Shown here piece by piece: positions 1-64,000 of a DNA stretch of 64,000 nt. Under the pieces are notes generated by a model. That model worked only from the letters and a program-made list of their open reading frames with translations. It was not told where the DNA came from and did no database searches. Each line of letters opens with the position of its first letter. Positions within the stretch are counted from its first letter, which is position 1. The stretch covers positions 1,689,001-1,753,000 of the forward strand of contig NZ_CP110008.1 in NCBI RefSeq assembly GCF_025947285.1. The letters run 5' to 3'. The position numbers and the translations under genes are program-made. Source of the stretch: Flavobacterium sp. N2820. GTDB taxonomy: Bacteria; Bacteroidota; Bacteroidia; Flavobacteriales; Flavobacteriaceae.

Positions 1-539
1 TCAGGTGTGGCTCCAAAACCTACTAAAAGTTCTAAAATTCGATCCACATCGCCACGTTTTTTAGAACGCGTATATAACTTTCCATCGGAATAAGTTCCAG
101 CACCACCTTCACCAAAACAATAATTAGAATCTTCATTTACAATTCCATCTACATTAATTGCTTTTAAATCGCGACGACGACCACGCACATCTTTTCCTCG
201 TTCTAAAACGATGGGCTTCAAACCTAGTTCGATTAGTTGCAAAGCAGCAAATAATCCAGCTGGGCCTGCACCAACAACAATTACTTCTTGTTTGTTAGCT
301 ACATTTGGATAATCGGGTAATTCGATTTTAGAAGCAACATAGTCTTCGCCAATCAAATAAACATTTGCTTTAATGTTCATTTTTATAGCTTTTTGACGCG
401 CATCGATAGAACGTTTTAAAACCACCACTTTTTGAATTTCTTTTGGACTGACCTGAAATAACTTAGCAACATGTTGGGCTAACAAACTTTCGTTTGCAGC
501 TACTTCTGGTGAAACTTGAAATTGAAATTCGCGTGGCAT
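1..539 (-). CDS. FAD-dependent oxidoreductase/dehydrogenase, N-terminal part (runs off the window)
   Basis: The minus-strand reading frame begins with ATG at 539 and is still open at base 1, giving about 179 residues. After an N-terminal region of roughly 80 residues there is a dinucleotide-binding motif, VVGAGPAGLFAALQL, followed by LERGKDVRGRRRD and a CFGEGGAGTYSDGKLYTR segment. This pattern is typical of the large, uncharacterised FAD-dependent dehydrogenases (COG2509 type) found in Bacteroidota. The substrate is unknown. A TATTTTTG -7 element on the minus strand at 570-577 would give a leader of about 24 nt. The fold and cofactor are well supported; the biological role is not. Confidence 0.85.
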   Translation of the reverse strand, partial: MPREFQFQVSPEVAANESLLAQHVAKLFQVSPKEIQKVVVLKRSIDARQKAIKMNIKANVYLIGEDYVASKIELPDYPNVANKQEVIVVGAGPAGLFAALQLIELGLKPIVLERGKDVRGRRRDLKAINVDGIVNEDSNYCFGEGGAGTYSDGKLYTRSKKRGDVDRILELLVGFGATP

Positions 540-569
540 TTTAAAAATGAATTTAAGATTATTCAGTTG

Positions 570-606
570 CAAAAATAGTAATTTGAAAATTGACTTTGTA
601 ACTTTG
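570..606. promoter_or_regulatory. Divergent promoter region with two -7 elements
   Basis: On the minus strand, TATTTTTG (570-577) lies about 30 nt upstream of the oxidoreductase start at 539. On the plus strand, TAACTTTG (599-606) lies 20 nt upstream of the 626 start. Both match the Bacteroidota -7 consensus TAnnTTTG and both have plausible spacing to the start codon. I see no well-spaced -33 TTG for either, so the call rests on the -7 match and geometry. Confidence 0.45.
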
Positions 607-625
607 TACCATCGAAACTTATACA

Positions 626-862
626 ATGCGAAAAATAAAGTTAATTTGGGATTTTAGAGGAGAAGCCGCCGCAAAAACAGCAGAACACCACGACATTCAT
701 CTAAACGAATATTTAGAGAAAGAGAATATTACTTTAGAAAAAACAGGATTTGAAGTTGTCAATGAAATGCATGCCATTGCTTACATAGTAGTTGAAGAAA
801 AAGACATGATAACTTTTAGAGATGCATTAAAACCCCATCGAGGTGAGGTTTATTTAAGTTAG
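626..862 (+). CDS. Conserved-looking small hypothetical protein (78 aa)
   Basis: A 78-residue soluble protein of unknown function, beginning MRKIKLIWDFRGEAA. It contains a pair of histidines (AEHH) near residue 21 and no membrane segment or signal peptide. A TAACTTTG promoter element 20 nt upstream and the lack of a competing frame support a real gene. It is convergent with the AraC-type gene, and the two coding ends overlap by 4 bp (859-862). The alternating hydrophobic pattern suggests a small alpha/beta fold. I do not recognise a characterised family. Confidence 0.65.
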   Translation: MRKIKLIWDFRGEAAAKTAEHHDIHLNEYLEKENITLEKTGFEVVNEMHAIAYIVVEEKDMITFRDALKPHRGEVYLS

Positions 863-1740
863 TTTTTAAGTCTATTAATAAAATCTTTTGTGGTTTCTCC
901 AGTGTGTTTTTTAAATAATTTCATGAAGTAGCTTGGACTTGAAAACCCTAAAGCATAAGAAATTTGACTAGTGTTCAGGTTTCGTTCAACCATTAAGCGC
1001 TTACTTTCTAATAACAATCGCTGTGTAATCAATTCTGTTACCGTTTTATTTAAAATAGATTTTGTAATTCTATTTAAGTGTTTTAAGGTAATCGCCAATT
1101 TACCCGCATAAAACGAAGGTGATTTTTCTGTTTTGAAATAAGCTTCTAATTCTGTTTCAAACTGTTTCAATTTGTAATTATAAACAGGTTGATTAATTGT
1201 ATTAACAGCCGAATATAATCTAGTGATTTCGATAAAAATAGTATCCAAAAGATTGAGCATTTTATCGTTTTTATACATTAAATTCAAATCATATTCTTGA
1301 ATCAGTAACTCAAAATAAGGTATAATTTGATTCATTTGTTGATTGGAAAGAAGTAATTCTGGGCTATTTTTAAACGATTGAAAATAAGAATATTCTTCTA
1401 TCTTTTTAGTCTTAAAATACAGATTAAAAATCTCTTTCGAACAAAAAACAATGTATCCTTCAACATCTTGAGAAAGTTTCCATGAATGAATTTGCCCTGG
1501 TTGCATAAAAAACAAACTCCCTGAACAAATTGTAAATTTATCAAAATCAATAACATGCTCGCCATTTCCACTTGTAAACAAAACCAATAAATAAAAATTA
1601 TGACGGTGCATCGTTTCTATAAAATGGTGCTTAAACAAATGTTTTTTTAATGAGTTTACATATAGACTATTTAAAATATTTCGATCAAAATTTTTAATTT
1701 CGTATACAGGATGATCCATGCTAATGTCTTTTTTGTACAT
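859..1740 (-). CDS. AraC-family transcriptional regulator
   Basis: A 293-residue regulator. Residues about 30-120 look like the N-terminal cupin sensor domain of AraC proteins (HRHNFYLLVLFTSGNGEH, then FFMQPGQIHSW). Residues about 195-290 form the C-terminal double helix-turn-helix, with LAITLKHLNRITKSIL, a TSQISYALGFSSPSYFMKLFKKHTG second helix-turn-helix and a DFINRLKN tail. It would bind DNA and respond to a small ligand. No adjacent metabolic operon identifies the ligand; the divergent neighbour is a DUF983 gene. The start could be Met8 instead of Met1. Confidence 0.9.
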   Translation of the reverse strand: MYKKDISMDHPVYEIKNFDRNILNSLYVNSLKKHLFKHHFIETMHRHNFYLLVLFTSGNGEHVIDFDKFTICSGSLFFMQPGQIHSWKLSQDVEGYIVFCSKEIFNLYFKTKKIEEYSYFQSFKNSPELLLSNQQMNQIIPYFELLIQEYDLNLMYKNDKMLNLLDTIFIEITRLYSAVNTINQPVYNYKLKQFETELEAYFKTEKSPSFYAGKLAITLKHLNRITKSILNKTVTELITQRLLLESKRLMVERNLNTSQISYALGFSSPSYFMKLFKKHTGETTKDFINRLKN

Positions 1741-1762
1741 GTTTTAGCGAAGATACAAAATC

Positions 1763-1790
1763 TTAAAAGGTAAAAGTTAAATTATCTTTG
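1763..1790 (+). promoter_or_regulatory. Promoter of the DUF983 gene
   Basis: TATCTTTG at 1783-1790 is an exact match to TAnnTTTG. A TTA triplet at 1763-1765, 17 bp upstream, is a near match to the -33 TTG. Transcription would begin near 1797, so the in-frame TTG at 1788 lies inside the promoter. This argues for the ATG at 1806 as the start codon. Confidence 0.6.
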
Positions 1791-1805
1791 CTGAAATTAA
1801 TTTCA

Positions 1806-2168
1806 ATGAAAAACACACTAATAAACATTTTTAAAAATAATTGCCCAAATTGCGAAAAAGGAAAAGTTTTTAAAAATGGATTAATTAATTTTGGTTTTGG
1901 GTTCCCAATGATGAATGAATATTGTCGAAATTGTAATACAAAATTCGAAAAAGAACCTGGTTATTTTTTTGGTGCTATGTTTGTAAACTATGGCCTTGGT
2001 TGTGCTGAAGCTTTAGCTACTTACTTTATTGTTGCCCCTTTTTTTGATGAAACTTTTGACTTACGCATTTTTCCAATTATTGGCTTAGTTATCCTTAGTC
2101 TTGCCATCGTAAATCTCAAACTTTCACGATTAATTTGGATTTATATATTTAAGAATTATTCGGTGTAG
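1806..2168 (+). CDS. DUF983 family membrane protein with zinc-ribbon
   Basis: A 120-residue protein when started at the ATG at 1806. The frame is open from a TTG at 1788, but the promoter element overlaps that codon. Two CxxC pairs (NCPNCEKGKVF near residue 13 and EYCRNCNTKFE near residue 40) form a likely zinc ribbon. Two hydrophobic helices follow (about 60-80 and 90-112). This is the DUF983 arrangement seen widely in Bacteroidota and Proteobacteria. The function is unknown; a role at the membrane is inferred. It is convergent with the lipoprotein gene, with only 8 bp between them. Confidence 0.8.
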   Translation: MKNTLINIFKNNCPNCEKGKVFKNGLINFGFGFPMMNEYCRNCNTKFEKEPGYFFGAMFVNYGLGCAEALATYFIVAPFFDETFDLRIFPIIGLVILSLAIVNLKLSRLIWIYIFKNYSV

Positions 2169-2176
2169 AAACATTA

Positions 2177-2683
2177 TTACTTTTCATCAAAATACTTTAT
2201 TCCGAAAGACTTGAACACTCCTTCTAATTTATCCATTTTTTTATCACATAAATCTGGATAATTAAATTTATTTATGGACTGTATTTGAGTACAACTAAGA
2301 CAAATTTCCAAAACATTAAAAACCTCATCTTCAGAATTAAAAAAAACGATTAAATGTCTAGGCTGATAACATGTAGCTATAGACTCATAATCACAAATTT
2401 TATTGTCATATAGGGTTTGATATGTTTTCTCTATCTGTTCTTTTGATAAAATAATTTTTTCTTTAATATTATTCTTTTCAATATTTACTTTTCCATTTTC
2501 AATTTTCAACTCTTTTAAAGCACCCGTATTATCTACTCCTTCTCTATGCCAAATTTCTCTGTTAGGATAAGACCAAATCTCAATCCTTTCTGCCGAAAGA
2601 AACGCATTATCAACAGGCATTTTTATTTGAGTTGATTTACAACCAACCAAGATGATAAAAAACAAAAAAAATAATTGTTTCAT
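2177..2683 (-). CDS. Putative lipoprotein (168 aa)
   Basis: The open frame reaches 2740, but the ATG at 2683 is the better start: it yields a signal peptide, MKQLFFLFFIILVGCKST, with a lipobox (LVGC), and the longer version would run through the recQ terminator at 2697-2722. The mature part is about 150 residues with four further cysteines (KICDYESIATCYQPR, EICLSCTQ) and no recognised domain. It is predicted to be lipid-anchored at the cell envelope. Function unknown. The signal peptide and lipobox are clear. Confidence 0.72.
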   Translation of the reverse strand: MKQLFFLFFIILVGCKSTQIKMPVDNAFLSAERIEIWSYPNREIWHREGVDNTGALKELKIENGKVNIEKNNIKEKIILSKEQIEKTYQTLYDNKICDYESIATCYQPRHLIVFFNSEDEVFNVLEICLSCTQIQSINKFNYPDLCDKKMDKLEGVFKSFGIKYFDEK

Positions 2684-2696
2684 AATTTTAAAATTA

Positions 2697-2722
2697 AAAT
2701 CCTCAACTTTCATTGAGGATTT
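2697..2722 (-). terminator. Intrinsic terminator downstream of recQ
   Basis: A perfect 10-bp inverted repeat, AAATCCTCAA (2697-2706) and TTGAGGATTT (2713-2722), has a 6-nt loop. Read on the minus strand, a T-rich tail (TTTTAATTTT) follows. It lies just after the recQ stop at 2743 and before the lipoprotein start at 2683, so it separates the two transcripts. Confidence 0.75.
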
Positions 2723-2742
2723 CTTTATGTAAATTAACAAAC

Positions 2743-4938
2743 TTAATTTGCCACTTCACTAATAAATTTAATTCGCATCAAACGAAGTTCTTCAATATCG
2801 TAATCGCCATCAAATTCTTTTAGTGCATCTTTAATATTATCCGATTCTGAATCCATGAAATACTCATGAATTTCCTCTTGTTGGTCTTCGTCTAAAATTT
2901 CGTCAATCCAATAACTAATGTTTAATTTAGTTCCCGAATACACAATTTGTTCCATTTCTTTTAACAAATCGTCCATGGATAACCCTTTTGCTTTCGAAAT
3001 ATCATCTAAGGCTAATTTTCGGTCAACATTTTGGATGATATATAATTTTAATCCCGAATTTGCTCCAGTAGATTTAACCACCAAATCATCAGGACGAATA
3101 ATATCGTTATCTTCTACGTAGCGCGCAATTAGATCAACAAACTCTTTTCCGTATTTTTTAGCTTTTCCTTCACCTACTCCATGCACATTGCTTAATTCAT
3201 CAATTGTAATTGGATATTTCAAAGCCATATCTTCCAACGAAGGATCTTGAAACACTACAAACGGTGGAATTCCAAGTTTTTTGGCTACTTTTTTACGCAA
3301 ATCACGCAACATTCCCATCAAAGCCTCATCAGCAACACCTGTAGATTTTGCAGCCGTTACAATAGCTTCATCTTCTTCTTCATTGTATTCATGGTCTTCC
3401 GACATCATAAACGAAGTTGGTTTTTTAATAAATGCCTCACCTTTTGGCGCTAATTTTAAAACTCCATAGGTTTCGATATCTTTTGACAATAACCCATCTA
3501 CTAATACTTGACGAATTAATGCCATCCAATATTTTTCATCAAATTTTGAGCCACTGCCAAAATAAGGATGTGTATCTATTTTCTGAGCTTTTATCACCGC
3601 ATTGATTTTGCCCACTAAAGCAAAAATCACTTCTTTAGATTTGAATAATTGCTTTGTATCTCGCACCACTTTCAACAAAGTAACCACTTGATCTTGGGCT
3701 TCTACTTTAGATTTTGGGTTACGAACATTGTCATCCATATCAGCTCCATCACCTGTAACATCATCAAATTCTTCACCAAAATAGTGCAATAGAAATTTAC
3801 GACGTGACATTGAAGTTTCAGCATAAGCAACAACTTCTTGCAACAACGCAAATCCAATTTCTTGCTCAGCAACTGGTTTTCCAGAAAGAAATTTTTCTAA
3901 CTTTTCAATGTCTTTATATGAATAATACGCTAAACAATGACCTTCTCCCCCATCACGACCAGCACGACCCGTTTCTTGATAATAACTTTCTAATGACTTT
4001 GGAATATCATGGTGAATTACAAAACGCACATCGGGTTTATCAATTCCCATACCGAAAGCAATAGTTGCTACAACAACTTCCACATCTTCCATTAGAAACA
4101 TGTCTTGGTGTTTGGCACGCGTTTTTGCATCTAATCCCGCATGATAAGGCACAGCGCTAATTCCGTTTACTTGTAAAACTTGTGCAATTTCTTCCACTTT
4201 TTTACGACTTAAACAATAAATAACACCTGATTTTCCTTTATGTTGTTTGATAAATCGAATAATATCCGATTCTATATTTTTAGTTTTTGTACGTACTTCG
4301 TAATATAAATTAGGACGATTAAATGAAGCCTTGAATGTATTTGCATTTGGCATATCCAAGTTTTTCAAGATATCTTCTTGCACTTTTGGCGTTGCCGTTG
4401 CTGTTAATCCAATCATAGGAACGTCGCCTAACTGACGCACAATATTTCTTAAATTTCTATATTCGGGTCTAAAATCATGTCCCCATTCAGAAATACAATG
4501 TGCCTCGTCAATAGCTACAAAAGAAACCTTTACCGATTGTAAGAAATGAATATATTCTTCTTTTGTAAGCGATTCCGGTGCTACATATAACAGTTTTGTA
4601 ATACCCGAAGTGATGTCTTTTTTAACTTGATTTACTTCGGTTTTATTTAAAGAAGAGTTCAATACATGAGCAATACCATACTCCGAACTTAAGCTTCGAA
4701 TGGCATCAACTTGGTTTTTCATTAAAGCAATAAGCGGCGAAACTACGATTGCAGTTCCTTCTAATACCAACGCTGGCAATTGATAACACAATGATTTTCC
4801 GCCACCAGTAGGCATAATCACAAAGGTATTATTGCCTGTGATGATACTCTTAACTACTTGTTCTTGAAGACCTTTGAATTGGTTAAAACCAAAATATTTC
4901 TTTAATTCTTTATGTAAATCAATTTCGTGTGGATTCAT
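2743..4938 (-). CDS. recQ: ATP-dependent DNA helicase RecQ
   Basis: A 731-residue RecQ-family 3'-5' helicase for recombination and fork repair. The sequence shows Walker A GGGKS (45-49), the DEAH box (144-147), ATATP of motif III (179-183), GIDKPDVRFVIHHD (298-311) and QETGRAGRDG (321-330). A RecQ-Ct/winged-helix region and a C-terminal HRDC-like segment (about 545-620, LRDLRKKVAKKLGIPP) follow, then an acidic tail. In the usual zinc subdomain (about 376-410) all four cysteines are missing: the first is Ser in MSRRKFLLHYFGE, and the GDGADMDDNVRNP stretch has none. A TATGTTTG -7 element at 4969-4976 (minus strand) lies about 30 bp upstream of the start codon. Confidence 0.96.
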   Translation of the reverse strand: MNPHEIDLHKELKKYFGFNQFKGLQEQVVKSIITGNNTFVIMPTGGGKSLCYQLPALVLEGTAIVVSPLIALMKNQVDAIRSLSSEYGIAHVLNSSLNKTEVNQVKKDITSGITKLLYVAPESLTKEEYIHFLQSVKVSFVAIDEAHCISEWGHDFRPEYRNLRNIVRQLGDVPMIGLTATATPKVQEDILKNLDMPNANTFKASFNRPNLYYEVRTKTKNIESDIIRFIKQHKGKSGVIYCLSRKKVEEIAQVLQVNGISAVPYHAGLDAKTRAKHQDMFLMEDVEVVVATIAFGMGIDKPDVRFVIHHDIPKSLESYYQETGRAGRDGGEGHCLAYYSYKDIEKLEKFLSGKPVAEQEIGFALLQEVVAYAETSMSRRKFLLHYFGEEFDDVTGDGADMDDNVRNPKSKVEAQDQVVTLLKVVRDTKQLFKSKEVIFALVGKINAVIKAQKIDTHPYFGSGSKFDEKYWMALIRQVLVDGLLSKDIETYGVLKLAPKGEAFIKKPTSFMMSEDHEYNEEEDEAIVTAAKSTGVADEALMGMLRDLRKKVAKKLGIPPFVVFQDPSLEDMALKYPITIDELSNVHGVGEGKAKKYGKEFVDLIARYVEDNDIIRPDDLVVKSTGANSGLKLYIIQNVDRKLALDDISKAKGLSMDDLLKEMEQIVYSGTKLNISYWIDEILDEDQQEEIHEYFMDSESDNIKDALKEFDGDYDIEELRLMRIKFISEVAN

Positions 4939-4960
4939 TCTCTATTAATATGATTTTACC

Positions 4961-4976
4961 TAAATTTGCAAACATA
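4961..4976. promoter_or_regulatory. Abutting divergent -7 elements for recQ and kdsD
   Basis: TAAATTTG (4961-4968, plus strand) is followed immediately by CAAACATA (4969-4976), which is TATGTTTG on the minus strand. Both match TAnnTTTG. Each predicted transcription start would fall inside the opposite -7 element. Leaders would be about 49 nt for kdsD and 24 nt for recQ. No clean -33 box is visible for either side. Confidence 0.5.
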
Positions 4977-5023
4977 AAGATACGATTTTCTTTAATACAC
5001 ACAAATTTTTTAATATTTCTATT

Positions 5024-5989
5024 TTGAGCACAATTGAAACCATTTTAGCAACCGCAAAAAAAACACTTTTATCTGAAAGTAAAAGCATTGAAAACCTAGT
5101 AAATTACTTGGACGATGACTTTGCAAAAAGTGTTACCGAAATATACAATACCAAAGGAAGATTGGTGGTAACCGGAATTGGAAAAAGCGCATTAATCGCT
5201 CAAAAGATTGTTGCCACTTTAAATTCAACTGGAACACCTTCTATGTTTTTACATGCTGCTGAGGCTGTTCATGGCGATTTAGGAATGGTACAACCCGAAG
5301 ATATTGTAATTTGTATATCAAAAAGTGGAAACAGTCCAGAAATAAAAGTACTAGCACCATTACTAAAACGTTTTGGCAATACTTTAATTGGAATGACAGC
5401 GGACAAAAACTCTTTCTTAGGAAAAGAATCCCATTATATTTTGCATGCTTATGTTGAAAGTGAAGCTTGTCCTAATAACTTAGCACCTACAAATAGTACA
5501 ACAGCTCAATTGGTACTTGGAGATGCTTTAGCAGTTTGTTTAATGGAATTGCGTAATTTTAAAAGTGATGATTTTGCAGTGTATCATCCAGGTGGTGCTT
5601 TAGGTAAAAAATTATTACTTCGTGTAAAAGATATGTTAGATACTACACACAAACCAATGGTAACTCCAGATGCTTCCATCAAAAAAGTAATTATGGAGAT
5701 TTCTGAAAAACGTTTAGGAGTAACTGCAGTAATCGAAAATAATCAAGTAATTGGTATTGTAACCGATGGAGATATTCGTAGAATGCTGAACAACCGAGAT
5801 ACTTTTGCCGATGTAACAGCACAAGATATTATGACGAAAAATCCAAAAAACATCAACTCGAGTATTTTGGTTTCGGAAGCATTGGATATTTTAGAAAACA
5901 ACTCCATTACCCAATTAGTTGTAATTGATAATAATGAATACAAAGGAATTTTACATTTACACGACATTTTAAAAGAAGGCATCGTATAA
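5024..5989 (+). CDS. kdsD: KpsF/GutQ-type arabinose-5-phosphate isomerase
   Basis: A 321-residue sugar-phosphate isomerase that would convert ribulose-5-phosphate to arabinose-5-phosphate, the first step to Kdo for LPS. The SIS domain spans about residues 35-170 (VTGIGKSALIAQKIVATLNSTG, then CISKSGNSPEIK and TNSTTAQLVLGDALAV). Two CBS domains fill about 205-321 (MVTPDASIKKVIMEIS and DIMTKNPKNINSSILVSEALDIL). No ATG lies near the 5' end, so the start is probably TTG at 5024, giving STIETILATAKKTLL after the initiator. It overlaps tatC by one base (TAATG), implying translational coupling. Confidence 0.92.
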   Translation: MSTIETILATAKKTLLSESKSIENLVNYLDDDFAKSVTEIYNTKGRLVVTGIGKSALIAQKIVATLNSTGTPSMFLHAAEAVHGDLGMVQPEDIVICISKSGNSPEIKVLAPLLKRFGNTLIGMTADKNSFLGKESHYILHAYVESEACPNNLAPTNSTTAQLVLGDALAVCLMELRNFKSDDFAVYHPGGALGKKLLLRVKDMLDTTHKPMVTPDASIKKVIMEISEKRLGVTAVIENNQVIGIVTDGDIRRMLNNRDTFADVTAQDIMTKNPKNINSSILVSEALDILENNSITQLVVIDNNEYKGILHLHDILKEGIV

Positions 5990-6810
5990 TGGCGAAAAAA
6001 AACATAAAAGAGATGTCGTTTTTAGATCATCTCGAAGAATTACGTTGGTTATTAGTCCGAAGCACAATTGCTATTTTAGTTTGCGCCGTTGTGGCTTTTT
6101 TCTTCAGTGATTTTATTTTTAGTGAAATTATTTTTGGACCAAAAAGTCCCGATTTTGTAACCTATCAATTTTTCTGTGAATTGGGTAAACAATTTGATAT
6201 GGCAGACACGATGTGTATTACCGAAATCAATCTTCCTATCCAAAACAGAGAAATGGGAGGACAATTTTCAATGCATATGTGGACGTCTATTACCGTTGGA
6301 TTTATACTCTCTTTTCCTTTTGTATTGTGGGAAATTTGGAAATTCATCAGTCCTGCTTTATATGATAATGAAAAAAAATATGCCATTTCGTTCATCATTG
6401 TTTCATCAATATTATTTTTTGTAGGTGTTTTATTTGGCTATTATTTAATTGCACCTTTATCGGTTCAATTTTTTGCTAGTTATATTCTAAGTCCAGAAAT
6501 CAGTAATGCTATTGATATCGACTCCTACGTTAGCTTAATGAAAACTTCAGCTATAGCAAGTGGTTTATTATTTGAATTGCCCATCATAATTTATTTCTTA
6601 ACAAAAATTGGTTTAGTAAATCCAACGTTTTTAAGAAAATACCGAAAATACACTTTGGTGATTGTTTTGATAGTTGCTGCAATTATAACACCACCCGATG
6701 TGATTAGCCAGGTAATTGTAACCATTCCTATTATGATTTTATATGAAGTCAGCATTTTAATCAGTGCAATTGTGGTTAAAAATCAAGAAAAAGAAAAATT
6801 AAAAGCATAA
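5989..6810 (+). CDS. tatC: Sec-independent protein translocase TatC
   Basis: A 273-residue polytopic inner-membrane protein, the twin-arginine signal receptor of the Tat pathway. It has the N-terminal TatC signature MSFLDHLEELRWLLVRS at residues 9-25, six predicted membrane helices, and the conserved FVLWEIWKFISPALYDNEKK loop. A periplasmic insertion of about 45 residues between helices 1 and 2 (KSPDFVTYQFFCELGKQFD and on) is longer than in E. coli and common in Bacteroidota. It is coupled to kdsD by a one-base overlap and followed 3 bp later by the AhpD-like gene. No tatA is in view. Confidence 0.95.
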   Translation: MAKKNIKEMSFLDHLEELRWLLVRSTIAILVCAVVAFFFSDFIFSEIIFGPKSPDFVTYQFFCELGKQFDMADTMCITEINLPIQNREMGGQFSMHMWTSITVGFILSFPFVLWEIWKFISPALYDNEKKYAISFIIVSSILFFVGVLFGYYLIAPLSVQFFASYILSPEISNAIDIDSYVSLMKTSAIASGLLFELPIIIYFLTKIGLVNPTFLRKYRKYTLVIVLIVAAIITPPDVISQVIVTIPIMILYEVSILISAIVVKNQEKEKLKA

Positions 6811-6813
6811 ACT

Positions 6814-7164
6814 ATGTCAGATTTAGTAAAAGAATTCAATGATTACCGTTCAAAAATGAACGAAAAATTATTAGCCGATAACAACAAAGTCATCAAAAGA
6901 ATTTTCAATGTAGATACAAATGCTTACATGGAAGGTGCTTTAGATGTAAAAACTAAAGAACTTCTAGGATTAGTAGCTTCTGCTGTATTGCGTTGTGACG
7001 ATTGCATTAAATATCATTTAGAAACCGCTTACAAAAATGGCGTTACAAAAGAAGAAATGATGGAAAGTATGGGAATTGCTACTTTAGTGGGCGGAACCAT
7101 TGTAATACCTCATTTAAGACGAGCATACGAATTTTGGGAAGCACTTGAAGAAAGTGTTCAGTAA
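6814..7164 (+). CDS. Carboxymuconolactone decarboxylase/AhpD-like protein
   Basis: A 116-residue all-helical protein of the carboxymuconolactone decarboxylase superfamily. The redox centre is C61-D-D-C64 with H68 (LRCDDCIKYHLETAYKNG), the CxxC-x3-H arrangement of AhpD-like peroxidase partners. The expected GITKEEMMEAM-type segment follows (GVTKEEMMESMGIA). It probably acts as a thiol-disulphide reductase or peroxidase in the cytoplasm. It starts 3 bp after tatC and is likely in that operon. The stop codon lies inside the first word of a short repeat array (7159-7184). Confidence 0.88.
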   Translation: MSDLVKEFNDYRSKMNEKLLADNNKVIKRIFNVDTNAYMEGALDVKTKELLGLVASAVLRCDDCIKYHLETAYKNGVTKEEMMESMGIATLVGGTIVIPHLRRAYEFWEALEESVQ

Positions 7165-7184
7165 TCAGTAACAGTAATCAGTAT
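7159..7184 (+). repeat. Short word array CAGTAAT (imperfect 6/7-bp period)
   Basis: Four consecutive words: CAGTAAT, CAGTAA, CAGTAAT, CAGTAT. The first word contains the TAA stop of the AhpD-like gene. It belongs to the same class of gene-end arrays as those near 11059, 12294 and 47254, but its period is imperfect (7, 6, 7, 6). Confidence 0.6.
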
Positions 7185-7244
7185 AAGTTAAAACAAAATT
7201 AAAGTAAGTTTTAGCATTAAATAAAATTTATACTTTTACAAAAA

Positions 7245-7282
7245 ATTGGCTCATTGCCGAATTGACTAATTGACACATTACC
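7245..7282 (+). repeat. 8-bp periodic array ATTG-NNNN before lptB
   Basis: Exactly phased 8-bp units ATTGGCTC, ATTGCCGA, ATTGACTA, ATTGACAC (7245-7276), then a partial ATTACC. The constant head is ATTG and the 4-nt tail varies. The array ends 3 bp before the lptB ATG at 7286, so it would lie in the lptB leader or overlap its promoter. Confidence 0.7.
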
Positions 7283-7285
7283 AAA

Positions 7286-8083
7286 ATGAAATTAAGAGCA
7301 GAAAATTTAGTTAAAACCTATAAAAAAAGAAGTGTAGTAAAAGGAATTTCCGTTGAAGTAAATCAAGGGGAAATCGTAGGTTTATTAGGTCCAAATGGTG
7401 CCGGAAAAACCACTTCGTTCTACATGATTGTAGGTTTAGTAAAACCAAATAGCGGCAATATTTATCTGGATGATATGGACATCACCAATTATCCAATGTA
7501 TAAACGTGCACAAAACGGAATTGGTTATTTGGCGCAAGAAGCTTCTGTTTTTAGAAAACTAAGTATCGAAGATAACATATTGAGCGTACTACAATTAACT
7601 ACCCTTTCAAAAGAAGCACAAGAAGCTAAAATGGAAGAATTAATTGCTGAGTTTGCTTTAGAACATATTCGTACCAATCGTGGAGATTTACTTTCAGGTG
7701 GAGAACGTCGTCGTACCGAAATTGCACGTGCTTTAGCAACTGATCCAAAATTCATTCTTTTGGACGAACCTTTTGCAGGCGTTGACCCTGTAGCAGTAGA
7801 AGATATTCAACGAATTGTAGCGCAATTAAAAAATAAAAACATCGGAATTTTAATTACAGACCACAACGTACAAGAAACATTAGCAATTACCGATAAAACC
7901 TACTTAATGTTTGAAGGTGGTATTCTAAAAGCCGGAAAACCAGAAGAATTAGTAGCAGACGAAATGGTAAGACGTGTTTATCTTGGACAAAACTTCGAAT
8001 TGCGTAAAACTAAAATTGACTTCGAAGCACCTAAAACAACTATCATTCACGGAAAAGGAGAATTAAACTCAAACAAAGAGTAG
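7286..8083 (+). CDS. lptB: LPS export ABC transporter ATP-binding protein
   Basis: A 265-residue ABC ATPase that would power LptFGC-driven transport of LPS to the outer membrane. It shows Walker A GPNGAGKT (35-42), the Q-loop in [14 protein letters not shown], signature [16 protein letters not shown], Walker [14 protein letters not shown] and the H-loop ITDHNV. The motifs [12 protein letters not shown] and LSGGERRR are characteristic of LptB. Residues from about 240 form a short C-terminal extension beyond the E. coli length. No classical -7 element is visible because the upstream 40 bp is an 8-bp periodic array. Confidence 0.95.
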
Positions 8084-8259
8084 TTTTTTTGTTTATTACC
8101 GTTTCAAAAATTACTGACAGCAAAATAAACTAAGGGTATAGTTTAATGTGATTCATGCAAAGTGAAACGACTATCAACACAAAGTAAATCTATTGTAGCT
8201 ATATGCTTCTAAAAAATTAGTGCTCTTTGTGCCTTCCTTGTGTTCCTTGTGGTTAAAAA
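8084..8259. other. Spacer between lptB and the GH25 gene
   Basis: Convergent gene ends flank 176 bp. Next to the GH25 stop (8225-8255) is a loose array with three TTGTG cores at 8227, 8238 and 8247 separated by CC-rich linkers, spaced 11 and 9 bp. It resembles the other gene-end arrays but has no strict period. No convincing hairpin terminator is visible. Confidence 0.4.
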
Positions 8260-9111
8260 TCATCGAATACACTTCAACAGCAATTTATTCTTATCGCCAT
8301 TAAAAATATTGACATCCACCATTCCTTTAATTCCTTCGATCTGAGCTTTTTCGGTGAATTGCCAAAACTGCCAATCAGATTCTAAATCATTTCGCCAAAA
8401 ATTATAATTGGCAATCCAAAGTGGATATTCTGAAAATTCTTCTTTTAAGAAATCGGTATAATAACTTTCTCCCGAATAAATGATGGGTTTTACTTTGTAA
8501 TGCTTTTCAACTTTATTTAACCAACGTCGTAAACCAACTTTTAAGCTATCAATCGATTGTGATTTGGGTAATTTTTCAATGTCTAGAACAGGAGGCAAAT
8601 CACCTTTTTGCAATCTTACGGTTTTGATAAAATTTTCGGCTTGTTCAATCGAATTTTCGTTGGGACGATAATAATGATAAGCACCTCGAATCAATTGACG
8701 CTCTTTTGCAGCTTTCCAATTCTCTTTAAATTTGGAATCAATTTTATCTTTTCCAGCGGTGGAACGAATAAAAACAAACGATAGTTCAAACGCTTCATCA
8801 ATATGGTAGGTTTGCTCCCAATCGATTTCGCTTTGATATTCTGAAACATCAAAACCAATGGCTTTATTATCGTGTTTATGAAGTACTTCGTAGATTCTGA
8901 TATCGGCTAATTTTCGTTCATCGGCAGATAATTCGTTGGCATATTTATCGGTTTTAAAACCTAAATAATACAGAAATCCATCTCGAAATTTATAAATACT
9001 AATCGCAATAATTAGTATCAGAAAAAAAGAAAAAACAACCAAAAACCACTTTCCAAAAAAACGGGGTTTACTTTTCTTAACAGTTCTTTTTCTTCGAATT
9101 GGTTGTGCCAT
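8260..9111 (-). CDS. Glycoside hydrolase family 25 (lysozyme-like) membrane-anchored protein
   Basis: A 283-residue protein with a basic N-terminus, one membrane helix (about 22-44) and a GH25 muramidase domain (about 85-280). Landmarks are GFDVSEYQSEIDW, SFVFIRSTAGKDKID, RGAYHYYRPNENS, the catalytic-site DIE in LPPVLDIEKLP and the terminal WQFTEKAQIEGIKGMVDVNIF. It would cleave peptidoglycan in the periplasm while anchored in the inner membrane. Its ATG overlaps the stop of the upstream phosphatidylserine synthase gene (TAATG), so the two are probably co-translated. Confidence 0.9.
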   Translation of the reverse strand: MAQPIRRKRTVKKSKPRFFGKWFLVVFSFFLILIIAISIYKFRDGFLYYLGFKTDKYANELSADERKLADIRIYEVLHKHDNKAIGFDVSEYQSEIDWEQTYHIDEAFELSFVFIRSTAGKDKIDSKFKENWKAAKERQLIRGAYHYYRPNENSIEQAENFIKTVRLQKGDLPPVLDIEKLPKSQSIDSLKVGLRRWLNKVEKHYKVKPIIYSGESYYTDFLKEEFSEYPLWIANYNFWRNDLESDWQFWQFTEKAQIEGIKGMVDVNIFNGDKNKLLLKCIR

Positions 9112-9854
9112 TATTTTTTAGCCAAAACAGTATTGTTTATAACCGATAACGCAACATAAAGTAAAATTATTATAGGCAAAGCTGTAAATCCTAATACAAA
9201 CAATAAAACAACCGATAATACTAAAAAGAGCACTTGTAGCTTATTTTTTTCCCAACTAAAATCTTTCATTTTTAATGAAAATAAAGGAATTTCTGCATTC
9301 AACATATAAGCACTTAATATAGCGATTCCAAGTAAAACAAACGGATTGTACAAAGCATCAACCAACCATTCATGTGTTCCCGCATATTGAATCATCGGAA
9401 TACTCATAATCAATAATGCATTTGCAGGTGTAGGTAACCCAATAAAAGAATCTGTTTGACGCGTGTCTATATTAAATTTTGCTAAACGATAAGCAGAAGC
9501 TAGCGTGACTATGAAGCCCAAATAAGGCACAAATCCCATGTAGTAAAACTCTTCTGTCAAAAAATATTTAGACGTATCATCTTCTTGAATATCTTGGAAC
9601 AATTTAAAAAGCATTAATCCTGGCACAACACCACTAGTAACCACATCGGCAAGAGAATCCAATTGCAAACCTAATTCGCCTGAAACGTTAAACTTTCTAG
9701 CAAAAAAACCGTCCCAAAAATCAAAAAAGATACCTAAGCTAACAAAGATAAAAGCTTCATCATAATACCCTTTAAAAATAGCAATAATTGCTAATAAGCC
9801 ACTTGCAAGGTTTAATAAAGTAATGGTGTTTGGAATGTGTTTTTTAATTTGCAT
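9111..9854 (-). CDS. pssA: CDP-diacylglycerol-serine O-phosphatidyltransferase
   Basis: A 247-residue integral membrane enzyme that makes phosphatidylserine, the precursor of phosphatidylethanolamine. The CDP-alcohol phosphotransferase signature is visible as FWDGFFARKFNVSGELGLQLDSLAD. Several membrane helices follow. The frame is open to 9917, but a minus-strand TACATTTG -7 element at 9904-9911 lies inside that extension, so the ATG at 9854 (MQIKKHIPNTITLLNLASGL) is the better start, with a leader of about 44 nt. It is the first gene of a two-gene unit with GH25. Confidence 0.93.
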   Translation of the reverse strand: MQIKKHIPNTITLLNLASGLLAIIAIFKGYYDEAFIFVSLGIFFDFWDGFFARKFNVSGELGLQLDSLADVVTSGVVPGLMLFKLFQDIQEDDTSKYFLTEEFYYMGFVPYLGFIVTLASAYRLAKFNIDTRQTDSFIGLPTPANALLIMSIPMIQYAGTHEWLVDALYNPFVLLGIAILSAYMLNAEIPLFSLKMKDFSWEKNKLQVLFLVLSVVLLFVLGFTALPIIILLYVALSVINNTVLAKK

Positions 9855-9903
9855 ACAAATACGTTTAAAAATGGTCAAAAGAAGCAACGTTACTAATTTA
9901 CAG

Positions 9904-9911
9904 CAAATGTA
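9904..9911 (-). promoter_or_regulatory. -7 element upstream of pssA
   Basis: TACATTTG on the minus strand matches TAnnTTTG and sits 50 bp upstream of the pssA ATG at 9854. No clear -33 box is visible at the usual spacing. Confidence 0.45.
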
Positions 9912-9975
9912 ATACAATAAGTTAATACTTTTAGAGTTTAGTATTTGAGAAATTTATTTCATCTTTGTAAAAAAT

Positions 9976-11055
9976 TTGGCATTGAAAAAGATCTTTTTAA
10001 TTCTATTCGTTGGAATAACTGCCCTAAACTATGCGCAAACAGTTCGAAAATACTCGAATGAGTTTATGAATATTGGGGTGGATGCTGCTGCTTTGGGAAT
10101 GTCTAATGCAGTAGTTTCTCATACGAGTGATGTAAATTCGGGCTACTGGAATCCTGCAGGTTTACTAAAATTAGAAGACAAACAATTTTCGTTAATGCAT
10201 GCGAGTTATTTTGCAAATATTGCCCAATATGATTATGCTGCTTTTGCGATGCCAATTGACAACCGAAGTGCCGTTGGAATTTCGTTAATTCGTTTTGGAG
10301 TAGATGACATTTTAAATACCACACAACTAATTGACAGCGAAGGAAATATAGATTACAACAGAATTTCATTATTTTCAACCGCCGATTACGGTTTAACCGT
10401 TTCCTATGCGAGAAGTTTACCCATCGAAGGATTAAATTATGGCGTGAATGCCAAGGTAATTCGAAGAGTTATAGGTGATTTTGCTAATTCGTGGGGATTT
10501 GGATTGGATTTAGGAATCCAATATATCAGCGAAGACGAAGATTGGAAATTTGGGTTAATGATTAGAGATATTACAACTACATACAATACGTGGACAATCG
10601 ACGAAGAAAAATACCAGGAAATTGCAGATGCCGTACCCGGTGAAAATCAAGAATTGCCAGAAACGAGCGAAATTACCTTACCAAAAGCGCAATTGGGTAT
10701 GTCTAAAAAGTGGATTATTCGCTACGATTATAGTTTAGTTGCTGCAGCTAATTTAAACATGCAATTTGCCAGAACAAACGATATTATTTCTACCAATACA
10801 GTGAGTATTGACCCTGCTTTAGGATTTGAATTTGGTTATATAAATTTAGTTTATTTGCGAGGTGGAGTTGGAAATTTTCAACAAATTACCCAAATAGACG
10901 ATTCTAAAAAACTGAGCTTTCAACCCAATATTGGTATCGGATTCAAATATAAAGGAATTCATGTTGATTATGCACTAACCGACTTAGGTGATCAAAGTGC
11001 CGCTTTGTATTCGAATATTTTTTCGATAAAAGTAGATTGGGAATTGTTTAGATAA
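9976..11055 (+). CDS. PorV/PorQ-family outer-membrane protein (T9SS-associated type)
   Basis: A 359-residue protein with an N-terminal signal peptide (LKKIFLILFVGITALNYAQ) and a predicted beta-barrel. Its N-terminal mature region, GVDAAALGMSNAVVSHTSDVNSGYWNPAGL, is the hallmark of PorV/PorQ (UPF0164-like) proteins, which in Bacteroidota shuttle or process T9SS cargo. It resembles the PorV2 type rather than PorV itself, which is inference from length and motif. The initiator is TTG; 9976 is the longest, but TTG at 9982 gives a more typical signal peptide start. The stop is followed at once by a strict 7-bp array. Confidence 0.8.
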   Translation: MALKKIFLILFVGITALNYAQTVRKYSNEFMNIGVDAAALGMSNAVVSHTSDVNSGYWNPAGLLKLEDKQFSLMHASYFANIAQYDYAAFAMPIDNRSAVGISLIRFGVDDILNTTQLIDSEGNIDYNRISLFSTADYGLTVSYARSLPIEGLNYGVNAKVIRRVIGDFANSWGFGLDLGIQYISEDEDWKFGLMIRDITTTYNTWTIDEEKYQEIADAVPGENQELPETSEITLPKAQLGMSKKWIIRYDYSLVAAANLNMQFARTNDIISTNTVSIDPALGFEFGYINLVYLRGGVGNFQQITQIDDSKKLSFQPNIGIGFKYKGIHVDYALTDLGDQSAALYSNIFSIKVDWELFR

Positions 11056-11058
11056 TTT

Positions 11059-11093
11059 AAGAAAAAAGAGCAAAGAAACTAGAAGAAAGACTT
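11059..11093 (+). repeat. Heptad array AAGA-NNN (5 x 7 bp)
   Basis: Five exactly phased 7-bp units: AAGAAAA, AAGAGCA, AAGAAAC, TAGAAGA, AAGACTT. The array begins 3 bp after the stop codon of the PorV-like gene and ends 8 bp before the DUF4105 start. The head AAGA is kept in four units and the 3-nt tail varies. Confidence 0.65.
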
Positions 11094-11101
11094 TAAATAA
11101 A

Positions 11102-12223
11102 ATGATAAAAAAACTACTTTTCACGCTACTTATTTTAATTTCTTTTCATGGATTTTCCCAAAATATATCCCTTTCAAACCAAGCGAAAGTAAGTATTTTA
11201 ACCTGTGGCACTGGACCAGAATCATATGCAATGTATGGACATACGGGAATTCGAATTCAGGATACAGCCCAACAAATTGATGTAGTTTACAATTATGGCG
11301 CGTTTGATTTTAATACCCCTAACTTCATCGGGAAATTTATAAAAGGTGATTTACAATATTTTGTAACAAATGGAAGTTATATCGATTTTTACTACAATTA
11401 TCAAGCTGAAAATCGTGAAATTATCGAACAAAATCTGGCACTTTCTTCGACACAAATCAATCAATTGTTTCAGCAACTAAATGCCTCTGTTTATAGTGAT
11501 GATCGATTCTATACCTATAAATTTATTGATAGAAATTGTACTACAATGGTTGTGGATAAAATCAATAGCACATTAGGCAGTGAATACATAAAATCGGCCA
11601 CAACAAATCAATCGTATAGAGAAATCTTGTATCCCTACATGACTGATTTTTATATGAAATTAGGCATTCAATTGATTTTTGGTGCAAAAGTAGATGAACC
11701 TGCTACTCGCCTATTTTTACCTTATGAATTCAAAAAAGCAATTTCGGATACAAAAGTAAACGGAAGCGGTATTGAACAATCAAACAAAACCATCTTAGAA
11801 GCTAGAAAAACGGATCTTCCATTCAATTGGTTAAATTCGATTTATTCTTTAATTGGAGCGCTTTTACTTTTAGTTATTTTAGGTAAAAAGTGGCTAAAAA
11901 TTAGTTATTTTATCTTTGCTGGATTATTAGGAGTTTTCTTTTCTTTAGTAGGATTATACTCGCTACATGAAGAAATATTATGGAATTATAACATTCTATT
12001 ATTCAATCCTTTAGTGTTATTTTTTACATGGTATTATTGGAAAGGTAATTGTGCAAAAATTGTGCTTTTTGGAAAAATTTGTCTTGGGTTTCTACTAGCA
12101 TATTTTGTTTATATGTTAAACAAAATACATTTAGAAATTGTGTGGCCTTTTATCGTATTACATTTTTACTGGATAGCAAAAATTGTTTTACAGAATAAAA
12201 AATGTAATATAGTTCGCGGATAA
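11102..12223 (+). CDS. DUF4105 (Lnb N-terminal periplasmic domain-like) membrane protein
   Basis: A 373-residue protein with a signal peptide (MIKKLLFTLLILISFHGFSQ), a periplasmic domain (about 25-245) and four or more membrane helices in the last 130 residues. The periplasmic part carries SILTCGTGPESYAMYGHTGIRI, VVYNYGAFDFNTPNFIGKF and the Cys/Asn motif FIDRNCTTMVVDKI, which fit the DUF4105 family, a predicted papain/NlpC-like hydrolase fold with Cys and His. Substrate unknown; a cell-envelope lipid or peptide is inferred. It is probably co-transcribed with the PorV-like gene. Confidence 0.8.
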   Translation: MIKKLLFTLLILISFHGFSQNISLSNQAKVSILTCGTGPESYAMYGHTGIRIQDTAQQIDVVYNYGAFDFNTPNFIGKFIKGDLQYFVTNGSYIDFYYNYQAENREIIEQNLALSSTQINQLFQQLNASVYSDDRFYTYKFIDRNCTTMVVDKINSTLGSEYIKSATTNQSYREILYPYMTDFYMKLGIQLIFGAKVDEPATRLFLPYEFKKAISDTKVNGSGIEQSNKTILEARKTDLPFNWLNSIYSLIGALLLLVILGKKWLKISYFIFAGLLGVFFSLVGLYSLHEEILWNYNILLFNPLVLFFTWYYWKGNCAKIVLFGKICLGFLLAYFVYMLNKIHLEIVWPFIVLHFYWIAKIVLQNKKCNIVRG

Positions 12224-12293
12224 AACGGATTCTCTGAGGCGAAACGCTGGGTAAATAAATTTTTATCACTTGATTTTTCATCATGTATTTCCT

Positions 12294-12349
12294 AAAACTG
12301 ACTACGAAACACTGATCACTGTAAACTGAATACTGCACACTGATTATTG
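12294..12349 (+). repeat. Heptad array NNN-ACTG (8 x 7 bp) at the sugar transferase stop
   Basis: Eight exactly phased 7-bp units: AAAACTG, ACTACGA, AACACTG, ATCACTG, TAAACTG, AATACTG, CACACTG, ATTATTG. Six of the eight keep ACTG and a seventh keeps three of its four bases. The last unit covers the stop codon and last codon of the minus-strand sugar transferase (12344-12349). The opposite neighbour DUF4105 ends 70 bp upstream, so the array lies between convergent genes. Confidence 0.75.
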
Positions 12350-13726
12350 TCCTCTAAAAAACAAAATAGTACTCATTGTTTTTAAAACGATATTGATATC
12401 CAAAAACAAACTTCGGTGTTTAATGTAATATAAATCGTAGCGCAATTTCATCAAACTATCTTCTAGATTAGAACCATACGAATAATTCACTTGAGCCCAA
12501 CCCGTAAGTCCTGGCTTAATTACGTGTCTAGTTTGATACAAGGGAATTATAGCCGAAATTTCAGTAACAAAAACTGGGCGTTCTGGTCGTGGACCAATGA
12601 TTGCCATTTCACCTTTTAGCACATTAATAAATTGAGGCAATTCGTCTAAACGCGTTTTTCGAAGAAACTTACCAAATGGAGTTATCCTAGCATCACCAAC
12701 AGTTGCAAAAACAGCACCATTTTTCTCTGCATCTTGAACCATTGTTCGCAATTTGTAAATTGTAAAAGGGATTCCGTTTTTTCCTACTCGTTCTTGCGAA
12801 TAAAAAAAGCTTCCACGGTTGGCTATAAGATTTACCAACCACAAAATGGGTGCAATTGAAAAGAACCCGAGCAAACCCAAAACCGAAAAACCTATATCAA
12901 AAATTCGGCTGAAATAGACATATAACTTATTTTGATTGCTACGACTAAAAGGAAAAAACTTATACAATTCTTTACTCTCAAAGTTAATCGGCAATCTGTA
13001 AGTGCTATTTTCGTATACTTCTTTGTATTGTCGTATGACTAATCCGCGCTCCAAATAACGCAATAACTCAGCGTATAATTCAACCGAGTTACTTTTGTTT
13101 TTTATTTGCGAAACTACAATTTCTGACACATAATTTTTATAAATAAAATTTTCTAAATGGGCTTCGTCTACCAAATGAATTCTTGTTTTTTGAGGAACCT
13201 CATCTGTAGCAACATAACCTACAACTTTGTAGTGAGGATTAACTGTAAATAATTCGGCAACTAAATCATCAATTTCTTTGCTGCTCCCTATGAAAAGTAC
13301 TTTTTTTACAAATCGATTGGAAGCTAAAAAAACAATATACAAATTACGCCAAATCAATAAAGCGAAGAATATGGCAAAGAAAAACAAAATAATTTGCAAT
13401 CGATTGGAAGGCAAAACTGGAGTATACAGAGGCGTTAACAAATACAAAAGCGTTGTCAAAGCGGTTGTAAGTACAATACTTTTTGAAACTTGAAAGCGAT
13501 TACTAGCTGTTTGTAAATTATACATTTCGAAAATAGTTCCAAAAAAATTAATGTAAACGGCTAAAACGATAGTCCAGTAGAAATTTGTCCTTGAAACTTT
13601 AAAATAATCGAATTGAAGAAAATGCCCAATTAATGCTAAAATTAACACTATAAAAAGCACATCCATTGTACGCAAAAGGATTTTACGTTCAGAAATTTCA
13701 AAATGAATTCTTTTTTTGTTGTGCAT
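12344..13726 (-). CDS. Polyprenyl glycosylphosphotransferase (priming sugar transferase)
   Basis: A 460-residue membrane enzyme of the WcaJ/WbaP type that transfers a sugar-1-phosphate from a UDP-sugar to undecaprenyl phosphate to begin a repeat unit. It has an N-terminal block of about four helices (20-130), a central nucleotide-binding-like domain (VLFIGSSKEIDDL), another helix near 275, and the catalytic domain (about 270-460) with FYSQERVGKNGIPFTIYKLRTM, RKTRLDELPQFINVLKGEM and IGPRPERPVF. It ends the minus-strand operon. The sugar cannot be read from sequence. TTACTTTG (minus, 13747-13754) is a near-consensus -7 element, so it may also have its own promoter. Confidence 0.93.
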   Translation of the reverse strand: MHNKKRIHFEISERKILLRTMDVLFIVLILALIGHFLQFDYFKVSRTNFYWTIVLAVYINFFGTIFEMYNLQTASNRFQVSKSIVLTTALTTLLYLLTPLYTPVLPSNRLQIILFFFAIFFALLIWRNLYIVFLASNRFVKKVLFIGSSKEIDDLVAELFTVNPHYKVVGYVATDEVPQKTRIHLVDEAHLENFIYKNYVSEIVVSQIKNKSNSVELYAELLRYLERGLVIRQYKEVYENSTYRLPINFESKELYKFFPFSRSNQNKLYVYFSRIFDIGFSVLGLLGFFSIAPILWLVNLIANRGSFFYSQERVGKNGIPFTIYKLRTMVQDAEKNGAVFATVGDARITPFGKFLRKTRLDELPQFINVLKGEMAIIGPRPERPVFVTEISAIIPLYQTRHVIKPGLTGWAQVNYSYGSNLEDSLMKLRYDLYYIKHRSLFLDINIVLKTMSTILFFRGQ

Positions 13727-13792
13727 AATCTGGGGCGAAATTGATGCAAAGTAACAAATAATTGTGAGAACTTATAAAAAAAAATATTTTTT

Positions 13793-14806
13793 CTAATCCA
13801 ACAAATTAATCCATTGTTTTTTAACCACTTGCCAATCCATTTGTGCTACTAAATGTTTTGCGTTTAGTATCATTTGTTGTGTTTCTTCTGGATGCGCTAA
13901 CAATCGTTGGATTGCCTCTACCATTCCAGAAACATCAGTATCATCAACTAACAAAGCATCTACTTCATGTGTTAGTAAAAATGGAATTCCACCTACATTG
14001 GTACTCACAACCGGCAAACCAAGTGCCATGGCTTCCATAACACTTACTGGAGTATTATCAAAATGTGTGGTATTCATAAAAATATCGTGTGTTGAAGCCA
14101 ACTGCCACCAATCCTCTTTAGACAATTTCCCAGTAAAAGTAACGGGTACAGATGCATCAGAGGCATAAGTTTTGGTAGTTAGCAAACTACCATCTTTATC
14201 GGGCCCCACCATAGTGAGTGTAGCTTTTGGATATTTTTTTTGCAAATCCACTAATACTTTTACAGCCATCATAGGATTATAAATGGAAGCAAAGGCGCGC
14301 ACCCAAAGCAACTTTGGAGCAAATTGTACTCTTTGTTTAAACGTGTAACTTTCAAGAGCAATAGTATTCGGAATATGAAGAACATTACCGTATCCTTCTT
14401 GCTCAAAAGCTTGTTTTAAATAACCTGAAGGAGCCACATTGCAATAAGCATTAGCAAAAACCAACCGACATAATCTAGGATTCCTTTTTAACCGATTTGG
14501 TAAATCACCACCATGCAAAATAGGAATGTATTTGATGCTTAAAATTCGTGCAAACTGACTACACACAAAAGCATACCAAAACGCTTTAGTGCTGTAAGTA
14601 TCTATCAATAAATAAGAAACTTTATTGCTATACTTAAAAACGGCACACACCATATCCAACATTCGAAAAGGAAATGATTTTTTATCAGAAGCATAAACAA
14701 CCAAATAGTGCTCTTGCTCCAATTGTTGGCCTAGCGTTTCTATAGTAGTTTTGTTATAACCGTGTTTAGACAGTTGATTCCCTATGTACAACAGGTGCTT
14801 CTTCAT
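13793..14806 (-). CDS. Glycosyltransferase family 4
   Basis: A 337-residue GT-B enzyme. The N-terminal half begins MKKHLLYIGNQLSKHGYNKT. The C-terminal GT4 domain shows LLWVRAFASIYNPMMAVKVLVDL, ATLTMVGPDKDG and the donor site FDNTPVSVMEAMALGLPVVSTNVGGIPFL (E-x7-E type region). It would add one sugar to the exopolysaccharide repeat unit on the cytoplasmic side. Its 5' end overlaps the polymerase gene by 41 bp. The acceptor and donor are unknown. Confidence 0.92.
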   Translation of the reverse strand: MKKHLLYIGNQLSKHGYNKTTIETLGQQLEQEHYLVVYASDKKSFPFRMLDMVCAVFKYSNKVSYLLIDTYSTKAFWYAFVCSQFARILSIKYIPILHGGDLPNRLKRNPRLCRLVFANAYCNVAPSGYLKQAFEQEGYGNVLHIPNTIALESYTFKQRVQFAPKLLWVRAFASIYNPMMAVKVLVDLQKKYPKATLTMVGPDKDGSLLTTKTYASDASVPVTFTGKLSKEDWWQLASTHDIFMNTTHFDNTPVSVMEAMALGLPVVSTNVGGIPFLLTHEVDALLVDDTDVSGMVEAIQRLLAHPEETQQMILNAKHLVAQMDWQVVKKQWINLLD

Positions 14807-16127
14807 TGATAAATGAAACTTTTAAAAGTGATAAGGCATAAATAAAAGCAGGAGCTGCAATTCGCATTGCGGCATGATTGATGGTTAAAAGCCAGAATAT
14901 AACAAATGAAAAGACAAAAATATTTTGTTGATTATTCAGGTATAGTAAAAATGGTGTTATTAATAATATTATCAATGCAAAAAGACCGAACATTCCATGT
15001 TCAGCTAACATTCTGGTAATTTCATTATGTGATGCAGCATCAAGACCTGTAGTCTCTAATCGATATTCTTTATTTTTACCAACCCCTACCCCAAATATAG
15101 GATTTTCCAAAAACATATTAAACTCTGATTCTATCAATTGTTCTCTACCAGTAAGTTTACTTAGTTTTTCTCTTCCTCTTGCGTCTTGATTAGCATAACG
15201 TTTATCAATTAATCCACTAGTTTGGATTGAGCTATATAACCATATACCTCCTAGCGCAAATGCTCCAAAAACAACCAACATTACAACTTTCGATTTTGCT
15301 TCAGCCTTGGTATAATACAAAAGTAAAAACACTACTACCAAAATCATCACAAAACCGGTGATCACTCCCCCTCTTGAAAATGTAACTATTCCTCTAAAAG
15401 TAATGATGATAAAAAATAAAATATTAATATTTCTAATTAATGTTGTTTTAGAACTTAAAACAATCTTAACAAAAAAAAGAAAAATACCTAAACCTAATAT
15501 TGTTGACACTTGATTGGGACCAAAGCCACCAGAAGTTTCAAAATTTGATTCCGTATTAGTTACAACATCTTTAACACTTGGAGTATACAAATACATATAA
15601 ACTAGAGTAGCCATCAATGGATAAGCTAACATGTCTAGTATTTTTTTTATTTGTTCAAAAGTAATTTTGCGTTGATAGCAATAAATTGAACAAACCATCA
15701 GTGTAATAGGCCCAATTATATTAAATGTGATGGCTTTTCTAATATCTGTTTCAAAATTCAAAGTAAAAAACGACAAAAAAATACTTGGCAACAAAAGCAT
15801 TCCGAAAATCCAATACAGAATGGCATTTTTGGAAAAACCTTTAAAAAACATCCCAATTAACAAAACCCCCATTACCCCATATTTTGCATATTGTTCAAAA
15901 AAATTACCTTCTGTCATCCGCAAAAATACTTCGGCCCCTACTATATAGGCTGCTACATAAAGCGCTTCATTATTGGTGTTTTTACGTAATATAACATAAC
16001 GATATCCTACTAAAATTATTGAAATAGCATATAATTTTGATACGAAAGGCACAAAATAAATTAGTAGTCCAATTACTAAATGGATGAGTACAAACTTAAT
16101 ATATTGATTTGATTCGTTTGTTGTCAT
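14766..16127 (-). CDS. O-antigen ligase/polymerase family membrane protein
   Basis: A 453-residue polytopic protein with 10-12 predicted membrane helices. A large periplasmic loop (about 315-375) includes IFGVGVGKNKEYRL and ASHNEITRMLAEHGMFGL, the Wzy_C/WaaL signature with its conserved His. It would polymerise or ligate lipid-linked repeat units at the periplasmic face. In this operon, with a priming transferase and glycosyltransferases, polymerase (Wzy) is the more likely role, but no Wzx flippase is present in the window. It overlaps both neighbours. Confidence 0.88.
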   Translation of the reverse strand: MTTNESNQYIKFVLIHLVIGLLIYFVPFVSKLYAISIILVGYRYVILRKNTNNEALYVAAYIVGAEVFLRMTEGNFFEQYAKYGVMGVLLIGMFFKGFSKNAILYWIFGMLLLPSIFLSFFTLNFETDIRKAITFNIIGPITLMVCSIYCYQRKITFEQIKKILDMLAYPLMATLVYMYLYTPSVKDVVTNTESNFETSGGFGPNQVSTILGLGIFLFFVKIVLSSKTTLIRNINILFFIIITFRGIVTFSRGGVITGFVMILVVVFLLLYYTKAEAKSKVVMLVVFGAFALGGIWLYSSIQTSGLIDKRYANQDARGREKLSKLTGREQLIESEFNMFLENPIFGVGVGKNKEYRLETTGLDAASHNEITRMLAEHGMFGLFALIILLITPFLLYLNNQQNIFVFSFVIFWLLTINHAAMRIAAPAFIYALSLLKVSFINEEAPVVHRESTV

Positions 16128-17215
16128 AATGTTTTTTGATAGGCAACCAGCATTTTATTCATTACTTGTTTAGCTGAATAATTTTGATTTACAAAAATAT
16201 TCAAATTAGAAGCCAATCGCTTATTTTCGAATGGTTTATTTGTAATTTGTTTTAAAACATGGACTAATGCATTTTCATCTTCCGACTCAAAACAGAATCC
16301 TGTTTCATCATTTCTAATAATTTGACTACAATAACCTACATTTGAACAAACTACTAAAACATTTGCTCTCCCATATTCCAATAAAGTAACTGGAAAACCT
16401 TCATAAGTGGAAGTTAAAAGACCCACGTTTGATTGATTTAAAATATGTTGAACATCTGTACAAGCACCATAAATAAAAACAGCATGCATTAAATTTTCAG
16501 TTTCAATTTTCTTCTTTAAATGATTTGAATATTGATCTGAGTTGTCTTTTCCGATAAAATGTAATGTCCATCCCAAAGAAGCCATTTTGCTTTGAGAAAA
16601 AGCAGAAACTGCTAAAAGATGATTTTTAGGCGTTCTTAAATTAGCCAACAAAACGATTCTTTTTCCTTCTTCTCCTTTTAAAAAAGTAACAGCTTTTTCT
16701 GTTGCCTTTTCTTCAATATAATTTGGAATAAAATGAATGTTGATTGTTTTTAAATGCTTTAAAGCCCAAGATTGAAGTTCTTGATTCACTGTAAAAACAC
16801 CACTAAAAAAATAGGAAGAGATTTTTATAAAAAAATTTGCCTTACTATTTTCAACTCTATTTCCAAAATGATCATGCCAAAATATTTTTATTGATGGAAT
16901 AGTCATTTTTAATAAAACAGCAAAAAAATACGAACTACCGTGTGCATGAACAACTAAAACCTTGTTCTTTATTACAAACTTTCTTAACCGCAATAATGCT
17001 GAAAAATCTAATGCTTTTTCCTTTTCTAAAAAAAGATAATCTACTTTTGAGTTGATGCTCTCTTTTAAACTACCTTCTAAACGAGTAACCACTAATCCAG
17101 AAAAAGAAAGTTCATTTCCAAAAGTATTTGCAATAGTAACTGCCATTCGTTCAGCGCCACCTGGCTCTAAACTATCAATTAACTGAATTACTCTAATATC
17201 TTGAACTGATTTCAC
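16124..17215 (-). CDS. Glycosyltransferase family 4
   Basis: A 363-residue GT-B enzyme. The N-terminal domain starts VIQLIDSLEPGGAERMAVTIAN, a glycine-rich acceptor-side loop common in GT4. The C-terminal domain has IVLLANLRTPKNHLLAVSAF and TSTYEGFPVTLLEYGRANVLVV as the donor nucleotide region. It overlaps the polymerase start by 4 bp, fitting a tightly packed exopolysaccharide operon. The sugar donor is not predictable from sequence. Confidence 0.9.
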   Translation of the reverse strand: MKSVQDIRVIQLIDSLEPGGAERMAVTIANTFGNELSFSGLVVTRLEGSLKESINSKVDYLFLEKEKALDFSALLRLRKFVIKNKVLVVHAHGSSYFFAVLLKMTIPSIKIFWHDHFGNRVENSKANFFIKISSYFFSGVFTVNQELQSWALKHLKTINIHFIPNYIEEKATEKAVTFLKGEEGKRIVLLANLRTPKNHLLAVSAFSQSKMASLGWTLHFIGKDNSDQYSNHLKKKIETENLMHAVFIYGACTDVQHILNQSNVGLLTSTYEGFPVTLLEYGRANVLVVCSNVGYCSQIIRNDETGFCFESEDENALVHVLKQITNKPFENKRLASNLNIFVNQNYSAKQVMNKMLVAYQKTL

Positions 17216-17301
17216 TCGTAGAAATTAATAATTGTGTAAATATAGAAAAAGAAAGGTAAGCACAGGAGAAGTTGAATTACAAATTGTATTTAAAATAATA
17301 G

Positions 17302-18441
17302 CTAAATTAATTCTCCTTTTAGCAACTTACTTATTTCAGTTTCAAACATATTGGTTGTGAATTGTTGAGACCACGATTGTCCTTCCGAAACCATTTTTTG
17401 ACACAGCACTTGATTATTTATAACTTCTGTAATTTGGTTAGCATCTTCGCATAATTTTTCACGTAAAATAATACCTCTACTTCCATTTCCCATCATATAA
17501 GTAACACAAGAAACAGGCGAAGCTATTGGAACACAACCCCAAAACATCGCTTCAGCAATTACTTTTGGCCATCCTTCACTTTTAGAGGGTAAAATAAGAA
17601 AATGACTTGTTTGGTAGGCTTCTAAAATCGTTTCTTTAGGTTGGTTTCCTTTTAGTTTAATTAATTCACTCAAATTATTTTGAGATATATAGTGTTCTAT
17701 TTCTGTTCTTAAAACACCTTCACCATATAAATCAAAGATAACTTTTTCTCCTTTTTTACACAACTCTTCTACAAGTTGAACCGCATACAAAGGTTGTTTC
17801 CCTTTAGACAATGTACCTACAAAAAGAAAACGATAAGGTGCTGTAAATTTTGAACGTTGAATATTATATTTTGAATGTTGAACGTCTATTTCATCATAGG
17901 TAGCAGTAAAAAAAGGCTTTATATTTTTTGTTTGATTTTCCCAATCACCATATACCAAGACTTGCATGTTCTTAGTTAAGAATGTATTGCTTAAAATCCA
18001 ACGTTGTAATTTGTAGGTAAGAGGCTGTTTTGCTTTTGGATCCCAATTGCCAGCATATTTAGCTGTTTTTATTTTTTTAGGAAAAAGTATTTGAACAATT
18101 AATGCCAATAATGATATGTTTCCTGGACAACGCAAGTGAATATGGTCCGCTTTTTTCATCGCTTTAAATATTCGATATAAATCGATTAAAGCCTTTGGAA
18201 TTGCTTGTAAAATATTAGAAAAAGAAGTAATATCAAATTCTTCCAACTCGATAGTTGGAGCTATTTCAAAAGAAATTGGAGCTATTAATAACTTTTTATC
18301 TTCATTCCAAATAGGACAACAAAACTGAATTGAATTAGTATGTTTGGCCCATAATTGCATTTCCTTTTCGTAAGGCGCATAAAGTTGGTTTTTTCCGTCT
18401 TTTTGAACTATGGGTGCTGAAGAAATTACAACTAACTTCAT
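17302..18441 (-). CDS. Glycosyltransferase family 4 with a repeat-derived linker
   Basis: A 379-residue enzyme when started at the ATG at 18441 (MKLVVISSAPIVQKDGKN); the frame is open to 18495. The N-terminal region has YAPYEKEMQLWAKH, typical of this GT4 subfamily. The C-terminal domain begins APYRFLFVGTLSKGKQPLYAVQLVEEL and contains LPSKSEGWPKVIAEAMFWGCVPIA. Between the two domains, residues encoded at 17848-17882 (VQHSKYN then IQRSKF) come from a strict 7-bp DNA array, so the linker appears to derive from a repeat. The array keeps the frame open. Confidence 0.9.
   Translation of the reverse strand: MKLVVISSAPIVQKDGKNQLYAPYEKEMQLWAKHTNSIQFCCPIWNEDKKLLIAPISFEIAPTIELEEFDITSFSNILQAIPKALIDLYRIFKAMKKADHIHLRCPGNISLLALIVQILFPKKIKTAKYAGNWDPKAKQPLTYKLQRWILSNTFLTKNMQVLVYGDWENQTKNIKPFFTATYDEIDVQHSKYNIQRSKFTAPYRFLFVGTLSKGKQPLYAVQLVEELCKKGEKVIFDLYGEGVLRTEIEHYISQNNLSELIKLKGNQPKETILEAYQTSHFLILPSKSEGWPKVIAEAMFWGCVPIASPVSCVTYMMGNGSRGIILREKLCEDANQITEVINNQVLCQKMVSEGQSWSQQFTTNMFETEISKLLKGELI
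17848..17882 (-). repeat. Heptad array TTCAA-NN (5 x 7 bp) inside a coding region
   Basis: On the minus strand five exactly phased units are visible: TTCAACA, TTCAAAA, TATAATA, TTCAACG, TTCAAAA. The array lies inside the glycosyltransferase gene at the junction of its two Rossmann-like domains and is translated into a degenerate 7-residue duplication. It has the same design as the intergenic arrays at 11059 and 12294. Confidence 0.7.
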
Positions 18442-18442
18442 T

Positions 18443-18994
18443 TTAAATGTAGCCCTCCGAACTTTTTTCTGATACTTTAATAGCTGGAACACCAAGCATC
18501 ACACTGTTGTAAGCGACATTACTATTTACTAATGAACAAGCAGCTATCAAAACATTGTCTTCCACGACAATATTTCCAGCCACAACAGCATTTGCACCAA
18601 TATAAACATTGTTCCCAATTTTTGGAACACCTCTTTTTTCACCATGCCCAGAAACACCAATTGTTACTCCTTGCGAAATATTACAATTGTTTCCAATAAC
18701 TGTCTTTGCATTTAGAATAATTCCTCCAAAATGTCCTATATAAAAAGAATGTCCAATTTGTGCAGAAGCGGGTATCGAAATTCCTGTTAGCACTTCAATT
18801 GCTTTTTGCCAAAACAAACACAAAATTCGCAATACTTGTTTTACAATTGGAACAGGTGTTTTATATACAGCATGTGCAATTCGGTACTGAAAAACAGCCC
18901 AAAATCCTTGCGTTAAAAATATAATTGTAACAAAATTACCACCATATTTTTTATATTTTTTATAATCCAAAAATACAAGATTCCAACAGCCCAT
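18443..18994 (-). CDS. Serine acetyltransferase-like hexapeptide O-acetyltransferase
   Basis: A 183-residue left-handed beta-helix acyltransferase. An N-terminal helical part (FWAVFQYRIAHAVYKTP) is followed by hexapeptide repeats: ISIPASAQIGHSFYIGHFGGIILNAKTVIGNNCNISQGVTIG, then GVPKIGNNVYIGANAVVAGNIVVEDNVLI. In cysteine synthesis this fold acetylates serine, but here, as the first gene before a run of glycosyltransferases, acetylation of a polysaccharide sugar is more likely. It ends just ahead of the next gene's start at 18441. Confidence 0.85.
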   Translation of the reverse strand: MGCWNLVFLDYKKYKKYGGNFVTIIFLTQGFWAVFQYRIAHAVYKTPVPIVKQVLRILCLFWQKAIEVLTGISIPASAQIGHSFYIGHFGGIILNAKTVIGNNCNISQGVTIGVSGHGEKRGVPKIGNNVYIGANAVVAGNIVVEDNVLIAACSLVNSNVAYNSVMLGVPAIKVSEKSSEGYI

Positions 18995-19046
18995 TTACTT
19001 TTATTCATTTTAAAAAGTAAATATACAATTTACACCTATAAATGTC

Positions 19047-19253
19047 TTATTTTCTCTTGTAAAATTCTTTTAATTCTAAAATCACATCATTTACTTCTAA
19101 GCCTTGGTCTCTACAAAACTCTTTTACTGTAATTTTTTGATGCTTTTCTTTATGATTTTTTCTTTTAATTACCCTTACAACTCTTCTTGCATAGCTCGAG
19201 CTTACTCTTAAAATAACTTCGACATCTTTTGGCTTAATGATTAATCGTGACAT
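19047..19253 (-). CDS. Small helix-turn-helix-like protein (68 aa)
   Basis: The ATG at 19253 gives 68 residues, MSRLIIKPKDVEVILRVSS and on; the frame is open to 19316 but the extension is low-complexity. KPKDVEVILRVSSSYARRVVRVIKRK looks like a helix-turn-helix with a basic recognition helix, followed by ITVKEFCRDQGLEVNDVI. Such small DNA-binding proteins occur in Bacteroidota, often near variable or mobile genes. A TACATTTG -7 element (minus, 19381-19388) lies about 128 bp upstream. It may be the last gene of a small island that splits the glycan operon. Role inferred only. Confidence 0.6.
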   Translation of the reverse strand: MSRLIIKPKDVEVILRVSSSYARRVVRVIKRKNHKEKHQKITVKEFCRDQGLEVNDVILELKEFYKRK

Positions 19254-19598
19254 AATTTTTGTATTTATAATTACTATTTTTTTACTTATTTGAATCCCTT
19301 TCAAATTATTTTTCAAAATAAAAACATGTTCAAAATAAAATGTGTTACGTGAAAACTTACATTATTAAAATTTCATGAAACAAATGTAAAATCAACACTT
19401 TAAAAAAAATAGGACAGTTCAATTTGAGATGTTTGATACTAATTTACTTCTAATCATCTTTACTAAAAAAAACCATACTATTTTTAATATGTTTATAATT
19501 TTATTTGGAAAATTACTCTAATTTACATCTGTGGCGATATGTTGTAAAATGTGGTGATCTGTAAATTTTGGGTTTGCGGATTTGCCTCAAAAAAGCAA

Positions 19599-19628
19599 AA
19601 AGTTATCATTTTTGTTGTTGATAACTTT
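19599..19628 (-). terminator. Perfect 10-bp hairpin, terminator-like on the minus strand
   Basis: AAAGTTATCA (19599-19608) pairs perfectly with TGATAACTTT (19619-19628) across a 10-nt loop. On the minus strand it is followed by TTGCTTTTTTG, so it could end a leftward transcript. No leftward gene is seen to its right inside the island, so its purpose is unclear. Confidence 0.45.
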
Positions 19629-19697
19629 AAGCATTACATCCTATTTCCAGAAAAAAAGTCTTGTTTAATTTTTGACTTTGGTTTAACGCATTTCTAC

Positions 19698-19730
19698 GGG
19701 ATATGTATGGGGTATGTATGGGATAAGTAC
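19698..19730 (+). repeat. 11-bp tandem repeat (3 copies)
   Basis: Three adjacent 11-bp units: GGGATATGTAT, GGGGTATGTAT, GGGATAAGTAC. Units 1 and 2 differ at one position, unit 3 at two from unit 1. The G-rich runs stand out strongly from the AT-rich surroundings. Confidence 0.65.
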
Positions 19731-19759
19731 GGCAAATGGATGTTGAGTCATATAAAACG

Positions 19760-19819
19760 AATTCGCAAAAGCGAAACACAGATGTTGACATCTTTTTTTG
19801 CATTAGAAAGTTGCGAATT
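19760..19819 (+). other. Nested inverted repeats with a T tract
   Basis: AATTCGCAA (19760-19768) and TTGCGAATT (19811-19819) are perfect inverted copies. Inside them lies a smaller stem AGATG/CATCT (19780-19784 and 19789-19793) followed by seven T. The inner part looks like a weak rightward terminator; the outer stem may fold over it. It could be the 3' end of a small RNA. Confidence 0.4.
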
Positions 19820-20032
19820 GTTTTAACAGTATTACTTCCTTTTTTTTGAAATAGTTTGTGCGAAAATAGATTTACAAAGAATTGGCTCTTTAAATTGGGA
19901 TACTGGTAAAAATTAATGCTTTTATCTGCTTTGCTTTATTATTACACTCTTTGCTTTTTATGATTAAAATGGTGGTACTCTTGAACTAAAATGGAACAAA
20001 ACGCTTCTATTGAGTACTTACGGAACGTTCTA

Positions 20033-20064
20033 TTTGTTTGCTAATCAAGACAGTTATAGTTTTG
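20033..20064 (+). promoter_or_regulatory. Promoter of the orphan 249-aa gene
   Basis: TAGTTTTG (20057-20064) matches TAnnTTTG. Two TTTG boxes at 20033-20036 and 20037-20040 give spacers of 20 and 16 bp. Transcription would start near 20071, leaving a leader of about 56 nt before the ATG at 20127. Confidence 0.6.
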
Positions 20065-20126
20065 AAATCGAAATCAAGGCGCCTGATTCAAATAGTATAT
20101 TTTTTAATCATTAAATTACAGAAATT

Positions 20127-20876
20127 ATGGCAAAGCAAAAGTCTTTCCTAAAAGTAGCGGGAACGCTAGATGGTCTAACATTTTATAAGAGTGTAGACGG
20201 GCACTTAGTGCGCACCAAAGGTGGTGTTTCAAAAAGTAGAATTATGAATGATCCTGCTTACATCAGAACACGAGAAAATATTGCAGAATTTGGCAATACA
20301 GCTCAGTCGGGTAAATTATTACGCAATGCCATTGGTACAATGCTTAATCGAGCTAAAGACCCGCGTATGAGTAGTCGGATGATGGGGGTTTTGAGTAAAG
20401 TTAGACAATTAGATGCTAGTTCTTCACGAGGGGAACGCGTTGTTAGTGAGGGAATTTCAACCTCCAGTGGCAAGCAATTATTAAAGGGATTTGATTTCAA
20501 CAATCGAGCGGCTTTGCAAGCTGTGTTCCATGCTCCTTTTAATTTGGACACTGCTACAGGAGTTATCACCATTGCAGATTTTGTTCCATTAGACCAGTTA
20601 CAAATTCCAGAAGGAGCTAGTCATGTTTCTTTCCGCAGTGCATTTATCAATTTAGATTTTACAAACGGGACATTTGACACACAGTACAGCCCAATTGTTA
20701 ATAGAGTGTTGGACATGAATTCAACTACTATTACGTTAACTCCTGTAGCGATACCTTCAGGATCAGGAACTCAATTGCATTTGCTTTTGATTGAATTTTT
20801 CCAAGAAGTTAATGGACTACAGTATCCTTTACGTAATGGTGCGTTTAATGTTTTAAACTTGATTGATATTGTTTGA
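20127..20876 (+). CDS. Orphan 249-aa protein of a Bacteroidota-specific family (possibly DUF6266)
   Basis: A 249-residue protein with no signal peptide or membrane helix. The N-terminus, KVAGTLDGLTFYKSVDGH then VRTKGGVSKSRI, and the basic central region (ENIAEFGNTAQSGKLLRNAI, DPRMSSRMMGVLSKV) resemble a family of uncharacterised Bacteroidota proteins that I associate, from memory and with limited certainty, with DUF6266. The C-terminal half is rich in beta-strand patterns (SFRSAFINLDFTNGTFD). It has its own promoter and a strong terminator, and it points against the surrounding glycan operon, which suggests an independent cassette. Function unknown. Confidence 0.75.
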   Translation: MAKQKSFLKVAGTLDGLTFYKSVDGHLVRTKGGVSKSRIMNDPAYIRTRENIAEFGNTAQSGKLLRNAIGTMLNRAKDPRMSSRMMGVLSKVRQLDASSSRGERVVSEGISTSSGKQLLKGFDFNNRAALQAVFHAPFNLDTATGVITIADFVPLDQLQIPEGASHVSFRSAFINLDFTNGTFDTQYSPIVNRVLDMNSTTITLTPVAIPSGSGTQLHLLLIEFFQEVNGLQYPLRNGAFNVLNLIDIV

Positions 20877-20895
20877 GTTTAATCCTTTTCATTAA

Positions 20896-20926
20896 AAAGA
20901 GCCTCAACATTTTGTTGAGGCTCTTT
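20896..20926 (+). terminator. Strong intrinsic terminator of the orphan gene
   Basis: A perfect 13-bp stem, AAAGAGCCTCAAC (20896-20908) with GTTGAGGCTCTTT (20914-20926), has a 5-nt loop and is followed by ATTT. It begins 19 bp after the stop codon at 20876. It is nearly symmetrical and may also act on the minus strand. Confidence 0.85.
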
Positions 20927-20936
20927 ATTTAACCGC

Positions 20937-20964
20937 AAGTAAAATATAAAAAGTAATAAGACTA
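20937..20964 (+). repeat. Possible weak heptad array
   Basis: Four 7-bp units can be read: AAGTAAA, ATATAAA, AAGTAAT, AAGACTA. The match is weaker than at the other arrays, and AT-rich DNA could give this by chance. It lies between the orphan gene's terminator and the 3' end of the next glycosyltransferase. Confidence 0.3.
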
Positions 20965-21024
20965 AAAAGTTTATACTTGTATTATTGAATTTTACACCTT
21001 TCTAACCCCTCTCGAAGAGGAAAC

Positions 21025-22170
21025 TTATGTTAAAATTTTAGTATAAAACTTTATATTTTCTTCAACGATGGTCTTAATATCAAATTGTTCTAACACTTTA
21101 ATCCTTGCTTTTTTTCCTAGCTGATGTGCTAAATCTTCATTATCTAGAATTTGAATAACTTTGTTGGCTATATCAGTTGGCTCGTGTGGATTGCACAACA
21201 AACCTGTTTCGTTATGCGTAATTACTTCAGGTCCTGGCCCTAATTTTGTGAATACTACAGCCTTTTCCATTGCCATTGCCTCAGGAGCAACTAAACCTAG
21301 TGTTTCCATGTGTGATGGAAACACACAAACGGCAGCTTTTGCATACGCATTGTGAATTTTTTCATAAGATAAAACTCCATGAAAAATAACATCTTTTGAT
21401 ACATCTCCCAATTGTGGCAATTCGGTCTCTTGCAACATTTTCACATAAGAACTTCCATCCGGAAAAAACCAATCTCTTCCATAAATATTTAAAATGGCAT
21501 TTGGGAATTTTTCTTTTATGAATGGAAAGGCTTGAATTAGCTGACGCACTCCTTTTTTCTCACAAATGGTTCCTGCAAAAGTTATATTATTTTTTTCTAT
21601 TTCACTCTTTTGAGGTTGAAACAACAGACTACTGATTGGGTTAAAAATTACTTCAATTGGTTTATTATGATAACTTAAATAGTTTGCCGTATGGGTTTTT
21701 ACATAGTTTGAAACGGAAATAAAAGCATCGGCTTTTTTAAACGAACGTTTTTCTTGAAAACCTTTCCATTTATTAATTTCTCTGTTTTCAGCTTCAGCAA
21801 AAAAATGATGCCCACCATGCAAACGAATTACATACTTTATATCTTTTATTTTAGGTAAAAATGCGAAAGAGAGTTCAGCACCTTCAATACTATTAATTGG
21901 CTTTTTTTTATGCAAATTTGCAATCGTTGTTGCTATTGCTATTGAATTAAAAAACCAAGCCAACCCCTTTACTTTACTTTTTTTTACCCGAATAATTGTA
22001 ACACCATTCAGCTGTTGTGTTTCATTAATTGCATTATAATTTAAACCCACAACCGAAACCTGTATTCCTTTTTGTGTTAATGCTTCGGCCATGGTTTTTG
22101 TAAAACTACCTAAACCGCCATGCGGGAAGCCTTCTTTAGGGTATTCGCTGGTAAGAAAACAAATGTGCAT
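21025..22170 (-). CDS. Glycosyltransferase family 4
   Basis: A 381-residue GT-B enzyme. The N-terminus MHICFLTSEYPKEGFPHGGLGSF is the glycine-rich loop typical of GT4/GT5-like starch-synthase-type folds. The C-terminal domain has ITFAGTICEKKGVRQLIQAF, AILNIYGRDW and PSHMETLGLVAPEAMAMEKAVVF, including the EAMA segment of the donor site. It has the same orientation as the operon below 19 kb and probably belonged to it before the island at 19.0-20.9 kb separated them. Donor unknown. Confidence 0.9.
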   Translation of the reverse strand: MHICFLTSEYPKEGFPHGGLGSFTKTMAEALTQKGIQVSVVGLNYNAINETQQLNGVTIIRVKKSKVKGLAWFFNSIAIATTIANLHKKKPINSIEGAELSFAFLPKIKDIKYVIRLHGGHHFFAEAENREINKWKGFQEKRSFKKADAFISVSNYVKTHTANYLSYHNKPIEVIFNPISSLLFQPQKSEIEKNNITFAGTICEKKGVRQLIQAFPFIKEKFPNAILNIYGRDWFFPDGSSYVKMLQETELPQLGDVSKDVIFHGVLSYEKIHNAYAKAAVCVFPSHMETLGLVAPEAMAMEKAVVFTKLGPGPEVITHNETGLLCNPHEPTDIANKVIQILDNEDLAHQLGKKARIKVLEQFDIKTIVEENIKFYTKILT

Positions 22171-22172
22171 AG

Positions 22173-22346
22173 CTATAAAATTAAACCCTTATGATTAAAG
22201 TTTTCTGAAGTATTCTTAATGAAATTTAGATTTTGTACGTAGTCCTCAAAATATCTATCTTTCATTTCACGTATATAAGGCGCATAACCATAATAATGAT
22301 TTCCATGCTTAATATGCTGTACGTGTGTAATAATGGCTAATTTCAT
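22173..22346 (-). pseudogene. Remnant of a glycosyltransferase family 4 gene (N-terminus only)
   Basis: The ATG at 22346 opens a 57-codon frame. Its first 28 residues, MKLAIITHVQHIKHGNHY then YGYAPYIREM, match the N-terminal pattern of GT4 enzymes such as the one at 17302-18441 (MKLVVISSAPIVQKDGKNQ and YAPYEKEM). After REM the similarity stops and the frame ends within 29 codons. The remaining roughly 300 residues are absent. It sits directly upstream of an intact glycosyltransferase. The fragment is probably left from a deletion. Confidence 0.6.
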
Positions 22347-22415
22347 GAGTATAGATAATGACACAAAATTAACACATTTAATAAAAAGCAGGGAATTAAA
22401 AAATACAAAATCACA

Positions 22416-22808
22416 TTAGGCTTTTAAACTTTGTATGAATTCCATGGTAATGGGTTTACTGGTAAAAAAAATGTTTTCGTTTTCTTTAGCTTTGTGAATA
22501 TAAAAATCATCAACTGTGGTAGACAACACACAAATTTTAGTAAAACTTTTTACAGTATCTGAAAGTGTATTAAACTTTTCAATAAATTCAAATCCATCTA
22601 AAATAGGCATATAAATATCTAGAAAAATTAATTTTGGTAATTTTTCTAGATCATCTTGATACTCTTCAAGGTATTGAATAGCGGTTAATGATGAATTAAA
22701 TTCCATAATTTCTATGGAATCATCGTGACTCATTATTAATTTTGAAGTGATGTAACAATCGAATTCATTGTCATCAACTATCATTATTTTTTTTATGTTC
22801 TGTAACAT
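22416..22808 (-). CDS. Single-domain response regulator (receiver only)
   Basis: A 130-residue CheY-like receiver. The acidic pair is D12-D13 (MIVDDNEFDCY), the phosphoacceptor D64 (LIFLDIYMPILDGFEF), the switch Thr/Ser lies in CVLSTT, and the Lys is K118 (FTSKPI). All active-site residues are present. There is no output domain, so it must act by protein contact or phosphotransfer. It is 20 bp from the frameshifted LytTR gene and downstream of a GAF histidine kinase, which is its likely partner. Confidence 0.93.
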   Translation of the reverse strand: MLQNIKKIMIVDDNEFDCYITSKLIMSHDDSIEIMEFNSSLTAIQYLEEYQDDLEKLPKLIFLDIYMPILDGFEFIEKFNTLSDTVKSFTKICVLSTTVDDFYIHKAKENENIFFTSKPITMEFIQSLKA

Positions 22809-22828
22809 AGGATCATTAGGGGTATTAA

Positions 22829-23585
22829 TTACAATTTAATAAATTTGATAAACTCTTCTTGTCTGCGTTTAGCAATAGGCAAAGCAACACCATTTGTAAA
22901 CTCACAATAGAGTCCGTCTTTTTTAGAAATTTTTACTATATGCTTGATATTTACTACATAAGAATGATGAATTCTAAAAAAATAAGTATGCGTTAACACA
23001 CTATTATATTCACCAAGGTTCTTACTCGATAATATTTTGGTACCATTATTCAATACAAATTCGGTATATTTTCCATCGGCTCTACAATATACGATATCAT
23101 CTACTTTTATCAATTCGATTTTATCAGCTGATGATATTGCTAAATAACCATTGTTTTGTTGGTTTAAATTAATCGATTGAATTTGGTTTAATTTTTGATC
23201 CTGAAAACTAATTTCCATTTCAATAGTTTTAATCACTTTGTAGATGGAAATAATTAAATCATTAAAATCCAGTGGCTTTCTTAAAAAATCAACAGCATTA
23301 TGGCGATAAGCCGTAAAGGCATCGCGCTCGTCTTTTGAAATAAAAATAAACTTAGGAATATTAAAATCCAATTCTTTAATTAAATTAAAATGAGCCATAT
23401 TGTCCTCTGTTGGATTTAAAAAAAACCAGCTCGGGACGCATTTCTTGTAACAAAGGAATACTTTCTTGAAGTGAATTTGAATACCCACTAAAAAAAATAA
23501 TTACAGCATTTTCATCACTAAATCGCTTAATTTGCTGTATTGTTTCTAAATCGTTATCTATGAGTAGGGCCTTGATTAACTTCAT
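22829..23585 (-). pseudogene. LytTR-family response regulator, interrupted by a frameshift
   Basis: Two overlapping minus-strand frames make one regulator. 23585 to about 23426 encodes the receiver start (MKLIKALLIDNDLETIQQIK to EMRPELVF). The other frame continues NPTEDNMAHFNLIKELDFN, LRKPLDF and a full LytTR DNA-binding domain (about 150-251, IVYCRADGKYTEFVLNNGTK and FRIHHSYVVNIKHI). The switch lies at a run of eight A (23418-23425; T on the coding strand); seven would restore a 251-residue protein. The residue in the phosphoacceptor position is Asn (LVFLNPTED) rather than Asp, so the receiver probably cannot be phosphorylated. It could be a sequencing error. Confidence 0.8.
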
Positions 23586-23659
23586 TGTTGCGTATTGCGA
23601 TTGTAAAATATTTTGCTCAAATAAAGCATAAATGTAATAAAAAAACTATTACAACGTAT

Positions 23660-24853
23660 TTATTTTGGAATCGAAAACACAAAGACAGATCCTTCATCGG
23701 GAGTTGAGCGCACTGTAATGGTTCCATTTATACTTTCAATCATCTTCATAACGGCTGCCAAACCTAATCCACTTCCAGGATAAGCAGCTTGAGTGTGTAA
23801 ACGTTTAAATGGCTTAAAAATCAATTCTAAGAATTCGGTTTCAATACCAATACCATTATCAATTACTTCAAAAACATGTGCTTGAGGCTCCTCTTGATAA
23901 TTAACAGTAATTACTGCTGCATGACCTTCTTTTTGATATTTTAAAGCATTGTCTATAAGATTATTAAAAATCATATGGATAGCCACTTTTGATGTAGAAA
24001 GCACTGGTAAATTATGTTTTACAAGCTGTGGTGAAGTAGAATGATATTCGCCCCGTAAGCCTTCAAAAATAGTAGAAACAAGTAAATCAATGTTTACAGA
24101 GACATTATCCTCCACTTTTTTGTTGGATTTAGCATAATCAAGTAAATCCACAATCAATCGATCCAATCGTTTTACACTATCAAAAATAATTTTAAAATAA
24201 TTTTTATTTTTTTCATCAGCGGTTGTACTTCGGGCTTCAATCAACTGTAAAAAAGAGGTAATGGCTCGCAATGGCGATCTTAAATCATGTGCAGCTGTAT
24301 AAGCAAAAGACTCCATTTCTTCTGCATATTTGGATAATTTACCATGATAAACCGTGAGTTCTTCATTTCTTTTTCGCAATTCTAAAATATAGATAATTTG
24401 CTTGGCTAATTTTTTAAGAGTTTGTTTTTGCTCTTCATTGATTTCTTGAACTTTATTACTGCTCACTACACAAAGCATTCCAAATACGATACCCGTGTTA
24501 GATGCTAAAGGAACACCATAATAACTCACTAAATTAGGCGCTTCACTTACCAAAGGACTTTCTTTAAATCGGTCATCCATTCGCAAATCGGGAACCTCAA
24601 ATATTTCTTCTTTAGAAAGTATTGCTTGATAACAAACAGAATGTTCAATTGGGGTTTCAGTAAAGTCTATCCCTATTTTAGACTTAAAAAATTGTCGAGT
24701 ACCATCAACCAAACTAATCGTTGCGATAGGCATATGACAAATAGAGGAAGCAATTAGAGTAATGTCATCAAAAATTTCCTCGGGCAATGTATCTAAAACA
24801 TTATATTCTTTTAAAGCTTTTATTCGGTTTTCTTCTTCAATTTGGGAAATCAT
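23660..24853 (-). CDS. GAF-domain sensor histidine kinase
   Basis: A 397-residue soluble kinase. A GAF domain fills about residues 20-165 (ITLIASSICHMPIATISLVDGTRQFFKSKIG, VSYYGVPLASNTGIVFGMLCV). The DHp H-box is ESFAYTAAHDLRSPLRAITSF near residue 190. The ATPase domain has N-box IFNNLIDNALKYQKEG, G1 DNGIGIE, F-box FKPFKRLH and G2 GSGLGLAAV. It lacks membrane segments and probably senses a cytoplasmic signal or partner. It heads a minus-strand cluster with the LytTR regulator and a lone receiver. Confidence 0.92.
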   Translation of the reverse strand: MISQIEEENRIKALKEYNVLDTLPEEIFDDITLIASSICHMPIATISLVDGTRQFFKSKIGIDFTETPIEHSVCYQAILSKEEIFEVPDLRMDDRFKESPLVSEAPNLVSYYGVPLASNTGIVFGMLCVVSSNKVQEINEEQKQTLKKLAKQIIYILELRKRNEELTVYHGKLSKYAEEMESFAYTAAHDLRSPLRAITSFLQLIEARSTTADEKNKNYFKIIFDSVKRLDRLIVDLLDYAKSNKKVEDNVSVNIDLLVSTIFEGLRGEYHSTSPQLVKHNLPVLSTSKVAIHMIFNNLIDNALKYQKEGHAAVITVNYQEEPQAHVFEVIDNGIGIETEFLELIFKPFKRLHTQAAYPGSGLGLAAVMKMIESINGTITVRSTPDEGSVFVFSIPK

Positions 24854-24972
24854 TTTTTTTAAATTAAATTATAAATAAGCAGTTTTGAAGAAAAATGACT
24901 CTAAAACTACTTATTTTATAAAATTAAGTAAATTAATCTAAAATAACTACGAAAATGTACTTAAAAAAGCGA

Positions 24973-25908
24973 TTAAAAAAAACGCGGTGAAAAAATGGCT
25001 TCTTTTTTAAAAATCTCAAAGCGCAAGAAAATTTCGTGTGAACCCGAATTATAATTCGCTAATTTAGAGGTTTCAGCATCGTAAGAATATCCTACAAAAA
25101 AAGAGTCGCTCAACTGAAAACCAACTAAACCACTAAAAGCAGCCTCTAAACGATAGGCTACACCTAGCGTTAATTTATCATAAAAAAGAAAATTAGCCGT
25201 AGCATCAACCTGAAGCGGCGAACCACTAACCAATTTCGTCAGAAAGGCTGGCTTCACTTTTACCGAAGGTGATAAATCAAAAACATAGCCTCCCATAAAA
25301 TAATAATGCATTCGTTCTTTAGCTAAACTTGAGCTATCATTATTGTTGTCGTCATAATGTTTGGTTTCCAAAAAATTAGGAACCGACAAACCCAAATAAT
25401 AAGCATCTGAATACCAATACACACCAGAACCAATGTTGGGAGAAAATCGGTTGTCAACATTATTTTGCAATTGTGGATCAGAGGGATCATAAATGCTCAA
25501 TTTTGTATAATCAATATTTAACAAATTAGCTGTGGTTTTAACCCCAAATGCCAAAGTAGACAAATTACCCAAATCAATGTGATATGAAAAATCAACCGAC
25601 AAACTATTTTCTACTGCAGGGCCAATTTCATCATTAATAAAAGACACCCCTAATCCCATCGTAGCATTTCGCAATGGTGTATGCGCAGTAACAGTACTGG
25701 TTACTGGAGCTCCGTCCAAACCTACCCACTGTGAACGATAAACCCCTGAAATACTCAGCGACTCTCTAGTTCCAGCATAAGCAGGATTTATTACGGATGT
25801 ATTGTACATGTAATTGGTGTATTGTGGATCTTGTTGTGCAACTGTAGTTGTAGAAAAAAAGAAAAAAAATAGCGAAATTATTTTTAAAAGTTGAGTAGCA
25901 TAATTCAT
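24973..25908 (-). CDS. PorP/SprF family type IX secretion outer-membrane protein
   Basis: A 311-residue beta-barrel protein with a signal peptide (LLKIISLFFFFFSTTTVAQ) followed by the family hallmark QQDPQYTNYMYNTSVINPAYAGTRESLS and SGVYRSQWVGLDGAPVT. PorP/SprF proteins attach or export particular T9SS type-B cargo, usually the giant protein encoded next to them. Here the 1412-residue neighbour fits that role. Between the two is a long hairpin rather than a promoter, so expression is probably linked but adjusted. Confidence 0.92.
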   Translation of the reverse strand: MNYATQLLKIISLFFFFFSTTTVAQQDPQYTNYMYNTSVINPAYAGTRESLSISGVYRSQWVGLDGAPVTSTVTAHTPLRNATMGLGVSFINDEIGPAVENSLSVDFSYHIDLGNLSTLAFGVKTTANLLNIDYTKLSIYDPSDPQLQNNVDNRFSPNIGSGVYWYSDAYYLGLSVPNFLETKHYDDNNNDSSSLAKERMHYYFMGGYVFDLSPSVKVKPAFLTKLVSGSPLQVDATANFLFYDKLTLGVAYRLEAAFSGLVGFQLSDSFFVGYSYDAETSKLANYNSGSHEIFLRFEIFKKEAIFSPRFF

Positions 25909-25975
25909 GATGTAATTGTTAGGGGATTAAAGGGTAAATAAGCACGTTAAACCAAATCATGTATGGGTTTGTAAT

Positions 25976-26019
25976 CTTATTACCCGAAAGGAGTACAAAA
26001 CTCCTTTCTTGGTAATAAG
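25976..26019 (-). other. Long nested hairpin between the giant T9SS protein gene and porP
   Basis: Outer stem CTTATTACC (25976-25984) pairs with GGTAATAAG (26011-26019). Inner stem GAAAGGAGT (25986-25994) pairs with ACTCCTTTC (26000-26008) around a 5-nt loop. Only a small 1/2-nt internal loop interrupts 18 bp of pairing. No T tract follows on either strand, so it is more likely an mRNA processing or stability element than an intrinsic terminator. Confidence 0.75.
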
Positions 26020-26049
26020 CCCCAAAAATCGAATAAAAATTCAACTATG

Positions 26050-29000
26050 CTATTGTGTGGTTACATACAAATAACCCGTTTTTTCAACATTTTTTTTCTG
26101 TTGCATATTTTCCAATTGAAATTCATAGTTAATGATGTAGAAATAGGTGCCTACAGGTAAAACATCTGTGGATACATTTAATCCTGTAGAAGATTTTCCT
26201 TTGAACACGGCATTTACATTATCATATCCTTTAACTTCATATACCTTTGCGCCATATCTATTAAAAATGGCAACAGAATTATTTGGATAACACTCAATAC
26301 CTTCCAGATAGAAAAAATCATTTTTACCATCCTCATTAGGCGTCAACGCGTTGTATATTGTGATCTCGCAAGCCATATAAAACGTTTGTACAAAAGTAGC
26401 TACGTTTCCACAGGCATCAGTCGCTGTCCATGTTCTAACAATTGTAGTCAAACTGAAACAGTCGCCTTGCTCTTTTGTTTCTTCAAAAGTAACGGTTACC
26501 GCACTGATAGCATCAACAGCTTCCAAAGGAGCTACTTCGGGCATAACACCACAATCTACATACAAAATCGATTCAGGCATATTAATAAATACAGGAGGAG
26601 TTCTGTCTTCAATCGCTACTGTTTGTGTAAGAGTAGTAGTATTTCCACAAGCATCTACAGCTGTCCAAGTTCGAATCAAATCATAGGTTCCTAAACAAGT
26701 ACCTTCGATTACCGATTCATCATAATTTAACTGAACAGTTCCACAAGAATCTGTAGCATCCAAATCATCATAATCAGGCACCTCATCTAATGACGAAAAA
26801 ACCAATCCAATAGGCAAAGAAATAGTAAAAACAGGAGCTGTTGTATCTTGAACTGTTATAGTTTGAACATGAGTAACCATATTACCACAAACATCTGAAG
26901 CCGACCAAGTACGAATAAGACTGTAAAAATTAGCACAAGCACCCGCAATAACTTCTTCTTTAAAAGCTATTGAAACATCACTACAATTATCTGTAGCCGA
27001 TAGCGTTGCTGCAACTGGAATAGTAAAACATTCCACCGTAACATCAGTAGGTAAATTTCCTGAAAAAACAGGTGCAATAGTATCCTCCAATTGGAACATT
27101 TGTGTACAAGTTTGCGTACTTAAAACCGTATTTTCTGAAGCATCAAGTAATCCGTTCAAATTGGTATCCAAGTAAACCGAAATAGTATACGTACGAACAA
27201 CCGAAGTATTACAACCCGTATTAGGACTATTAGCTGCAGTAATAACAACAATTCCACAAAGAGAAGCACCGATTGTACCCGATTGATTTCCCAATTGTTC
27301 AAATTGTGCCACTGTTAAAGTCATTTCAGCAGGAATTTCGTCATAACATTGTACAGTTGTTGTTGTAAATATAGGGCAAGTTACTGCAAGTAAACATTGA
27401 GAACTTAAGCTGATAACCGCATGATTTGAAGGATTCCCTTGAAAATCTGCTACATAATAAGTTATTGCTGATGGTGTTCCATAAAATCCCGAAACAGGTA
27501 CAAATGTTATAGTACCTAATACTGAATCGATCAACCAAGATCCTTCTCCAGGAACAATCATTTCTGTTGGAGTTACAATAACTCCTGCAGGTGTGCTTGG
27601 AGCCACAAAAGCAACAGTTTGCGGATTTACCAAATCACCTAAAGTATCATTGGCAAGTACATTTATAGTTAGTGAGGTTCCTACACTATAATACAAAGTA
27701 TCATCAACTGCTACAGGCAATAAATCAAAACTAATTATTGCAGTATTACTTAAATTATCTTGAAAATCTTTGACGTTATAAGAAATTGAACTAGGCACTC
27801 CTGTAAAAGTAGACAACGGTTGAAAAGTCACCATACCTGTAACAATATCTGCCAACCAATTCCCTTCAGCAGGAATAGTGCAACCTATAATTTGTCCAGT
27901 AGCGCAATAAACTAAATTAGTCGCACTAGAAGGCGCAATGAATCGAATAGTTTGTGGATTAACAAGAGCCCCTTGAACATCATTAGACGTCACAGCTATA
28001 GTTGACGTTGCACCATAATTATACAAAATAACATCATCAGTTGCAATAGGACAATTGGTATAAGCCTCAATAACAACTGCTAATGCTGCTTGATTTGCAC
28101 AATTGGTAAGCACATCAGTGCACATATAATTGTAGGTATTCGGTTGTAAATTTGCTATAGTAAAAGTAGGAGTTGTACCCGTATAAACAGTACCAGAATT
28201 GATTTCTGTGATGGACCAATGAGCCGGTAAATTTTCAAATGTAACGGTACCTTCAGAAGACTGACAGGTAGGTTGAATCAGAGAGGAAATTACGGGCTGA
28301 GGGGCTTCGTACACATAAAAAACCTGTGTAAATTCTCTACCACAATCGTCCATTGTTTTTGCAGTATAGGTCATACCAGGCGTTAATCCAGTAAACACCG
28401 AAGAAGATTGATAAGGAGCTAACTGAGTAGTTGCAGTGGCATCATACAGGGCATAAGTAAAAGGTGCTTTACCACCTGTAGCCACCATTTCAACCACAGT
28501 ATCACAAGCATCAATTGTAGCAAATGCGAAGGGAGATAACACTACATCAAAGGCATATTCATATAAATAACCTCCTGGAAGTCTTGGCAATCCATTCACA
28601 CCACCAAACTGCTGCGGTTCCATTGGAATATTATGCGATACAACGCCGCCGTATCTAAAATAGTATTGTTCATTATTAGGTAGACTAAAAGATATTTGAT
28701 AACCTCCCCAAATTGCTGAGAAATGAAATGGTGGGCCAAATCCCATATTTCCTGACATTACTAAAGTACCATCTGCCTTGTAAATTGCCGCAGTTGTGCC
28801 TGAAAATACCGCTGGAACCTTTAAATATACCATAACATCCCCTGTTACCATACCACAATAATCTAAACTATGTGTAACCTCTAAACTTCTTGTGCAAGGT
28901 GCAGTATAATCAAAAGTGCTCGTTTTTCCACAAGCATCTGTTACCGTAAAATTATACGTTCCTGAAGGAAATGATTTGATAGCATCAATTGACAATGGAG

Positions 29001-30288
29001 ATGATATATTTGGTGTATTAACAACCGTTGAAAACGGATAATTTGGCATTGAGGAATTAATTGTAGGGCCAGCACCTGATTGAGTAGAATATGTCGTAGG
29101 TCCTGAATTAAAAGTTATGGTCAAAGGCGCTACAGTTAAACTTGAAATTGGCAATTCATTTAAATTTAAAAAAGTAATATCATCAAAAAAGACAGTATCT
29201 CCTGTCCAAATACCACTATGACAAGAAACAGAAGGCTCAAAAGGAACACTTTGTTGAGTCATTGTTTTTTGAAATGTTATTCCGCATGCATCCACTAATG
29301 TAATGACATAATCAACATTGAATTTTAAACCTAATGAAATAGGTACAGACCCTCCTAGTGGCGCAGCATTAAAATGAGTTAAATCTACTGATTGCGGCAT
29401 TATAGGCTGGTCATTAATATCTAATGCAATACCACCCGGATTAGAAGCTTCTTCAACTGATATTTGAATTGGATTTGTTACATTTACACGAAACATCTTT
29501 ACATCAAATCCTAGTGCACATGTATTATTAGTATTTTCTACACTAATAATTCTTGGCGCATCAAAAATAATATCCTGAGCAATTGGTAATGCTAATGAAC
29601 CCCCTGTAATGGAACCACAATTATTAAATCCTGTATAAGTCAAGTCTGCTCCGTTAAAAAAAGCTACTGGAATACTAATATCTGTTCTAAATTGATTAAA
29701 AGTGTAATTAACTGTTTGTCCTATTGGGTTAACAAAAGTTAATGTTTGTCCCAAATTATTAAGAAAAGTATAAGTTGCATCCCCTGAGGTAGTTCCTGAA
29801 TTAGTAGCCAATTTAAATTTCAATACATCGCCACAATTACCAGGTGTGGAATATCTACCATTATGTGTAATAGATGTAAGCATTGAAGAAACATTGGGTT
29901 GTGCACTAAAAATAGTAATTAATTTATCTGAATTATTACCCCCACATTGATCAATAACATCCACAAGATAAGATCCAGCAGGTAAACCTGTGATAACATA
30001 CGTAGATGTGTTCAAAGGCAACGCATAACTTAAAGGTCCGCTAGGTCCACTCAAAATTCGAACAGTATATTGTTGGTTTGTGAAATCATTTGCGCCTACA
30101 GTACTAAAGATGTTCGAAAAGCGCAACTCACCATCGCTGCCGTTGTGACATCTTGGCGAATAAGTACTTACAACAAAATTATCTGCAGGGCGTATCGAGT
30201 TATCGACACATTGAGCATAAAAATTGATTGAAAAAAACAATGTCAAAACTAAAATAGCTTTTGCTGTGTAGGGTAATTGTTTTCTCAT
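26050..30288 (-). CDS. Giant T9SS type-B surface protein with gliding-motility-type C-terminal domain
   Basis: A 1412-residue secreted protein. It has a signal peptide (TAKAILVLTLFFSINFYAQ), a long N-terminal region with repeated SprB-like modules (SYALPLNTSTYVITGLPAGSY and TVTDACGKTSTFDY), two modules near 770-960 with VAVDDTLYYSVGTSLTINV and VNPQTV, then three repeats (about 1065-1310) of the pattern APVF, VEC, ATDNC, IRTWSASDVCGN, with cysteine pairs. The last 100 residues are a CHU_C/type-B sorting domain (ALTPNEDGKNDFFYLEG, FNRYGAKVYEVKGYDN, LPVGTYFYI). It is probably an exported adhesin or gliding-related protein. The partner exporter is the PorP-like gene downstream. Confidence 0.92.
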   Translation of the reverse strand: MRKQLPYTAKAILVLTLFFSINFYAQCVDNSIRPADNFVVSTYSPRCHNGSDGELRFSNIFSTVGANDFTNQQYTVRILSGPSGPLSYALPLNTSTYVITGLPAGSYLVDVIDQCGGNNSDKLITIFSAQPNVSSMLTSITHNGRYSTPGNCGDVLKFKLATNSGTTSGDATYTFLNNLGQTLTFVNPIGQTVNYTFNQFRTDISIPVAFFNGADLTYTGFNNCGSITGGSLALPIAQDIIFDAPRIISVENTNNTCALGFDVKMFRVNVTNPIQISVEEASNPGGIALDINDQPIMPQSVDLTHFNAAPLGGSVPISLGLKFNVDYVITLVDACGITFQKTMTQQSVPFEPSVSCHSGIWTGDTVFFDDITFLNLNELPISSLTVAPLTITFNSGPTTYSTQSGAGPTINSSMPNYPFSTVVNTPNISSPLSIDAIKSFPSGTYNFTVTDACGKTSTFDYTAPCTRSLEVTHSLDYCGMVTGDVMVYLKVPAVFSGTTAAIYKADGTLVMSGNMGFGPPFHFSAIWGGYQISFSLPNNEQYYFRYGGVVSHNIPMEPQQFGGVNGLPRLPGGYLYEYAFDVVLSPFAFATIDACDTVVEMVATGGKAPFTYALYDATATTQLAPYQSSSVFTGLTPGMTYTAKTMDDCGREFTQVFYVYEAPQPVISSLIQPTCQSSEGTVTFENLPAHWSITEINSGTVYTGTTPTFTIANLQPNTYNYMCTDVLTNCANQAALAVVIEAYTNCPIATDDVILYNYGATSTIAVTSNDVQGALVNPQTIRFIAPSSATNLVYCATGQIIGCTIPAEGNWLADIVTGMVTFQPLSTFTGVPSSISYNVKDFQDNLSNTAIISFDLLPVAVDDTLYYSVGTSLTINVLANDTLGDLVNPQTVAFVAPSTPAGVIVTPTEMIVPGEGSWLIDSVLGTITFVPVSGFYGTPSAITYYVADFQGNPSNHAVISLSSQCLLAVTCPIFTTTTVQCYDEIPAEMTLTVAQFEQLGNQSGTIGASLCGIVVITAANSPNTGCNTSVVRTYTISVYLDTNLNGLLDASENTVLSTQTCTQMFQLEDTIAPVFSGNLPTDVTVECFTIPVAATLSATDNCSDVSIAFKEEVIAGACANFYSLIRTWSASDVCGNMVTHVQTITVQDTTAPVFTISLPIGLVFSSLDEVPDYDDLDATDSCGTVQLNYDESVIEGTCLGTYDLIRTWTAVDACGNTTTLTQTVAIEDRTPPVFINMPESILYVDCGVMPEVAPLEAVDAISAVTVTFEETKEQGDCFSLTTIVRTWTATDACGNVATFVQTFYMACEITIYNALTPNEDGKNDFFYLEGIECYPNNSVAIFNRYGAKVYEVKGYDNVNAVFKGKSSTGLNVSTDVLPVGTYFYIINYEFQLENMQQKKNVEKTGYLYVTTQ

Positions 30289-30630
30289 GGTTCGAACTAT
30301 TAAATTTGACTTTGTATCTGATTTTCAATGAAATCTTAAACAAAGTTGCTCTAACCATATGCTATATTCAACCCTTGATTAACAAGTGGGATGATATAGT
30401 TAACAACTGTAGCAAATCAGAAAGATTTGTATTAGAACCATATAAAAAACAATAGCAAACAAATAATACTACACATAACATAAATAAATTGTTAATTTTT
30501 TAAACAAAATAACAACTTTAACTTATTTTTAGTAAATTTACTACAATTTAAAAATTGAAAAACCCCTTTTCAACTTCCATAAAAACTTTATTACGTACAT
30601 TTTTATTCAACCGATTTAAATAAAATCAAC
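30289..30630. other. Divergent spacer between the T9SS protein and the PAS kinase
   Basis: 342 AT-rich bases separate divergent genes. I found no exact TAnnTTTG element in a sensible position on either strand. A 14-bp palindrome TAGTAAATTTACTA lies at 30530-30543, about 88 bp upstream of the kinase start, and could be an operator. No gene is seen here. Confidence 0.4.
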
Positions 30631-32052
30631 ATGGGTATTAAAAATAGTTCGCTCATTATCAATGAAGAAGAGAAAGTTTTAGAAGAAATTGAAATTCTGT
30701 CAAAAACAGGAAGTTGGGAAATTGATTTAAAAACTAAAGAAGTATTTTGGTCAAAAGGAGTATATAAAATGCTAGGCTATGAAGCAAATGGGTTCGACAT
30801 CGATTTTGAAAAAGCATTCGCTACAGTGCATCCCGATGATCAAAAAAGAGCTGTTGATTTATTTGAACAAGTAGTAACAGGCAATACTATGTACGAAATT
30901 CAAAAAAAATTAATTTGCGCAAACGGAAATCACATCCACGTTCGATCTGTTGGTAAAATCGTAAAAGATGAAGACCAAAATCCAATAAAACTAATAGGCA
31001 TTTTCCAAAATATTACTGATTTTATTAACGCAAACGACGAAATTCGTACCATAAGAACTATAACCGAAAATATAGTCAATTCATTAGATTGTATTTTTTG
31101 GGAATTTAACATGAATAACAATCTACTTTCCTACATCAACAACAAAGCTGAAAAAATGCTCGGATTTACTGCCGATAATTTTTTACACAATCCAAAACTT
31201 TGGTTTGAAAGAATTCACCCAGAAGACAAAGAAAAAAGTCAATATGACTACTTTAAAAGAGCCAAAAGCAACAGCACTACTGTAATTGAATACCGTTTTC
31301 TAACAAAAGCAAACAAGTACATTTGGATCAGAGACCGCATTACAAAAGTGGTAGAAAAAAATGGCGACAAATTACTTAGAGGATTACTTGTAAACATTAC
31401 GAAAGAAAAAGAAACGGAAGGCAAAATTAAAATGGAAAAAGAACTCAATAAAAGACTTTTTCAAAACTTACCCAATATGGTCTTTATTTTTAATAAAAAA
31501 AATGAATTCTTATTATGGAACAATAAACTCCTAGAAATAAGTGGTTACAATGAAAAAGAAATGAAGACACTATCTCCTTTCGATTTTTTTGAACCCAATC
31601 AAAAAGAATTAATTACGCAGAATATTGATGCCATATTTGATAAAAATATTGAAATTGAAATCGAAACCCTTTTGATTACAAAAACAAAAAAAACGAAACC
31701 AATACTTTTCATTGCAACTAAATTCAATTACATGAATAAAGACTGCATTTATGGAATTGGAATTGATTTAACACAAAAAAATATGTTAGTCAACAAACAA
31801 AAAAAATTAACAGAAACCATTGAAAACATTATACAATTTGCACCAGAAAGTTTAGTAGTTGTAGACCATCAAAAAAATATCTTTAAAAAAAATAAAGCTT
31901 TTGATAAATTAATAAATGAATATGCACCTAAACTACAGTATACCAAACCCGAATTAAAAAAATTAATTCTCCAGCAAATCATGAGCAACACACTAGATGA
32001 TGGAAAAAAAACCATTACCATAGAGAAAAACGAAAAAAATAAAAAAATATAA
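30631..32052 (+). CDS. Multi-PAS sensor protein, 5' part of a split hybrid sensor kinase
   Basis: A 473-residue frame with three complete PAS domains (about 24-135, 140-270 and 275-385) and the first half of a fourth (400-473, TIENIIQFAPESLVVVDHQKNIF). It has no kinase domain. The end, TITIEKNEKNKKI, lies in an A-rich run (32041-32047), and the missing second half of PAS4 appears at the start of the next frame at 32099. The two frames were probably one gene of about 1,868 codons. The protein as it stands may be inactive or act as a decoy sensor. A frameshift from sequencing is an alternative. Confidence 0.75.
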   Translation: MGIKNSSLIINEEEKVLEEIEILSKTGSWEIDLKTKEVFWSKGVYKMLGYEANGFDIDFEKAFATVHPDDQKRAVDLFEQVVTGNTMYEIQKKLICANGNHIHVRSVGKIVKDEDQNPIKLIGIFQNITDFINANDEIRTIRTITENIVNSLDCIFWEFNMNNNLLSYINNKAEKMLGFTADNFLHNPKLWFERIHPEDKEKSQYDYFKRAKSNSTTVIEYRFLTKANKYIWIRDRITKVVEKNGDKLLRGLLVNITKEKETEGKIKMEKELNKRLFQNLPNMVFIFNKKNEFLLWNNKLLEISGYNEKEMKTLSPFDFFEPNQKELITQNIDAIFDKNIEIEIETLLITKTKKTKPILFIATKFNYMNKDCIYGIGIDLTQKNMLVNKQKKLTETIENIIQFAPESLVVVDHQKNIFKKNKAFDKLINEYAPKLQYTKPELKKLILQQIMSNTLDDGKKTITIEKNEKNKKI

Positions 32053-32098
32053 GTATCTTTCTTTGCCATAAGAAGCATGTTTTACAAACCAAAACATT

Positions 32099-35000
32099 AT
32101 GACGTTTAAAAAAAGTAAATCAAAACTAATTCTTGATGTAAACTCAAGAGCTATGTCTTTTCCTAATGATGACAATGCAAGTCTAATTATTTCGCTTAAA
32201 GATGTCACGGAACAAAAAGAAAGCGAAAACAAATTGGCATTAAGCGAAAAACGATTCAAATCGCTGGTACAAGAAGGTTCTGACATGACCGCAATTGTAG
32301 ATTCCAAAGGAATATATAGTTATGTGAGCCCAAATTATTTTAGTATTTTAGGATATTCCGAAACTGATTTAGTAGGCAAATGTGCCTACTACTTTATGCA
32401 TCCAGATGAAGTAGACTTCTTAGTAAATGAATTTAAAAAACTCGAATACCAACCTAGAGTAAAACCACCTTATTACCGATTCAAAAGAAAAGACAATTCA
32501 TGGGCATGGGTAAGAAGTGTAGGAACCGACTTAAGAAAAGAGGAATCCATTGGCGGTTTTGTCATCAATAGTGTAGAAATTTCAGATTTAATTCAAAGCC
32601 AAAATACACTCCAAAAAAGTAACGAAAAATTTGAACTCATCAATAAAATCACGCGAGATGTTATTTATGAATGGGAAATGAAAGCCGATCAATTTCATTG
32701 GGAAGAAAGTTTTAGTCGAATTTTTGAATATGCTGCACTCAATAAACCTAAAAATTTTCTGGAGTGGTTGCAATTAATCCACCCTCAGGACCGAGAACAA
32801 TACCATACGAATTGGAAAAATTTTATTACCAACCCAAAAGAAAATAAATGGGTAGCCGAATTTAGACTCAAAAAAAACAACAACACCTATGCTTTTGTAG
32901 AAGAAAATGCCTTTATAATTAGAGACATCGCCGAAAATGTCATCAAAAAAATTGGAGTGCTTCGTGATGTGTCTGACAAAAAAGTACAAGAACTTGAAAA
33001 AAGAATTCAAAACGAAATTTCCTCCTATTTTAAAGAAGACAAAAAACTAAATCATATTTTAGATGACGTACTAAATTTCTTAACCAATGAACCTTTTTTC
33101 CTGGCGTCCGAGATATGGGTATTAGACATCAATAAAGAAAAAGTAAAGCTAATGGCTTGGCATGCCAAAAACTCTAAAACGGAAAATTTTTATAAAAAAA
33201 CCAAAAACATTTCAAATTTCAATAAAGGTGAAGGTTTACCAGGAATAGTGTGGAAAAACCAAAAACAAGAAATATGGAATAAAACCAAAATGGAAGAAAA
33301 ATTCCTTAGAAATGCAGCTGCAAAGGCAACTGGCATTAACTCTTCCATGGGAATTCCTCTTTTTAACAACAACAATATAGAAGCCGTTTTAGTAATTCAT
33401 TCCAACGAAGATCTCACAAAAGACAAAACCAAAATAACTCCTTTTTTACAAATTAAAAATTTTCTTGGAGCAGAAATCCACAGAAAAAGACAAGAAGAAA
33501 TGCACCTTTTGATGTTTCAAGCTGCACCCGATATTGTGGCAATTGCCAACAATAAAGGGTATTTCAAAAAAGTCAATCCCGCATTTTGTGAATTATTAGG
33601 CTATACTGAAGAAGAAATTGCTGCAAAACCTTTTACTTACTTCTTGCATCCAGACGATGTAAATAAAACCCACAAAGAATATAACGAAACCATATCTGGT
33701 GAACGAAATGCGAATAACTTTACAAACCGATACCGCACAAAAAACGGAGAATACAGGTGGATTTCTTGGAGCTCTTCTGATGTTTTTGGTGACGACAACG
33801 CCGCATTCGCATACGGCAAAAACATAACTGATATTACCGAACTAAAATTATTATTTGAAAAAACAGCTACTCTAGCCGAAATTGGAAGTTGGGAATATGA
33901 CACCACAACACCCAATGCCCCTTTTTACTTATCAAATGTAATACACGATATTTTAGAAATTAGCGCAGAAACAAAAATCGACATCAAACAATTTGTGGAA
34001 TTAATCCATAAAGAAGACCGCATTGCTGTCTCAAAAAAATTGAACGATTTAATAAAAAACAAAAATGACTTTGACAGCGAATTCAGAATAATTACACCAC
34101 AAAAAAATACGAAGTGGGTGCGTTGCATTGGGAAAATAAAAAAGAATCATGCACTTAAAGACCATAAAATAATTGGAAGTGTTCAAAATATTACCAAACA
34201 AAAAACAAACGAACTAGAACTTGCCAAGAAAAACAACTACTTAGAAGCCATTACCGAAATTATTACCGAATTGTTGCAATCTAATGATTGGTACAACTCG
34301 TTAAACAACGTGTTAACTATTACAGGAAACGCTATTAATGTTGATCGGGTTTACTATTTTGAAATGAATAAAGAACTTGTAAATGGTAAACAAACTTGTA
34401 GTCAAAAAATAGAATGGACAAAAGATACTGCTTTCGCACAAATTGAAAATCCGCTTTTGCAAAATGTTTCGGTAGAAGACTTCAAGCCCTTTTTCTGTAA
34501 ATTAAATAAAGAACAATTATTTTCTGCCATTACAAGTCAAGTCGAAGATGAAAAGTTTAAAGAAGTTTTAGCGCTTCAAAACATAAAATCTTGTTTGGTT
34601 CTACCGATTATGATTAATGACATTTTAGAAGGTTTTATTGGTTTTGATGATTGCAATGAAGAACGCTTATGGACCGTAAGTGAAGTTTCTTTTTTACACA
34701 ACATCACCTCAAATTTAGCAGCTACTATTCAAAGAAAAAACACCCAAAAAGAATTACAAAACACACTAATTGAACGCAACAATATTCTTGAAAGTATTGG
34801 AGATGCCTTCTTTACATTAGACAACAACTGGCGAATTACTTACTGGAACAAAGAATCTGAGCGCATAGTTGGACAAAATAGAGATGAATTATTAGGTAAA
34901 GTCTTTTGGGAGGCCTTTCCTAATTTAGTGGGAACTATATATGAAGAAAATTATAAAACCGCTGTAAAAACGGGAAAAAGTATTTACTTCCAAGATTATT

Positions 35001-36235
35001 TTGAATTCTTAAACATTTGGTTAGACATCAGTGCTTATCCATCAGAAAATGGGCTTTCGGTGTATTATAAAGACATTACTAAAACAAAAAAACACGAAGA
35101 AGATCTACGTGCCTCAAACGAGCGTTTTGAAAAATCTACTTTAGCCACAAACGATGCCATTTGGGATTGGGACATCAAAAAAAACACATTATATCGAGGC
35201 GATGGTTTCACCCGACTTTTTGGTTATGAAGTACCTAAAAAGATTGGAGACATCAATATCATCGAATTAATAAAAAGTCGTGTACACGACAAAGAAGCTA
35301 CGAAAGTAATTCAATCCTTAAAAAAAACAATTCTAGACCCACAAAAGTACAAATGGGAAAAAGAATACCTCTACAAAAAAGCAAATGGTAAGTATGCCGC
35401 AGTAATAAATAGGGGTATTATTATTCGAAAAGAATCTGGAGAAGCCATTCGAATTGTGGGTGCTATTCAAGATATTACGCAATTAAAAGAAAACGAAGAA
35501 TCACTAAAATTATTAAACAAAAAACTAGAAACACAAACCAAAGACCTAATCAATTCCAATAAGGAATTAGAGCAATTTGCCTATATTGCATCGCACGATC
35601 TTCAAGAACCGTTACGAATGGTGACCAGCTTTTTAACGCAGTTAGAAAATAAATATGCTGAAAAACTAGATGACAAAGCCAAACAATACATCGATTTTGC
35701 AGTAGATGGTGCAAACAGAATGCGTACAATTATTTTAGATATTTTAGAATACTCCAAAGTAGGAAAAAATGACGAAGAAGAAAGAAACGCAATTGACCTC
35801 AATACCATCATTAATGATGTAATTAAAATGAATCAACAAAAAATAGACGAAACCAATGCTGTAATACAGTTTGATGATTTACCTACCATCAATGGCTACA
35901 AATCACCGTTGATTCAAATTTTTCACAACTTAATTGGTAATGCCATAAAATATCAAAAACAGAACCACCACCAGCCCATAATCTCCATAACCTATAAAAA
36001 AAGCAGCAAATTTTGGACCTTTACAGTAACCGATAACGGCATCGGAATTCCCAAAGAATACCTTCACAAAATATTTATAATTTTTCAAAGATTACACACG
36101 AAAAATGAATATGGTGGAACAGGTATGGGACTTGCCATAGTAAAAAAACTAGTGGAAAGTCTTGGGGGTAAAGTTGGCGTTATATCTGAAATAGAAAAAG
36201 GCAGCTCTTTTTATTTTACAATACCTAGAAAATGA
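32099..36235 (+). CDS. Multi-PAS/GAF sensor histidine kinase, 3' part of a split gene
   Basis: A 1378-residue frame that begins in mid PAS domain (KLILDVNSRAMSF to SLKDVTEQKESENKL). It continues with about six more PAS domains (roughly 55-165, 175-300, 470-580, 585-705, 890-1000, 1010-1130) and two GAF domains (about 300-465 and 715-880). The kinase core has H-box QFAYIASHDLQEPLRMV, N-box FHNLIGNAIKYQ, G1 DNGIGIP and G2 GTGMGLAIV. No membrane helix is visible, so sensing is cytoplasmic. The stop overlaps the next start (ATGA), so the following kinase is translationally coupled. The start at 32099 is only the first ATG after the break. Confidence 0.85.
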   Translation: MTFKKSKSKLILDVNSRAMSFPNDDNASLIISLKDVTEQKESENKLALSEKRFKSLVQEGSDMTAIVDSKGIYSYVSPNYFSILGYSETDLVGKCAYYFMHPDEVDFLVNEFKKLEYQPRVKPPYYRFKRKDNSWAWVRSVGTDLRKEESIGGFVINSVEISDLIQSQNTLQKSNEKFELINKITRDVIYEWEMKADQFHWEESFSRIFEYAALNKPKNFLEWLQLIHPQDREQYHTNWKNFITNPKENKWVAEFRLKKNNNTYAFVEENAFIIRDIAENVIKKIGVLRDVSDKKVQELEKRIQNEISSYFKEDKKLNHILDDVLNFLTNEPFFLASEIWVLDINKEKVKLMAWHAKNSKTENFYKKTKNISNFNKGEGLPGIVWKNQKQEIWNKTKMEEKFLRNAAAKATGINSSMGIPLFNNNNIEAVLVIHSNEDLTKDKTKITPFLQIKNFLGAEIHRKRQEEMHLLMFQAAPDIVAIANNKGYFKKVNPAFCELLGYTEEEIAAKPFTYFLHPDDVNKTHKEYNETISGERNANNFTNRYRTKNGEYRWISWSSSDVFGDDNAAFAYGKNITDITELKLLFEKTATLAEIGSWEYDTTTPNAPFYLSNVIHDILEISAETKIDIKQFVELIHKEDRIAVSKKLNDLIKNKNDFDSEFRIITPQKNTKWVRCIGKIKKNHALKDHKIIGSVQNITKQKTNELELAKKNNYLEAITEIITELLQSNDWYNSLNNVLTITGNAINVDRVYYFEMNKELVNGKQTCSQKIEWTKDTAFAQIENPLLQNVSVEDFKPFFCKLNKEQLFSAITSQVEDEKFKEVLALQNIKSCLVLPIMINDILEGFIGFDDCNEERLWTVSEVSFLHNITSNLAATIQRKNTQKELQNTLIERNNILESIGDAFFTLDNNWRITYWNKESERIVGQNRDELLGKVFWEAFPNLVGTIYEENYKTAVKTGKSIYFQDYFEFLNIWLDISAYPSENGLSVYYKDITKTKKHEEDLRASNERFEKSTLATNDAIWDWDIKKNTLYRGDGFTRLFGYEVPKKIGDINIIELIKSRVHDKEATKVIQSLKKTILDPQKYKWEKEYLYKKANGKYAAVINRGIIIRKESGEAIRIVGAIQDITQLKENEESLKLLNKKLETQTKDLINSNKELEQFAYIASHDLQEPLRMVTSFLTQLENKYAEKLDDKAKQYIDFAVDGANRMRTIILDILEYSKVGKNDEEERNAIDLNTIINDVIKMNQQKIDETNAVIQFDDLPTINGYKSPLIQIFHNLIGNAIKYQKQNHHQPIISITYKKSSKFWTFTVTDNGIGIPKEYLHKIFIIFQRLHTKNEYGGTGMGLAIVKKLVESLGGKVGVISEIEKGSSFYFTIPRK

Positions 36236-37833
36236 AACTATTTAAAAAAATATTTAAAGCACTAGACTATTGGACCAACCAATTAGCCTTATTAGCCTTT
36301 TTGGCAATGTTTATCATTACCCAAACCATTGCATTTAAAATTTTTACCATTGAAAAAGAAAATGAAACCTTATTAGTCAAAGAAGAAGCCAATCACATCA
36401 AAAACCAGCTAGAAAACGCTATTAATTACAGCCATAATGCCGTAAAAATAATTGGATTCATTGCAGAAAAAAACCTTCAAGACGAAAATTTTGATATCGT
36501 TTCTAAAGATTTATTAGCAAAAAATGAATTCATTGATGCCTTGCAATTAATTAAAGACAGTACCATTATTAAAACCTATCCTTTAAAAGGAAATGAACCC
36601 ACAATAGGATACAACATTGCTTCAAACAGATTGCATAAAATTGCCATTCTAAAAGCAATACAAGGCAATAGAATCTTTTTTGAAGGTCCTATTAATCTAA
36701 TTCAAGGAGGCGTAGGTATCGTGGGTAGAGAACCCATCTATAAAAACAATAAATTATGGGGTTTTTCAGCCGTCTTGATAAAACAAGAAACGCTTCATAA
36801 AGCAATTGGAATAGACAGTACAGGAAGTAAAAAAAGGTTCCAATATCAAGTAACCGGAAAAAATAAAATCGATTTTTTTAATAACAATATCGACTTCAGC
36901 GAAGGAATTACACACAAAACCTATATCGCTTCCGGAGATTGGTTTTTACACGTAAAACTAAAAGATCCAAATTTTAAAAATAGAGCCATGGCTTTTAGTG
37001 CTTTTGGGTTACTATTAAGTATAATTGTAGCTTTTTTTATCAGAGAATTAGCCATACAACCCGTTAAATTAAAAAAACTAGTGGATGAAAAAACGAAAGA
37101 TTTAGAAAAATTAAACACTATTTTAAACCAAAGAGCCGACGAACTTTCATCAACCAATAAGGAATTAGAATATTTTGCCTACATCATTTCGCACGACTTA
37201 CAAGAACCTTTGCGAATGATTTCAAGCTTTCTATCGTTATTAGAAAAAAAATACAATGATGTTTTAGATGAAAAAGGAAAGAAATACATCTTTTATGCAG
37301 TTGACGGAGCTAAAAGAATGAAAACCATCATCTTAGATATACTAGAATTTTCAAGAGTTGGAAAATACAATGAAGAACCCACAGCAATTAATGTAAATGA
37401 TTTAGTGCAGGAAATTGTAGGATATCATAGAAATGCAATTGACAACAAAAAAGTAATTATTACTTATGAAAACTTGCCCACTATTACTTGCTTTAAATCA
37501 CCAATAACGCAAATATTTCAAAACTTAATCAGCAATTCCATCAAGTATGCCAAAAAAGATGAAATTGTTAACATAAGTATCAAACAATTTGAAGTAGACA
37601 AAGACCATTGGGGATTTGCTGTAGAAGATAACGGGATTGGAATTGAAGAACGATATTTTGAAAAAATATTCATTTTGTTCCAACGATTAAACATTCGCCA
37701 AGATGATTCTGGAAACGGAATTGGATTGGCTATCATAAAAAAAATAGTAGAAAACTTAGGCGGTAAAATTTGGGTAACCTCAGAAATCAATGTAGGAAGT
37801 ACCTTTTATTTTACGATTGCTAAAAACGTTTAA
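36232..37833 (+). CDS. Membrane sensor histidine kinase with periplasmic CHASE-like domain
   Basis: A 533-residue kinase. One membrane helix at about 18-38 and a second at about 250-272 (AFGLLLSIIVAFFIREL) enclose a periplasmic domain of about 210 residues. Its DALQLIKDSTIIKTYPLKGNEPTIGYNI and GGVGIVGREPIYKNNKLWGFSAVLI segments look like a CHASE sensor. The core has H-box EYFAYIISHDLQEPLRMISSF, FQNLISNSIKYAKK, DNGIGIEE and GNGIGLAII. It overlaps the upstream kinase by 4 bp and has almost the same DHp sequence, pointing to a tandem duplication. Confidence 0.93.
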   Translation: MKLFKKIFKALDYWTNQLALLAFLAMFIITQTIAFKIFTIEKENETLLVKEEANHIKNQLENAINYSHNAVKIIGFIAEKNLQDENFDIVSKDLLAKNEFIDALQLIKDSTIIKTYPLKGNEPTIGYNIASNRLHKIAILKAIQGNRIFFEGPINLIQGGVGIVGREPIYKNNKLWGFSAVLIKQETLHKAIGIDSTGSKKRFQYQVTGKNKIDFFNNNIDFSEGITHKTYIASGDWFLHVKLKDPNFKNRAMAFSAFGLLLSIIVAFFIRELAIQPVKLKKLVDEKTKDLEKLNTILNQRADELSSTNKELEYFAYIISHDLQEPLRMISSFLSLLEKKYNDVLDEKGKKYIFYAVDGAKRMKTIILDILEFSRVGKYNEEPTAINVNDLVQEIVGYHRNAIDNKKVIITYENLPTITCFKSPITQIFQNLISNSIKYAKKDEIVNISIKQFEVDKDHWGFAVEDNGIGIEERYFEKIFILFQRLNIRQDDSGNGIGLAIIKKIVENLGGKIWVTSEINVGSTFYFTIAKNV

Positions 37834-37844
37834 AAGGATGTAAA

Positions 37845-38774
37845 ATGAAACAAGAATTAAAAGTAACTTTTCTATATTGCTTGGTTGGAATCCTTTGGAT
37901 TTTAGTTAGCGATGAAATCATCTCAACCTTTATCAGCGAAAGCGATATGGAATCGATGATTTATTTTCAAAATGTAAAAGGCATTTTTTACATCGTTGCA
38001 ACGGGCCTAATGTTATATGTGCTACTAAAAAAACACAATGACGCAATGAACCTCAAAATCAATGAGCTAAAAAAATATGCCAATGAATTAGAAACAACAA
38101 ACCATGAATTAGCGCAATACATCAACTTAGCGTCTCACGACTTACAAGAACCAAGTAGAACGGTAATTAGTTTTTTAACTTTTTTAGAGAAAAAATACGA
38201 CAATCAAATCGATGAAAAAGGAAAAAACTACATTCATTTTGCAGTAGAAGCAGCCAATAAAATGCGCCAAATTATATTAGACTTACTCGAATATTCTAAA
38301 ATCTGTAAAAATGACAACCTCGAAAAAGTAAATCTTAACAGTATTATCAAAGAAATCAAAAATCAGTTTCAGGATAAAATTAAAGAGACGAACACAACAA
38401 TAATAGTTGAAGATTTACCAACAATCAATACAGATGCAACATTAATACAAATTATTTTTAAAAACCTAATTGACAATGCAATTAAATTCAAACAAGAAAA
38501 TAAACCGCTAAGCATTCATATTGAAGCAATTGACAAAAAAGACGAATGGCTATTTAAAATAAGTGATAACGGAATAGGAATTGAGAATGAATATTTTACT
38601 AAAATTTTTGTGCTTTTTCAAAAACTAAATCAAAAAGACACTACAGGCACTGGTAGCGGCTTAGCAATTACAAAAAAGATTGTAACCAATCTAGGAGGCA
38701 CTATTTGGGTGAAATCGGTGGTAAATAAAGGGAGTGATTTTTATATAAAATTGCCTAAAAATGAAAAAAAATAA
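37845..38774 (+). CDS. Sensor histidine kinase with two membrane helices
   Basis: A 309-residue kinase with helices at about 5-25 and 47-65 and only a short loop between them (SEESDMESMIYF type), so little or no periplasmic sensor. The DHp/ATPase core (INLASHDLQEPSRTVISFL, FKNLIDNAIKFKQ, DNGIGIENEYF, GTGSGLAIT) is a third paralogue of the same kinase core in a row. It lies 12 bp after the previous kinase and is probably in the same operon. A palindrome and T run follow at 38813. Confidence 0.92.
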   Translation: MKQELKVTFLYCLVGILWILVSDEIISTFISESDMESMIYFQNVKGIFYIVATGLMLYVLLKKHNDAMNLKINELKKYANELETTNHELAQYINLASHDLQEPSRTVISFLTFLEKKYDNQIDEKGKNYIHFAVEAANKMRQIILDLLEYSKICKNDNLEKVNLNSIIKEIKNQFQDKIKETNTTIIVEDLPTINTDATLIQIIFKNLIDNAIKFKQENKPLSIHIEAIDKKDEWLFKISDNGIGIENEYFTKIFVLFQKLNQKDTTGTGSGLAITKKIVTNLGGTIWVKSVVNKGSDFYIKLPKNEKK

Positions 38775-38812
38775 TCCCTTAAACAATTGACAATAAGTGA
38801 TTTTAAAAAATC

Positions 38813-38835
38813 GTAGAATTAATTCTACACTTTTT
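38813..38835 (+). terminator. Palindromic terminator after the third kinase
   Basis: GTAGAATTAATTCTAC (38813-38828) is a perfect 16-bp palindrome followed by ACTTTTT. It probably folds as a 5-bp GTAGA/TCTAC stem with a 6-nt loop, then five T. It would end or attenuate the kinase transcript before the receiver gene at 38902. Confidence 0.5.
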
Positions 38836-38901
38836 ATGAAAAAGTAATAGATATTTTGTATCTTTAGGCTTAACAACTGCCCCCAATTAAACAACACATT
38901 C

Positions 38902-39333
38902 ATGAAAAAAGCAAAAATTCTACTTGTAGAAGATAACGAAGGAGATATCGTACTTACTACAGAAGCGTTTGAGGAAGCTGATTTTAAATCCAACCTAATC
39001 GTAGCAAGAAACGGTAAAGAAGCCCTCAATTATTTATCAATGGAAGACCGTACCACTAGTTTAAACTTACCTGATTTAATCCTATTGGACATCAATTTAC
39101 CACTATTAAATGGTATTGAAGTGTTAAACCACATCAAACAAAACAAATTTACAAGACACATTCCGGTTATAATTTTAACTACATCATCCTCATCAAATGA
39201 TATAAACGCTACCTATGATAATCACGCCAATTGTTTCATTACAAAACCAGCAGACATTACTGTGTTTTTTGATGTAATAAACTCCTTAGGGAAATTTTGG
39301 CTACACATTGTAAAATTACCTACCCCTAAATAA
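38902..39333 (+). CDS. Single-domain response regulator, Rcp1-like
   Basis: A 143-residue receiver of the type that pairs with phytochrome-like kinases (Rcp1 style): KILLVEDNEGDIVLTTEAF, phosphoacceptor D63 in LILLDINLPLLNGIEVLNHIK, switch T93-T94 in ILTTSSSSND, and K115 in FITKPAD. It has no output domain, so phosphoryl groups must pass on, or the protein acts by binding. It lies downstream of three kinases with matching DHp sequences and directly precedes the REC-PAS protein. Confidence 0.93.
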   Translation: MKKAKILLVEDNEGDIVLTTEAFEEADFKSNLIVARNGKEALNYLSMEDRTTSLNLPDLILLDINLPLLNGIEVLNHIKQNKFTRHIPVIILTTSSSSNDINATYDNHANCFITKPADITVFFDVINSLGKFWLHIVKLPTPK

Positions 39334-39334
39334 A

Positions 39335-40303
39335 ATGTTGAAAGACAAGAAAAATTATACGTTACTAGTAGTCGAAGACAACTTAGGCGATTTCATTTTG
39401 TTTGAAGAATATTTAAACGAAAAAATCGAAAACCCTACGCTTTTTCATTTTCAAACATTTAAAGACTTGTTTGATTTTAAAGAACGTATTACGACTGCTA
39501 TTGACATTATTTTTCTGGATCTTTCACTTCCCGATAAAAATGGTACTGACCTCATTATTGAAGTCCAAAAAATTTCTAAAAATATTCCAATCATTGTGCT
39601 CACTGGGCACAGTGATTTTTCGTTTGCAACCACGTCATTAGCCCTGGGTATTTCAGATTATCTACTCAAAGACGACCTCAACAGTACTACTTTATATAAA
39701 AGTATCGTTTACAACATTGAAAGAAATAAAAACCTAGTTAAAATAAGAGAATCCGAACAATTGTATTCCGATTTATTTCAGCTTAGTCCAATTCCAATTT
39801 GTGTTTATGATGCCAAAACAAGCGTTTTTTTAGATGTAAATGCGGCCGCTGTACAACTATATGGCTATTCCCATGAAGAATTTCTAAAACTAACAGTGCA
39901 AACTTTATTTGTAGATGAAATCGAAGAGAATACCAACAACATTGTAACCCATAAAAAGAAAAATGGCGAGCATATTTTTGTAGACAGCAGAAGCAATACC
40001 ATTATTTTTAATGGCAAAAAAGCCAAAATAATACTTGCCAACGACATTACCAAAAGCTTAAACCACATCAAAGAAATAGAGTTACAAAACGAAAAACTCA
40101 AAGAAATTGCTTGGACACAATCGCATGTCGTTAGAGCGCCGTTATCGCAAATTTTAGGATTGGTACAATTGGTGTTAGACGATGAAAGTACCACAGAAGA
40201 AACCAAAGAATTAGTAGGTATATTAAATAATTCAGCACAAGAATTGGATAAAATAATCAAAGAAATCATCCATAAATCTAAAGAAATTTCATGTAATGCG
40301 TGA
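39335..40303 (+). CDS. Receiver-PAS-DHp protein lacking an ATPase domain
   Basis: A 322-residue protein. The receiver (1-130) has D15, phosphoacceptor D62 (IIFLDLSLPDKNG) and K112. A PAS domain covers about 140-240 (DLFQLSPIPICVYDAKTSVFLDVNAAAVQLYG). The rest is a coiled linker and a DHp-like helix with a histidine at 264 (IAWTQSHVVRAPLSQILGL). The sequence stops after this helix; there is no N, G1 or G2 box. It may accept a phosphoryl group on His264 from the neighbouring kinases, or dimerise with them. It follows the receiver gene by one base. Confidence 0.85.
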   Translation: MLKDKKNYTLLVVEDNLGDFILFEEYLNEKIENPTLFHFQTFKDLFDFKERITTAIDIIFLDLSLPDKNGTDLIIEVQKISKNIPIIVLTGHSDFSFATTSLALGISDYLLKDDLNSTTLYKSIVYNIERNKNLVKIRESEQLYSDLFQLSPIPICVYDAKTSVFLDVNAAAVQLYGYSHEEFLKLTVQTLFVDEIEENTNNIVTHKKKNGEHIFVDSRSNTIIFNGKKAKIILANDITKSLNHIKEIELQNEKLKEIAWTQSHVVRAPLSQILGLVQLVLDDESTTEETKELVGILNNSAQELDKIIKEIIHKSKEISCNA

Positions 40304-40694
40304 TGCCTATGAAACACTTGCTTATAATAGACGATGATCCTGTTTCGGTACTAATTTTAAAAAAAATGCTTGTCAATGCAGGCTTTTTAGAAAACCCCAT
40401 CGTGTTTTATAACGGAAGTGATGCCTTAGCTTTTTTTCACAAAGCAATACAACCAATGAAATTTACTACGTGTTTTTAGACATTAACATGCCCGAAATGA
40501 ATGGTTGGCAATTTTTAGACCGGATGCAACCCATCATCAAACCCCTAAATTTCAAAGTGTATTTACTCACCTCCTCCACCAGCGAACAGGAAAAAAGAAA
40601 ATCAGAAGACTATAAATGCATCTTGCAATTCATTTCTAAACCGATTAGCAAAGAAAATATTTTACGAGTAAAAGAGGAATTCTTTACATTTTAA
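40303..40694 (+). pseudogene. Single-domain response regulator, interrupted by a frameshift
   Basis: Starting at ATG 40303 or 40309, the first frame reads KHLLIIDDDPVSVLILKKM to NGSDALAFFHKAIQ and stops at a TAG (40477-40479). The other frame supplies SQSNTTNEIYYVFLDINMPEMNG, VYLLTSSTSEQ and FISKPISKEN. The switch falls in a run of seven T (40431-40437); eight would give an intact receiver of about 128 residues with the DDD cluster, phosphoacceptor Asp and Lys all present. The start overlaps the REC-PAS stop (TGATG). A true mutation and a sequencing slip cannot be told apart here. Confidence 0.78.
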
Positions 40695-40723
40695 ATTCTA
40701 GTAAAATCATTTAGTTTTTAAAT

Positions 40724-41296
40724 TCAACAACTAATGTTTTTAACCGTTACAACTGAATTATCAGGTATATCTTTAGTGATTAAAACATGTGCTCCAATCA
40801 CAACATTATTTCCAATATTCAACTCTCCTATAATAGATGAATTAGCATACAAAGTAACATTGTCACCAATAACATTCCCATTTCCAACACCATTTTTCTT
40901 GTGACCAACTGTGCAGCCCTGATGAACAATAAAACCTTTACCTATTTTATTTCTACTTCCAATTACCATACCTTGACCATGAACCACATAAAACCCTTCT
41001 TCAATTTCATTATTAAAATAAATTTCGCAACTACAATACTGCTTTAATAACCAATGAATTTGTGGTTTCAACTCATTCAAACCTTCATTTTGAACAATCT
41101 GTCCTAATCGAAACAAGAAAATAGCTAATTCATTATTATTATTTATTATTCTATTTTTTATCTCCTTTTCAGATAATTCTGGAAAATGATAATTTACATC
41201 TTTTACGGTCAAAACAAAAGCTAAATCAATCATTTTTGAATTGATTTGTAAGGAATTGTAAACATTTTTTAAAATAAAACTCATGAATTCATTCAT
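40724..41296 (-). CDS. Serine acetyltransferase-like hexapeptide transferase
   Basis: A 190-residue acyltransferase. A helical N-terminal half is followed by hexapeptide repeats from about residue 105: EIYFNNEIEEGFYVVHGQGMVIGSRNKIGKGFIVHQGCTVG and VGNGNVIGDNVTLYANSSIIGELNIGNNVVIGAHVLI. It ends the minus-strand glycan operon, beside the nonulosonic acid genes. Acetylation of a surface sugar is likely, though the family also contains cysteine-pathway enzymes. It overlaps the next gene by 4 bp. Confidence 0.85.
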   Translation of the reverse strand: MNEFMSFILKNVYNSLQINSKMIDLAFVLTVKDVNYHFPELSEKEIKNRIINNNNELAIFLFRLGQIVQNEGLNELKPQIHWLLKQYCSCEIYFNNEIEEGFYVVHGQGMVIGSRNKIGKGFIVHQGCTVGHKKNGVGNGNVIGDNVTLYANSSIIGELNIGNNVVIGAHVLITKDIPDNSVVTVKNISC

Positions 41297-42669
41297 AATT
41301 CTAATACAGATTTAATACTTTCTGATGAAGTTTTATAATTTGACAATATGATTTCTTTCCAACTTTCAAATGATTCTGATGTTTGTTCTACTACAATACT
41401 ATTTTTGATTTCATTTTTATTGTTAACCCAAAGTACTGCATCCTTATCTTTCATACTCCTAAAATGCTGCAATTGATAAATCCATTGCACAGACCAATTT
41501 GGATTAATCTTAACATCTTGGTCATAATTGATATAAATACAAGGTTTTTTAAACATCCCAAAGTCAAATGCCATAGTGGACCCTAAATTAACTACAATAG
41601 CACTGTAATATACTGTTGAGACCAATAATGCTATATCTTCTGGTAATGGATAAATAGTAGTCCAGTTACTGTTGGGTTCAAAATTCCAAAGAGGTGGTGC
41701 TTGCTTAATCAAATTAGGATATTTTGAAACAATTACGTCAAATCGACCCGAAATATCTACAGGACAACGACGTAATAAAATTTGATACTCTGTATCTAAA
41801 TTATGATGCAGCAGCTGTTCCGCTAAGTCCGATAAATATTGTGGATCATCAGGACAAGTTAACACATCATCGCCAGAATAACAAATGATTTTTTTATGTA
41901 AATCTAAATTATATCTTTCATAAAACACTTCTTTCGGAATAATGTTTTCGGGTTGGAGATAACATTCAAATTGAGGTGTTCCTGTCACAAAAACTTGCTG
42001 TGCTTTGATTTCAGGATAGTATAATCTTAGTTCTTTTTGCATATAATCTGACCAAACCAAATATTTATCAGCTTGCAACGCCATTCTAGCTTTAGGCAAA
42101 TTATCCCATGAATATATCACAGTAATGGCTTCAATTCCTAAATCTTGTGCTGCAGCAAAAATGGGAGCACATTGCACTCCTCTTTGATGGGAACAAAATA
42201 GCTTTTCAGGCGCAACATCCACTAGAATCTGTCGTACTTCATTATAAAAACTCGAATTTCTAATGGCCCTTTGATACCATTGCTCTAGTTTTAAAATACG
42301 TTTATAATTCGCAAATCCATAAGATGCAATTTCGACAAAACTATAAAATAAAGTTTTAAAAACGCCCTTATGATTGGACTTCCAATTGCTTAAAATCGTA
42401 GGATTACGGACTAATTTAGCATTGTGTTTTAAACGAGCTAAACAAATTAATTCTCTTAAAAATTTTTCGTTTAATGATTCTGAATAATTAGGAATACGTA
42501 AGGTATTTTGAATCGCTGCAATCTCTTTAACTGCTTGTTCTGTTTTGGCATCAAAAGCATGAAATAAAACCAACTCTTTTTCCATTCCTTTGAATACATC
42601 GGAATACAAATAGTTTCGAATCCCAACACCATCAGGAAAAAGTAATACTATTTTATTGTTTTTTTTCAT
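41293..42669 (-). CDS. Putative GT-B glycosyltransferase, uncharacterised
   Basis: A 458-residue soluble protein, beginning IVLLFPDGVGIRNYLYSDVF. The C-terminal half has GT-B features: FVTGTPQFECYLQPENI, ICYSGDD, then VVNLGSTMAFDFGMFKKPCIYINYD, which resembles the donor-binding region of CDP-glycerol or surface-carbohydrate transferases. Its place directly after the neu and acylation genes suggests it transfers the activated acidic sugar. It overlaps the upstream gene by 17 bp. The fold is fairly supported; the donor is inference. Confidence 0.7.
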   Translation of the reverse strand: MKKNNKIVLLFPDGVGIRNYLYSDVFKGMEKELVLFHAFDAKTEQAVKEIAAIQNTLRIPNYSESLNEKFLRELICLARLKHNAKLVRNPTILSNWKSNHKGVFKTLFYSFVEIASYGFANYKRILKLEQWYQRAIRNSSFYNEVRQILVDVAPEKLFCSHQRGVQCAPIFAAAQDLGIEAITVIYSWDNLPKARMALQADKYLVWSDYMQKELRLYYPEIKAQQVFVTGTPQFECYLQPENIIPKEVFYERYNLDLHKKIICYSGDDVLTCPDDPQYLSDLAEQLLHHNLDTEYQILLRRCPVDISGRFDVIVSKYPNLIKQAPPLWNFEPNSNWTTIYPLPEDIALLVSTVYYSAIVVNLGSTMAFDFGMFKKPCIYINYDQDVKINPNWSVQWIYQLQHFRSMKDKDAVLWVNNKNEIKNSIVVEQTSESFESWKEIILSNYKTSSESIKSVLEL

Positions 42670-43549
42670 TCGTATCTAATCCTAAATCCTCAATAATTTT
42701 AGTGGTAAACAATCGTGCACCTTTGTCATTCAAATGCCCACACGATGAAAAATAGTCGTCTCCTTGCACCACATGTTCATATGCTTTGATTTCCGGATAC
42801 AACTTATTCACTTTTTGAAAATAGTCCATTCCTTTTACATTAGAACACATGGGGGTAGTTACCGCAATCAAATTGATGTTGTTACTTTTACAAATTTGCT
42901 TAATTTCTTCGAAATAACGGTTACGCAAAGGCACTAAACTTGCAATATTATTTTTCATATTGGCTTTTGGGTTAAACCCTAACGGATAATAGCCTTGATG
43001 ATCCAATGTATTCGTAGGCTCTTGATGCAACGTTTTGTAAAAAGCTCTAAACCCTACTTTACTATCAAATTGAATGTATCGGTAAAACGGCACATAATAC
43101 AATTCCGTAAAATCGGATTCATTTTTAAAATGTTCGGTGATGATTTTGGATTGATGCATAAAGGGCATGAAACGGCCAAAAGTACCATCATCGCGTTTTT
43201 CATTCGATAAATTCAAATCGGTTTCTATAATGATGTTTTTGATGTTCCAACCTCGTGCTACCATCAATTTTAATAGCAAAGAAGTTTCAAACAAATGCGC
43301 ACCACTCATGCCGTAATTAAAGGTTTTCAAACCTTTTTTCGCAAACAATTCGGATACAAAATGATTATTGGCTCTTGATGTCCCTAAAATAATGACATCA
43401 TAATTTTGCGCTTCAGAATTGATAACGTTTTCAACCTTATTTCTCGTTTTCGATTGCGCAAAAACATTAGTGTAAATAAAATCCAACGTCAACGCAACCA
43501 ACAATAGCACTAAAAGTATTTTTCCGATAAAAAGCAAAAACTGTTTCAT
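42653..43549 (-). CDS. SGNH/DltD-like membrane-anchored protein (MBOAT partner)
   Basis: A 298-residue protein with one N-terminal membrane helix (about 5-25) and a periplasmic hydrolase-like domain. VIILGTSRANNHFVSELFAKKGL contains the block I Ser (GTSR) of SGNH/DltD proteins, and SSCGHLNDKGARLF holds the terminal His region (H-x-N-x-x-G). It overlaps the MBOAT gene by one base. Such pairs move acyl groups, commonly O-acetyl, onto extracellular glycans. The acetyl target here is inferred to be the acidic-sugar polymer. Confidence 0.8.
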   Translation of the reverse strand: MKQFLLFIGKILLVLLLVALTLDFIYTNVFAQSKTRNKVENVINSEAQNYDVIILGTSRANNHFVSELFAKKGLKTFNYGMSGAHLFETSLLLKLMVARGWNIKNIIIETDLNLSNEKRDDGTFGRFMPFMHQSKIITEHFKNESDFTELYYVPFYRYIQFDSKVGFRAFYKTLHQEPTNTLDHQGYYPLGFNPKANMKNNIASLVPLRNRYFEEIKQICKSNNINLIAVTTPMCSNVKGMDYFQKVNKLYPEIKAYEHVVQGDDYFSSCGHLNDKGARLFTTKIIEDLGLDTNEKKQ

Positions 43550-44982
43550 TAGAATTGGAAATAAATAAATTCTTTATAATCGGAATACACACCTAAAACT
43601 AATAAAGCTATAATTGCCAAAGTAACTTTTACCCAACTTGCTTTGCCTGATAAGGGTTCTACTTTTGAACGATTGAACCATTCGACCATCACAAAAACCA
43701 ACACTAAAAGCAACAATTCAAAATTATAACGCTCATTATTCAAATACTGACTTTCAAAATGAAAATCGGTAAACATTCTTTGGATATAACCGATGGCTTC
43801 TGAAATTGATTTGGCTCTAAAAAAAATCCAAGCAATGGTTGTTAAGACGAAAGTACCTAAAATGTTTAGAATTGTTTTTATACTACCTAAATTCCAACCC
43901 ATTTCGATTTCGCCCATATTGGAACGGTTTTTATCTTGAAGCAACAAAGGCAAAAAGTAAATCGCATTCAACAATCCCCAAACGATAAAGGTCCAATTGG
44001 CACCATGCCAAAATCCACTCACTAAGAAAATGATAAATGTATTTCTCACTTTCATCCACATACCTCCTTGACTTCCGCCTAACGGAATATATAAATAATC
44101 GCGAAACCAAGACGACAAGGAAATGTGCCAACGACGCCAAAATTCAGCAATATCACGTGAAAAATATGGGTAATTGAAATTCTTTAATAAATCGATTCCA
44201 AATAATTTGGACGTGCCTAAAGCAATATCGGAATAGCCTGAAAAATCCCCATAAATTTGGAAGGCAAAGTAAACAGCGCCTAAAATCAAAGACAGCGAAT
44301 TCATCGATTCGTAGTTATCAAAAACAGCATTAGCATAGGCAGCACAACTGTCGGCAATCACTACTTTTTTTACCAAACCCCAAATAATTTGATATACCCC
44401 TTCTTTGGCTTTTTCAAAATTAAAATGGCGTTTGATTTTTACTTGTGGCAATAAATGCGTCGCTCTTTCGATGGGTCCAGCTACTAACAGAGGAAAGTAA
44501 CTTACAAAGAGCGAATAATCGATAAAATTGCGTTCGGCGGTGATACGTTTGTAATAAATATCAATAACATACGACAAACCATGAAACGTGTAAAATGAAA
44601 TACCAACGGGAAGAATTAATTTTAATAAAACAGGATTCGTTTGAAATCCAAAACCCAGTAACAAATCAGCAAATGATTGTGCAAAAAAATCGTAATATTT
44701 GAAAATTCCCAAAAATCCTAAGTTGATTCCTATAGTAATCCACAACCACAGCTTTCGTTTTTTATTCGAAGTACTGTTTTCCATCATGATGGCGCTGAAG
44801 TAATCTAACAAGGTAGAAAACACCAATAGAAACAAAAAACGCCAATCCCAACAAGAGTAAAAATAATAGCTCGCAACAATTAATACAGCGTTTTGAGTGG
44901 TTTTATTTTTAGCAAATACCAACCAATACAGTAAAAATACGATGGGTAAAAATATAGCGAAAGAAAAGGAATTGAAAAACAT
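43549..44982 (-). CDS. MBOAT-family O-acyltransferase
   Basis: A 477-residue polytopic enzyme of the AlgI/DltB/PatA type. It has about 11 helices and the active-site region YLYIPLGGSQGG, FLVSGFWHGANWTFIVWGLLNAIYF, which includes the catalytic His. FSGYSDIALGTSKLFGIDLLKNFNYPYFSRDIAEFWRRWHISLSSWF is the typical central stretch. It would take an acyl group from a cytoplasmic donor across the membrane. It is coupled by single-base overlaps (TAATG) to neuC upstream and the SGNH-like gene downstream. Confidence 0.94.
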   Translation of the reverse strand: MFFNSFSFAIFLPIVFLLYWLVFAKNKTTQNAVLIVASYYFYSCWDWRFLFLLVFSTLLDYFSAIMMENSTSNKKRKLWLWITIGINLGFLGIFKYYDFFAQSFADLLLGFGFQTNPVLLKLILPVGISFYTFHGLSYVIDIYYKRITAERNFIDYSLFVSYFPLLVAGPIERATHLLPQVKIKRHFNFEKAKEGVYQIIWGLVKKVVIADSCAAYANAVFDNYESMNSLSLILGAVYFAFQIYGDFSGYSDIALGTSKLFGIDLLKNFNYPYFSRDIAEFWRRWHISLSSWFRDYLYIPLGGSQGGMWMKVRNTFIIFLVSGFWHGANWTFIVWGLLNAIYFLPLLLQDKNRSNMGEIEMGWNLGSIKTILNILGTFVLTTIAWIFFRAKSISEAIGYIQRMFTDFHFESQYLNNERYNFELLLLVLVFVMVEWFNRSKVEPLSGKASWVKVTLAIIALLVLGVYSDYKEFIYFQF

Positions 44983-46106
44983 TAATTATCTTTAAATTGT
45001 TTTTGATGATTGAGTTGCCAAATATCTTCATTTAAAAGCGATTTCAAAAATAATTCGGCACTATTTCCTTTTCCAAAATCATTTTCTGAAGGTTTTATTT
45101 CATGCAAATCAATGGTGTTTAGCGCATTTATAATACTTTCAGTGGTATAATCTACATTGATAATATCAGCATGCAACGCTCTGTTTTGCTGACGTGTTCC
45201 TATATTGATAATTGGTAAGCCATAATAAGGTGCTTCACGAATTCCTGCGCTACTATTTCCAATTATAAACTGTGCTTTTTTCAATAAGGTTAAAAAATAT
45301 TCAAAACGTAACGAAGGAAAAATGCGAAAACGCGGATTTCCTTTTAGTTTTTCGTACGCTTTTAAAACGGCTTGACTGCCTAAATCGTTATTTGGGAAAA
45401 CCACTACATAATTATGATGGTCATTTAGTAACGCTTCTACAAAATTAACTGCATATTCTTGCATGTGTTTTGCTTCAGTAGTTACTGGATGAAACATAGC
45501 AACAGCATATGTATCAAATTGAATTTCATAGTATTGCTTTACTGTGGCTAAATCGGGCAAGTTATTCGAAAACATAATATCTACGTCAGGTGAACCAATC
45601 GTAAAAACAGCTGCTTCTAATTCACCCATTTGCAGCAATCGCTTTTTTGCTTGCTTATTAGAAACAAAGTGTACATGACTCATTTTACTGGTAGAATGAC
45701 GAATCAATTCATCAATAGTTCCCGAAACTTCACCTCCTTCAATATGTGACACTAAAATATTATTCAAACTTCCAACAATAGCACCAGCTAATGCTTCTAC
45801 TCTATCACCATGAATCACAATCATATCAGGCGCACACGATTTCACATAAATAGATAATCCTTCAATAGTCTTGGCTAGAGTTAAATCCATAGTAGTTTCG
45901 TGTGTATGATTTTCAAAAGTGTGAATATTTGAAAAACCGCAACGTTCAACTTCCAATACAGTATAACCATACTCTTCTTGTAAATGCATACCCGTTACAA
46001 AAATATAAGGTTCAAATTTTGGATGTGTTTCCAAAACTTGAATCAACGATTTTATTTTACCAAAATCGGCTCGAGTACCCGTAAGAAATAGGATTTTTTT
46101 AGACAT
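44982..46106 (-). CDS. neuC: UDP-N-acetylglucosamine 2-epimerase (hydrolysing)
   Basis: A 374-residue GT-B-like epimerase that would convert UDP-GlcNAc (or a derivative) to a free ManNAc-type sugar. Visible motifs are FLTGTRADFGKIKSLIQVL, MIVIHGDRVEALAGAI, HIEGGEVSGTIDELIRHSTSKMSH, VTTEAKHMQEY and IGNSSAGIREAPYYGLPIINIGTRQQNR, all typical of NeuC. Together with neuB and neuA it supplies CMP-activated nonulosonic acid. A derivative such as legionaminic acid cannot be excluded. Confidence 0.93.
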   Translation of the reverse strand: MSKKILFLTGTRADFGKIKSLIQVLETHPKFEPYIFVTGMHLQEEYGYTVLEVERCGFSNIHTFENHTHETTMDLTLAKTIEGLSIYVKSCAPDMIVIHGDRVEALAGAIVGSLNNILVSHIEGGEVSGTIDELIRHSTSKMSHVHFVSNKQAKKRLLQMGELEAAVFTIGSPDVDIMFSNNLPDLATVKQYYEIQFDTYAVAMFHPVTTEAKHMQEYAVNFVEALLNDHHNYVVVFPNNDLGSQAVLKAYEKLKGNPRFRIFPSLRFEYFLTLLKKAQFIIGNSSAGIREAPYYGLPIINIGTRQQNRALHADIINVDYTTESIINALNTIDLHEIKPSENDFGKGNSAELFLKSLLNEDIWQLNHQKQFKDN

Positions 46107-46160
46107 TTTATAAATGGGTATAGCGTTGCAAATATAGGATTTTTGGTTAATGATTACATA

Positions 46161-46195
46161 AAGACCTAACCGCTTTTTGAAACCAATCAGGTCTT
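46161..46195 (-). terminator. Possible hairpin between neuB and neuC
   Basis: AAGACCT (46161-46167) and AGGTCTT (46189-46195) are inverted copies with a 21-nt loop. On the minus strand TTATG follows the stem, with only a short T run. It may attenuate transcription from neuB to neuC. The large loop makes it a weak call. Confidence 0.35.
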
Positions 46196-46212
46196 ATAAT
46201 CATATTTGTTTA

Positions 46213-47253
46213 TTACTCAAAATCCCCAAAATCTAACTGCTCATCATTTGCAATTGTTCTTGTTGCTTTTTTTCCTAATAACGAATCAAAATGTTCTGCT
46301 AAAATTTTACCCGTTCCAGGACGTTTTACCCATATATTATCTTTAGTTAACACTTCTCCTTTTTGGATAGAGGCAATAGAACAAACCGTTGCAAAAGCAA
46401 AATCAATCGTTACTTGCTCTTCATCAGCTGGTTTTTTGGTTCCACCACGCATTTGCGCCATTTCGGTACTATTGATGATTAATTCTTTTGTGGCTTGTTC
46501 ATCCATACTACATACAATATCTGGACCTGTACGATTCATGTGATCTGTAAAGTGTCGCTCTAAAATGGATGCGCCTAATGCAACTGCACCTAAACACGCA
46601 TTATTATTTAAGGTATGGTCTGATAATCCAAAAACTTTATCTGGGAAAGCTTGATGCATTTCCATCATGGCGCCAAATCGAACTAAATGAATTGGTGTTG
46701 GATATAAATTAGTAGTATGTAATAAAGCCACAGGAACTTTATGTTTATCAAAAATAGCCACTGCTTTTTGGATACTATCAATCGTATTCATTCCTGTGCT
46801 TAAAATAACTGGTTTTCCAAAAGAGGCAATATGTTCTAATAAAGGATAATTATTACATTCTCCCGAACCAATTTTATAAGCGGGTATATCAAACTTTTTC
46901 AAGCGTTCAGCAGCTGCACGAGAAAATGGAGTAGATATAAAAATCATACCTTTACTTTCTACATAGTTTTTTAATTCTAATTCTTCCTCTTCATTTAAAG
47001 CACAACGCTCCATAATTTCATAAATAGACACATTTGCATTGCCTGGAATTACTTTTTTAGCTGCACCACTCATTTCGTCAGCAACAATATGTGTTTGGTG
47101 TTTGACGACCTCAACGCCTGCTCTGTTTGCTGCATCAACCATTTCTTTGGCTACTTGCAAAGAACCTTCGTGATTGATTCCGATTTCTGCAATGACTAAT
47201 GGTGGAAAATCTTGACCAATTTTTCTTCCTGCAATTTCTATATAGGGATTCAT
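46213..47253 (-). CDS. neuB: N-acetylneuraminate (nonulosonic acid) synthase
   Basis: A 346-residue TIM-barrel enzyme that condenses a ManNAc-type sugar with phosphoenolpyruvate. Motifs are [104 protein letters not shown] and the C-terminal antifreeze-like SAF region (about 285-346, [16 protein letters not shown]). All substrate-pocket signatures of the NeuB family are visible. Neuraminic versus legionaminic product cannot be decided. Confidence 0.94.
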
Positions 47254-47295
47254 AAAATGAGTTATGAGTTATGAGTTATGAGTTATGAGTTATAA
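47254..47295 (+). repeat. Heptad array GTTATGA over the neuA stop codon
   Basis: Four identical phased GTTATGA units at 47261-47288 are flanked by related units AAAATGA (47254-47260) and GTTATAA (47289-47295). On the minus strand the neuA reading frame enters the array and its stop codon (47276-47278) lies within it. The 7-bp unit is not a multiple of 3, so a change in copy number could move the frame and alter the last residues of NeuA. Confidence 0.85.
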
Positions 47296-47950
47296 ATTTA
47301 TTGTATAAATATTCTGCGTAATCAAAATCTTCTTGGGTATCAATATCTATAGTGGCAAAAAGATGATTAACTACTAAAGGAAAGGCCTCTTTTGTAATGA
47401 TTTCATTATTTAGTACAACCGATGCTTTAGTAATATACAACAGGCCATTTTCGTAATATAAGGGTTCTAAGTCCTGACTACGTTGTCCAACTTTATAATT
47501 ATATGGAATAAATGTATGATTTATAATTTTTCCTAATTTGTGATGACTACGCGAAACCGTAAACAAACTGTCCACTTGTTTTTCTTGAAAAAGAAGAAAG
47601 GCATCATGTAATAAATTATCTGGACGCAGTGGATTAGTAGCTTGCAGTAGTACAACATTTTCTACTTCATAAGTAATTGTTTCTATAACATGCTTTAGAG
47701 CGGAAACAGTAGGTTCATAATCTCCAGAAAGCATTTGAGGTCTATCGATTACCAGAGCACCATATTCTAAAGCTACTTTTTTTATGGCGTCATCATCTGT
47801 AGAAACATAAACGGCGTCTATAAATTTGTGTTGTTGTGCATACAAAATGCTATGCGCCAGTAAAGGAATACCGCCTAATAATTTTATATTTTTACCCTGC
47901 AAACGTTTAGATCCGCCCCGGGCAGGAATGATGGCTATTGTTTTACTCAT
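47276..47950 (-). CDS. neuA: CMP-nonulosonate (acylneuraminate) cytidylyltransferase
   Basis: A 224-residue enzyme that activates the acidic sugar with CTP. It begins IAIIPARGGSKRLQGKNIKLLGGIPLLAHSI, the nucleotide-binding signature, with VYVSTDDDAI, LLQATNPLRPDNLL and SLFTVSRSHHKLG later. The terminal tail is FDYAEYLYNKFITHNS, with its last residues encoded by the heptad array. It lies 22 bp upstream of neuB in the direction of transcription. CMP-Neu5Ac or a relative is the likely product. Confidence 0.93.
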   Translation of the reverse strand: MSKTIAIIPARGGSKRLQGKNIKLLGGIPLLAHSILYAQQHKFIDAVYVSTDDDAIKKVALEYGALVIDRPQMLSGDYEPTVSALKHVIETITYEVENVVLLQATNPLRPDNLLHDAFLLFQEKQVDSLFTVSRSHHKLGKIINHTFIPYNYKVGQRSQDLEPLYYENGLLYITKASVVLNNEIITKEAFPLVVNHLFATIDIDTQEDFDYAEYLYNKFITHNS

Positions 47951-48575
47951 AAATACTGTGTCTATTTGTGAAATCTTTGAAAAACAATGGCTTTATTTTT
48001 TCCAATTCCTGTGTTGATTTATCCCACCATTTAATAGTCTCAATTTCTTGAATAATGGTTTCTGAAAAACGTTTTCTAATTTCTTTAGCAGGTACACCAG
48101 CCACAATTGAATAAGGTGCAACATCTTTAGTAACTATACTGCCTGCTGCAATAATTGCTCCGTTGCCAATGGTAACATTTCCTACAACTATAACACCATG
48201 ACCTATCCAAACATCATGGCCAACTATAATATTATTTTCTTCTTTTAACTGCTTTAATTCGCCTTGAAATAAATTCTGATTGATGTAAGTAGTCATATAG
48301 GATATAGGATGATTTGTAGCATGCAACGCAACATCAACACCTAACTGACAATACTTCCCTATGGAAATAGTGCCACCCAAAAAATTTCTATACCCCAAAG
48401 TGGTAGCATACCCTATTTTTATTTTTCCCGAAAAATTACATCCCTCTGGCACTGCATTTTTGCCTTCAAAAGTTACATTGCCCAATCCTTTTGAAAAACC
48501 TGAAAGTGTAACCTGATCTGTTTTTTCTATAGTATTTAAGAAATAGTAGAGTATTTTTTTTATGAATTTTCGCAT
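47943..48575 (-). CDS. CatB-type hexapeptide O-acetyltransferase
   Basis: A 210-residue left-handed beta-helix acetyltransferase when started at the ATG at 48575; the frame is open to 48599, but 48575 lies one base after the upstream stop. Hexapeptide repeats are GNVTFEGKNAVPEGCNFSGKIKIGYATTLGY, then VGHDVWIGHGVIVVGNVTIGNGAIIAAGSIVTKDVAPYSIVAGVPAKEIRKRF, the xenobiotic/CatB-like end. It probably acetylates the nonulosonic acid or another sugar of the polymer. It overlaps neuA by 8 bp. Confidence 0.87.
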   Translation of the reverse strand: MRKFIKKILYYFLNTIEKTDQVTLSGFSKGLGNVTFEGKNAVPEGCNFSGKIKIGYATTLGYRNFLGGTISIGKYCQLGVDVALHATNHPISYMTTYINQNLFQGELKQLKEENNIIVGHDVWIGHGVIVVGNVTIGNGAIIAAGSIVTKDVAPYSIVAGVPAKEIRKRFSETIIQEIETIKWWDKSTQELEKIKPLFFKDFTNRHSIYE

Positions 48576-48576
48576 G

Positions 48577-49590
48577 TTAATACATTTTAGATTCTTCATT
48601 AGTCAATCCTTTATATTGCAAAAATAATTTCCAAAAGGGTTTAAAAAGTAAAAACTTAAATAAGATATTTTTGAAATACACTCCTACATATGAAGGCTTT
48701 AAATCAGAGCTAAATTTAGTTTTTTCAAATGTATTATTATCATTTATACTCTCAAAAATAGTTTGCATCCAATTTTCCTTTACATTACCCATGTGATATG
48801 TATAATTATCATTAGTAGATAAACGCCAATACCCTAAATCGTTGACTGGCTTATCTAAAAATAAAGCTTCACTTGTTCCACCTAATGCAAAGGAACTATA
48901 CCTGTCTTTTAACTTGTCGAAAACAGATCCTCTATAAGTTGCAACAAAATGTCCTGCACCAATTACAGCACTCACATTTTTATTAGTAATCGTTAAATAT
49001 TTTTTCAAATGAATCGCATTGTAAAAATCTTTATTACCAATACTCTCAGCAAACATTATCATGGCATGAGTATTAACAACATTCGTGAATTTTAAATTCT
49101 TCGATAAGAGATTTGAAACCAACACATTACTTGTGTACTGTTTTAAAACTTTTGAAGAAGGCGTTGTGCTAACTACACCGGTTTTTGGAAAAGCCTCAAA
49201 CACTTCATGGGTAGCTTTTTGCCATTGGTTTAAAAACAAAACATCGGCATCAGTTATGGTAATAAATGGAAATTGGTGTCCAGACAATCCTTTTAAAATA
49301 GCGTTTAATTTTCCAATTGCTATAGTATGAACAACTTCTTGCAATTTTCCTTCTTGTTGTAATTTATTTAAATAGTTTACTACTTCAATACAACTTCCAT
49401 TGTTTACAATTGTAATGTAAGTTTTGTTATGACATGTCTTAAAAAGCGACTCCAAACACAACTGCAAAATCTGAAAGCTATCTTTAAAATAATCGTTTTG
49501 ATGCGGAATATAAACAGGAACAATCACCTGATGCGTGTAATCAGATTTTGGAAGAACTTTATCTTTATTAGGATTGAAACCTATTCGCAT
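48577..49590 (-). CDS. GT-A type glycosyltransferase (GT2-like)
   Basis: A 337-residue protein. QVIVPVYIPHQNDYF, TYITIVNNGSC and FPFITITDADVLFLNQW form a GT-A nucleotide-binding domain with the metal-binding DAD in ITDADVLF. The C-terminal region has ALGGTSEALFLDKP and NDLGYWRLSTNDNYTYHMG, which are acceptor-side features. It acts in the cytoplasm on a lipid-linked glycan. The donor is not predictable. Upstream and downstream genes are packed closely in the same direction. Confidence 0.82.
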   Translation of the reverse strand: MRIGFNPNKDKVLPKSDYTHQVIVPVYIPHQNDYFKDSFQILQLCLESLFKTCHNKTYITIVNNGSCIEVVNYLNKLQQEGKLQEVVHTIAIGKLNAILKGLSGHQFPFITITDADVLFLNQWQKATHEVFEAFPKTGVVSTTPSSKVLKQYTSNVLVSNLLSKNLKFTNVVNTHAMIMFAESIGNKDFYNAIHLKKYLTITNKNVSAVIGAGHFVATYRGSVFDKLKDRYSSFALGGTSEALFLDKPVNDLGYWRLSTNDNYTYHMGNVKENWMQTIFESINDNNTFEKTKFSSDLKPSYVGVYFKNILFKFLLFKPFWKLFLQYKGLTNEESKMY

Positions 49591-49592
49591 AA

Positions 49593-50486
49593 TTATTTTT
49601 TAAAAAAAAGAATAAAAATCATTAATTTAACATTTGAAAACCTTAAAAACCACATTCTATCTAATTTAAATAGAAAATGAATGTTTTTAAAAAAACTCAA
49701 ATGAAACATTTTTATTTGACTCCTAATCAAATTATTTAACAAATATTTATATTCTACTTTATCAATTATATATTCATTTAAAAACATTTTCAATACAACT
49801 TTTAAACAGTTTGGTAACTGAATATCTGTTAATTTATCACTAGACATATTATTAGCATGAATTCTATAATGAACTAAAGGTAAATCAAGATAATAAAACT
49901 TAGTATAAAAAGATGCTCTTGTCCAATACTCAACATCAGCAAAAGTGCCAGGTATATTCTCATTAAATCCGCCAAAAACATCAATTACACTTTTTCTTAT
50001 TAGAGGTGTAGGCATCATCACTGTCCAATTACCCATCATACGCATTTTCACATCACCATGCTTAACATCAGGATTACCGGGCCTACCTACTATAATATTT
50101 TGCGAAATTCCATCCTCATTAATTACTTCACAACAACTATGAACTAATCCAAAATCTGGATTTTGTTCTAAAATTTTGACTTGTTTCTCTAATTTTGTAG
50201 GCAACCAAACATCATCATCGTCAACGAAGGCTAAATATTTACCTTGGGATTCTTTAATACCTACATTCCTTGGTTTTGCTGGACCCCCACTATTTTTAAT
50301 TTTTATATATTTTACATTATCATATTTACTACATATGACTAAGTTATTCTCATTTGGTGTTCCATCATCAACTACTATAATTTCAAAATCTTGAAAAGTT
50401 TGATTTAAAATACTATCAATAGTTAATTTTAAAAAATGAGTACGATCATATGTTGGAATAATTACGGAAACTAATGGATTTGTCAT
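49593..50486 (-). CDS. Glycosyltransferase family 2
   Basis: A 297-residue GT-A enzyme when started at 50486, where ATGA overlaps the previous stop; the frame is open to 50522. It shows VSVIIPTYDRTHFLKLTIDSILNQTFQDFEIIVVDDGTPN, the usual N-terminal GT2 block, and KYLAFVDDDDVWLPTKLEKQ with the metal-binding acidic cluster, then FADVEYWTRASFY. The last 40 residues are aromatic and may attach to the membrane. It adds one sugar to the surface polymer. Confidence 0.9.
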   Translation of the reverse strand: MTNPLVSVIIPTYDRTHFLKLTIDSILNQTFQDFEIIVVDDGTPNENNLVICSKYDNVKYIKIKNSGGPAKPRNVGIKESQGKYLAFVDDDDVWLPTKLEKQVKILEQNPDFGLVHSCCEVINEDGISQNIIVGRPGNPDVKHGDVKMRMMGNWTVMMPTPLIRKSVIDVFGGFNENIPGTFADVEYWTRASFYTKFYYLDLPLVHYRIHANNMSSDKLTDIQLPNCLKVVLKMFLNEYIIDKVEYKYLLNNLIRSQIKMFHLSFFKNIHFLFKLDRMWFLRFSNVKLMIFILFFKK

Positions 50487-51340
50487 TTCATTGTGCTTTT
50501 TAAAACAATCTTTTTTAACCATCTAACTGGTGATAAAATACTATTTCCAATCTTAAACTCTAAAGAATTTTTATATTTAATTTCATTTCGTTTATTTCGT
50601 TGAGCAAGTTCTGTTAAAAAATCAACAACTTGCGCAAAATGATTACCATACAAATCGCTATGCTTTTTATAGATATAATTCAAATTACTTTCTCTAAAAT
50701 TCATCTTAGACTCTTTAGACATAGATAGATTTTTTTGTCTGTAATGAAAAAGAAATTCAGCTATAGTATGCACCTTAAAACCTTTCTTTGTTACAGCTAT
50801 CCAAAACTCCCAATCTTCAAAACCATTTTTCATGTTTTCATCATAGCCACCTACTGATTGCCAAACACCCTTTCGAATTAAAGCAAAAGAAACACTGTTA
50901 TTATCAAATAAAAAATTTGAAACACCACCACCTTTTGGTTTGTGATAGCCAATAATTTTATGATTACCAACAAAAATAGTACAATGACTTGAGACTGCAG
51001 CAACAGTATTATCTTTTTCTAAAACAGTAATGGCTTTTTCTAAAAAGGAAGGATCTAAGGTATCATCGGAATCAATAGTTAAGATATAGTTAGCTTTTGA
51101 AACCGAAAAACCTGTATTTCTTGCCGCACTTAATCCTTTATTTTCTTGGTTAATTATTGTTGCCTTTTCATTTTTTATTTCAGCTAAAACCTTTTTTGTT
51201 TCCGCATTAGATCCATCATCCACAATAATAACCTCAAAATCTTGAAAGGTTTGACCAAGAACGGCATCAATTGTTTCTTGTATATACTCTTTATCATTAT
51301 AACAAGGTATAACTACACTAACTTTCGGATTTACCTTCAT
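50483..51340 (-). CDS. Glycosyltransferase family 2
   Basis: A 285-residue GT-A enzyme. Its start, VSVVIPCYNDKEYIQETIDAVLGQTFQDFEVIIVDDGSNA, is almost the same as the next gene's, suggesting duplication. YILTIDSDDTLDPSFLEKAI carries the DSDD metal site, and GFEDWEFWIAVTKKGFKVHTI is the ED-containing acceptor loop. It overlaps the neighbouring gene by 4 bp in a dense operon. Sugar unknown. Confidence 0.92.
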   Translation of the reverse strand: MKVNPKVSVVIPCYNDKEYIQETIDAVLGQTFQDFEVIIVDDGSNAETKKVLAEIKNEKATIINQENKGLSAARNTGFSVSKANYILTIDSDDTLDPSFLEKAITVLEKDNTVAAVSSHCTIFVGNHKIIGYHKPKGGGVSNFLFDNNSVSFALIRKGVWQSVGGYDENMKNGFEDWEFWIAVTKKGFKVHTIAEFLFHYRQKNLSMSKESKMNFRESNLNYIYKKHSDLYGNHFAQVVDFLTELAQRNKRNEIKYKNSLEFKIGNSILSPVRWLKKIVLKSTMK

Positions 51341-51352
51341 ACTTTAATCTAA

Positions 51353-52531
51353 TTAATTCTTTAAAAGTAGGTTTTTATATTTAGTTTTAAAAGTCTCGAT
51401 ATCAAAATGTGAATGAGCATAAGTAAAGGCATTCTCAGATAATTTTTCTAATTCCATAGTATCATTATACAGTTTGCTAATTATATCTGAGAATTTTTCT
51501 ATTAAAGCTATCTCATTTTTTTTATCTTCAATTAAAATCCCATTTACTTCGTTAGTTATATGTTCCTTTAAACCACCAACGTTAGTAACAATTGGAACTA
51601 CACCATTAGCCATAGCTTCCATAACCACTACAGGAAAACCTTCTCTGTAAGAAGTGATTAAAAGTAAATTAGCGGTTTTATAAATATTATTTAACTCATT
51701 CTCATTTTTTATTTCACCTTTAAAAAGAACACCTGCATTCAAGATATTTTTTTTATGAAGTTCCATTTGACTTCCAACCATAATAAATTCAATATCAGAA
51801 TGTGTTGAAGCTATACGCTTTGCAATTTGTAAAAATAAATTTGGTCGCTTTTCTTTAGACCATCTTCCAACAAAAAGGACTCTAAATTTTGATTTATTTG
51901 ATTTATTTAAAACTATATCTTTTATATCAATGCCATTTTCAATTTTTAATATCTTGCTAAAAAAACTATCTAATTTTTTTTGATGATAAAGCCCTTTGAA
52001 ATCTAATAAAGTTTTTTCATTTATGACAACTCTTCGATCTAAATATTTCACATAAGGTAAAGATGCAATTTCAATACCATAGTCAGGTTTAGAAAAAGCA
52101 TGAATCAAATCTATTTTTTTTACAGAGTCATTTAACAAAGGTAATAGTTCATAAAAGAAAAAAGCATTTGATCCAAATACAGAAATCAATTCTTTGCTTT
52201 TATTAAGTTCATTCGCTAGTTTTTTAATAAAAAGATTTCGAATTAAATAATTTCTGTGTAGTAAATCATAGACCTCAAAGCATTTTGAATTTAAAAAGAA
52301 TTGTTTTTTGTAATTATTTGAGTTTGATTCCTGAGTAAAAAAAACACAATTATTATTGTTATTTGTTGCTTTAACAATATTCAAATGTACTTTCTCTGCC
52401 CCGCCAGTATGATAAAAAGGAAAAAAGAAAACCGTTTTTGCTTTTTTTATTTTTTTCATTTCAAACAAAATAAAATATAGCAATTTTAAAACCGCTGCAA
52501 ATTTGAAAAATAGTAATTTAGTTGTTCTCAA
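51353..52531 (-). CDS. Glycosyltransferase family 4
   Basis: A 392-residue GT-B enzyme. FFPFYHTGGAEKVHLNIVKA is the N-terminal loop. The C-terminal domain has FRVLFVGRWSKEKRPNLFLQIAKR, IEFIMVGSQMELHKK and TSYREGFPVVVMEAMANGVVPIVTNVGGLKEHI. The real start may be Met25 (MKKIKKAKTVFFFPF), because the first 24 residues are a hydrophobic run. It would build the repeat unit on the cytoplasmic side. Confidence 0.9.
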   Translation of the reverse strand: MRTTKLLFFKFAAVLKLLYFILFEMKKIKKAKTVFFFPFYHTGGAEKVHLNIVKATNNNNNCVFFTQESNSNNYKKQFFLNSKCFEVYDLLHRNYLIRNLFIKKLANELNKSKELISVFGSNAFFFYELLPLLNDSVKKIDLIHAFSKPDYGIEIASLPYVKYLDRRVVINEKTLLDFKGLYHQKKLDSFFSKILKIENGIDIKDIVLNKSNKSKFRVLFVGRWSKEKRPNLFLQIAKRIASTHSDIEFIMVGSQMELHKKNILNAGVLFKGEIKNENELNNIYKTANLLLITSYREGFPVVVMEAMANGVVPIVTNVGGLKEHITNEVNGILIEDKKNEIALIEKFSDIISKLYNDTMELEKLSENAFTYAHSHFDIETFKTKYKNLLLKN

Positions 52532-52538
52532 AATTTTA

Positions 52539-53519
52539 TTATTTTATTAAGTAACTCATAAAGCGATACAATCCAAACCCTTTAATTTTATAAAATTTAA
52601 ACAAAAAGTGTTGAACAAATAAATACTTTACCAATTTAAAAATCGAAATATAGTTATTCTTATAAAGAAACGTAATCATTTTTCCATTGGAATTTTTAAA
52701 GACTTCAACGTTTTTAATTATGTATCTATTAAAAATGGCAACATAAGCAAGGTTAATATTGTTTTTGAGTTTTTTTCGCAAATTACTATTAGATGATGCC
52801 ACAATATTATCATGCACTATTGATAAAAAGGAAACAAAAGCATTCACCACTTTCTTTTCGTAAGCTAAATCGATATGTTTTTTAAAATAATCGTCATCGT
52901 TTCTATAATAATAATCGATATTTTTAAAAACAAAATAGTTTGAAGAATTAAGTAAAGCTTTAATAGCTATTTCAAAATCTTCAAAGATCATTATCTGATC
53001 AGAAAAACCATCAATTTTTTTTACAAAATTTATTTTATATATAGGTGCAGTTGTTTGCCAAGAACCTCTTAACTGAATAAAATTAGATAACCAATCCTCT
53101 TCCTTTCTTGTTATTAACTCATGTTGTAAAACTAATGGTGCTTTGTCAGAAAATATCAGCATGTCAAAAACTAAAAAATCGGCATCCTTATATTCTTGAA
53201 AAGCACTTATGCGTTGTTCTAAACAAAAAGTAGCTAATAGATCATCTGAATCTAAAAAAATTACATAGTCACCATTTGCATTTTCTATTCCAATGTTTCT
53301 ACATGTAGATGGACCTTTAATCCTGTTTTCAGGTCTTTTAAAAACCCTAAAACGTTTATCATTTTCACAATAAGAATCTATTAAAAGTAATGAAGTGTCA
53401 GTAGAACCATCATCTACGAGAATACACTCCCATTTAATATAGGATTGACTTAAAATAGAATTCAAAGTTTCTTCTAAAGTTGTTGCTCTATTAAAAACCG
53501 GGATTATAATGCTTATCAT
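52539..53519 (-). CDS. Glycosyltransferase family 2
   Basis: A 326-residue GT-A enzyme. ISIIIPVFNRATTLEETLNSILSQSYIKWECILVDDGSTD starts the domain, and GDYVIFLDSDDLLATFCLEQR has the DSDD site. FEDFEIAIKALLNSSNYFVF is the acceptor loop. The last 100 residues are lysine- and aromatic-rich and may contact membrane. It overlaps the next upstream gene by one base. Donor not known. Confidence 0.9.
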   Translation of the reverse strand: MISIIIPVFNRATTLEETLNSILSQSYIKWECILVDDGSTDTSLLLIDSYCENDKRFRVFKRPENRIKGPSTCRNIGIENANGDYVIFLDSDDLLATFCLEQRISAFQEYKDADFLVFDMLIFSDKAPLVLQHELITRKEEDWLSNFIQLRGSWQTTAPIYKINFVKKIDGFSDQIMIFEDFEIAIKALLNSSNYFVFKNIDYYYRNDDDYFKKHIDLAYEKKVVNAFVSFLSIVHDNIVASSNSNLRKKLKNNINLAYVAIFNRYIIKNVEVFKNSNGKMITFLYKNNYISIFKLVKYLFVQHFLFKFYKIKGFGLYRFMSYLIK

Positions 53520-54415
53520 TATTTACTTTTAATCTTTTTTATGAATTGTCTTTTCATAAATTTTAATAAATGATTAATTCTTCTAATTTTAATATATTCT
53601 AATGCTATTAAAATACTGTTTTTAAAACTCAACAAGTTTCGATTTCTGAGTAATATTTCATATGTAGTTAATAATATACATATTTGATTTTTATTAAAAC
53701 GAGCTAATTCTTCTTTTACAATTTTTTGAAAAAATAAAAATTTTGCCTCTTCCTTTAATAATAGATTATTAGTTTTTCCTGAAATGTTATCGTTTGAAAA
53801 CCGAAAATAAATGACCGAATCATTTATTGAAGCGATTAAACTTGAATCTGAAAATTTAATCCATGCTAAATCATCAGAATACCATGCTAAAGGAAAATTA
53901 CTAAATTTATGTTGCTGATATGATACTCTTTTAAAAACATATTCAGAAAGAGAACTTCTAGTTTCATTATTTATTTTTCTAAAGAAAGAATCGGTTGCTT
54001 TTTCAAAAATAGGTTGAGTGAATTTATCTGAAATAACCTTATTATTTTCATCAATTACAACGGTTGAGAACCTAAAAACATTTACATTATTTTTTTTACT
54101 ATTGTAAAACGCTTCCACTACATTTTCCCCTAACACATCATCATCTCCAAGAATCATCAACCATTCTTCATCGTTTGAAAGTGCAATGCATCGCTCCCAT
54201 TGCTGTGTTAAACTAATACTTCCTAAATTACTTTCAAATCGGTGGTAAACAAAATCAAATTGACCCTCAAAGCTTTGCAACAATGCAGTACAATCATCTG
54301 GGCTTGCATCGTCACCTACATACACTTTAAAACGCTTATCTGTTTGATGGGCTAGCGATTGTAACGTAGCCTGAAAGAACGTAAGTTTATAAAAGGGAAT
54401 GATGATAGCTAGCAT
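53519..54415 (-). CDS. Glycosyltransferase family 2
   Basis: A 298-residue GT-A enzyme, beginning LAIIIPFYKLTFFQATLQSLAHQTDKRFKVYVGDDASPDD. The usual VDDGS is replaced by GDDASPDD, and the second acidic site is WLMILGDDDVLGENVVEAF. The central and C-terminal parts are less conserved. A lysine-rich C-terminus (LKFMKRQFIKKIKSK) suggests a peripheral membrane position. It lies 12 bp from the acyltransferase gene in the same operon. Confidence 0.88.
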   Translation of the reverse strand: MLAIIIPFYKLTFFQATLQSLAHQTDKRFKVYVGDDASPDDCTALLQSFEGQFDFVYHRFESNLGSISLTQQWERCIALSNDEEWLMILGDDDVLGENVVEAFYNSKKNNVNVFRFSTVVIDENNKVISDKFTQPIFEKATDSFFRKINNETRSSLSEYVFKRVSYQQHKFSNFPLAWYSDDLAWIKFSDSSLIASINDSVIYFRFSNDNISGKTNNLLLKEEAKFLFFQKIVKEELARFNKNQICILLTTYEILLRNRNLLSFKNSILIALEYIKIRRINHLLKFMKRQFIKKIKSK

Positions 54416-54427
54416 TTATTTATACAA

Positions 54428-55447
54428 TTAAAATTTATTTTTAAAAACCAACATTCGCTTCTCTATTAGATGCCATGAAAGATAACCAAATAGCATAGCT
54501 ATCAAAACAGAAAACAAAATTAAGGTATTTGTATTTAGCTTAAAATAATACATTAAGGTTTGTTGAATTGGAAAGCCATAAATATAAATTCCATAGGATA
54601 AATCTCCAATAACATTAATTTTACTAATAGGATAAAGGGCAACTAATCCAAATAAAACGACAAATAATGTTAATAAAATGTGTTTTATAGCATCATAAAA
54701 ATGGAAGTGCAAAGCAATTAATATTACTAAAAACACTAAGAACAACAATTCTACTTTATATTTTATAGTTTCAATCTTAGCAACTCCTAATAATGCGCCA
54801 GCCACAAAGAAAGTCCCTAAATTAAAAAAAGACAAAATCTGCATCCCAAATCGATAAATTTCGCCATATTTTTCCATTAAAAAATTATAACTAAATAACA
54901 TAAAAATAAAAGTAACTAACAAAAGTATTAATCGCACTTTTTTATTCTTTATGAAAAATAAAATCCCCAATAACAAATACATTGAAAACTCATAACAAAT
55001 GGTCCAAAGCGACCCATTAATTGCTGAAGGATAAGGATTATATTCAAAAACACCTTTAATGTGGTGTTGCAAATCGTATAATAAAATATTCCTTGGTAAA
55101 TAAGAAAAAACATCCTTGTTTTGAATATAAGGTATTGCATTTTCATAAACCAGTGGCGCTAAAAAAATAGTTAACAACAATACTACAAATAAAGCTGGAA
55201 ATAATCGTAAAAAACGTTTCCATAAATAATTAATAATTGTTTTGCTTCTTTCTAAACTTTTAAAAATTAAATAACCACTGATGATAAAAAAACCATTTAA
55301 ACCAATATTAGAAAGCTCAATCTGTCCATTGGTAACTTGATAAATCCATTGTCCAGAAACTGAATTTCCCGACAAAGGATAACTATGTGCAACTACAACA
55401 AACAAAGCAAAAATTAAACGAAGAAAATCAAAATTATTTTTCATCAA
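54428..55447 (-). CDS. Acyltransferase family 3 membrane protein
   Basis: A 339-residue polytopic protein with about 10 helices. NFDFLRLIFALFVVVAHSYPLSG carries the R-x10-H motif of acyltransferase-3 (OafA/NodX) enzymes, and GLNGFFIISGYLIFKSLERS and WKRFLRLFPALFVVLLL follow, with SYGIYIYGFPIQQTLMYYF near the end. It would O-acetylate, or otherwise acylate, a sugar of the glycan. It lies 1 bp from the GNAT-GT2 fusion gene. Confidence 0.92.
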   Translation of the reverse strand: MMKNNFDFLRLIFALFVVVAHSYPLSGNSVSGQWIYQVTNGQIELSNIGLNGFFIISGYLIFKSLERSKTIINYLWKRFLRLFPALFVVLLLTIFLAPLVYENAIPYIQNKDVFSYLPRNILLYDLQHHIKGVFEYNPYPSAINGSLWTICYEFSMYLLLGILFFIKNKKVRLILLLVTFIFMLFSYNFLMEKYGEIYRFGMQILSFFNLGTFFVAGALLGVAKIETIKYKVELLFLVFLVILIALHFHFYDAIKHILLTLFVVLFGLVALYPISKINVIGDLSYGIYIYGFPIQQTLMYYFKLNTNTLILFSVLIAMLFGYLSWHLIEKRMLVFKNKF

Positions 55448-55448
55448 T

Positions 55449-56810
55449 TTAGTTGAATTTATTTTTAATTTTCCTCCAAAATTTACTCGGATGCTTTAAC
55501 GATTGTAATGCTTTAAAAAAGATATGGTGCGAAATAAATGCTTCTTGATATTCGCTTCTTACCAGGTATTCAAAATTATCAAATGCATTCAGTTGTCGAT
55601 CTAAAAGAATATGATTTATTTTAGGGTTATTAAAATAAGACAATAGTAAAGTGAATAGTTTAAAGTTAGCTTTTGCCATTTTTATTTGAGTATGTGTAGA
55701 ATGAACACCTACTCCATATCGATATACCGCCATTTCTTCATCTATATATTTTAGTTTACCTTGCTCAGCTAACAACATATACAAAAAAAAGTCACCAATT
55801 GGAGATAATGAAAATTCTGGTGGAAATTCTTTAATTACATTTCTAAAAACTACTGAAGGCGTGTGTATATAATTTCCTAAACGCGCCAAAGTTTCTTGAT
55901 TTTCATAGTTTTCAGGAACTTTTGTGATGAAATCTTCAACTAATTCACCATTGGGTTTCAAAATTTTTACTTTATGAAAACATAAAACATAATCTGGATG
56001 AGCTTCTAAAAAATCTACTTGTTTTTGTAACTTAAAAGGGTCAGTCCAATAGTCGTCACCTTCACAAAGGGCTACATACTCACCTGAACAATTATTTAGA
56101 ACTTCAATCTGATTCTTACAAGCCCCTATATTTGTGCTATGAAGTAATAATTTAAATTTTCCTGGGAATCTATTTTGATAATCTAATAAAATTTTCCTTG
56201 AATTGTCATTTGAACAATCCTCACCAATTACAATATCATAATCAAAATTGCATTTCTGATTTAAAAAACCATCAATAGAACTAGAAATAAAATTTTCATG
56301 ATTAAATATCATTACGAAAATACTGACCTTAGGCTTTAGTGATTTCTCAAGGTCTAATTCCATTTTTATTTTATCATCATTCGAAACTACACTAAAATTA
56401 CAGCTTTCATAAAGCCTAATTGCGCTTTTATGGTTTGAGTTTACAAATAAAACTATTTTTTTTATTTTTAATAAAACTCTTGCATATCTAATCAATTGTA
56501 GTGAAGCCAATCTTGCAATCCCTTTACCCCAATAATTAGTATTACCTATAAAAATATGATATTCTGCAGATTTTCCTATTTGAATATTGGTCAATTGAAT
56601 ATTTCCTACATAAATGTCATCAACTAAAATAGCAAATCTTTTAGAATTTTCATCATTAATAACTTTCTCAATCCATTTTTTTTCGATTTCATAAGTAATT
56701 TCAATAGATGGTTTAGATTCTGTTAATTCCCATACTTTGGGATTATTTCTCCATTCCCAAGAAATTTCAGCATCAGCTATTTCTAACGGTCTAATTAAAA
56801 CTTTATACAT
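55449..56810 (-). CDS. GNAT N-acetyltransferase fused to a GT2 glycosyltransferase
   Basis: A 453-residue two-domain protein. Residues 1-155 form a GNAT acetyltransferase (RPLEIADAEISWEWRNNPKVWE, YWGKGIARLASLQLIRYA, RLYESCNFSVV), similar to PseH-type enzymes. From about 160 a GT2 domain begins (VSIFVMIFNHENFISSSIDGFLNQ, IVIGEDCSNDNSRKI, YVALCEGDDYWTDPFKLQKQVDFLEAHP). The GNAT half could N-acetylate an amino sugar, which the GT2 half then transfers. The next gene is a PLP-dependent aminotransferase-like gene, which fits. Confidence 0.9.
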   Translation of the reverse strand: MYKVLIRPLEIADAEISWEWRNNPKVWELTESKPSIEITYEIEKKWIEKVINDENSKRFAILVDDIYVGNIQLTNIQIGKSAEYHIFIGNTNYWGKGIARLASLQLIRYARVLLKIKKIVLFVNSNHKSAIRLYESCNFSVVSNDDKIKMELDLEKSLKPKVSIFVMIFNHENFISSSIDGFLNQKCNFDYDIVIGEDCSNDNSRKILLDYQNRFPGKFKLLLHSTNIGACKNQIEVLNNCSGEYVALCEGDDYWTDPFKLQKQVDFLEAHPDYVLCFHKVKILKPNGELVEDFITKVPENYENQETLARLGNYIHTPSVVFRNVIKEFPPEFSLSPIGDFFLYMLLAEQGKLKYIDEEMAVYRYGVGVHSTHTQIKMAKANFKLFTLLLSYFNNPKINHILLDRQLNAFDNFEYLVRSEYQEAFISHHIFFKALQSLKHPSKFWRKIKNKFN

Positions 56811-57753
56811 TAAGTATCGTTTTTATAATTAATTCCATTTCATAATTAGAATATCTTTGATCAACAGGTAAGTAAACGATTTCATTGACAAATTGATATT
56901 CTAAATCTCCATCTTTACAACATTGCTTTACATTTGGCCAATACGAAGCGGTATATATTTTATTTTCTAAAAGTCTATTTCTTAAATTAACATCTTCACT
57001 CCAAAACGGATAAACCATCGGAACTTCAGTAGTTAAAAAATGCAAACTTAATTTATTAACATTTCCTAAAGTTTCATGCAGTGTATTAAAATTCTCTCTA
57101 CGGACTTTTGAAACAGACTTATAATCAATACTTTTTAATATTGAAATGGTCAACTTTGACATAAACTTTATTGGCTGTTGGGATAACAATTTATCATTTT
57201 CCACAAAAAAACTATAACCAGCTTCTGCTGATTTATCTTTTCTAATTAACAAATGAGACATTCGATTAAAGGACAAATCTGTTTCAAATTCCTGATTTAA
57301 TACTTTATTACAATATAAATAACTCCCATCGCTTATTCCAAAAAATTTTCTTGGAGAATAAAATGTATCTATATTTTTAATTGGCTTTGAAAAAAAGGCT
57401 TGGGCATTGTCGATAACAAGTTGTCTTGTTTTTTGTATCATTTGTTTAATAAAAACATCTTTTAAACCAAAGTAATTAGTGTATAAAAAACACTCATCTT
57501 CTTGTATTTTAGAATAATCAAAAATAGGCTCAAAATTTGTGTCAATATTATAGAATTCAAATACTATATCTAATTTAACTATAGGCTCTAAAATTGCATC
57601 ACACGTAAAAAAAGGCAAATACACTTTGTTATAATTTCTAACCTTTAAAATATATTCGAATGCATTTCGCCCTGAATTCAACTTTATAGCATCTGAATAA
57701 AATTCTCCAGATGAATTTAATTCTAATTCAAAATATCCACCTATAGCTGTCAT
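56803..57753 (-). CDS. DegT-like PLP-dependent protein, divergent
   Basis: A 316-residue protein with an aminotransferase-like layout: LNSGRNAFEYILKVRNYNKVYLPFFTCDAILEPI near the start, LVIDNAQAFFSKPI (the DNAQ of the PLP-ring Asp region) and SPRKFFGISDGSYLYC, where the Lys probably binds PLP. It is shorter and more divergent than the DegT enzyme at 58454-59527. It may make an amino sugar for the GNAT domain encoded next to it. It overlaps both neighbours (8 bp and 4 bp). Confidence 0.7.
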   Translation of the reverse strand: MTAIGGYFELELNSSGEFYSDAIKLNSGRNAFEYILKVRNYNKVYLPFFTCDAILEPIVKLDIVFEFYNIDTNFEPIFDYSKIQEDECFLYTNYFGLKDVFIKQMIQKTRQLVIDNAQAFFSKPIKNIDTFYSPRKFFGISDGSYLYCNKVLNQEFETDLSFNRMSHLLIRKDKSAEAGYSFFVENDKLLSQQPIKFMSKLTISILKSIDYKSVSKVRRENFNTLHETLGNVNKLSLHFLTTEVPMVYPFWSEDVNLRNRLLENKIYTASYWPNVKQCCKDGDLEYQFVNEIVYLPVDQRYSNYEMELIIKTILNV

Positions 57754-58454
57754 ACCAAATCATATTCATTTAACATTCTCACTACCTCAATTTTAGAATT
57801 AAACATCAAAATATCAATTATAGATAACCATGAAACAAATCGATTATCAAATTGTTTATACTCAATCGGTTTTGCTTTTATAAAGTTAAGAATTATATCA
57901 TTTTTCTTAAAATCTTCCTTTGAATATAAATCAATTCCTCCTATTGGATTGATGTAATATTTTGCTTGCTCTAATTGACAAATCGATATAATCCTGTCTT
58001 GACCATTTAAATATTTATTATTGTATTGTTTTGATGTTTCAATTATTTGGGTTTTAACATCTAAGTAATTACATACCTCCTTAATACTTTCAACTGCCAA
58101 TGTACTAATAAAATCATTGTCTTTATTTAAAATTTTCTCAATTAAAAAAAAAACTTCATTATAAAAAGGTGCTTTTTTATAGGATTGCTCAAGAGATTTT
58201 AGAAATTTAATTTTCCAATTCTCATAGAATTTTGAATGTAAACGGGTTTGATCAATTTGTATAAATGAGCTTGAATTTTCTAGTGGAACAGTAAATAAAA
58301 AAGGTTTTTTACTTACCAATACATTATTTCTGTTTATCCATCCCCCTTTAATAAAGTTCACATCATCATAAACTATAAATTTATCAACAGCGTTGATTAA
58401 TTGAAAATAACCAATATATGGAAAAAAATAAGGTTGCATAATGGCTAACTTCAT
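57750..58454 (-). CDS. WbqC family protein
   Basis: A 234-residue protein when started at the ATG at 58454, which overlaps the previous stop as TAATG; the frame is open to 58529. LAIMQPYFFPYIGYFQLINAVDKFIVYDDVNFIKGGWINRN is the signature of the WbqC family, found in O-antigen and surface-glycan loci. KYYINPIGGIDLYSKEDFKKN lies near the end. The reaction is unclear in general; a link to amino-sugar modification is inferred from the neighbouring aminotransferases. Confidence 0.9.
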   Translation of the reverse strand: MKLAIMQPYFFPYIGYFQLINAVDKFIVYDDVNFIKGGWINRNNVLVSKKPFLFTVPLENSSSFIQIDQTRLHSKFYENWKIKFLKSLEQSYKKAPFYNEVFFLIEKILNKDNDFISTLAVESIKEVCNYLDVKTQIIETSKQYNNKYLNGQDRIISICQLEQAKYYINPIGGIDLYSKEDFKKNDIILNFIKAKPIEYKQFDNRFVSWLSIIDILMFNSKIEVVRMLNEYDLV

Positions 58455-59527
58455 TATTTTAATGTATTGATTATACAAATAATTTTTTCTAAATCCATAT
58501 TTTTTAACTCCGCATACAAAGGCAAACAAAGCACTCTTGCAGCGATACTTTCAGAAACAGACATTTTTTGGCCACTCAAATAGTCTACAGTATTTAAAGA
58601 CGGATAAAAATAACGTCTTGGAAAAATCTGTTCTGCATTTAACGTCTTTTGCACTTGTAATAAAGTCACTTCGTCTTTAAAAACTACAGGATAATAGCTG
58701 TAGTTCCATTGGGTATTTACTCTTATTTTTAAGGTTTGAATTTTATCTAAATTTAAATGTTGATTGTAAAAATCAACTACTCTTTTGCGTTCGGCTATAA
58801 TGGTTTCCATATAGGGCAAAACGGCTAACCCCATGGCGGCTTGTAATTCGGATATTTTTCCATTAACACCCAATCCATGAAATGCCAAAGGGCCATTGTG
58901 TCCGAAATTGTGACTATAAAACAATTGATGCTCTAATTCTGCATCTTTTGTAAATAAAGCACCACCTTCACCCGTGTGAAACAACTTAGTAGCATGAAAA
59001 CTACACGTGCTCACATCACCATATTCAAAAATGGATTTTCCTTTATAAGTGACACCAAAAGCATGGGCTGCATCATAAATTACTTTTAAATGGTGTTTTT
59101 CAGCAATAGCTCCAATAGCTTCGATATGACATGGATTGCCAAAAACGTGTGTAGCTAAAATACAAGTCGTTTTATCAGTTATTGCGGCTTCAATTTTAGT
59201 TTCATCAATAGTTAAGTACTCTGGATGAATATCTACAAAAACAGGCGTACAATGTTCCCATACAATGGCAGCTGAAGTAGCAACATAACTAAAAGGCGTC
59301 GTAATAATTTCGCCTCCATTTCCTAATAATTTCAAGGCAATTTGAAGGGGAATCGTCCCGTTATTAGTGACTAAAATATGATCAACCGATAAATATGTTT
59401 TTAACTTCTCTTCTAATTCCAATACCAACTCCCCACGATTGGTCAACCATTGGTTTGTCCAAATACGTTGCAAGTAACGTTGGTACTCTTCTAAAGGTGG
59501 AAAAAAAGTTTGAGTTACGTTGATCAT
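58454..59527 (-). CDS. DegT/DnrJ/EryC1/StrS sugar aminotransferase
   Basis: A 357-residue PLP enzyme that aminates a nucleotide-linked keto sugar. Motifs include VDHILVTNNGTIPLQIAL, EIITTPFSYVATSAAIVWEHCTPVFVDI, VIYDAAHAFGVTYKGKSIFEYGDVSTCSFHATKLFHTGEGGALFT, with the PLP-binding Lys in HATK. It pairs with a WbqC gene and a second DegT-like gene. The product is an amino sugar; which one is not known. The start overlaps the FkbM gene by 4 bp. Confidence 0.94.
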   Translation of the reverse strand: MINVTQTFFPPLEEYQRYLQRIWTNQWLTNRGELVLELEEKLKTYLSVDHILVTNNGTIPLQIALKLLGNGGEIITTPFSYVATSAAIVWEHCTPVFVDIHPEYLTIDETKIEAAITDKTTCILATHVFGNPCHIEAIGAIAEKHHLKVIYDAAHAFGVTYKGKSIFEYGDVSTCSFHATKLFHTGEGGALFTKDAELEHQLFYSHNFGHNGPLAFHGLGVNGKISELQAAMGLAVLPYMETIIAERKRVVDFYNQHLNLDKIQTLKIRVNTQWNYSYYPVVFKDEVTLLQVQKTLNAEQIFPRRYFYPSLNTVDYLSGQKMSVSESIAARVLCLPLYAELKNMDLEKIICIINTLK

Positions 59528-60309
59528 ATTTCGAAATTAATTTTGTAATTATCTATAATTCCGCCTTTTCTAACAAAAGCTAATTCAACAAGCCATAAAA
59601 CTTGTGGTTGAAACGGACGGTTTAAATCAGTGATTTCAAATAAAGAATATCCTTTTTTATCCATATAATCAACCATTTTCAACAAATTGTTATCAAACTC
59701 TTTACAAAAAAGAGCGGCTTCTACTAAAAAAATTTCTGTTTTTCCCATCAAATCAGAAGCACCCTCTAACACGTTAATATCTAGACCTTCTGCATCGATC
59801 TTAACTAAATCAGGAAAAGGTAAAGTTGCATTTTTTGCCACTATTTCGTTTAATGTAACGATAGGGATTTCCACTTGTTTGAACCCTCCAGCTTTTGCTT
59901 CTTCTTCTGTATATCTGAACGAACAGCTATCATCTCTATTTACAATAGTAAACATAAATGATCCTGATTTGTCTCCTGCTCCAACTGCATTAAATGTAAC
60001 TTTTGAATTGGAGTCTAAAATATCTTGTAAAGACGGTTTTAACCATTCTTGTGGTTCTATTAACGTGTAATTTGCGTCTGGAAAATAGCGCAACGTTTCA
60101 CGCGTCCAAGTACCATGATTCGCACCAACATCAACAATATGCTTGGGTATAAATCCCATTTGCTTTATATTTTCAAAAAAAACTGCTAAAAGCGAATTCT
60201 TTTCAAATGCATTAGTAATTTGAACAGCTTTTTGTCCTCTATTGTATCCTAATCTTGTTGCAATAGGATGAATTAATTTGATTGCTATTTTTTTTATAAT
60301 CTTTTTCAA
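59524..60309 (-). CDS. FkbM family methyltransferase
   Basis: A 261-residue SAM-dependent methyltransferase. The SAM-binding block is FIPKHIVDVGANHGTWTRETLRYFPDANYTLIEPQEWL. Further family features are DDSCSFRYTEEEAKAGG, VPIVTLNEIV (read as VEIPIVTLNEIV) and FPDLVKIDAEGLDINVLEGA. It would O-methylate a sugar or the end of the glycan. It lies between the ABC exporter and the aminotransferase genes, fitting modification of the exported chain. Confidence 0.9.
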   Translation of the reverse strand: MKKIIKKIAIKLIHPIATRLGYNRGQKAVQITNAFEKNSLLAVFFENIKQMGFIPKHIVDVGANHGTWTRETLRYFPDANYTLIEPQEWLKPSLQDILDSNSKVTFNAVGAGDKSGSFMFTIVNRDDSCSFRYTEEEAKAGGFKQVEIPIVTLNEIVAKNATLPFPDLVKIDAEGLDINVLEGASDLMGKTEIFLVEAALFCKEFDNNLLKMVDYMDKKGYSLFEITDLNRPFQPQVLWLVELAFVRKGGIIDNYKINFEI

Positions 60310-60321
60310 AATTGTAACATT

Positions 60322-61581
60322 TTATAAGTTAACCCATTCAAAAACAGGCTTGATAAACCCAGGCTCTTTGCCCATCCAACCTCCTAATGGTCTTGGTCCT
60401 TCTTGAATTGTAAATGCCATTATATCGGGTTCATGAAAAATAGCTTTTTTGGCATCTTCAATTAAATATAAATCTAAATAATAATTTCCAATATTTAAAA
60501 ATCCTTTTGGAAAACTACACACTAATGTATTCAACCCGTTATGAAGTGATGCCACTCCAGCAGTTGAAAATGTGAATAAAGCCTCTCCATTATTATCTTT
60601 CAAAACATAAGTCAAATGCAAACGCTCTGCTTGATATTTAATGTTTATATCGGTGCAAAATTCTAATTCGTGAAATTCATTTAAAATTTCATCAGAGGTT
60701 AATCCTTTGGGATGAATGCTAATTTCATTTAATTTTAGCTGTTCTAAATCAAAATCACTACCAAATTTCTTGTGATTCAAACTATCCGACTCTCCCGCTA
60801 AATAATTAGCTACAGCAATATCAACAGCACCCTGAAAAAACATTTCTCCATTTTTCAACACAATCCCAGAACTACACAAACTCTTCACCGCCGCCATATT
60901 ATGGCTCACAAATAACACCGTTCTCCCTTCACCCTTACTGACATCACTCATTTTACCCAAACATTTCTTTTGAAACTCAGCATCGCCAACTGCTAATACC
61001 TCATCTACAATCAAAATCTCGGATTCCAAATGGGCCGCAACGGCAAACGCCAAACGCACATACATTCCAGAAGAATAGCGCTTAACAGGCGTATCAATAT
61101 ACCGTTCTACTCCAGAAAAGGCAACAATTTCATCAAATTTACGGGTGATTTCGTGCTTGCGCATGCCTAAAATAGCACCGTTCAAATAGATATTTTCTCT
61201 CCCCGTCATTTCAGGATGAAAACCTGTTCCTACCTCTAACAAAGAAGCAATTCTTCCTTTAGTATATATTCTACCTGTAGTAGGTTGGGTTACCTGACTT
61301 AATATCTTTAATAAAGTAGATTTTCCTGCACCATTACGACCAATAATCCCCACCGAATCACCTTGATTGATTTCGAAATTAATGTCACGCAAACTCCATA
61401 CATAATCGCTTTCACCTTTGCTACTTCTGTCGTTAGCTTCTCCAATTTTTAAAAAAGGATCTTCTTTACCTCGCAAATTATGCCACCAACGTTTCATATC
61501 ATCTTTCACCGTACCTGTTCCTACAAGTCCGAGACGATATTGTTTGGAGATATTTTCTGCTTTTATTACTACTTTACTCAT
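60322..61581 (-). CDS. Polysaccharide export ABC transporter ATP-binding protein with carbohydrate-binding C-terminus
   Basis: A 419-residue ATPase of the Wzt/TagH type. The ABC domain (about 1-250) shows VGIIGRNGAGKSTLLKILS (Walker A), LLEVGTGFHPEMTGRENIYLNGAILGM, YSSGMYVRLAFAVAAHL (signature) and ILIVDEVLAVGDAEFQ (Walker B). From about 270 a C-terminal Wzt-type beta-sandwich follows, typically used to recognise the chain end. With the permease it would export the finished glycan in an ATP-driven way. It lies 120 bp from the permease gene. Confidence 0.94.
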   Translation of the reverse strand: MSKVVIKAENISKQYRLGLVGTGTVKDDMKRWWHNLRGKEDPFLKIGEANDRSSKGESDYVWSLRDINFEINQGDSVGIIGRNGAGKSTLLKILSQVTQPTTGRIYTKGRIASLLEVGTGFHPEMTGRENIYLNGAILGMRKHEITRKFDEIVAFSGVERYIDTPVKRYSSGMYVRLAFAVAAHLESEILIVDEVLAVGDAEFQKKCLGKMSDVSKGEGRTVLFVSHNMAAVKSLCSSGIVLKNGEMFFQGAVDIAVANYLAGESDSLNHKKFGSDFDLEQLKLNEISIHPKGLTSDEILNEFHELEFCTDINIKYQAERLHLTYVLKDNNGEALFTFSTAGVASLHNGLNTLVCSFPKGFLNIGNYYLDLYLIEDAKKAIFHEPDIMAFTIQEGPRPLGGWMGKEPGFIKPVFEWVNL

Positions 61582-61701
61582 TGTATTTTAGTGATTGATG
61601 AATTGTAAATGGAAAATAGACTATACAACTGCTATTATTCATTTAACACACTCAATCATTTATTTTATTATTTACTATATTTTTCCTCTAAATATTTACC
61701 A
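61582..61701. other. Spacer between the ABC permease and ATPase genes
   Basis: 120 AT-rich bases, unusually long for this tight operon. I see no clear hairpin or -7 element. Nothing else can be supported. Confidence 0.3.
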
Positions 61702-62634
61702 CTAAACCGTATCCATAAACGTTTTCTGGACTTTATTGAACACCAAAATTCCGACAAATAAAATTACTACAGCAAAAACTGAAGGATAAACAAAATCGGA
61801 GAAAGAAAATGAGCCTACCCCTAAATAAGCATAACGCATATAATCAAACAACCCTACTAAAGGATTTAGTTCAACCACCCATTGATAAGCTGATGGAACG
61901 GATGAACTAGGATAAATTACTGGTGTGGCATACATAAATAGTTGCACTCCAAAACTAATGAGTTGATTTAAATCTTTATATTTTGTAGTCATGGAAGACA
62001 AAATTAATCCTATTCCCATGGAAATTAAGGCCATTAAAACAATTACAATTGGCGTTGCAGCAATGTAAGTTGTATTGGGTTCAATTTCGCCTTGAAAATA
62101 ATAATACCCAACAAAACAAAGGAACAATAAAAACTGCACTCCAAACTTGATTAAGTTAGAAATCACAATTGTTAATGGCATAATTAATCTTGGAAAATAT
62201 ACTTTCCCAAAAATAGATGCATTGGCATTAAATACACCGGAAACGGTGGTCAAACAAGTTGAAAAATAATTCCATAGTGTAATCCCAGCCATATAAAAAA
62301 CCAACTTTGGAGCTCCATCAGTCGACAATTGAGCTACATTTCCAAAAATGACAGTAAAAGTTATAGTCGTTAAAATGGGTTGGATAAAAAACCAAAGAGG
62401 TCCTAAGATTGTTTGCTTATAAACGGTTACAAAGTCTCTTCTTACAAACAAGACCAACAAGTCACGATAATGCCAAAGTTCTTTTAAATTTAAATCCAAA
62501 AGCGAGTGCTTTGACTCAATAACAGCATCCCATTGCCCAACATCTGCTTGTTTTTGGGAAGAAAAAAAGGTGCTTGTAAATGCATTTTCTTCGTCTGAAA
62601 ATTCAGTTTTATTCATGTATGCAGGGAGTTTCAT
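61702..62634 (-). CDS. Polysaccharide export ABC transporter permease
   Basis: A 310-residue membrane protein of the Wzm/TagG family. The N-terminal cytoplasmic part ends in DLNLKELWHYRDLLVLFVRRDFVTVYKQTILGPLWFFIQP, the family signature, followed by six helices and GLFDYMRYAYLG near the C-terminus. The frame is open to 62643, but a minus-strand promoter (TTTG-N19-TATTTTTG, 62646-62676) puts transcription initiation near 62640, so the ATG at 62634 (MKLPAYMNKTEFSDEEN) is a better start. It heads the large minus-strand operon. Confidence 0.94.
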   Translation of the reverse strand: MKLPAYMNKTEFSDEENAFTSTFFSSQKQADVGQWDAVIESKHSLLDLNLKELWHYRDLLVLFVRRDFVTVYKQTILGPLWFFIQPILTTITFTVIFGNVAQLSTDGAPKLVFYMAGITLWNYFSTCLTTVSGVFNANASIFGKVYFPRLIMPLTIVISNLIKFGVQFLLFLCFVGYYYFQGEIEPNTTYIAATPIVIVLMALISMGIGLILSSMTTKYKDLNQLISFGVQLFMYATPVIYPSSSVPSAYQWVVELNPLVGLFDYMRYAYLGVGSFSFSDFVYPSVFAVVILFVGILVFNKVQKTFMDTV

Positions 62635-62645
62635 TTTTACCATAT

Positions 62646-62676
62646 CAAAAATACACTATTTTAAACAGCAGACAAA
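62646..62676 (-). promoter_or_regulatory. Promoter of the glycan export operon
   Basis: On the minus strand, TTTG (62673-62676) is followed by a 19-bp spacer and TATTTTTG (62646-62653), matching the Bacteroidota TTTG/TAnnTTTG consensus. It would start transcription near 62640, 6 bp ahead of the ATG at 62634. Confidence 0.65.
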
Positions 62677-62862
62677 TAAATTCAAGAAATAACGTAAGTT
62701 CTATCCAAAAAAGGTGAAATTAAGCTTGCAAAATAAGTATCAAGGTGAAATGCAGCTATTTTAAAGTTTGCTATAATATACTATACAGCACTAATATAGC
62801 ACTGATAATTGTTATAAAATGAATGGTATAAAAACACCATCACATAACTTTCTATTCAGATA

Positions 62863-62890
62863 TTGAACTGTATAAAAAAAACTATCTTTG
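62863..62890 (+). promoter_or_regulatory. Promoter of the CpsB-like gene
   Basis: TTG (62863-62865), a 17-bp spacer and TATCTTTG (62883-62890) form an excellent flavobacterial promoter. Transcription would begin near 62897, giving a leader of about 10 nt before the ATG at 62907. Together with the minus promoter at 62646-62676 it makes the 263-bp spacer a divergent control region. Confidence 0.8.
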
Positions 62891-62906
62891 CATCAAATTC
62901 CAAATC

Positions 62907-63641
62907 ATGTTATCCTTTTTTAAATCAAAACCTAAACTTTCTGAACTTATTCCCAACAATTATGTGGACATTCATTCACATGTATTACCTGGAATTGATG
63001 ATGGTGCACAACAAATAAGTGATACCAAGTTCTTGTTAGAATCGATGATAGGCTATGGTTTTTCAAAAGTGATTACGACACCCCATACGATGCAAAATGT
63101 ATGGAACAATACCAGCACAACCATTACGGAAGCACTGCATTTAGTACAAAACCAATTGCCCGATATAGCAAATCAGGTTGCGTTGCAAGGTGCTTCGGAA
63201 TATTTTTTAGATGAAAATTTAATGCATTTGGCCCAACAAGAACAATTATTACCCTTGAAAGATAATTTCATTTTGGTGGAAATGTCGTATTTGAATGCAC
63301 CTATTCAATTGTATGATTTTCTGTTTGAATTGCAGTTGAAAGGATACCAATTGGTTTTAGCACACCCAGAACGCTACACCTTTTTTCATGCCAATAAAAA
63401 AGAATATGAAAAACTAAAAAAAGCAGGCTGCTTGTTTCAAATGAATCTACTCGCTGCTGTGGGCTATTATGGTAGAAATGTAGCTGAAACGGCAGACTAC
63501 CTCCTTAAAGAAAATCTGTACGATTTTGTAGGCTCCGACATACACCATAAAAATCACATAGCTGCTTTTCAAAATAAGGTAGTACTTAAAAACTATGGAA
63601 ATTTAGAAAAGACAATCGCAAAAAACGCTTTTTTTATATAA
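62907..63641 (+). CDS. CpsB/CapC-like PHP-domain tyrosine phosphatase
   Basis: A 244-residue metal-dependent phosphatase of the PHP superfamily. YVDIHSHVLPGIDDGAQ provides the first metal ligands (HSH), with VITTPHTMQNVWNN, LQGASEYFLDENL, VLAHPERYTFFH and FVGSDIHHKNHIAAF completing the site. CpsB-type enzymes dephosphorylate Wzc-like tyrosine autokinases that control capsule assembly. The target kinase is not in the window. It has a strong promoter of its own and diverges from the glycan operon. Confidence 0.93.
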   Translation: MLSFFKSKPKLSELIPNNYVDIHSHVLPGIDDGAQQISDTKFLLESMIGYGFSKVITTPHTMQNVWNNTSTTITEALHLVQNQLPDIANQVALQGASEYFLDENLMHLAQQEQLLPLKDNFILVEMSYLNAPIQLYDFLFELQLKGYQLVLAHPERYTFFHANKKEYEKLKKAGCLFQMNLLAAVGYYGRNVAETADYLLKENLYDFVGSDIHHKNHIAAFQNKVVLKNYGNLEKTIAKNAFFI

Positions 63642-63652
63642 AACCACCACGT

Positions 63653-63681
63653 TGTCAAATCGAGCGTAGTCGAGAGGATTT
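63653..63681 (+). repeat. Gene-end repeat containing two TCGAG cores
   Basis: TCAAATCGAGCGTAGTCGAG and the flanking AGGATT carry two TCGAG cores 10 bp apart between the CpsB stop and the convergent barrel gene. I recall similar TCGAG/GTCGAGA sequences between genes in flavobacteria, possibly REP-like, but I cannot check this here. Confidence 0.4.
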
Positions 63682-63695
63682 ACAACATAAAACAA

Positions 63696-64000
63696 TTAAT
63701 ACCAATCAGAATGGTACTTGTTTTCACCAATGTAATAAATCAAGCCTACTGAAAAATTATAAAAACTACCCGGTTCTGGGTCATAATTTTCATTCAATAA
63801 GATCCCATCAAAGCCATAGTGTTGCTTTAACGAATAGTTATACGTGAAATCTGCCTGCACAGCAAACTTATTTGATATTTTATATATCGGTGCTATACCA
63901 AAACCAATTATACCGACTTTTTCATACTTATTTTGACCGATCAAGTGTGCAAAAGCAACTCCTCCATCAATATGTGCATTTAAACCTAATTTATCTCTTG
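63696..64000 (-). CDS. Outer-membrane beta-barrel protein, C-terminal part (runs off the window)
   Basis: The minus-strand frame is open to the window edge (about 101 residues visible). It shows alternating amphipathic strands: LGLNAHIDGGVAFAHLIG, VGIIGFGIAPIYKISNKFAVQADFTYNYSLKQHYG, then GSFYNFSVGLIYYIG near the C-terminus, as in OmpA-like or OprF-like barrels. The TTG at 63944 is an internal codon, not the start. Only the barrel nature is supported. It is convergent with the CpsB-like gene. Confidence 0.7.
   Translation of the reverse strand, partial: RDKLGLNAHIDGGVAFAHLIGQNKYEKVGIIGFGIAPIYKISNKFAVQADFTYNYSLKQHYGFDGILLNENYDPEPGSFYNFSVGLIYYIGENKYHSDWY

Follow-up and report, generated by a model that had tools for sequence, protein, structure and literature searches.

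Tandem arrays in the window

The window, meaning the whole stretch of 64,000 nucleotides that was analysed, is part of a 3.06 Mb chromosome of Flavobacterium, whose closest named relatives on one protein tree are F. odoriferum and F. celericrescens. Several gene borders in it carry short tandem arrays. A CAGT array at 7159..7183 on the plus strand (tandem repeat row 7158-7183) has four CAGT heads and one shortened unit, includes the stop codon (7162-7164) of the ORF at 6814-7164, and runs outward from that stop. The ATTG octad array at 7243..7276 (plus) lies just 5' of the start codon at 7286 of an ABC-transporter ATPase gene (Pfam ABC_tran), the lptB of the initial annotation. Five AAGA heptads (11059..11093, plus) stand between a stop at 11055 and a start at 11102. 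Eight heptads at 12294..12349 read ACTG on the plus strand; on the minus strand, to which we assign them, they form a CAGT array that leads away from the stop codon of the ORF at 12344-13726 (minus), and ten orthologous rows, including the window, cover them. Near-exact ATGAGTT (GTTATGA) heptads at 47257..47298 (minus), first cited at 47254, extend from the start of the ORF at 46213-47253 (minus) through the stop of the ORF at 47276-47950 (minus). Finally, weak TTCAA heptads occupy 17848..17882 (minus) within the ORF at 17302-18495 (minus).

All five arrays listed in the initial annotation are present; the CAGT array at 7159-7183 was absent from its list. The stop-codon placement that it described is true of the arrays at 11059, 12294 and 47254, as judged from ORF ends. 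Its constant head is seen in six of the eight units at 12294, which end in exact ACTG, and is broken in one of the five AAGA units, which reads TAGA. A search for a plasmid copy of the spacer gave no match. Beside the ACTG array, at about 12215-12250 (minus; L120 1405-1439, minus), we also observed a spacer module of the form CAGCG...ATCCGCG. It recurs in another species and a different spacer (L043, 2925-2959, plus); among 321 loci, the pattern matches only L043 and two overlapping loci of the genome under study, and diverged copies were seen by eye in L031 and L042.

The cited arrays were scored by consensus matches against 60 Markov-shuffled windows, the value being the number of equally good places expected per window. 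Taken alone, only the arrays at 12294 (43/56 matches, 0.05 expected) and 47254 (40/42, 0.00) exceed chance; those at 11059 (27/35, 5.00), 17848 (29/35, 0.32) and 7245 (27/32, 0.65) do not. The array at 11059 is backed by similar AAGA arrays in orthologous spacers, and that at 7245 by the recurrence of the ATTG octad at 14 distinct genomic sites, where the reversed control gave none. Support of this kind, from relatives or from genome-wide recurrence, was not found for 17848-17882, which probably reflects chance and falls outside the repeat class.

Genome-wide, an array was counted when five units had at least four invariant columns. The sample from the own genome was 384 kb, namely the window and 16 evenly placed stretches out of 20; the other four (L020, L024, L025 and L027), placed on AAGA hits, were kept out of the counts and included in the column test below. 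Period 7 gave 13 arrays where shuffles gave 0.30 (no one of the ten exceeding 2); the window, chosen for the finding, supplies two of the 13. Period 8 gave 4 against 0.10, period 11 gave 2 (0.50 shuffled), period 14, a harmonic, gave 5 (0.50), and periods 5, 6, 9, 10, 12 and 13 gave 0 or 1. The counts from 400 kb of G036, a congener picked for its richness in ACTG arrays, were 8 arrays at period 7 (0.20 shuffled), 3 at period 8 (0.00), 2 at period 10 (0.20), and 0 or 1 at the remaining periods. Heptad arrays are mostly non-coding (10 of 13 in the own genome, 7 of 8 in G036), in genomes where about 10-12% of the DNA is non-coding. The comparison of lags 7 and 8 with shuffled sequence, which the initial annotation had proposed, thus succeeds for discrete arrays (13 vs 0.3) and fails for spacers as a whole: lag-7 matching is 1.031 times expectation, not above lags 6 and 8, and drops to 1.007 after the arrays are masked. 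We therefore rejected a pervasive lag-7 signal in spacers; the period-7 signal resides in discrete arrays.

Words, orientation and gene ends

The idea that each array has its own word did not survive, as the ACTG and ATTG words recur throughout the genome and the genus. Four consecutive ACTGNNN units with at most one mismatch gave 50 overlapping hits in the own genome against 1 for the reversed control, and exact units gave 57 against 0 in G036; the fourfold word is present in 35 of 61 Flavobacterium genomes and in 148 of 395 genomes across the phylum. The own genome mainly uses ACTGAAC and ACTGAAT. ATTG octads gave 19 hits there (the 14 distinct sites mentioned above), and AAACYTK in three copies gave 7 hits against 2 for the control. 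AAGA was rejected as a genome-wide word: the count of fourfold AAGA (12) is not above that of its reversed control (13), so that its support comes from orthologous spacers only. We also rejected ACTG as a privileged word of the phylum. The control word GTCA outnumbers it in G349, G172, G180, G195, G238 and others, which indicates that vocabularies are genome-specific. The ACTG, AAGA, AAACYTK and ATTG words have no G-runs; the CTCC octads of L035 and L046 have one G-rich strand.

Three side observations concern these words. GTCA at period 7 is very abundant in the five Bacteroidota genomes just named (e.g. 208 and 227 hits in G172). On the own chromosome (G000), all 20 exact fourfold ACTG hits are on the plus strand, and with one mismatch 38 are on the plus and 12 on the minus strand; because hits overlap, these counts exceed the number of distinct sites. 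In two loci of G036 (L137 and L151, about 1501-1532), the tRNA-Ile and tRNA-Ala genes have one and the same ACTG heptad array between them, whose string occurs at six places in that genome, presumably rRNA operon spacers.

The arrays have a nearly strict orientation relative to gene borders, which were taken from longest-ORF calls made for this analysis. For the own genome (at most one mismatch) and G036 (exact arrays), L163 and L164 overlap, so that 40 intergenic rows represent 38 distinct arrays; one further own site (2618884) is omitted, and of the six rRNA-operon hits in G036 only one was entered. Read as CAGT, 27 of the 38 have a border within 30 nt on the 5' side only, one on the 3' side only, four on both sides and six on neither, and six more arrays lie inside ORFs. 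Elsewhere, 58 CAGT arrays were 36 outward-only, 0 inward-only, 7 both, 8 neither and 7 inside ORFs. They were drawn from 14 loci of G040 and G033, 27 loci of other Flavobacterium genomes, and 19 of 30 loci of other genera (five genera entered; all G298 loci, one small cluster, were dropped). Combined, 63 arrays are outward-only and 1 is inward-only. The border is usually a stop codon and in a minority a start codon, −3 to 17 nt from the ACTG array; four ACTG arrays of the own genome lie just upstream of start codons. Lone CAGT/ACTG words have no strand bias near stops (36/29) or starts (28/31).

At 13 of the 14 ATTG-octad sites a gene border lies no more than 35 nt from the 3' end of the array, and at two of these 13 another lies within the same distance of the other end; octads that share a spacer (L199/L201, L202/L204) are not independent. 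Base composition (A-rich before starts) was set aside as the cause of this orientation, since ATTGACTA and its complement would be equal in composition. The AAACYTK arrays, at six sites, all point to a called start at a distance of 11 to 118 nt. Among five AAGA loci examined, three lie within 8 nt after a stop, in sense, and two do not.

Where arrays adjoin stops, TAG is in excess: 6 of 13 in the own genome vs 52 of 358 genes (p 0.006), and 8 of 14 in G036 vs 45 of 301 genes (p 0.0003). Arrays also encode C-terminal residues, as in L126 (VVSVQ) and L139 (VISGQ). The protein of the own locus L181 ends in KNPKK followed by a TAG with the array; in G012, by eye from the alignment, TAA comes after these residues. 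The protein of the ORF at 6814-7164 (CMD family; window 7150-7164) likewise appears by eye to end in array-encoded SVQ, resembling L126.

Many outward CAGT arrays face an inverted partner. In 75 testable spacers, an opposed ACTG head pair was found in 36 and a further same-strand pair in 11, against 2 and 8 for control words, where a spacer with two qualifying arms may count twice (L266, L290); 39 of the 75 arrays had no inverted partner in the opposed-head test. For ATTG octads, a partner was present at 10 of 14 sites vs 3 and 1 for controls. In a test independent of the word, only 4 of 22 de novo arrays had a partner and the two window arrays tested had none, and inverted partners were rejected as an explanation for all arrays. 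Elements in which both arms have three or more heads (n 20) have a mean z of −3.4 for predicted folding, with 17 of 20 below −2, values that are partly built in because the elements were selected for opposed arms. The tails of the two arms agree more within (0.67) than between elements (0.53). Inside one genome, this agreement vanishes (0.68, n 7, vs 0.66, n 10; p 0.46); it was rejected as a genome effect, and pairing of the tails therefore gains no support. As a separate observation by eye, G012 has an opposed CAGT/ACTG pair followed by a T run (L257, about 1440-1530), and the own spacer between the same genes has a different terminator-like hairpin.

Array differences between relatives and possible origins

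Orthologous spacers, to which the initial annotation had pointed for a check, have both array-sized differences and different words at the same place. In the spacer before the Lnb_N gene (window 11056-11101; 25 related loci, words read by eye), AAGA-type heptads are found in 11 of 25 loci besides the window, GATG heptads in L029 and L044, AACYTGA heptads in six loci (one unit only in L053), and CAGT heptads in L049, L051 and L052, with something else in L048 and L050. Neighbours on the protein tree carry different words here (L031/L033, L038/L043, window/L029), and the spacer of L039 is 14 nt shorter than that of L038. At the downstream position, ACTG arrays of 4 to 8 units occur in ten rows including the window, CTCC octads in L035 and L046, and no clear array in L029, L033 and L036. 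After the trmD stop, 30 genomes (of 60 searched; L208-L237, words by eye) have CAGT, GTTTAAA, GTTATGA, GTTTCAAG, AAAGTCG or AAGA-like arrays, or none.

Two pairs involve the own genome directly. Its L181 spacer holds an opposed CAGT/ACTG pair, and the corresponding genes of G012 are 6 bp apart; the array of the own trmD spacer is missing from G023. On alignment, both read as array-sized differences, and such pairs do not separate gain from loss. The spacer pairs at L026, L178, L017 and L176 were also aligned and were too divergent for a clean reading.

Within units, heads and tails differ for some words only. In the orthologous ACTG rows, pairwise comparison of nine rows gave differing cells in 81/748 for heads vs 167/561 for tails, and of seven rows 36/436 vs 77/327; the rows are related and not independent, and nine of ten were used (L039 left out), with seven in the smaller count. 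Across seven rows of orthologous AAGA spacers, AGA columns vary in 0/15 and tail columns in 3/15, and the first A varies in three of five units. Flanking units have a head identity of 377/656 and a tail identity of 207/492 overall, and in the own genome, G040, G033 and G283 flanking heads are kept little or no better than tails. Once arrays with ACTG or AAGA words are set aside by eye, 12 arrays have four invariant columns; contiguous variable columns were seen in 4 of them vs 2.4 expected. Accordingly, the constant head and variable tail of the initial annotation hold for the ACTG rows and the AAGA word, and found no support as a general rule outside these words.

Tentatively, and well short of conviction, we regard the arrays as slippage-prone heptads that enter and leave spacers as entire arrays, frequently as palindromes able to form hairpins, and that persist at gene borders. 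Units would come and go by slippage in steps of 7 or 14 nt, as the observed 14-nt difference suggests. Whole arrays would enter, leave and replace each other in spacers, consistent with the array-sized and word differences observed, and they may be copied between spacers, for example by template switching or recombination between arrays. The dispersal unit of ACTG and ATTG may often be a palindrome whose first arm is CAGT (or CAAT) and whose second is ACTG (or ATTG). Inserting either way, such a palindrome would leave the CAGT strand running outward from whichever border it touched. The outward rule would thus follow from the palindrome starting with CAGT in either direction of insertion, provided that single arms are remnants of palindromes, as we propose. 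The survival of arrays at gene borders would be due to their exclusion by coding sequence elsewhere and to their ability to supply a stop codon. Paired arms are predicted to fold into intercistronic or 3'-end hairpins, perhaps acting as terminators or RNA stabilisers.

An unlikely reading, though one with an appreciable chance, is that the arrays are neutral microsatellites, in which local 7-nt slippage seeds expand and then decay by point mutation, and in which border placement only reflects exclusion from coding sequence. The initial annotation had argued against ordinary slippage; the loss of 14 nt of units in L039 and the exact array at 47254 speak for it instead, as do the random placement of variable columns in most arrays other than ACTG and AAGA and the heptamer excess of many bacteria, which has been ascribed to polymerase slippage (PMC4679880, PMC4692102). 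However, local slippage does not predict the strand rule of 63 outward-only arrays to 1, which is the chief objection, and the same words at many loci of many species, whole-array differences and the lower divergence of heads than tails in the orthologous ACTG rows also weigh against it.

Selection on the head, which the initial annotation had raised, could instead hold the head and its phase if an RNA- or DNA-binding protein read the head every 7 nt and the tail drifted. This we consider improbable. The lower divergence of heads in the ACTG rows, the invariant AGA columns (0/15 against 3/15 in tails) and the better overall keeping of flanking heads (377/656 vs 207/492) would all be expected from such a reader; yet the head advantage is missing in the own genome, G040, G033 and G283, and the first A of AAGA varies in three of five units. 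Moreover, one conserved reader is unlikely, given that the word varies from genome to genome and, within a single spacer, from one sister species to the next.

We give still less credence to a broader version of the palindrome idea, in which the arrays are arms of phylum-wide, word-coded palindromic elements that are copied to gene borders by a novel mechanism, carry the word and not the exact tails, and take over gene ends so as to provide the stop. If true, the outward rule for unrelated Flavobacterium words, together with the published GGGANTN rule of Xanthomonas, would suggest that a general process, independent of quadruplexes and of any one word, operates at gene ends.

Polar growth, by which an array extends one way and overwrites the spacer until purifying selection stops it at a gene border, is very unlikely. 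It would account for arrays that overlap stop codons and encode last residues, and for an outward orientation at starts and stops alike. Growth toward the gene was nevertheless rejected, as the gradient of head perfection runs the opposite way: across 27 arrays, 49/81 heads are exact beside the stop vs 62/81 distally, although the stop itself, as TAGT, contributes to the lower stop-side count. Chance patterning of AT-rich sequence, to which three of the five cited arrays inside the shuffle range and the AAGA count (12 vs 13) might point, is refuted for the class by 13 and 8 heptad arrays vs 0.3 and 0.2 in shuffles and by the similar AAGA arrays in orthologous spacers, and is scarcely credible.

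Relation to known repeats and significance

REP/BIME elements are dispersed palindromic extragenic elements that form hairpins near the 3' ends of genes and have a cognate transposase, RAYT. Their arms are not tandem heptads, which sets them apart; opposed arms, which a short palindromic unit would have, were observed here in 36/75 CAGT arrays and 10/14 octad sites, but in only 4/22 arrays in the word-independent test. The tandem heptanucleotides of Calothrix go by the name STRR. Three of these have been reported (cited in PMC4692102); they too are tandem heptanucleotides, and their words are cyanobacterial. Long simple sequence repeats, with heptanucleotides the most abundant, were found by Mrazek et al. 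2007, as described in PMC4679880. The general excess of 7-nt repeats in bacterial genomes is shared, whereas those repeats are near-exact, with no strand or border rule in that description. Heptamer-derived satellites are also known in bacteria (PMC6749651).

The initial annotation knew of no described element class with this design, yet heterogeneous heptamer repeats have been published as GGGANTN and TAACTGA (PMC4692102, PMC4679880). TAACTGA direct repeats occur in marine Beggiatoaceae, Cyanobacteria and five Bacteroidetes, in intergenic positions just upstream of starts, and other heptamer repeats occur in Gramella, Aequorivita and Elizabethkingia (PMC4679880). The arrays studied here resemble TAACTGA in being intergenic heptads with nearly the same ACTG word, at four own sites just upstream of starts, and in their absence from the spacer of the nearest relative. 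As far as the available text of that paper describes them, TAACTGA repeats are mostly exact copies near starts, whereas the present arrays have variable tails and are mostly stop-anchored in reverse complement, with the own words ACTGAAC and ACTGAAT in place of an exact TAACTGA.

The second published group comprises GGGANTN (GGGAATC) heptads in Xanthomonas and GGGGA(C/T)T in Nostoc, G-rich and quadruplex-forming, of which the Nostoc repeats favour the non-coding strand (PMC4692102). Here, too, tandem 7-bp units have some conserved and some variable columns, a strong non-coding bias, placement at stop codons and, for the CAGT family and the ATTG octads, a fixed outward strand. In contrast to the one G-rich quadruplex word per lineage given in the accessible part of that paper, several words, mostly free of G-runs, are found here, and related species differ in the word at the same spacer. 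In the same part of the paper we found no mention of an excess of TAG stops. The arrays are thus a multi-word variant of heterogeneous heptameric (also octameric) intergenic tandem repeats, and not of the quadruplex subtype. Our literature search, which covered mainly sources other than subscription journals, found no paper on these arrays in Flavobacterium.

What is new is the use of several unrelated words in one genus, with related species differing in the word at the same spacer, together with the nearly strict outward rule for CAGT (63 vs 1), the excess of TAG at junctions of arrays and gene ends, and the opposed inverted partner in 36 of 75 spacers. Published heptamers have been interpreted through their word, as G-quadruplexes (PMC4692102) or, for TAACTGA, as a regulator site (PMC4679880). 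Period, placement and outward strand are the same here for several words of one genus, most of them free of G-runs, which argues against quadruplexes as the general cause. Species that differ in the word at one spacer, as at the trmD 3' end or at 11056-11101, offer ready-made comparisons, and the thirty trmD spacers are a natural series in which to study turnover. As the arrays supply stop codons and the last residues of proteins, they are relevant to gene annotation and to the evolution of spacers in compact genomes.
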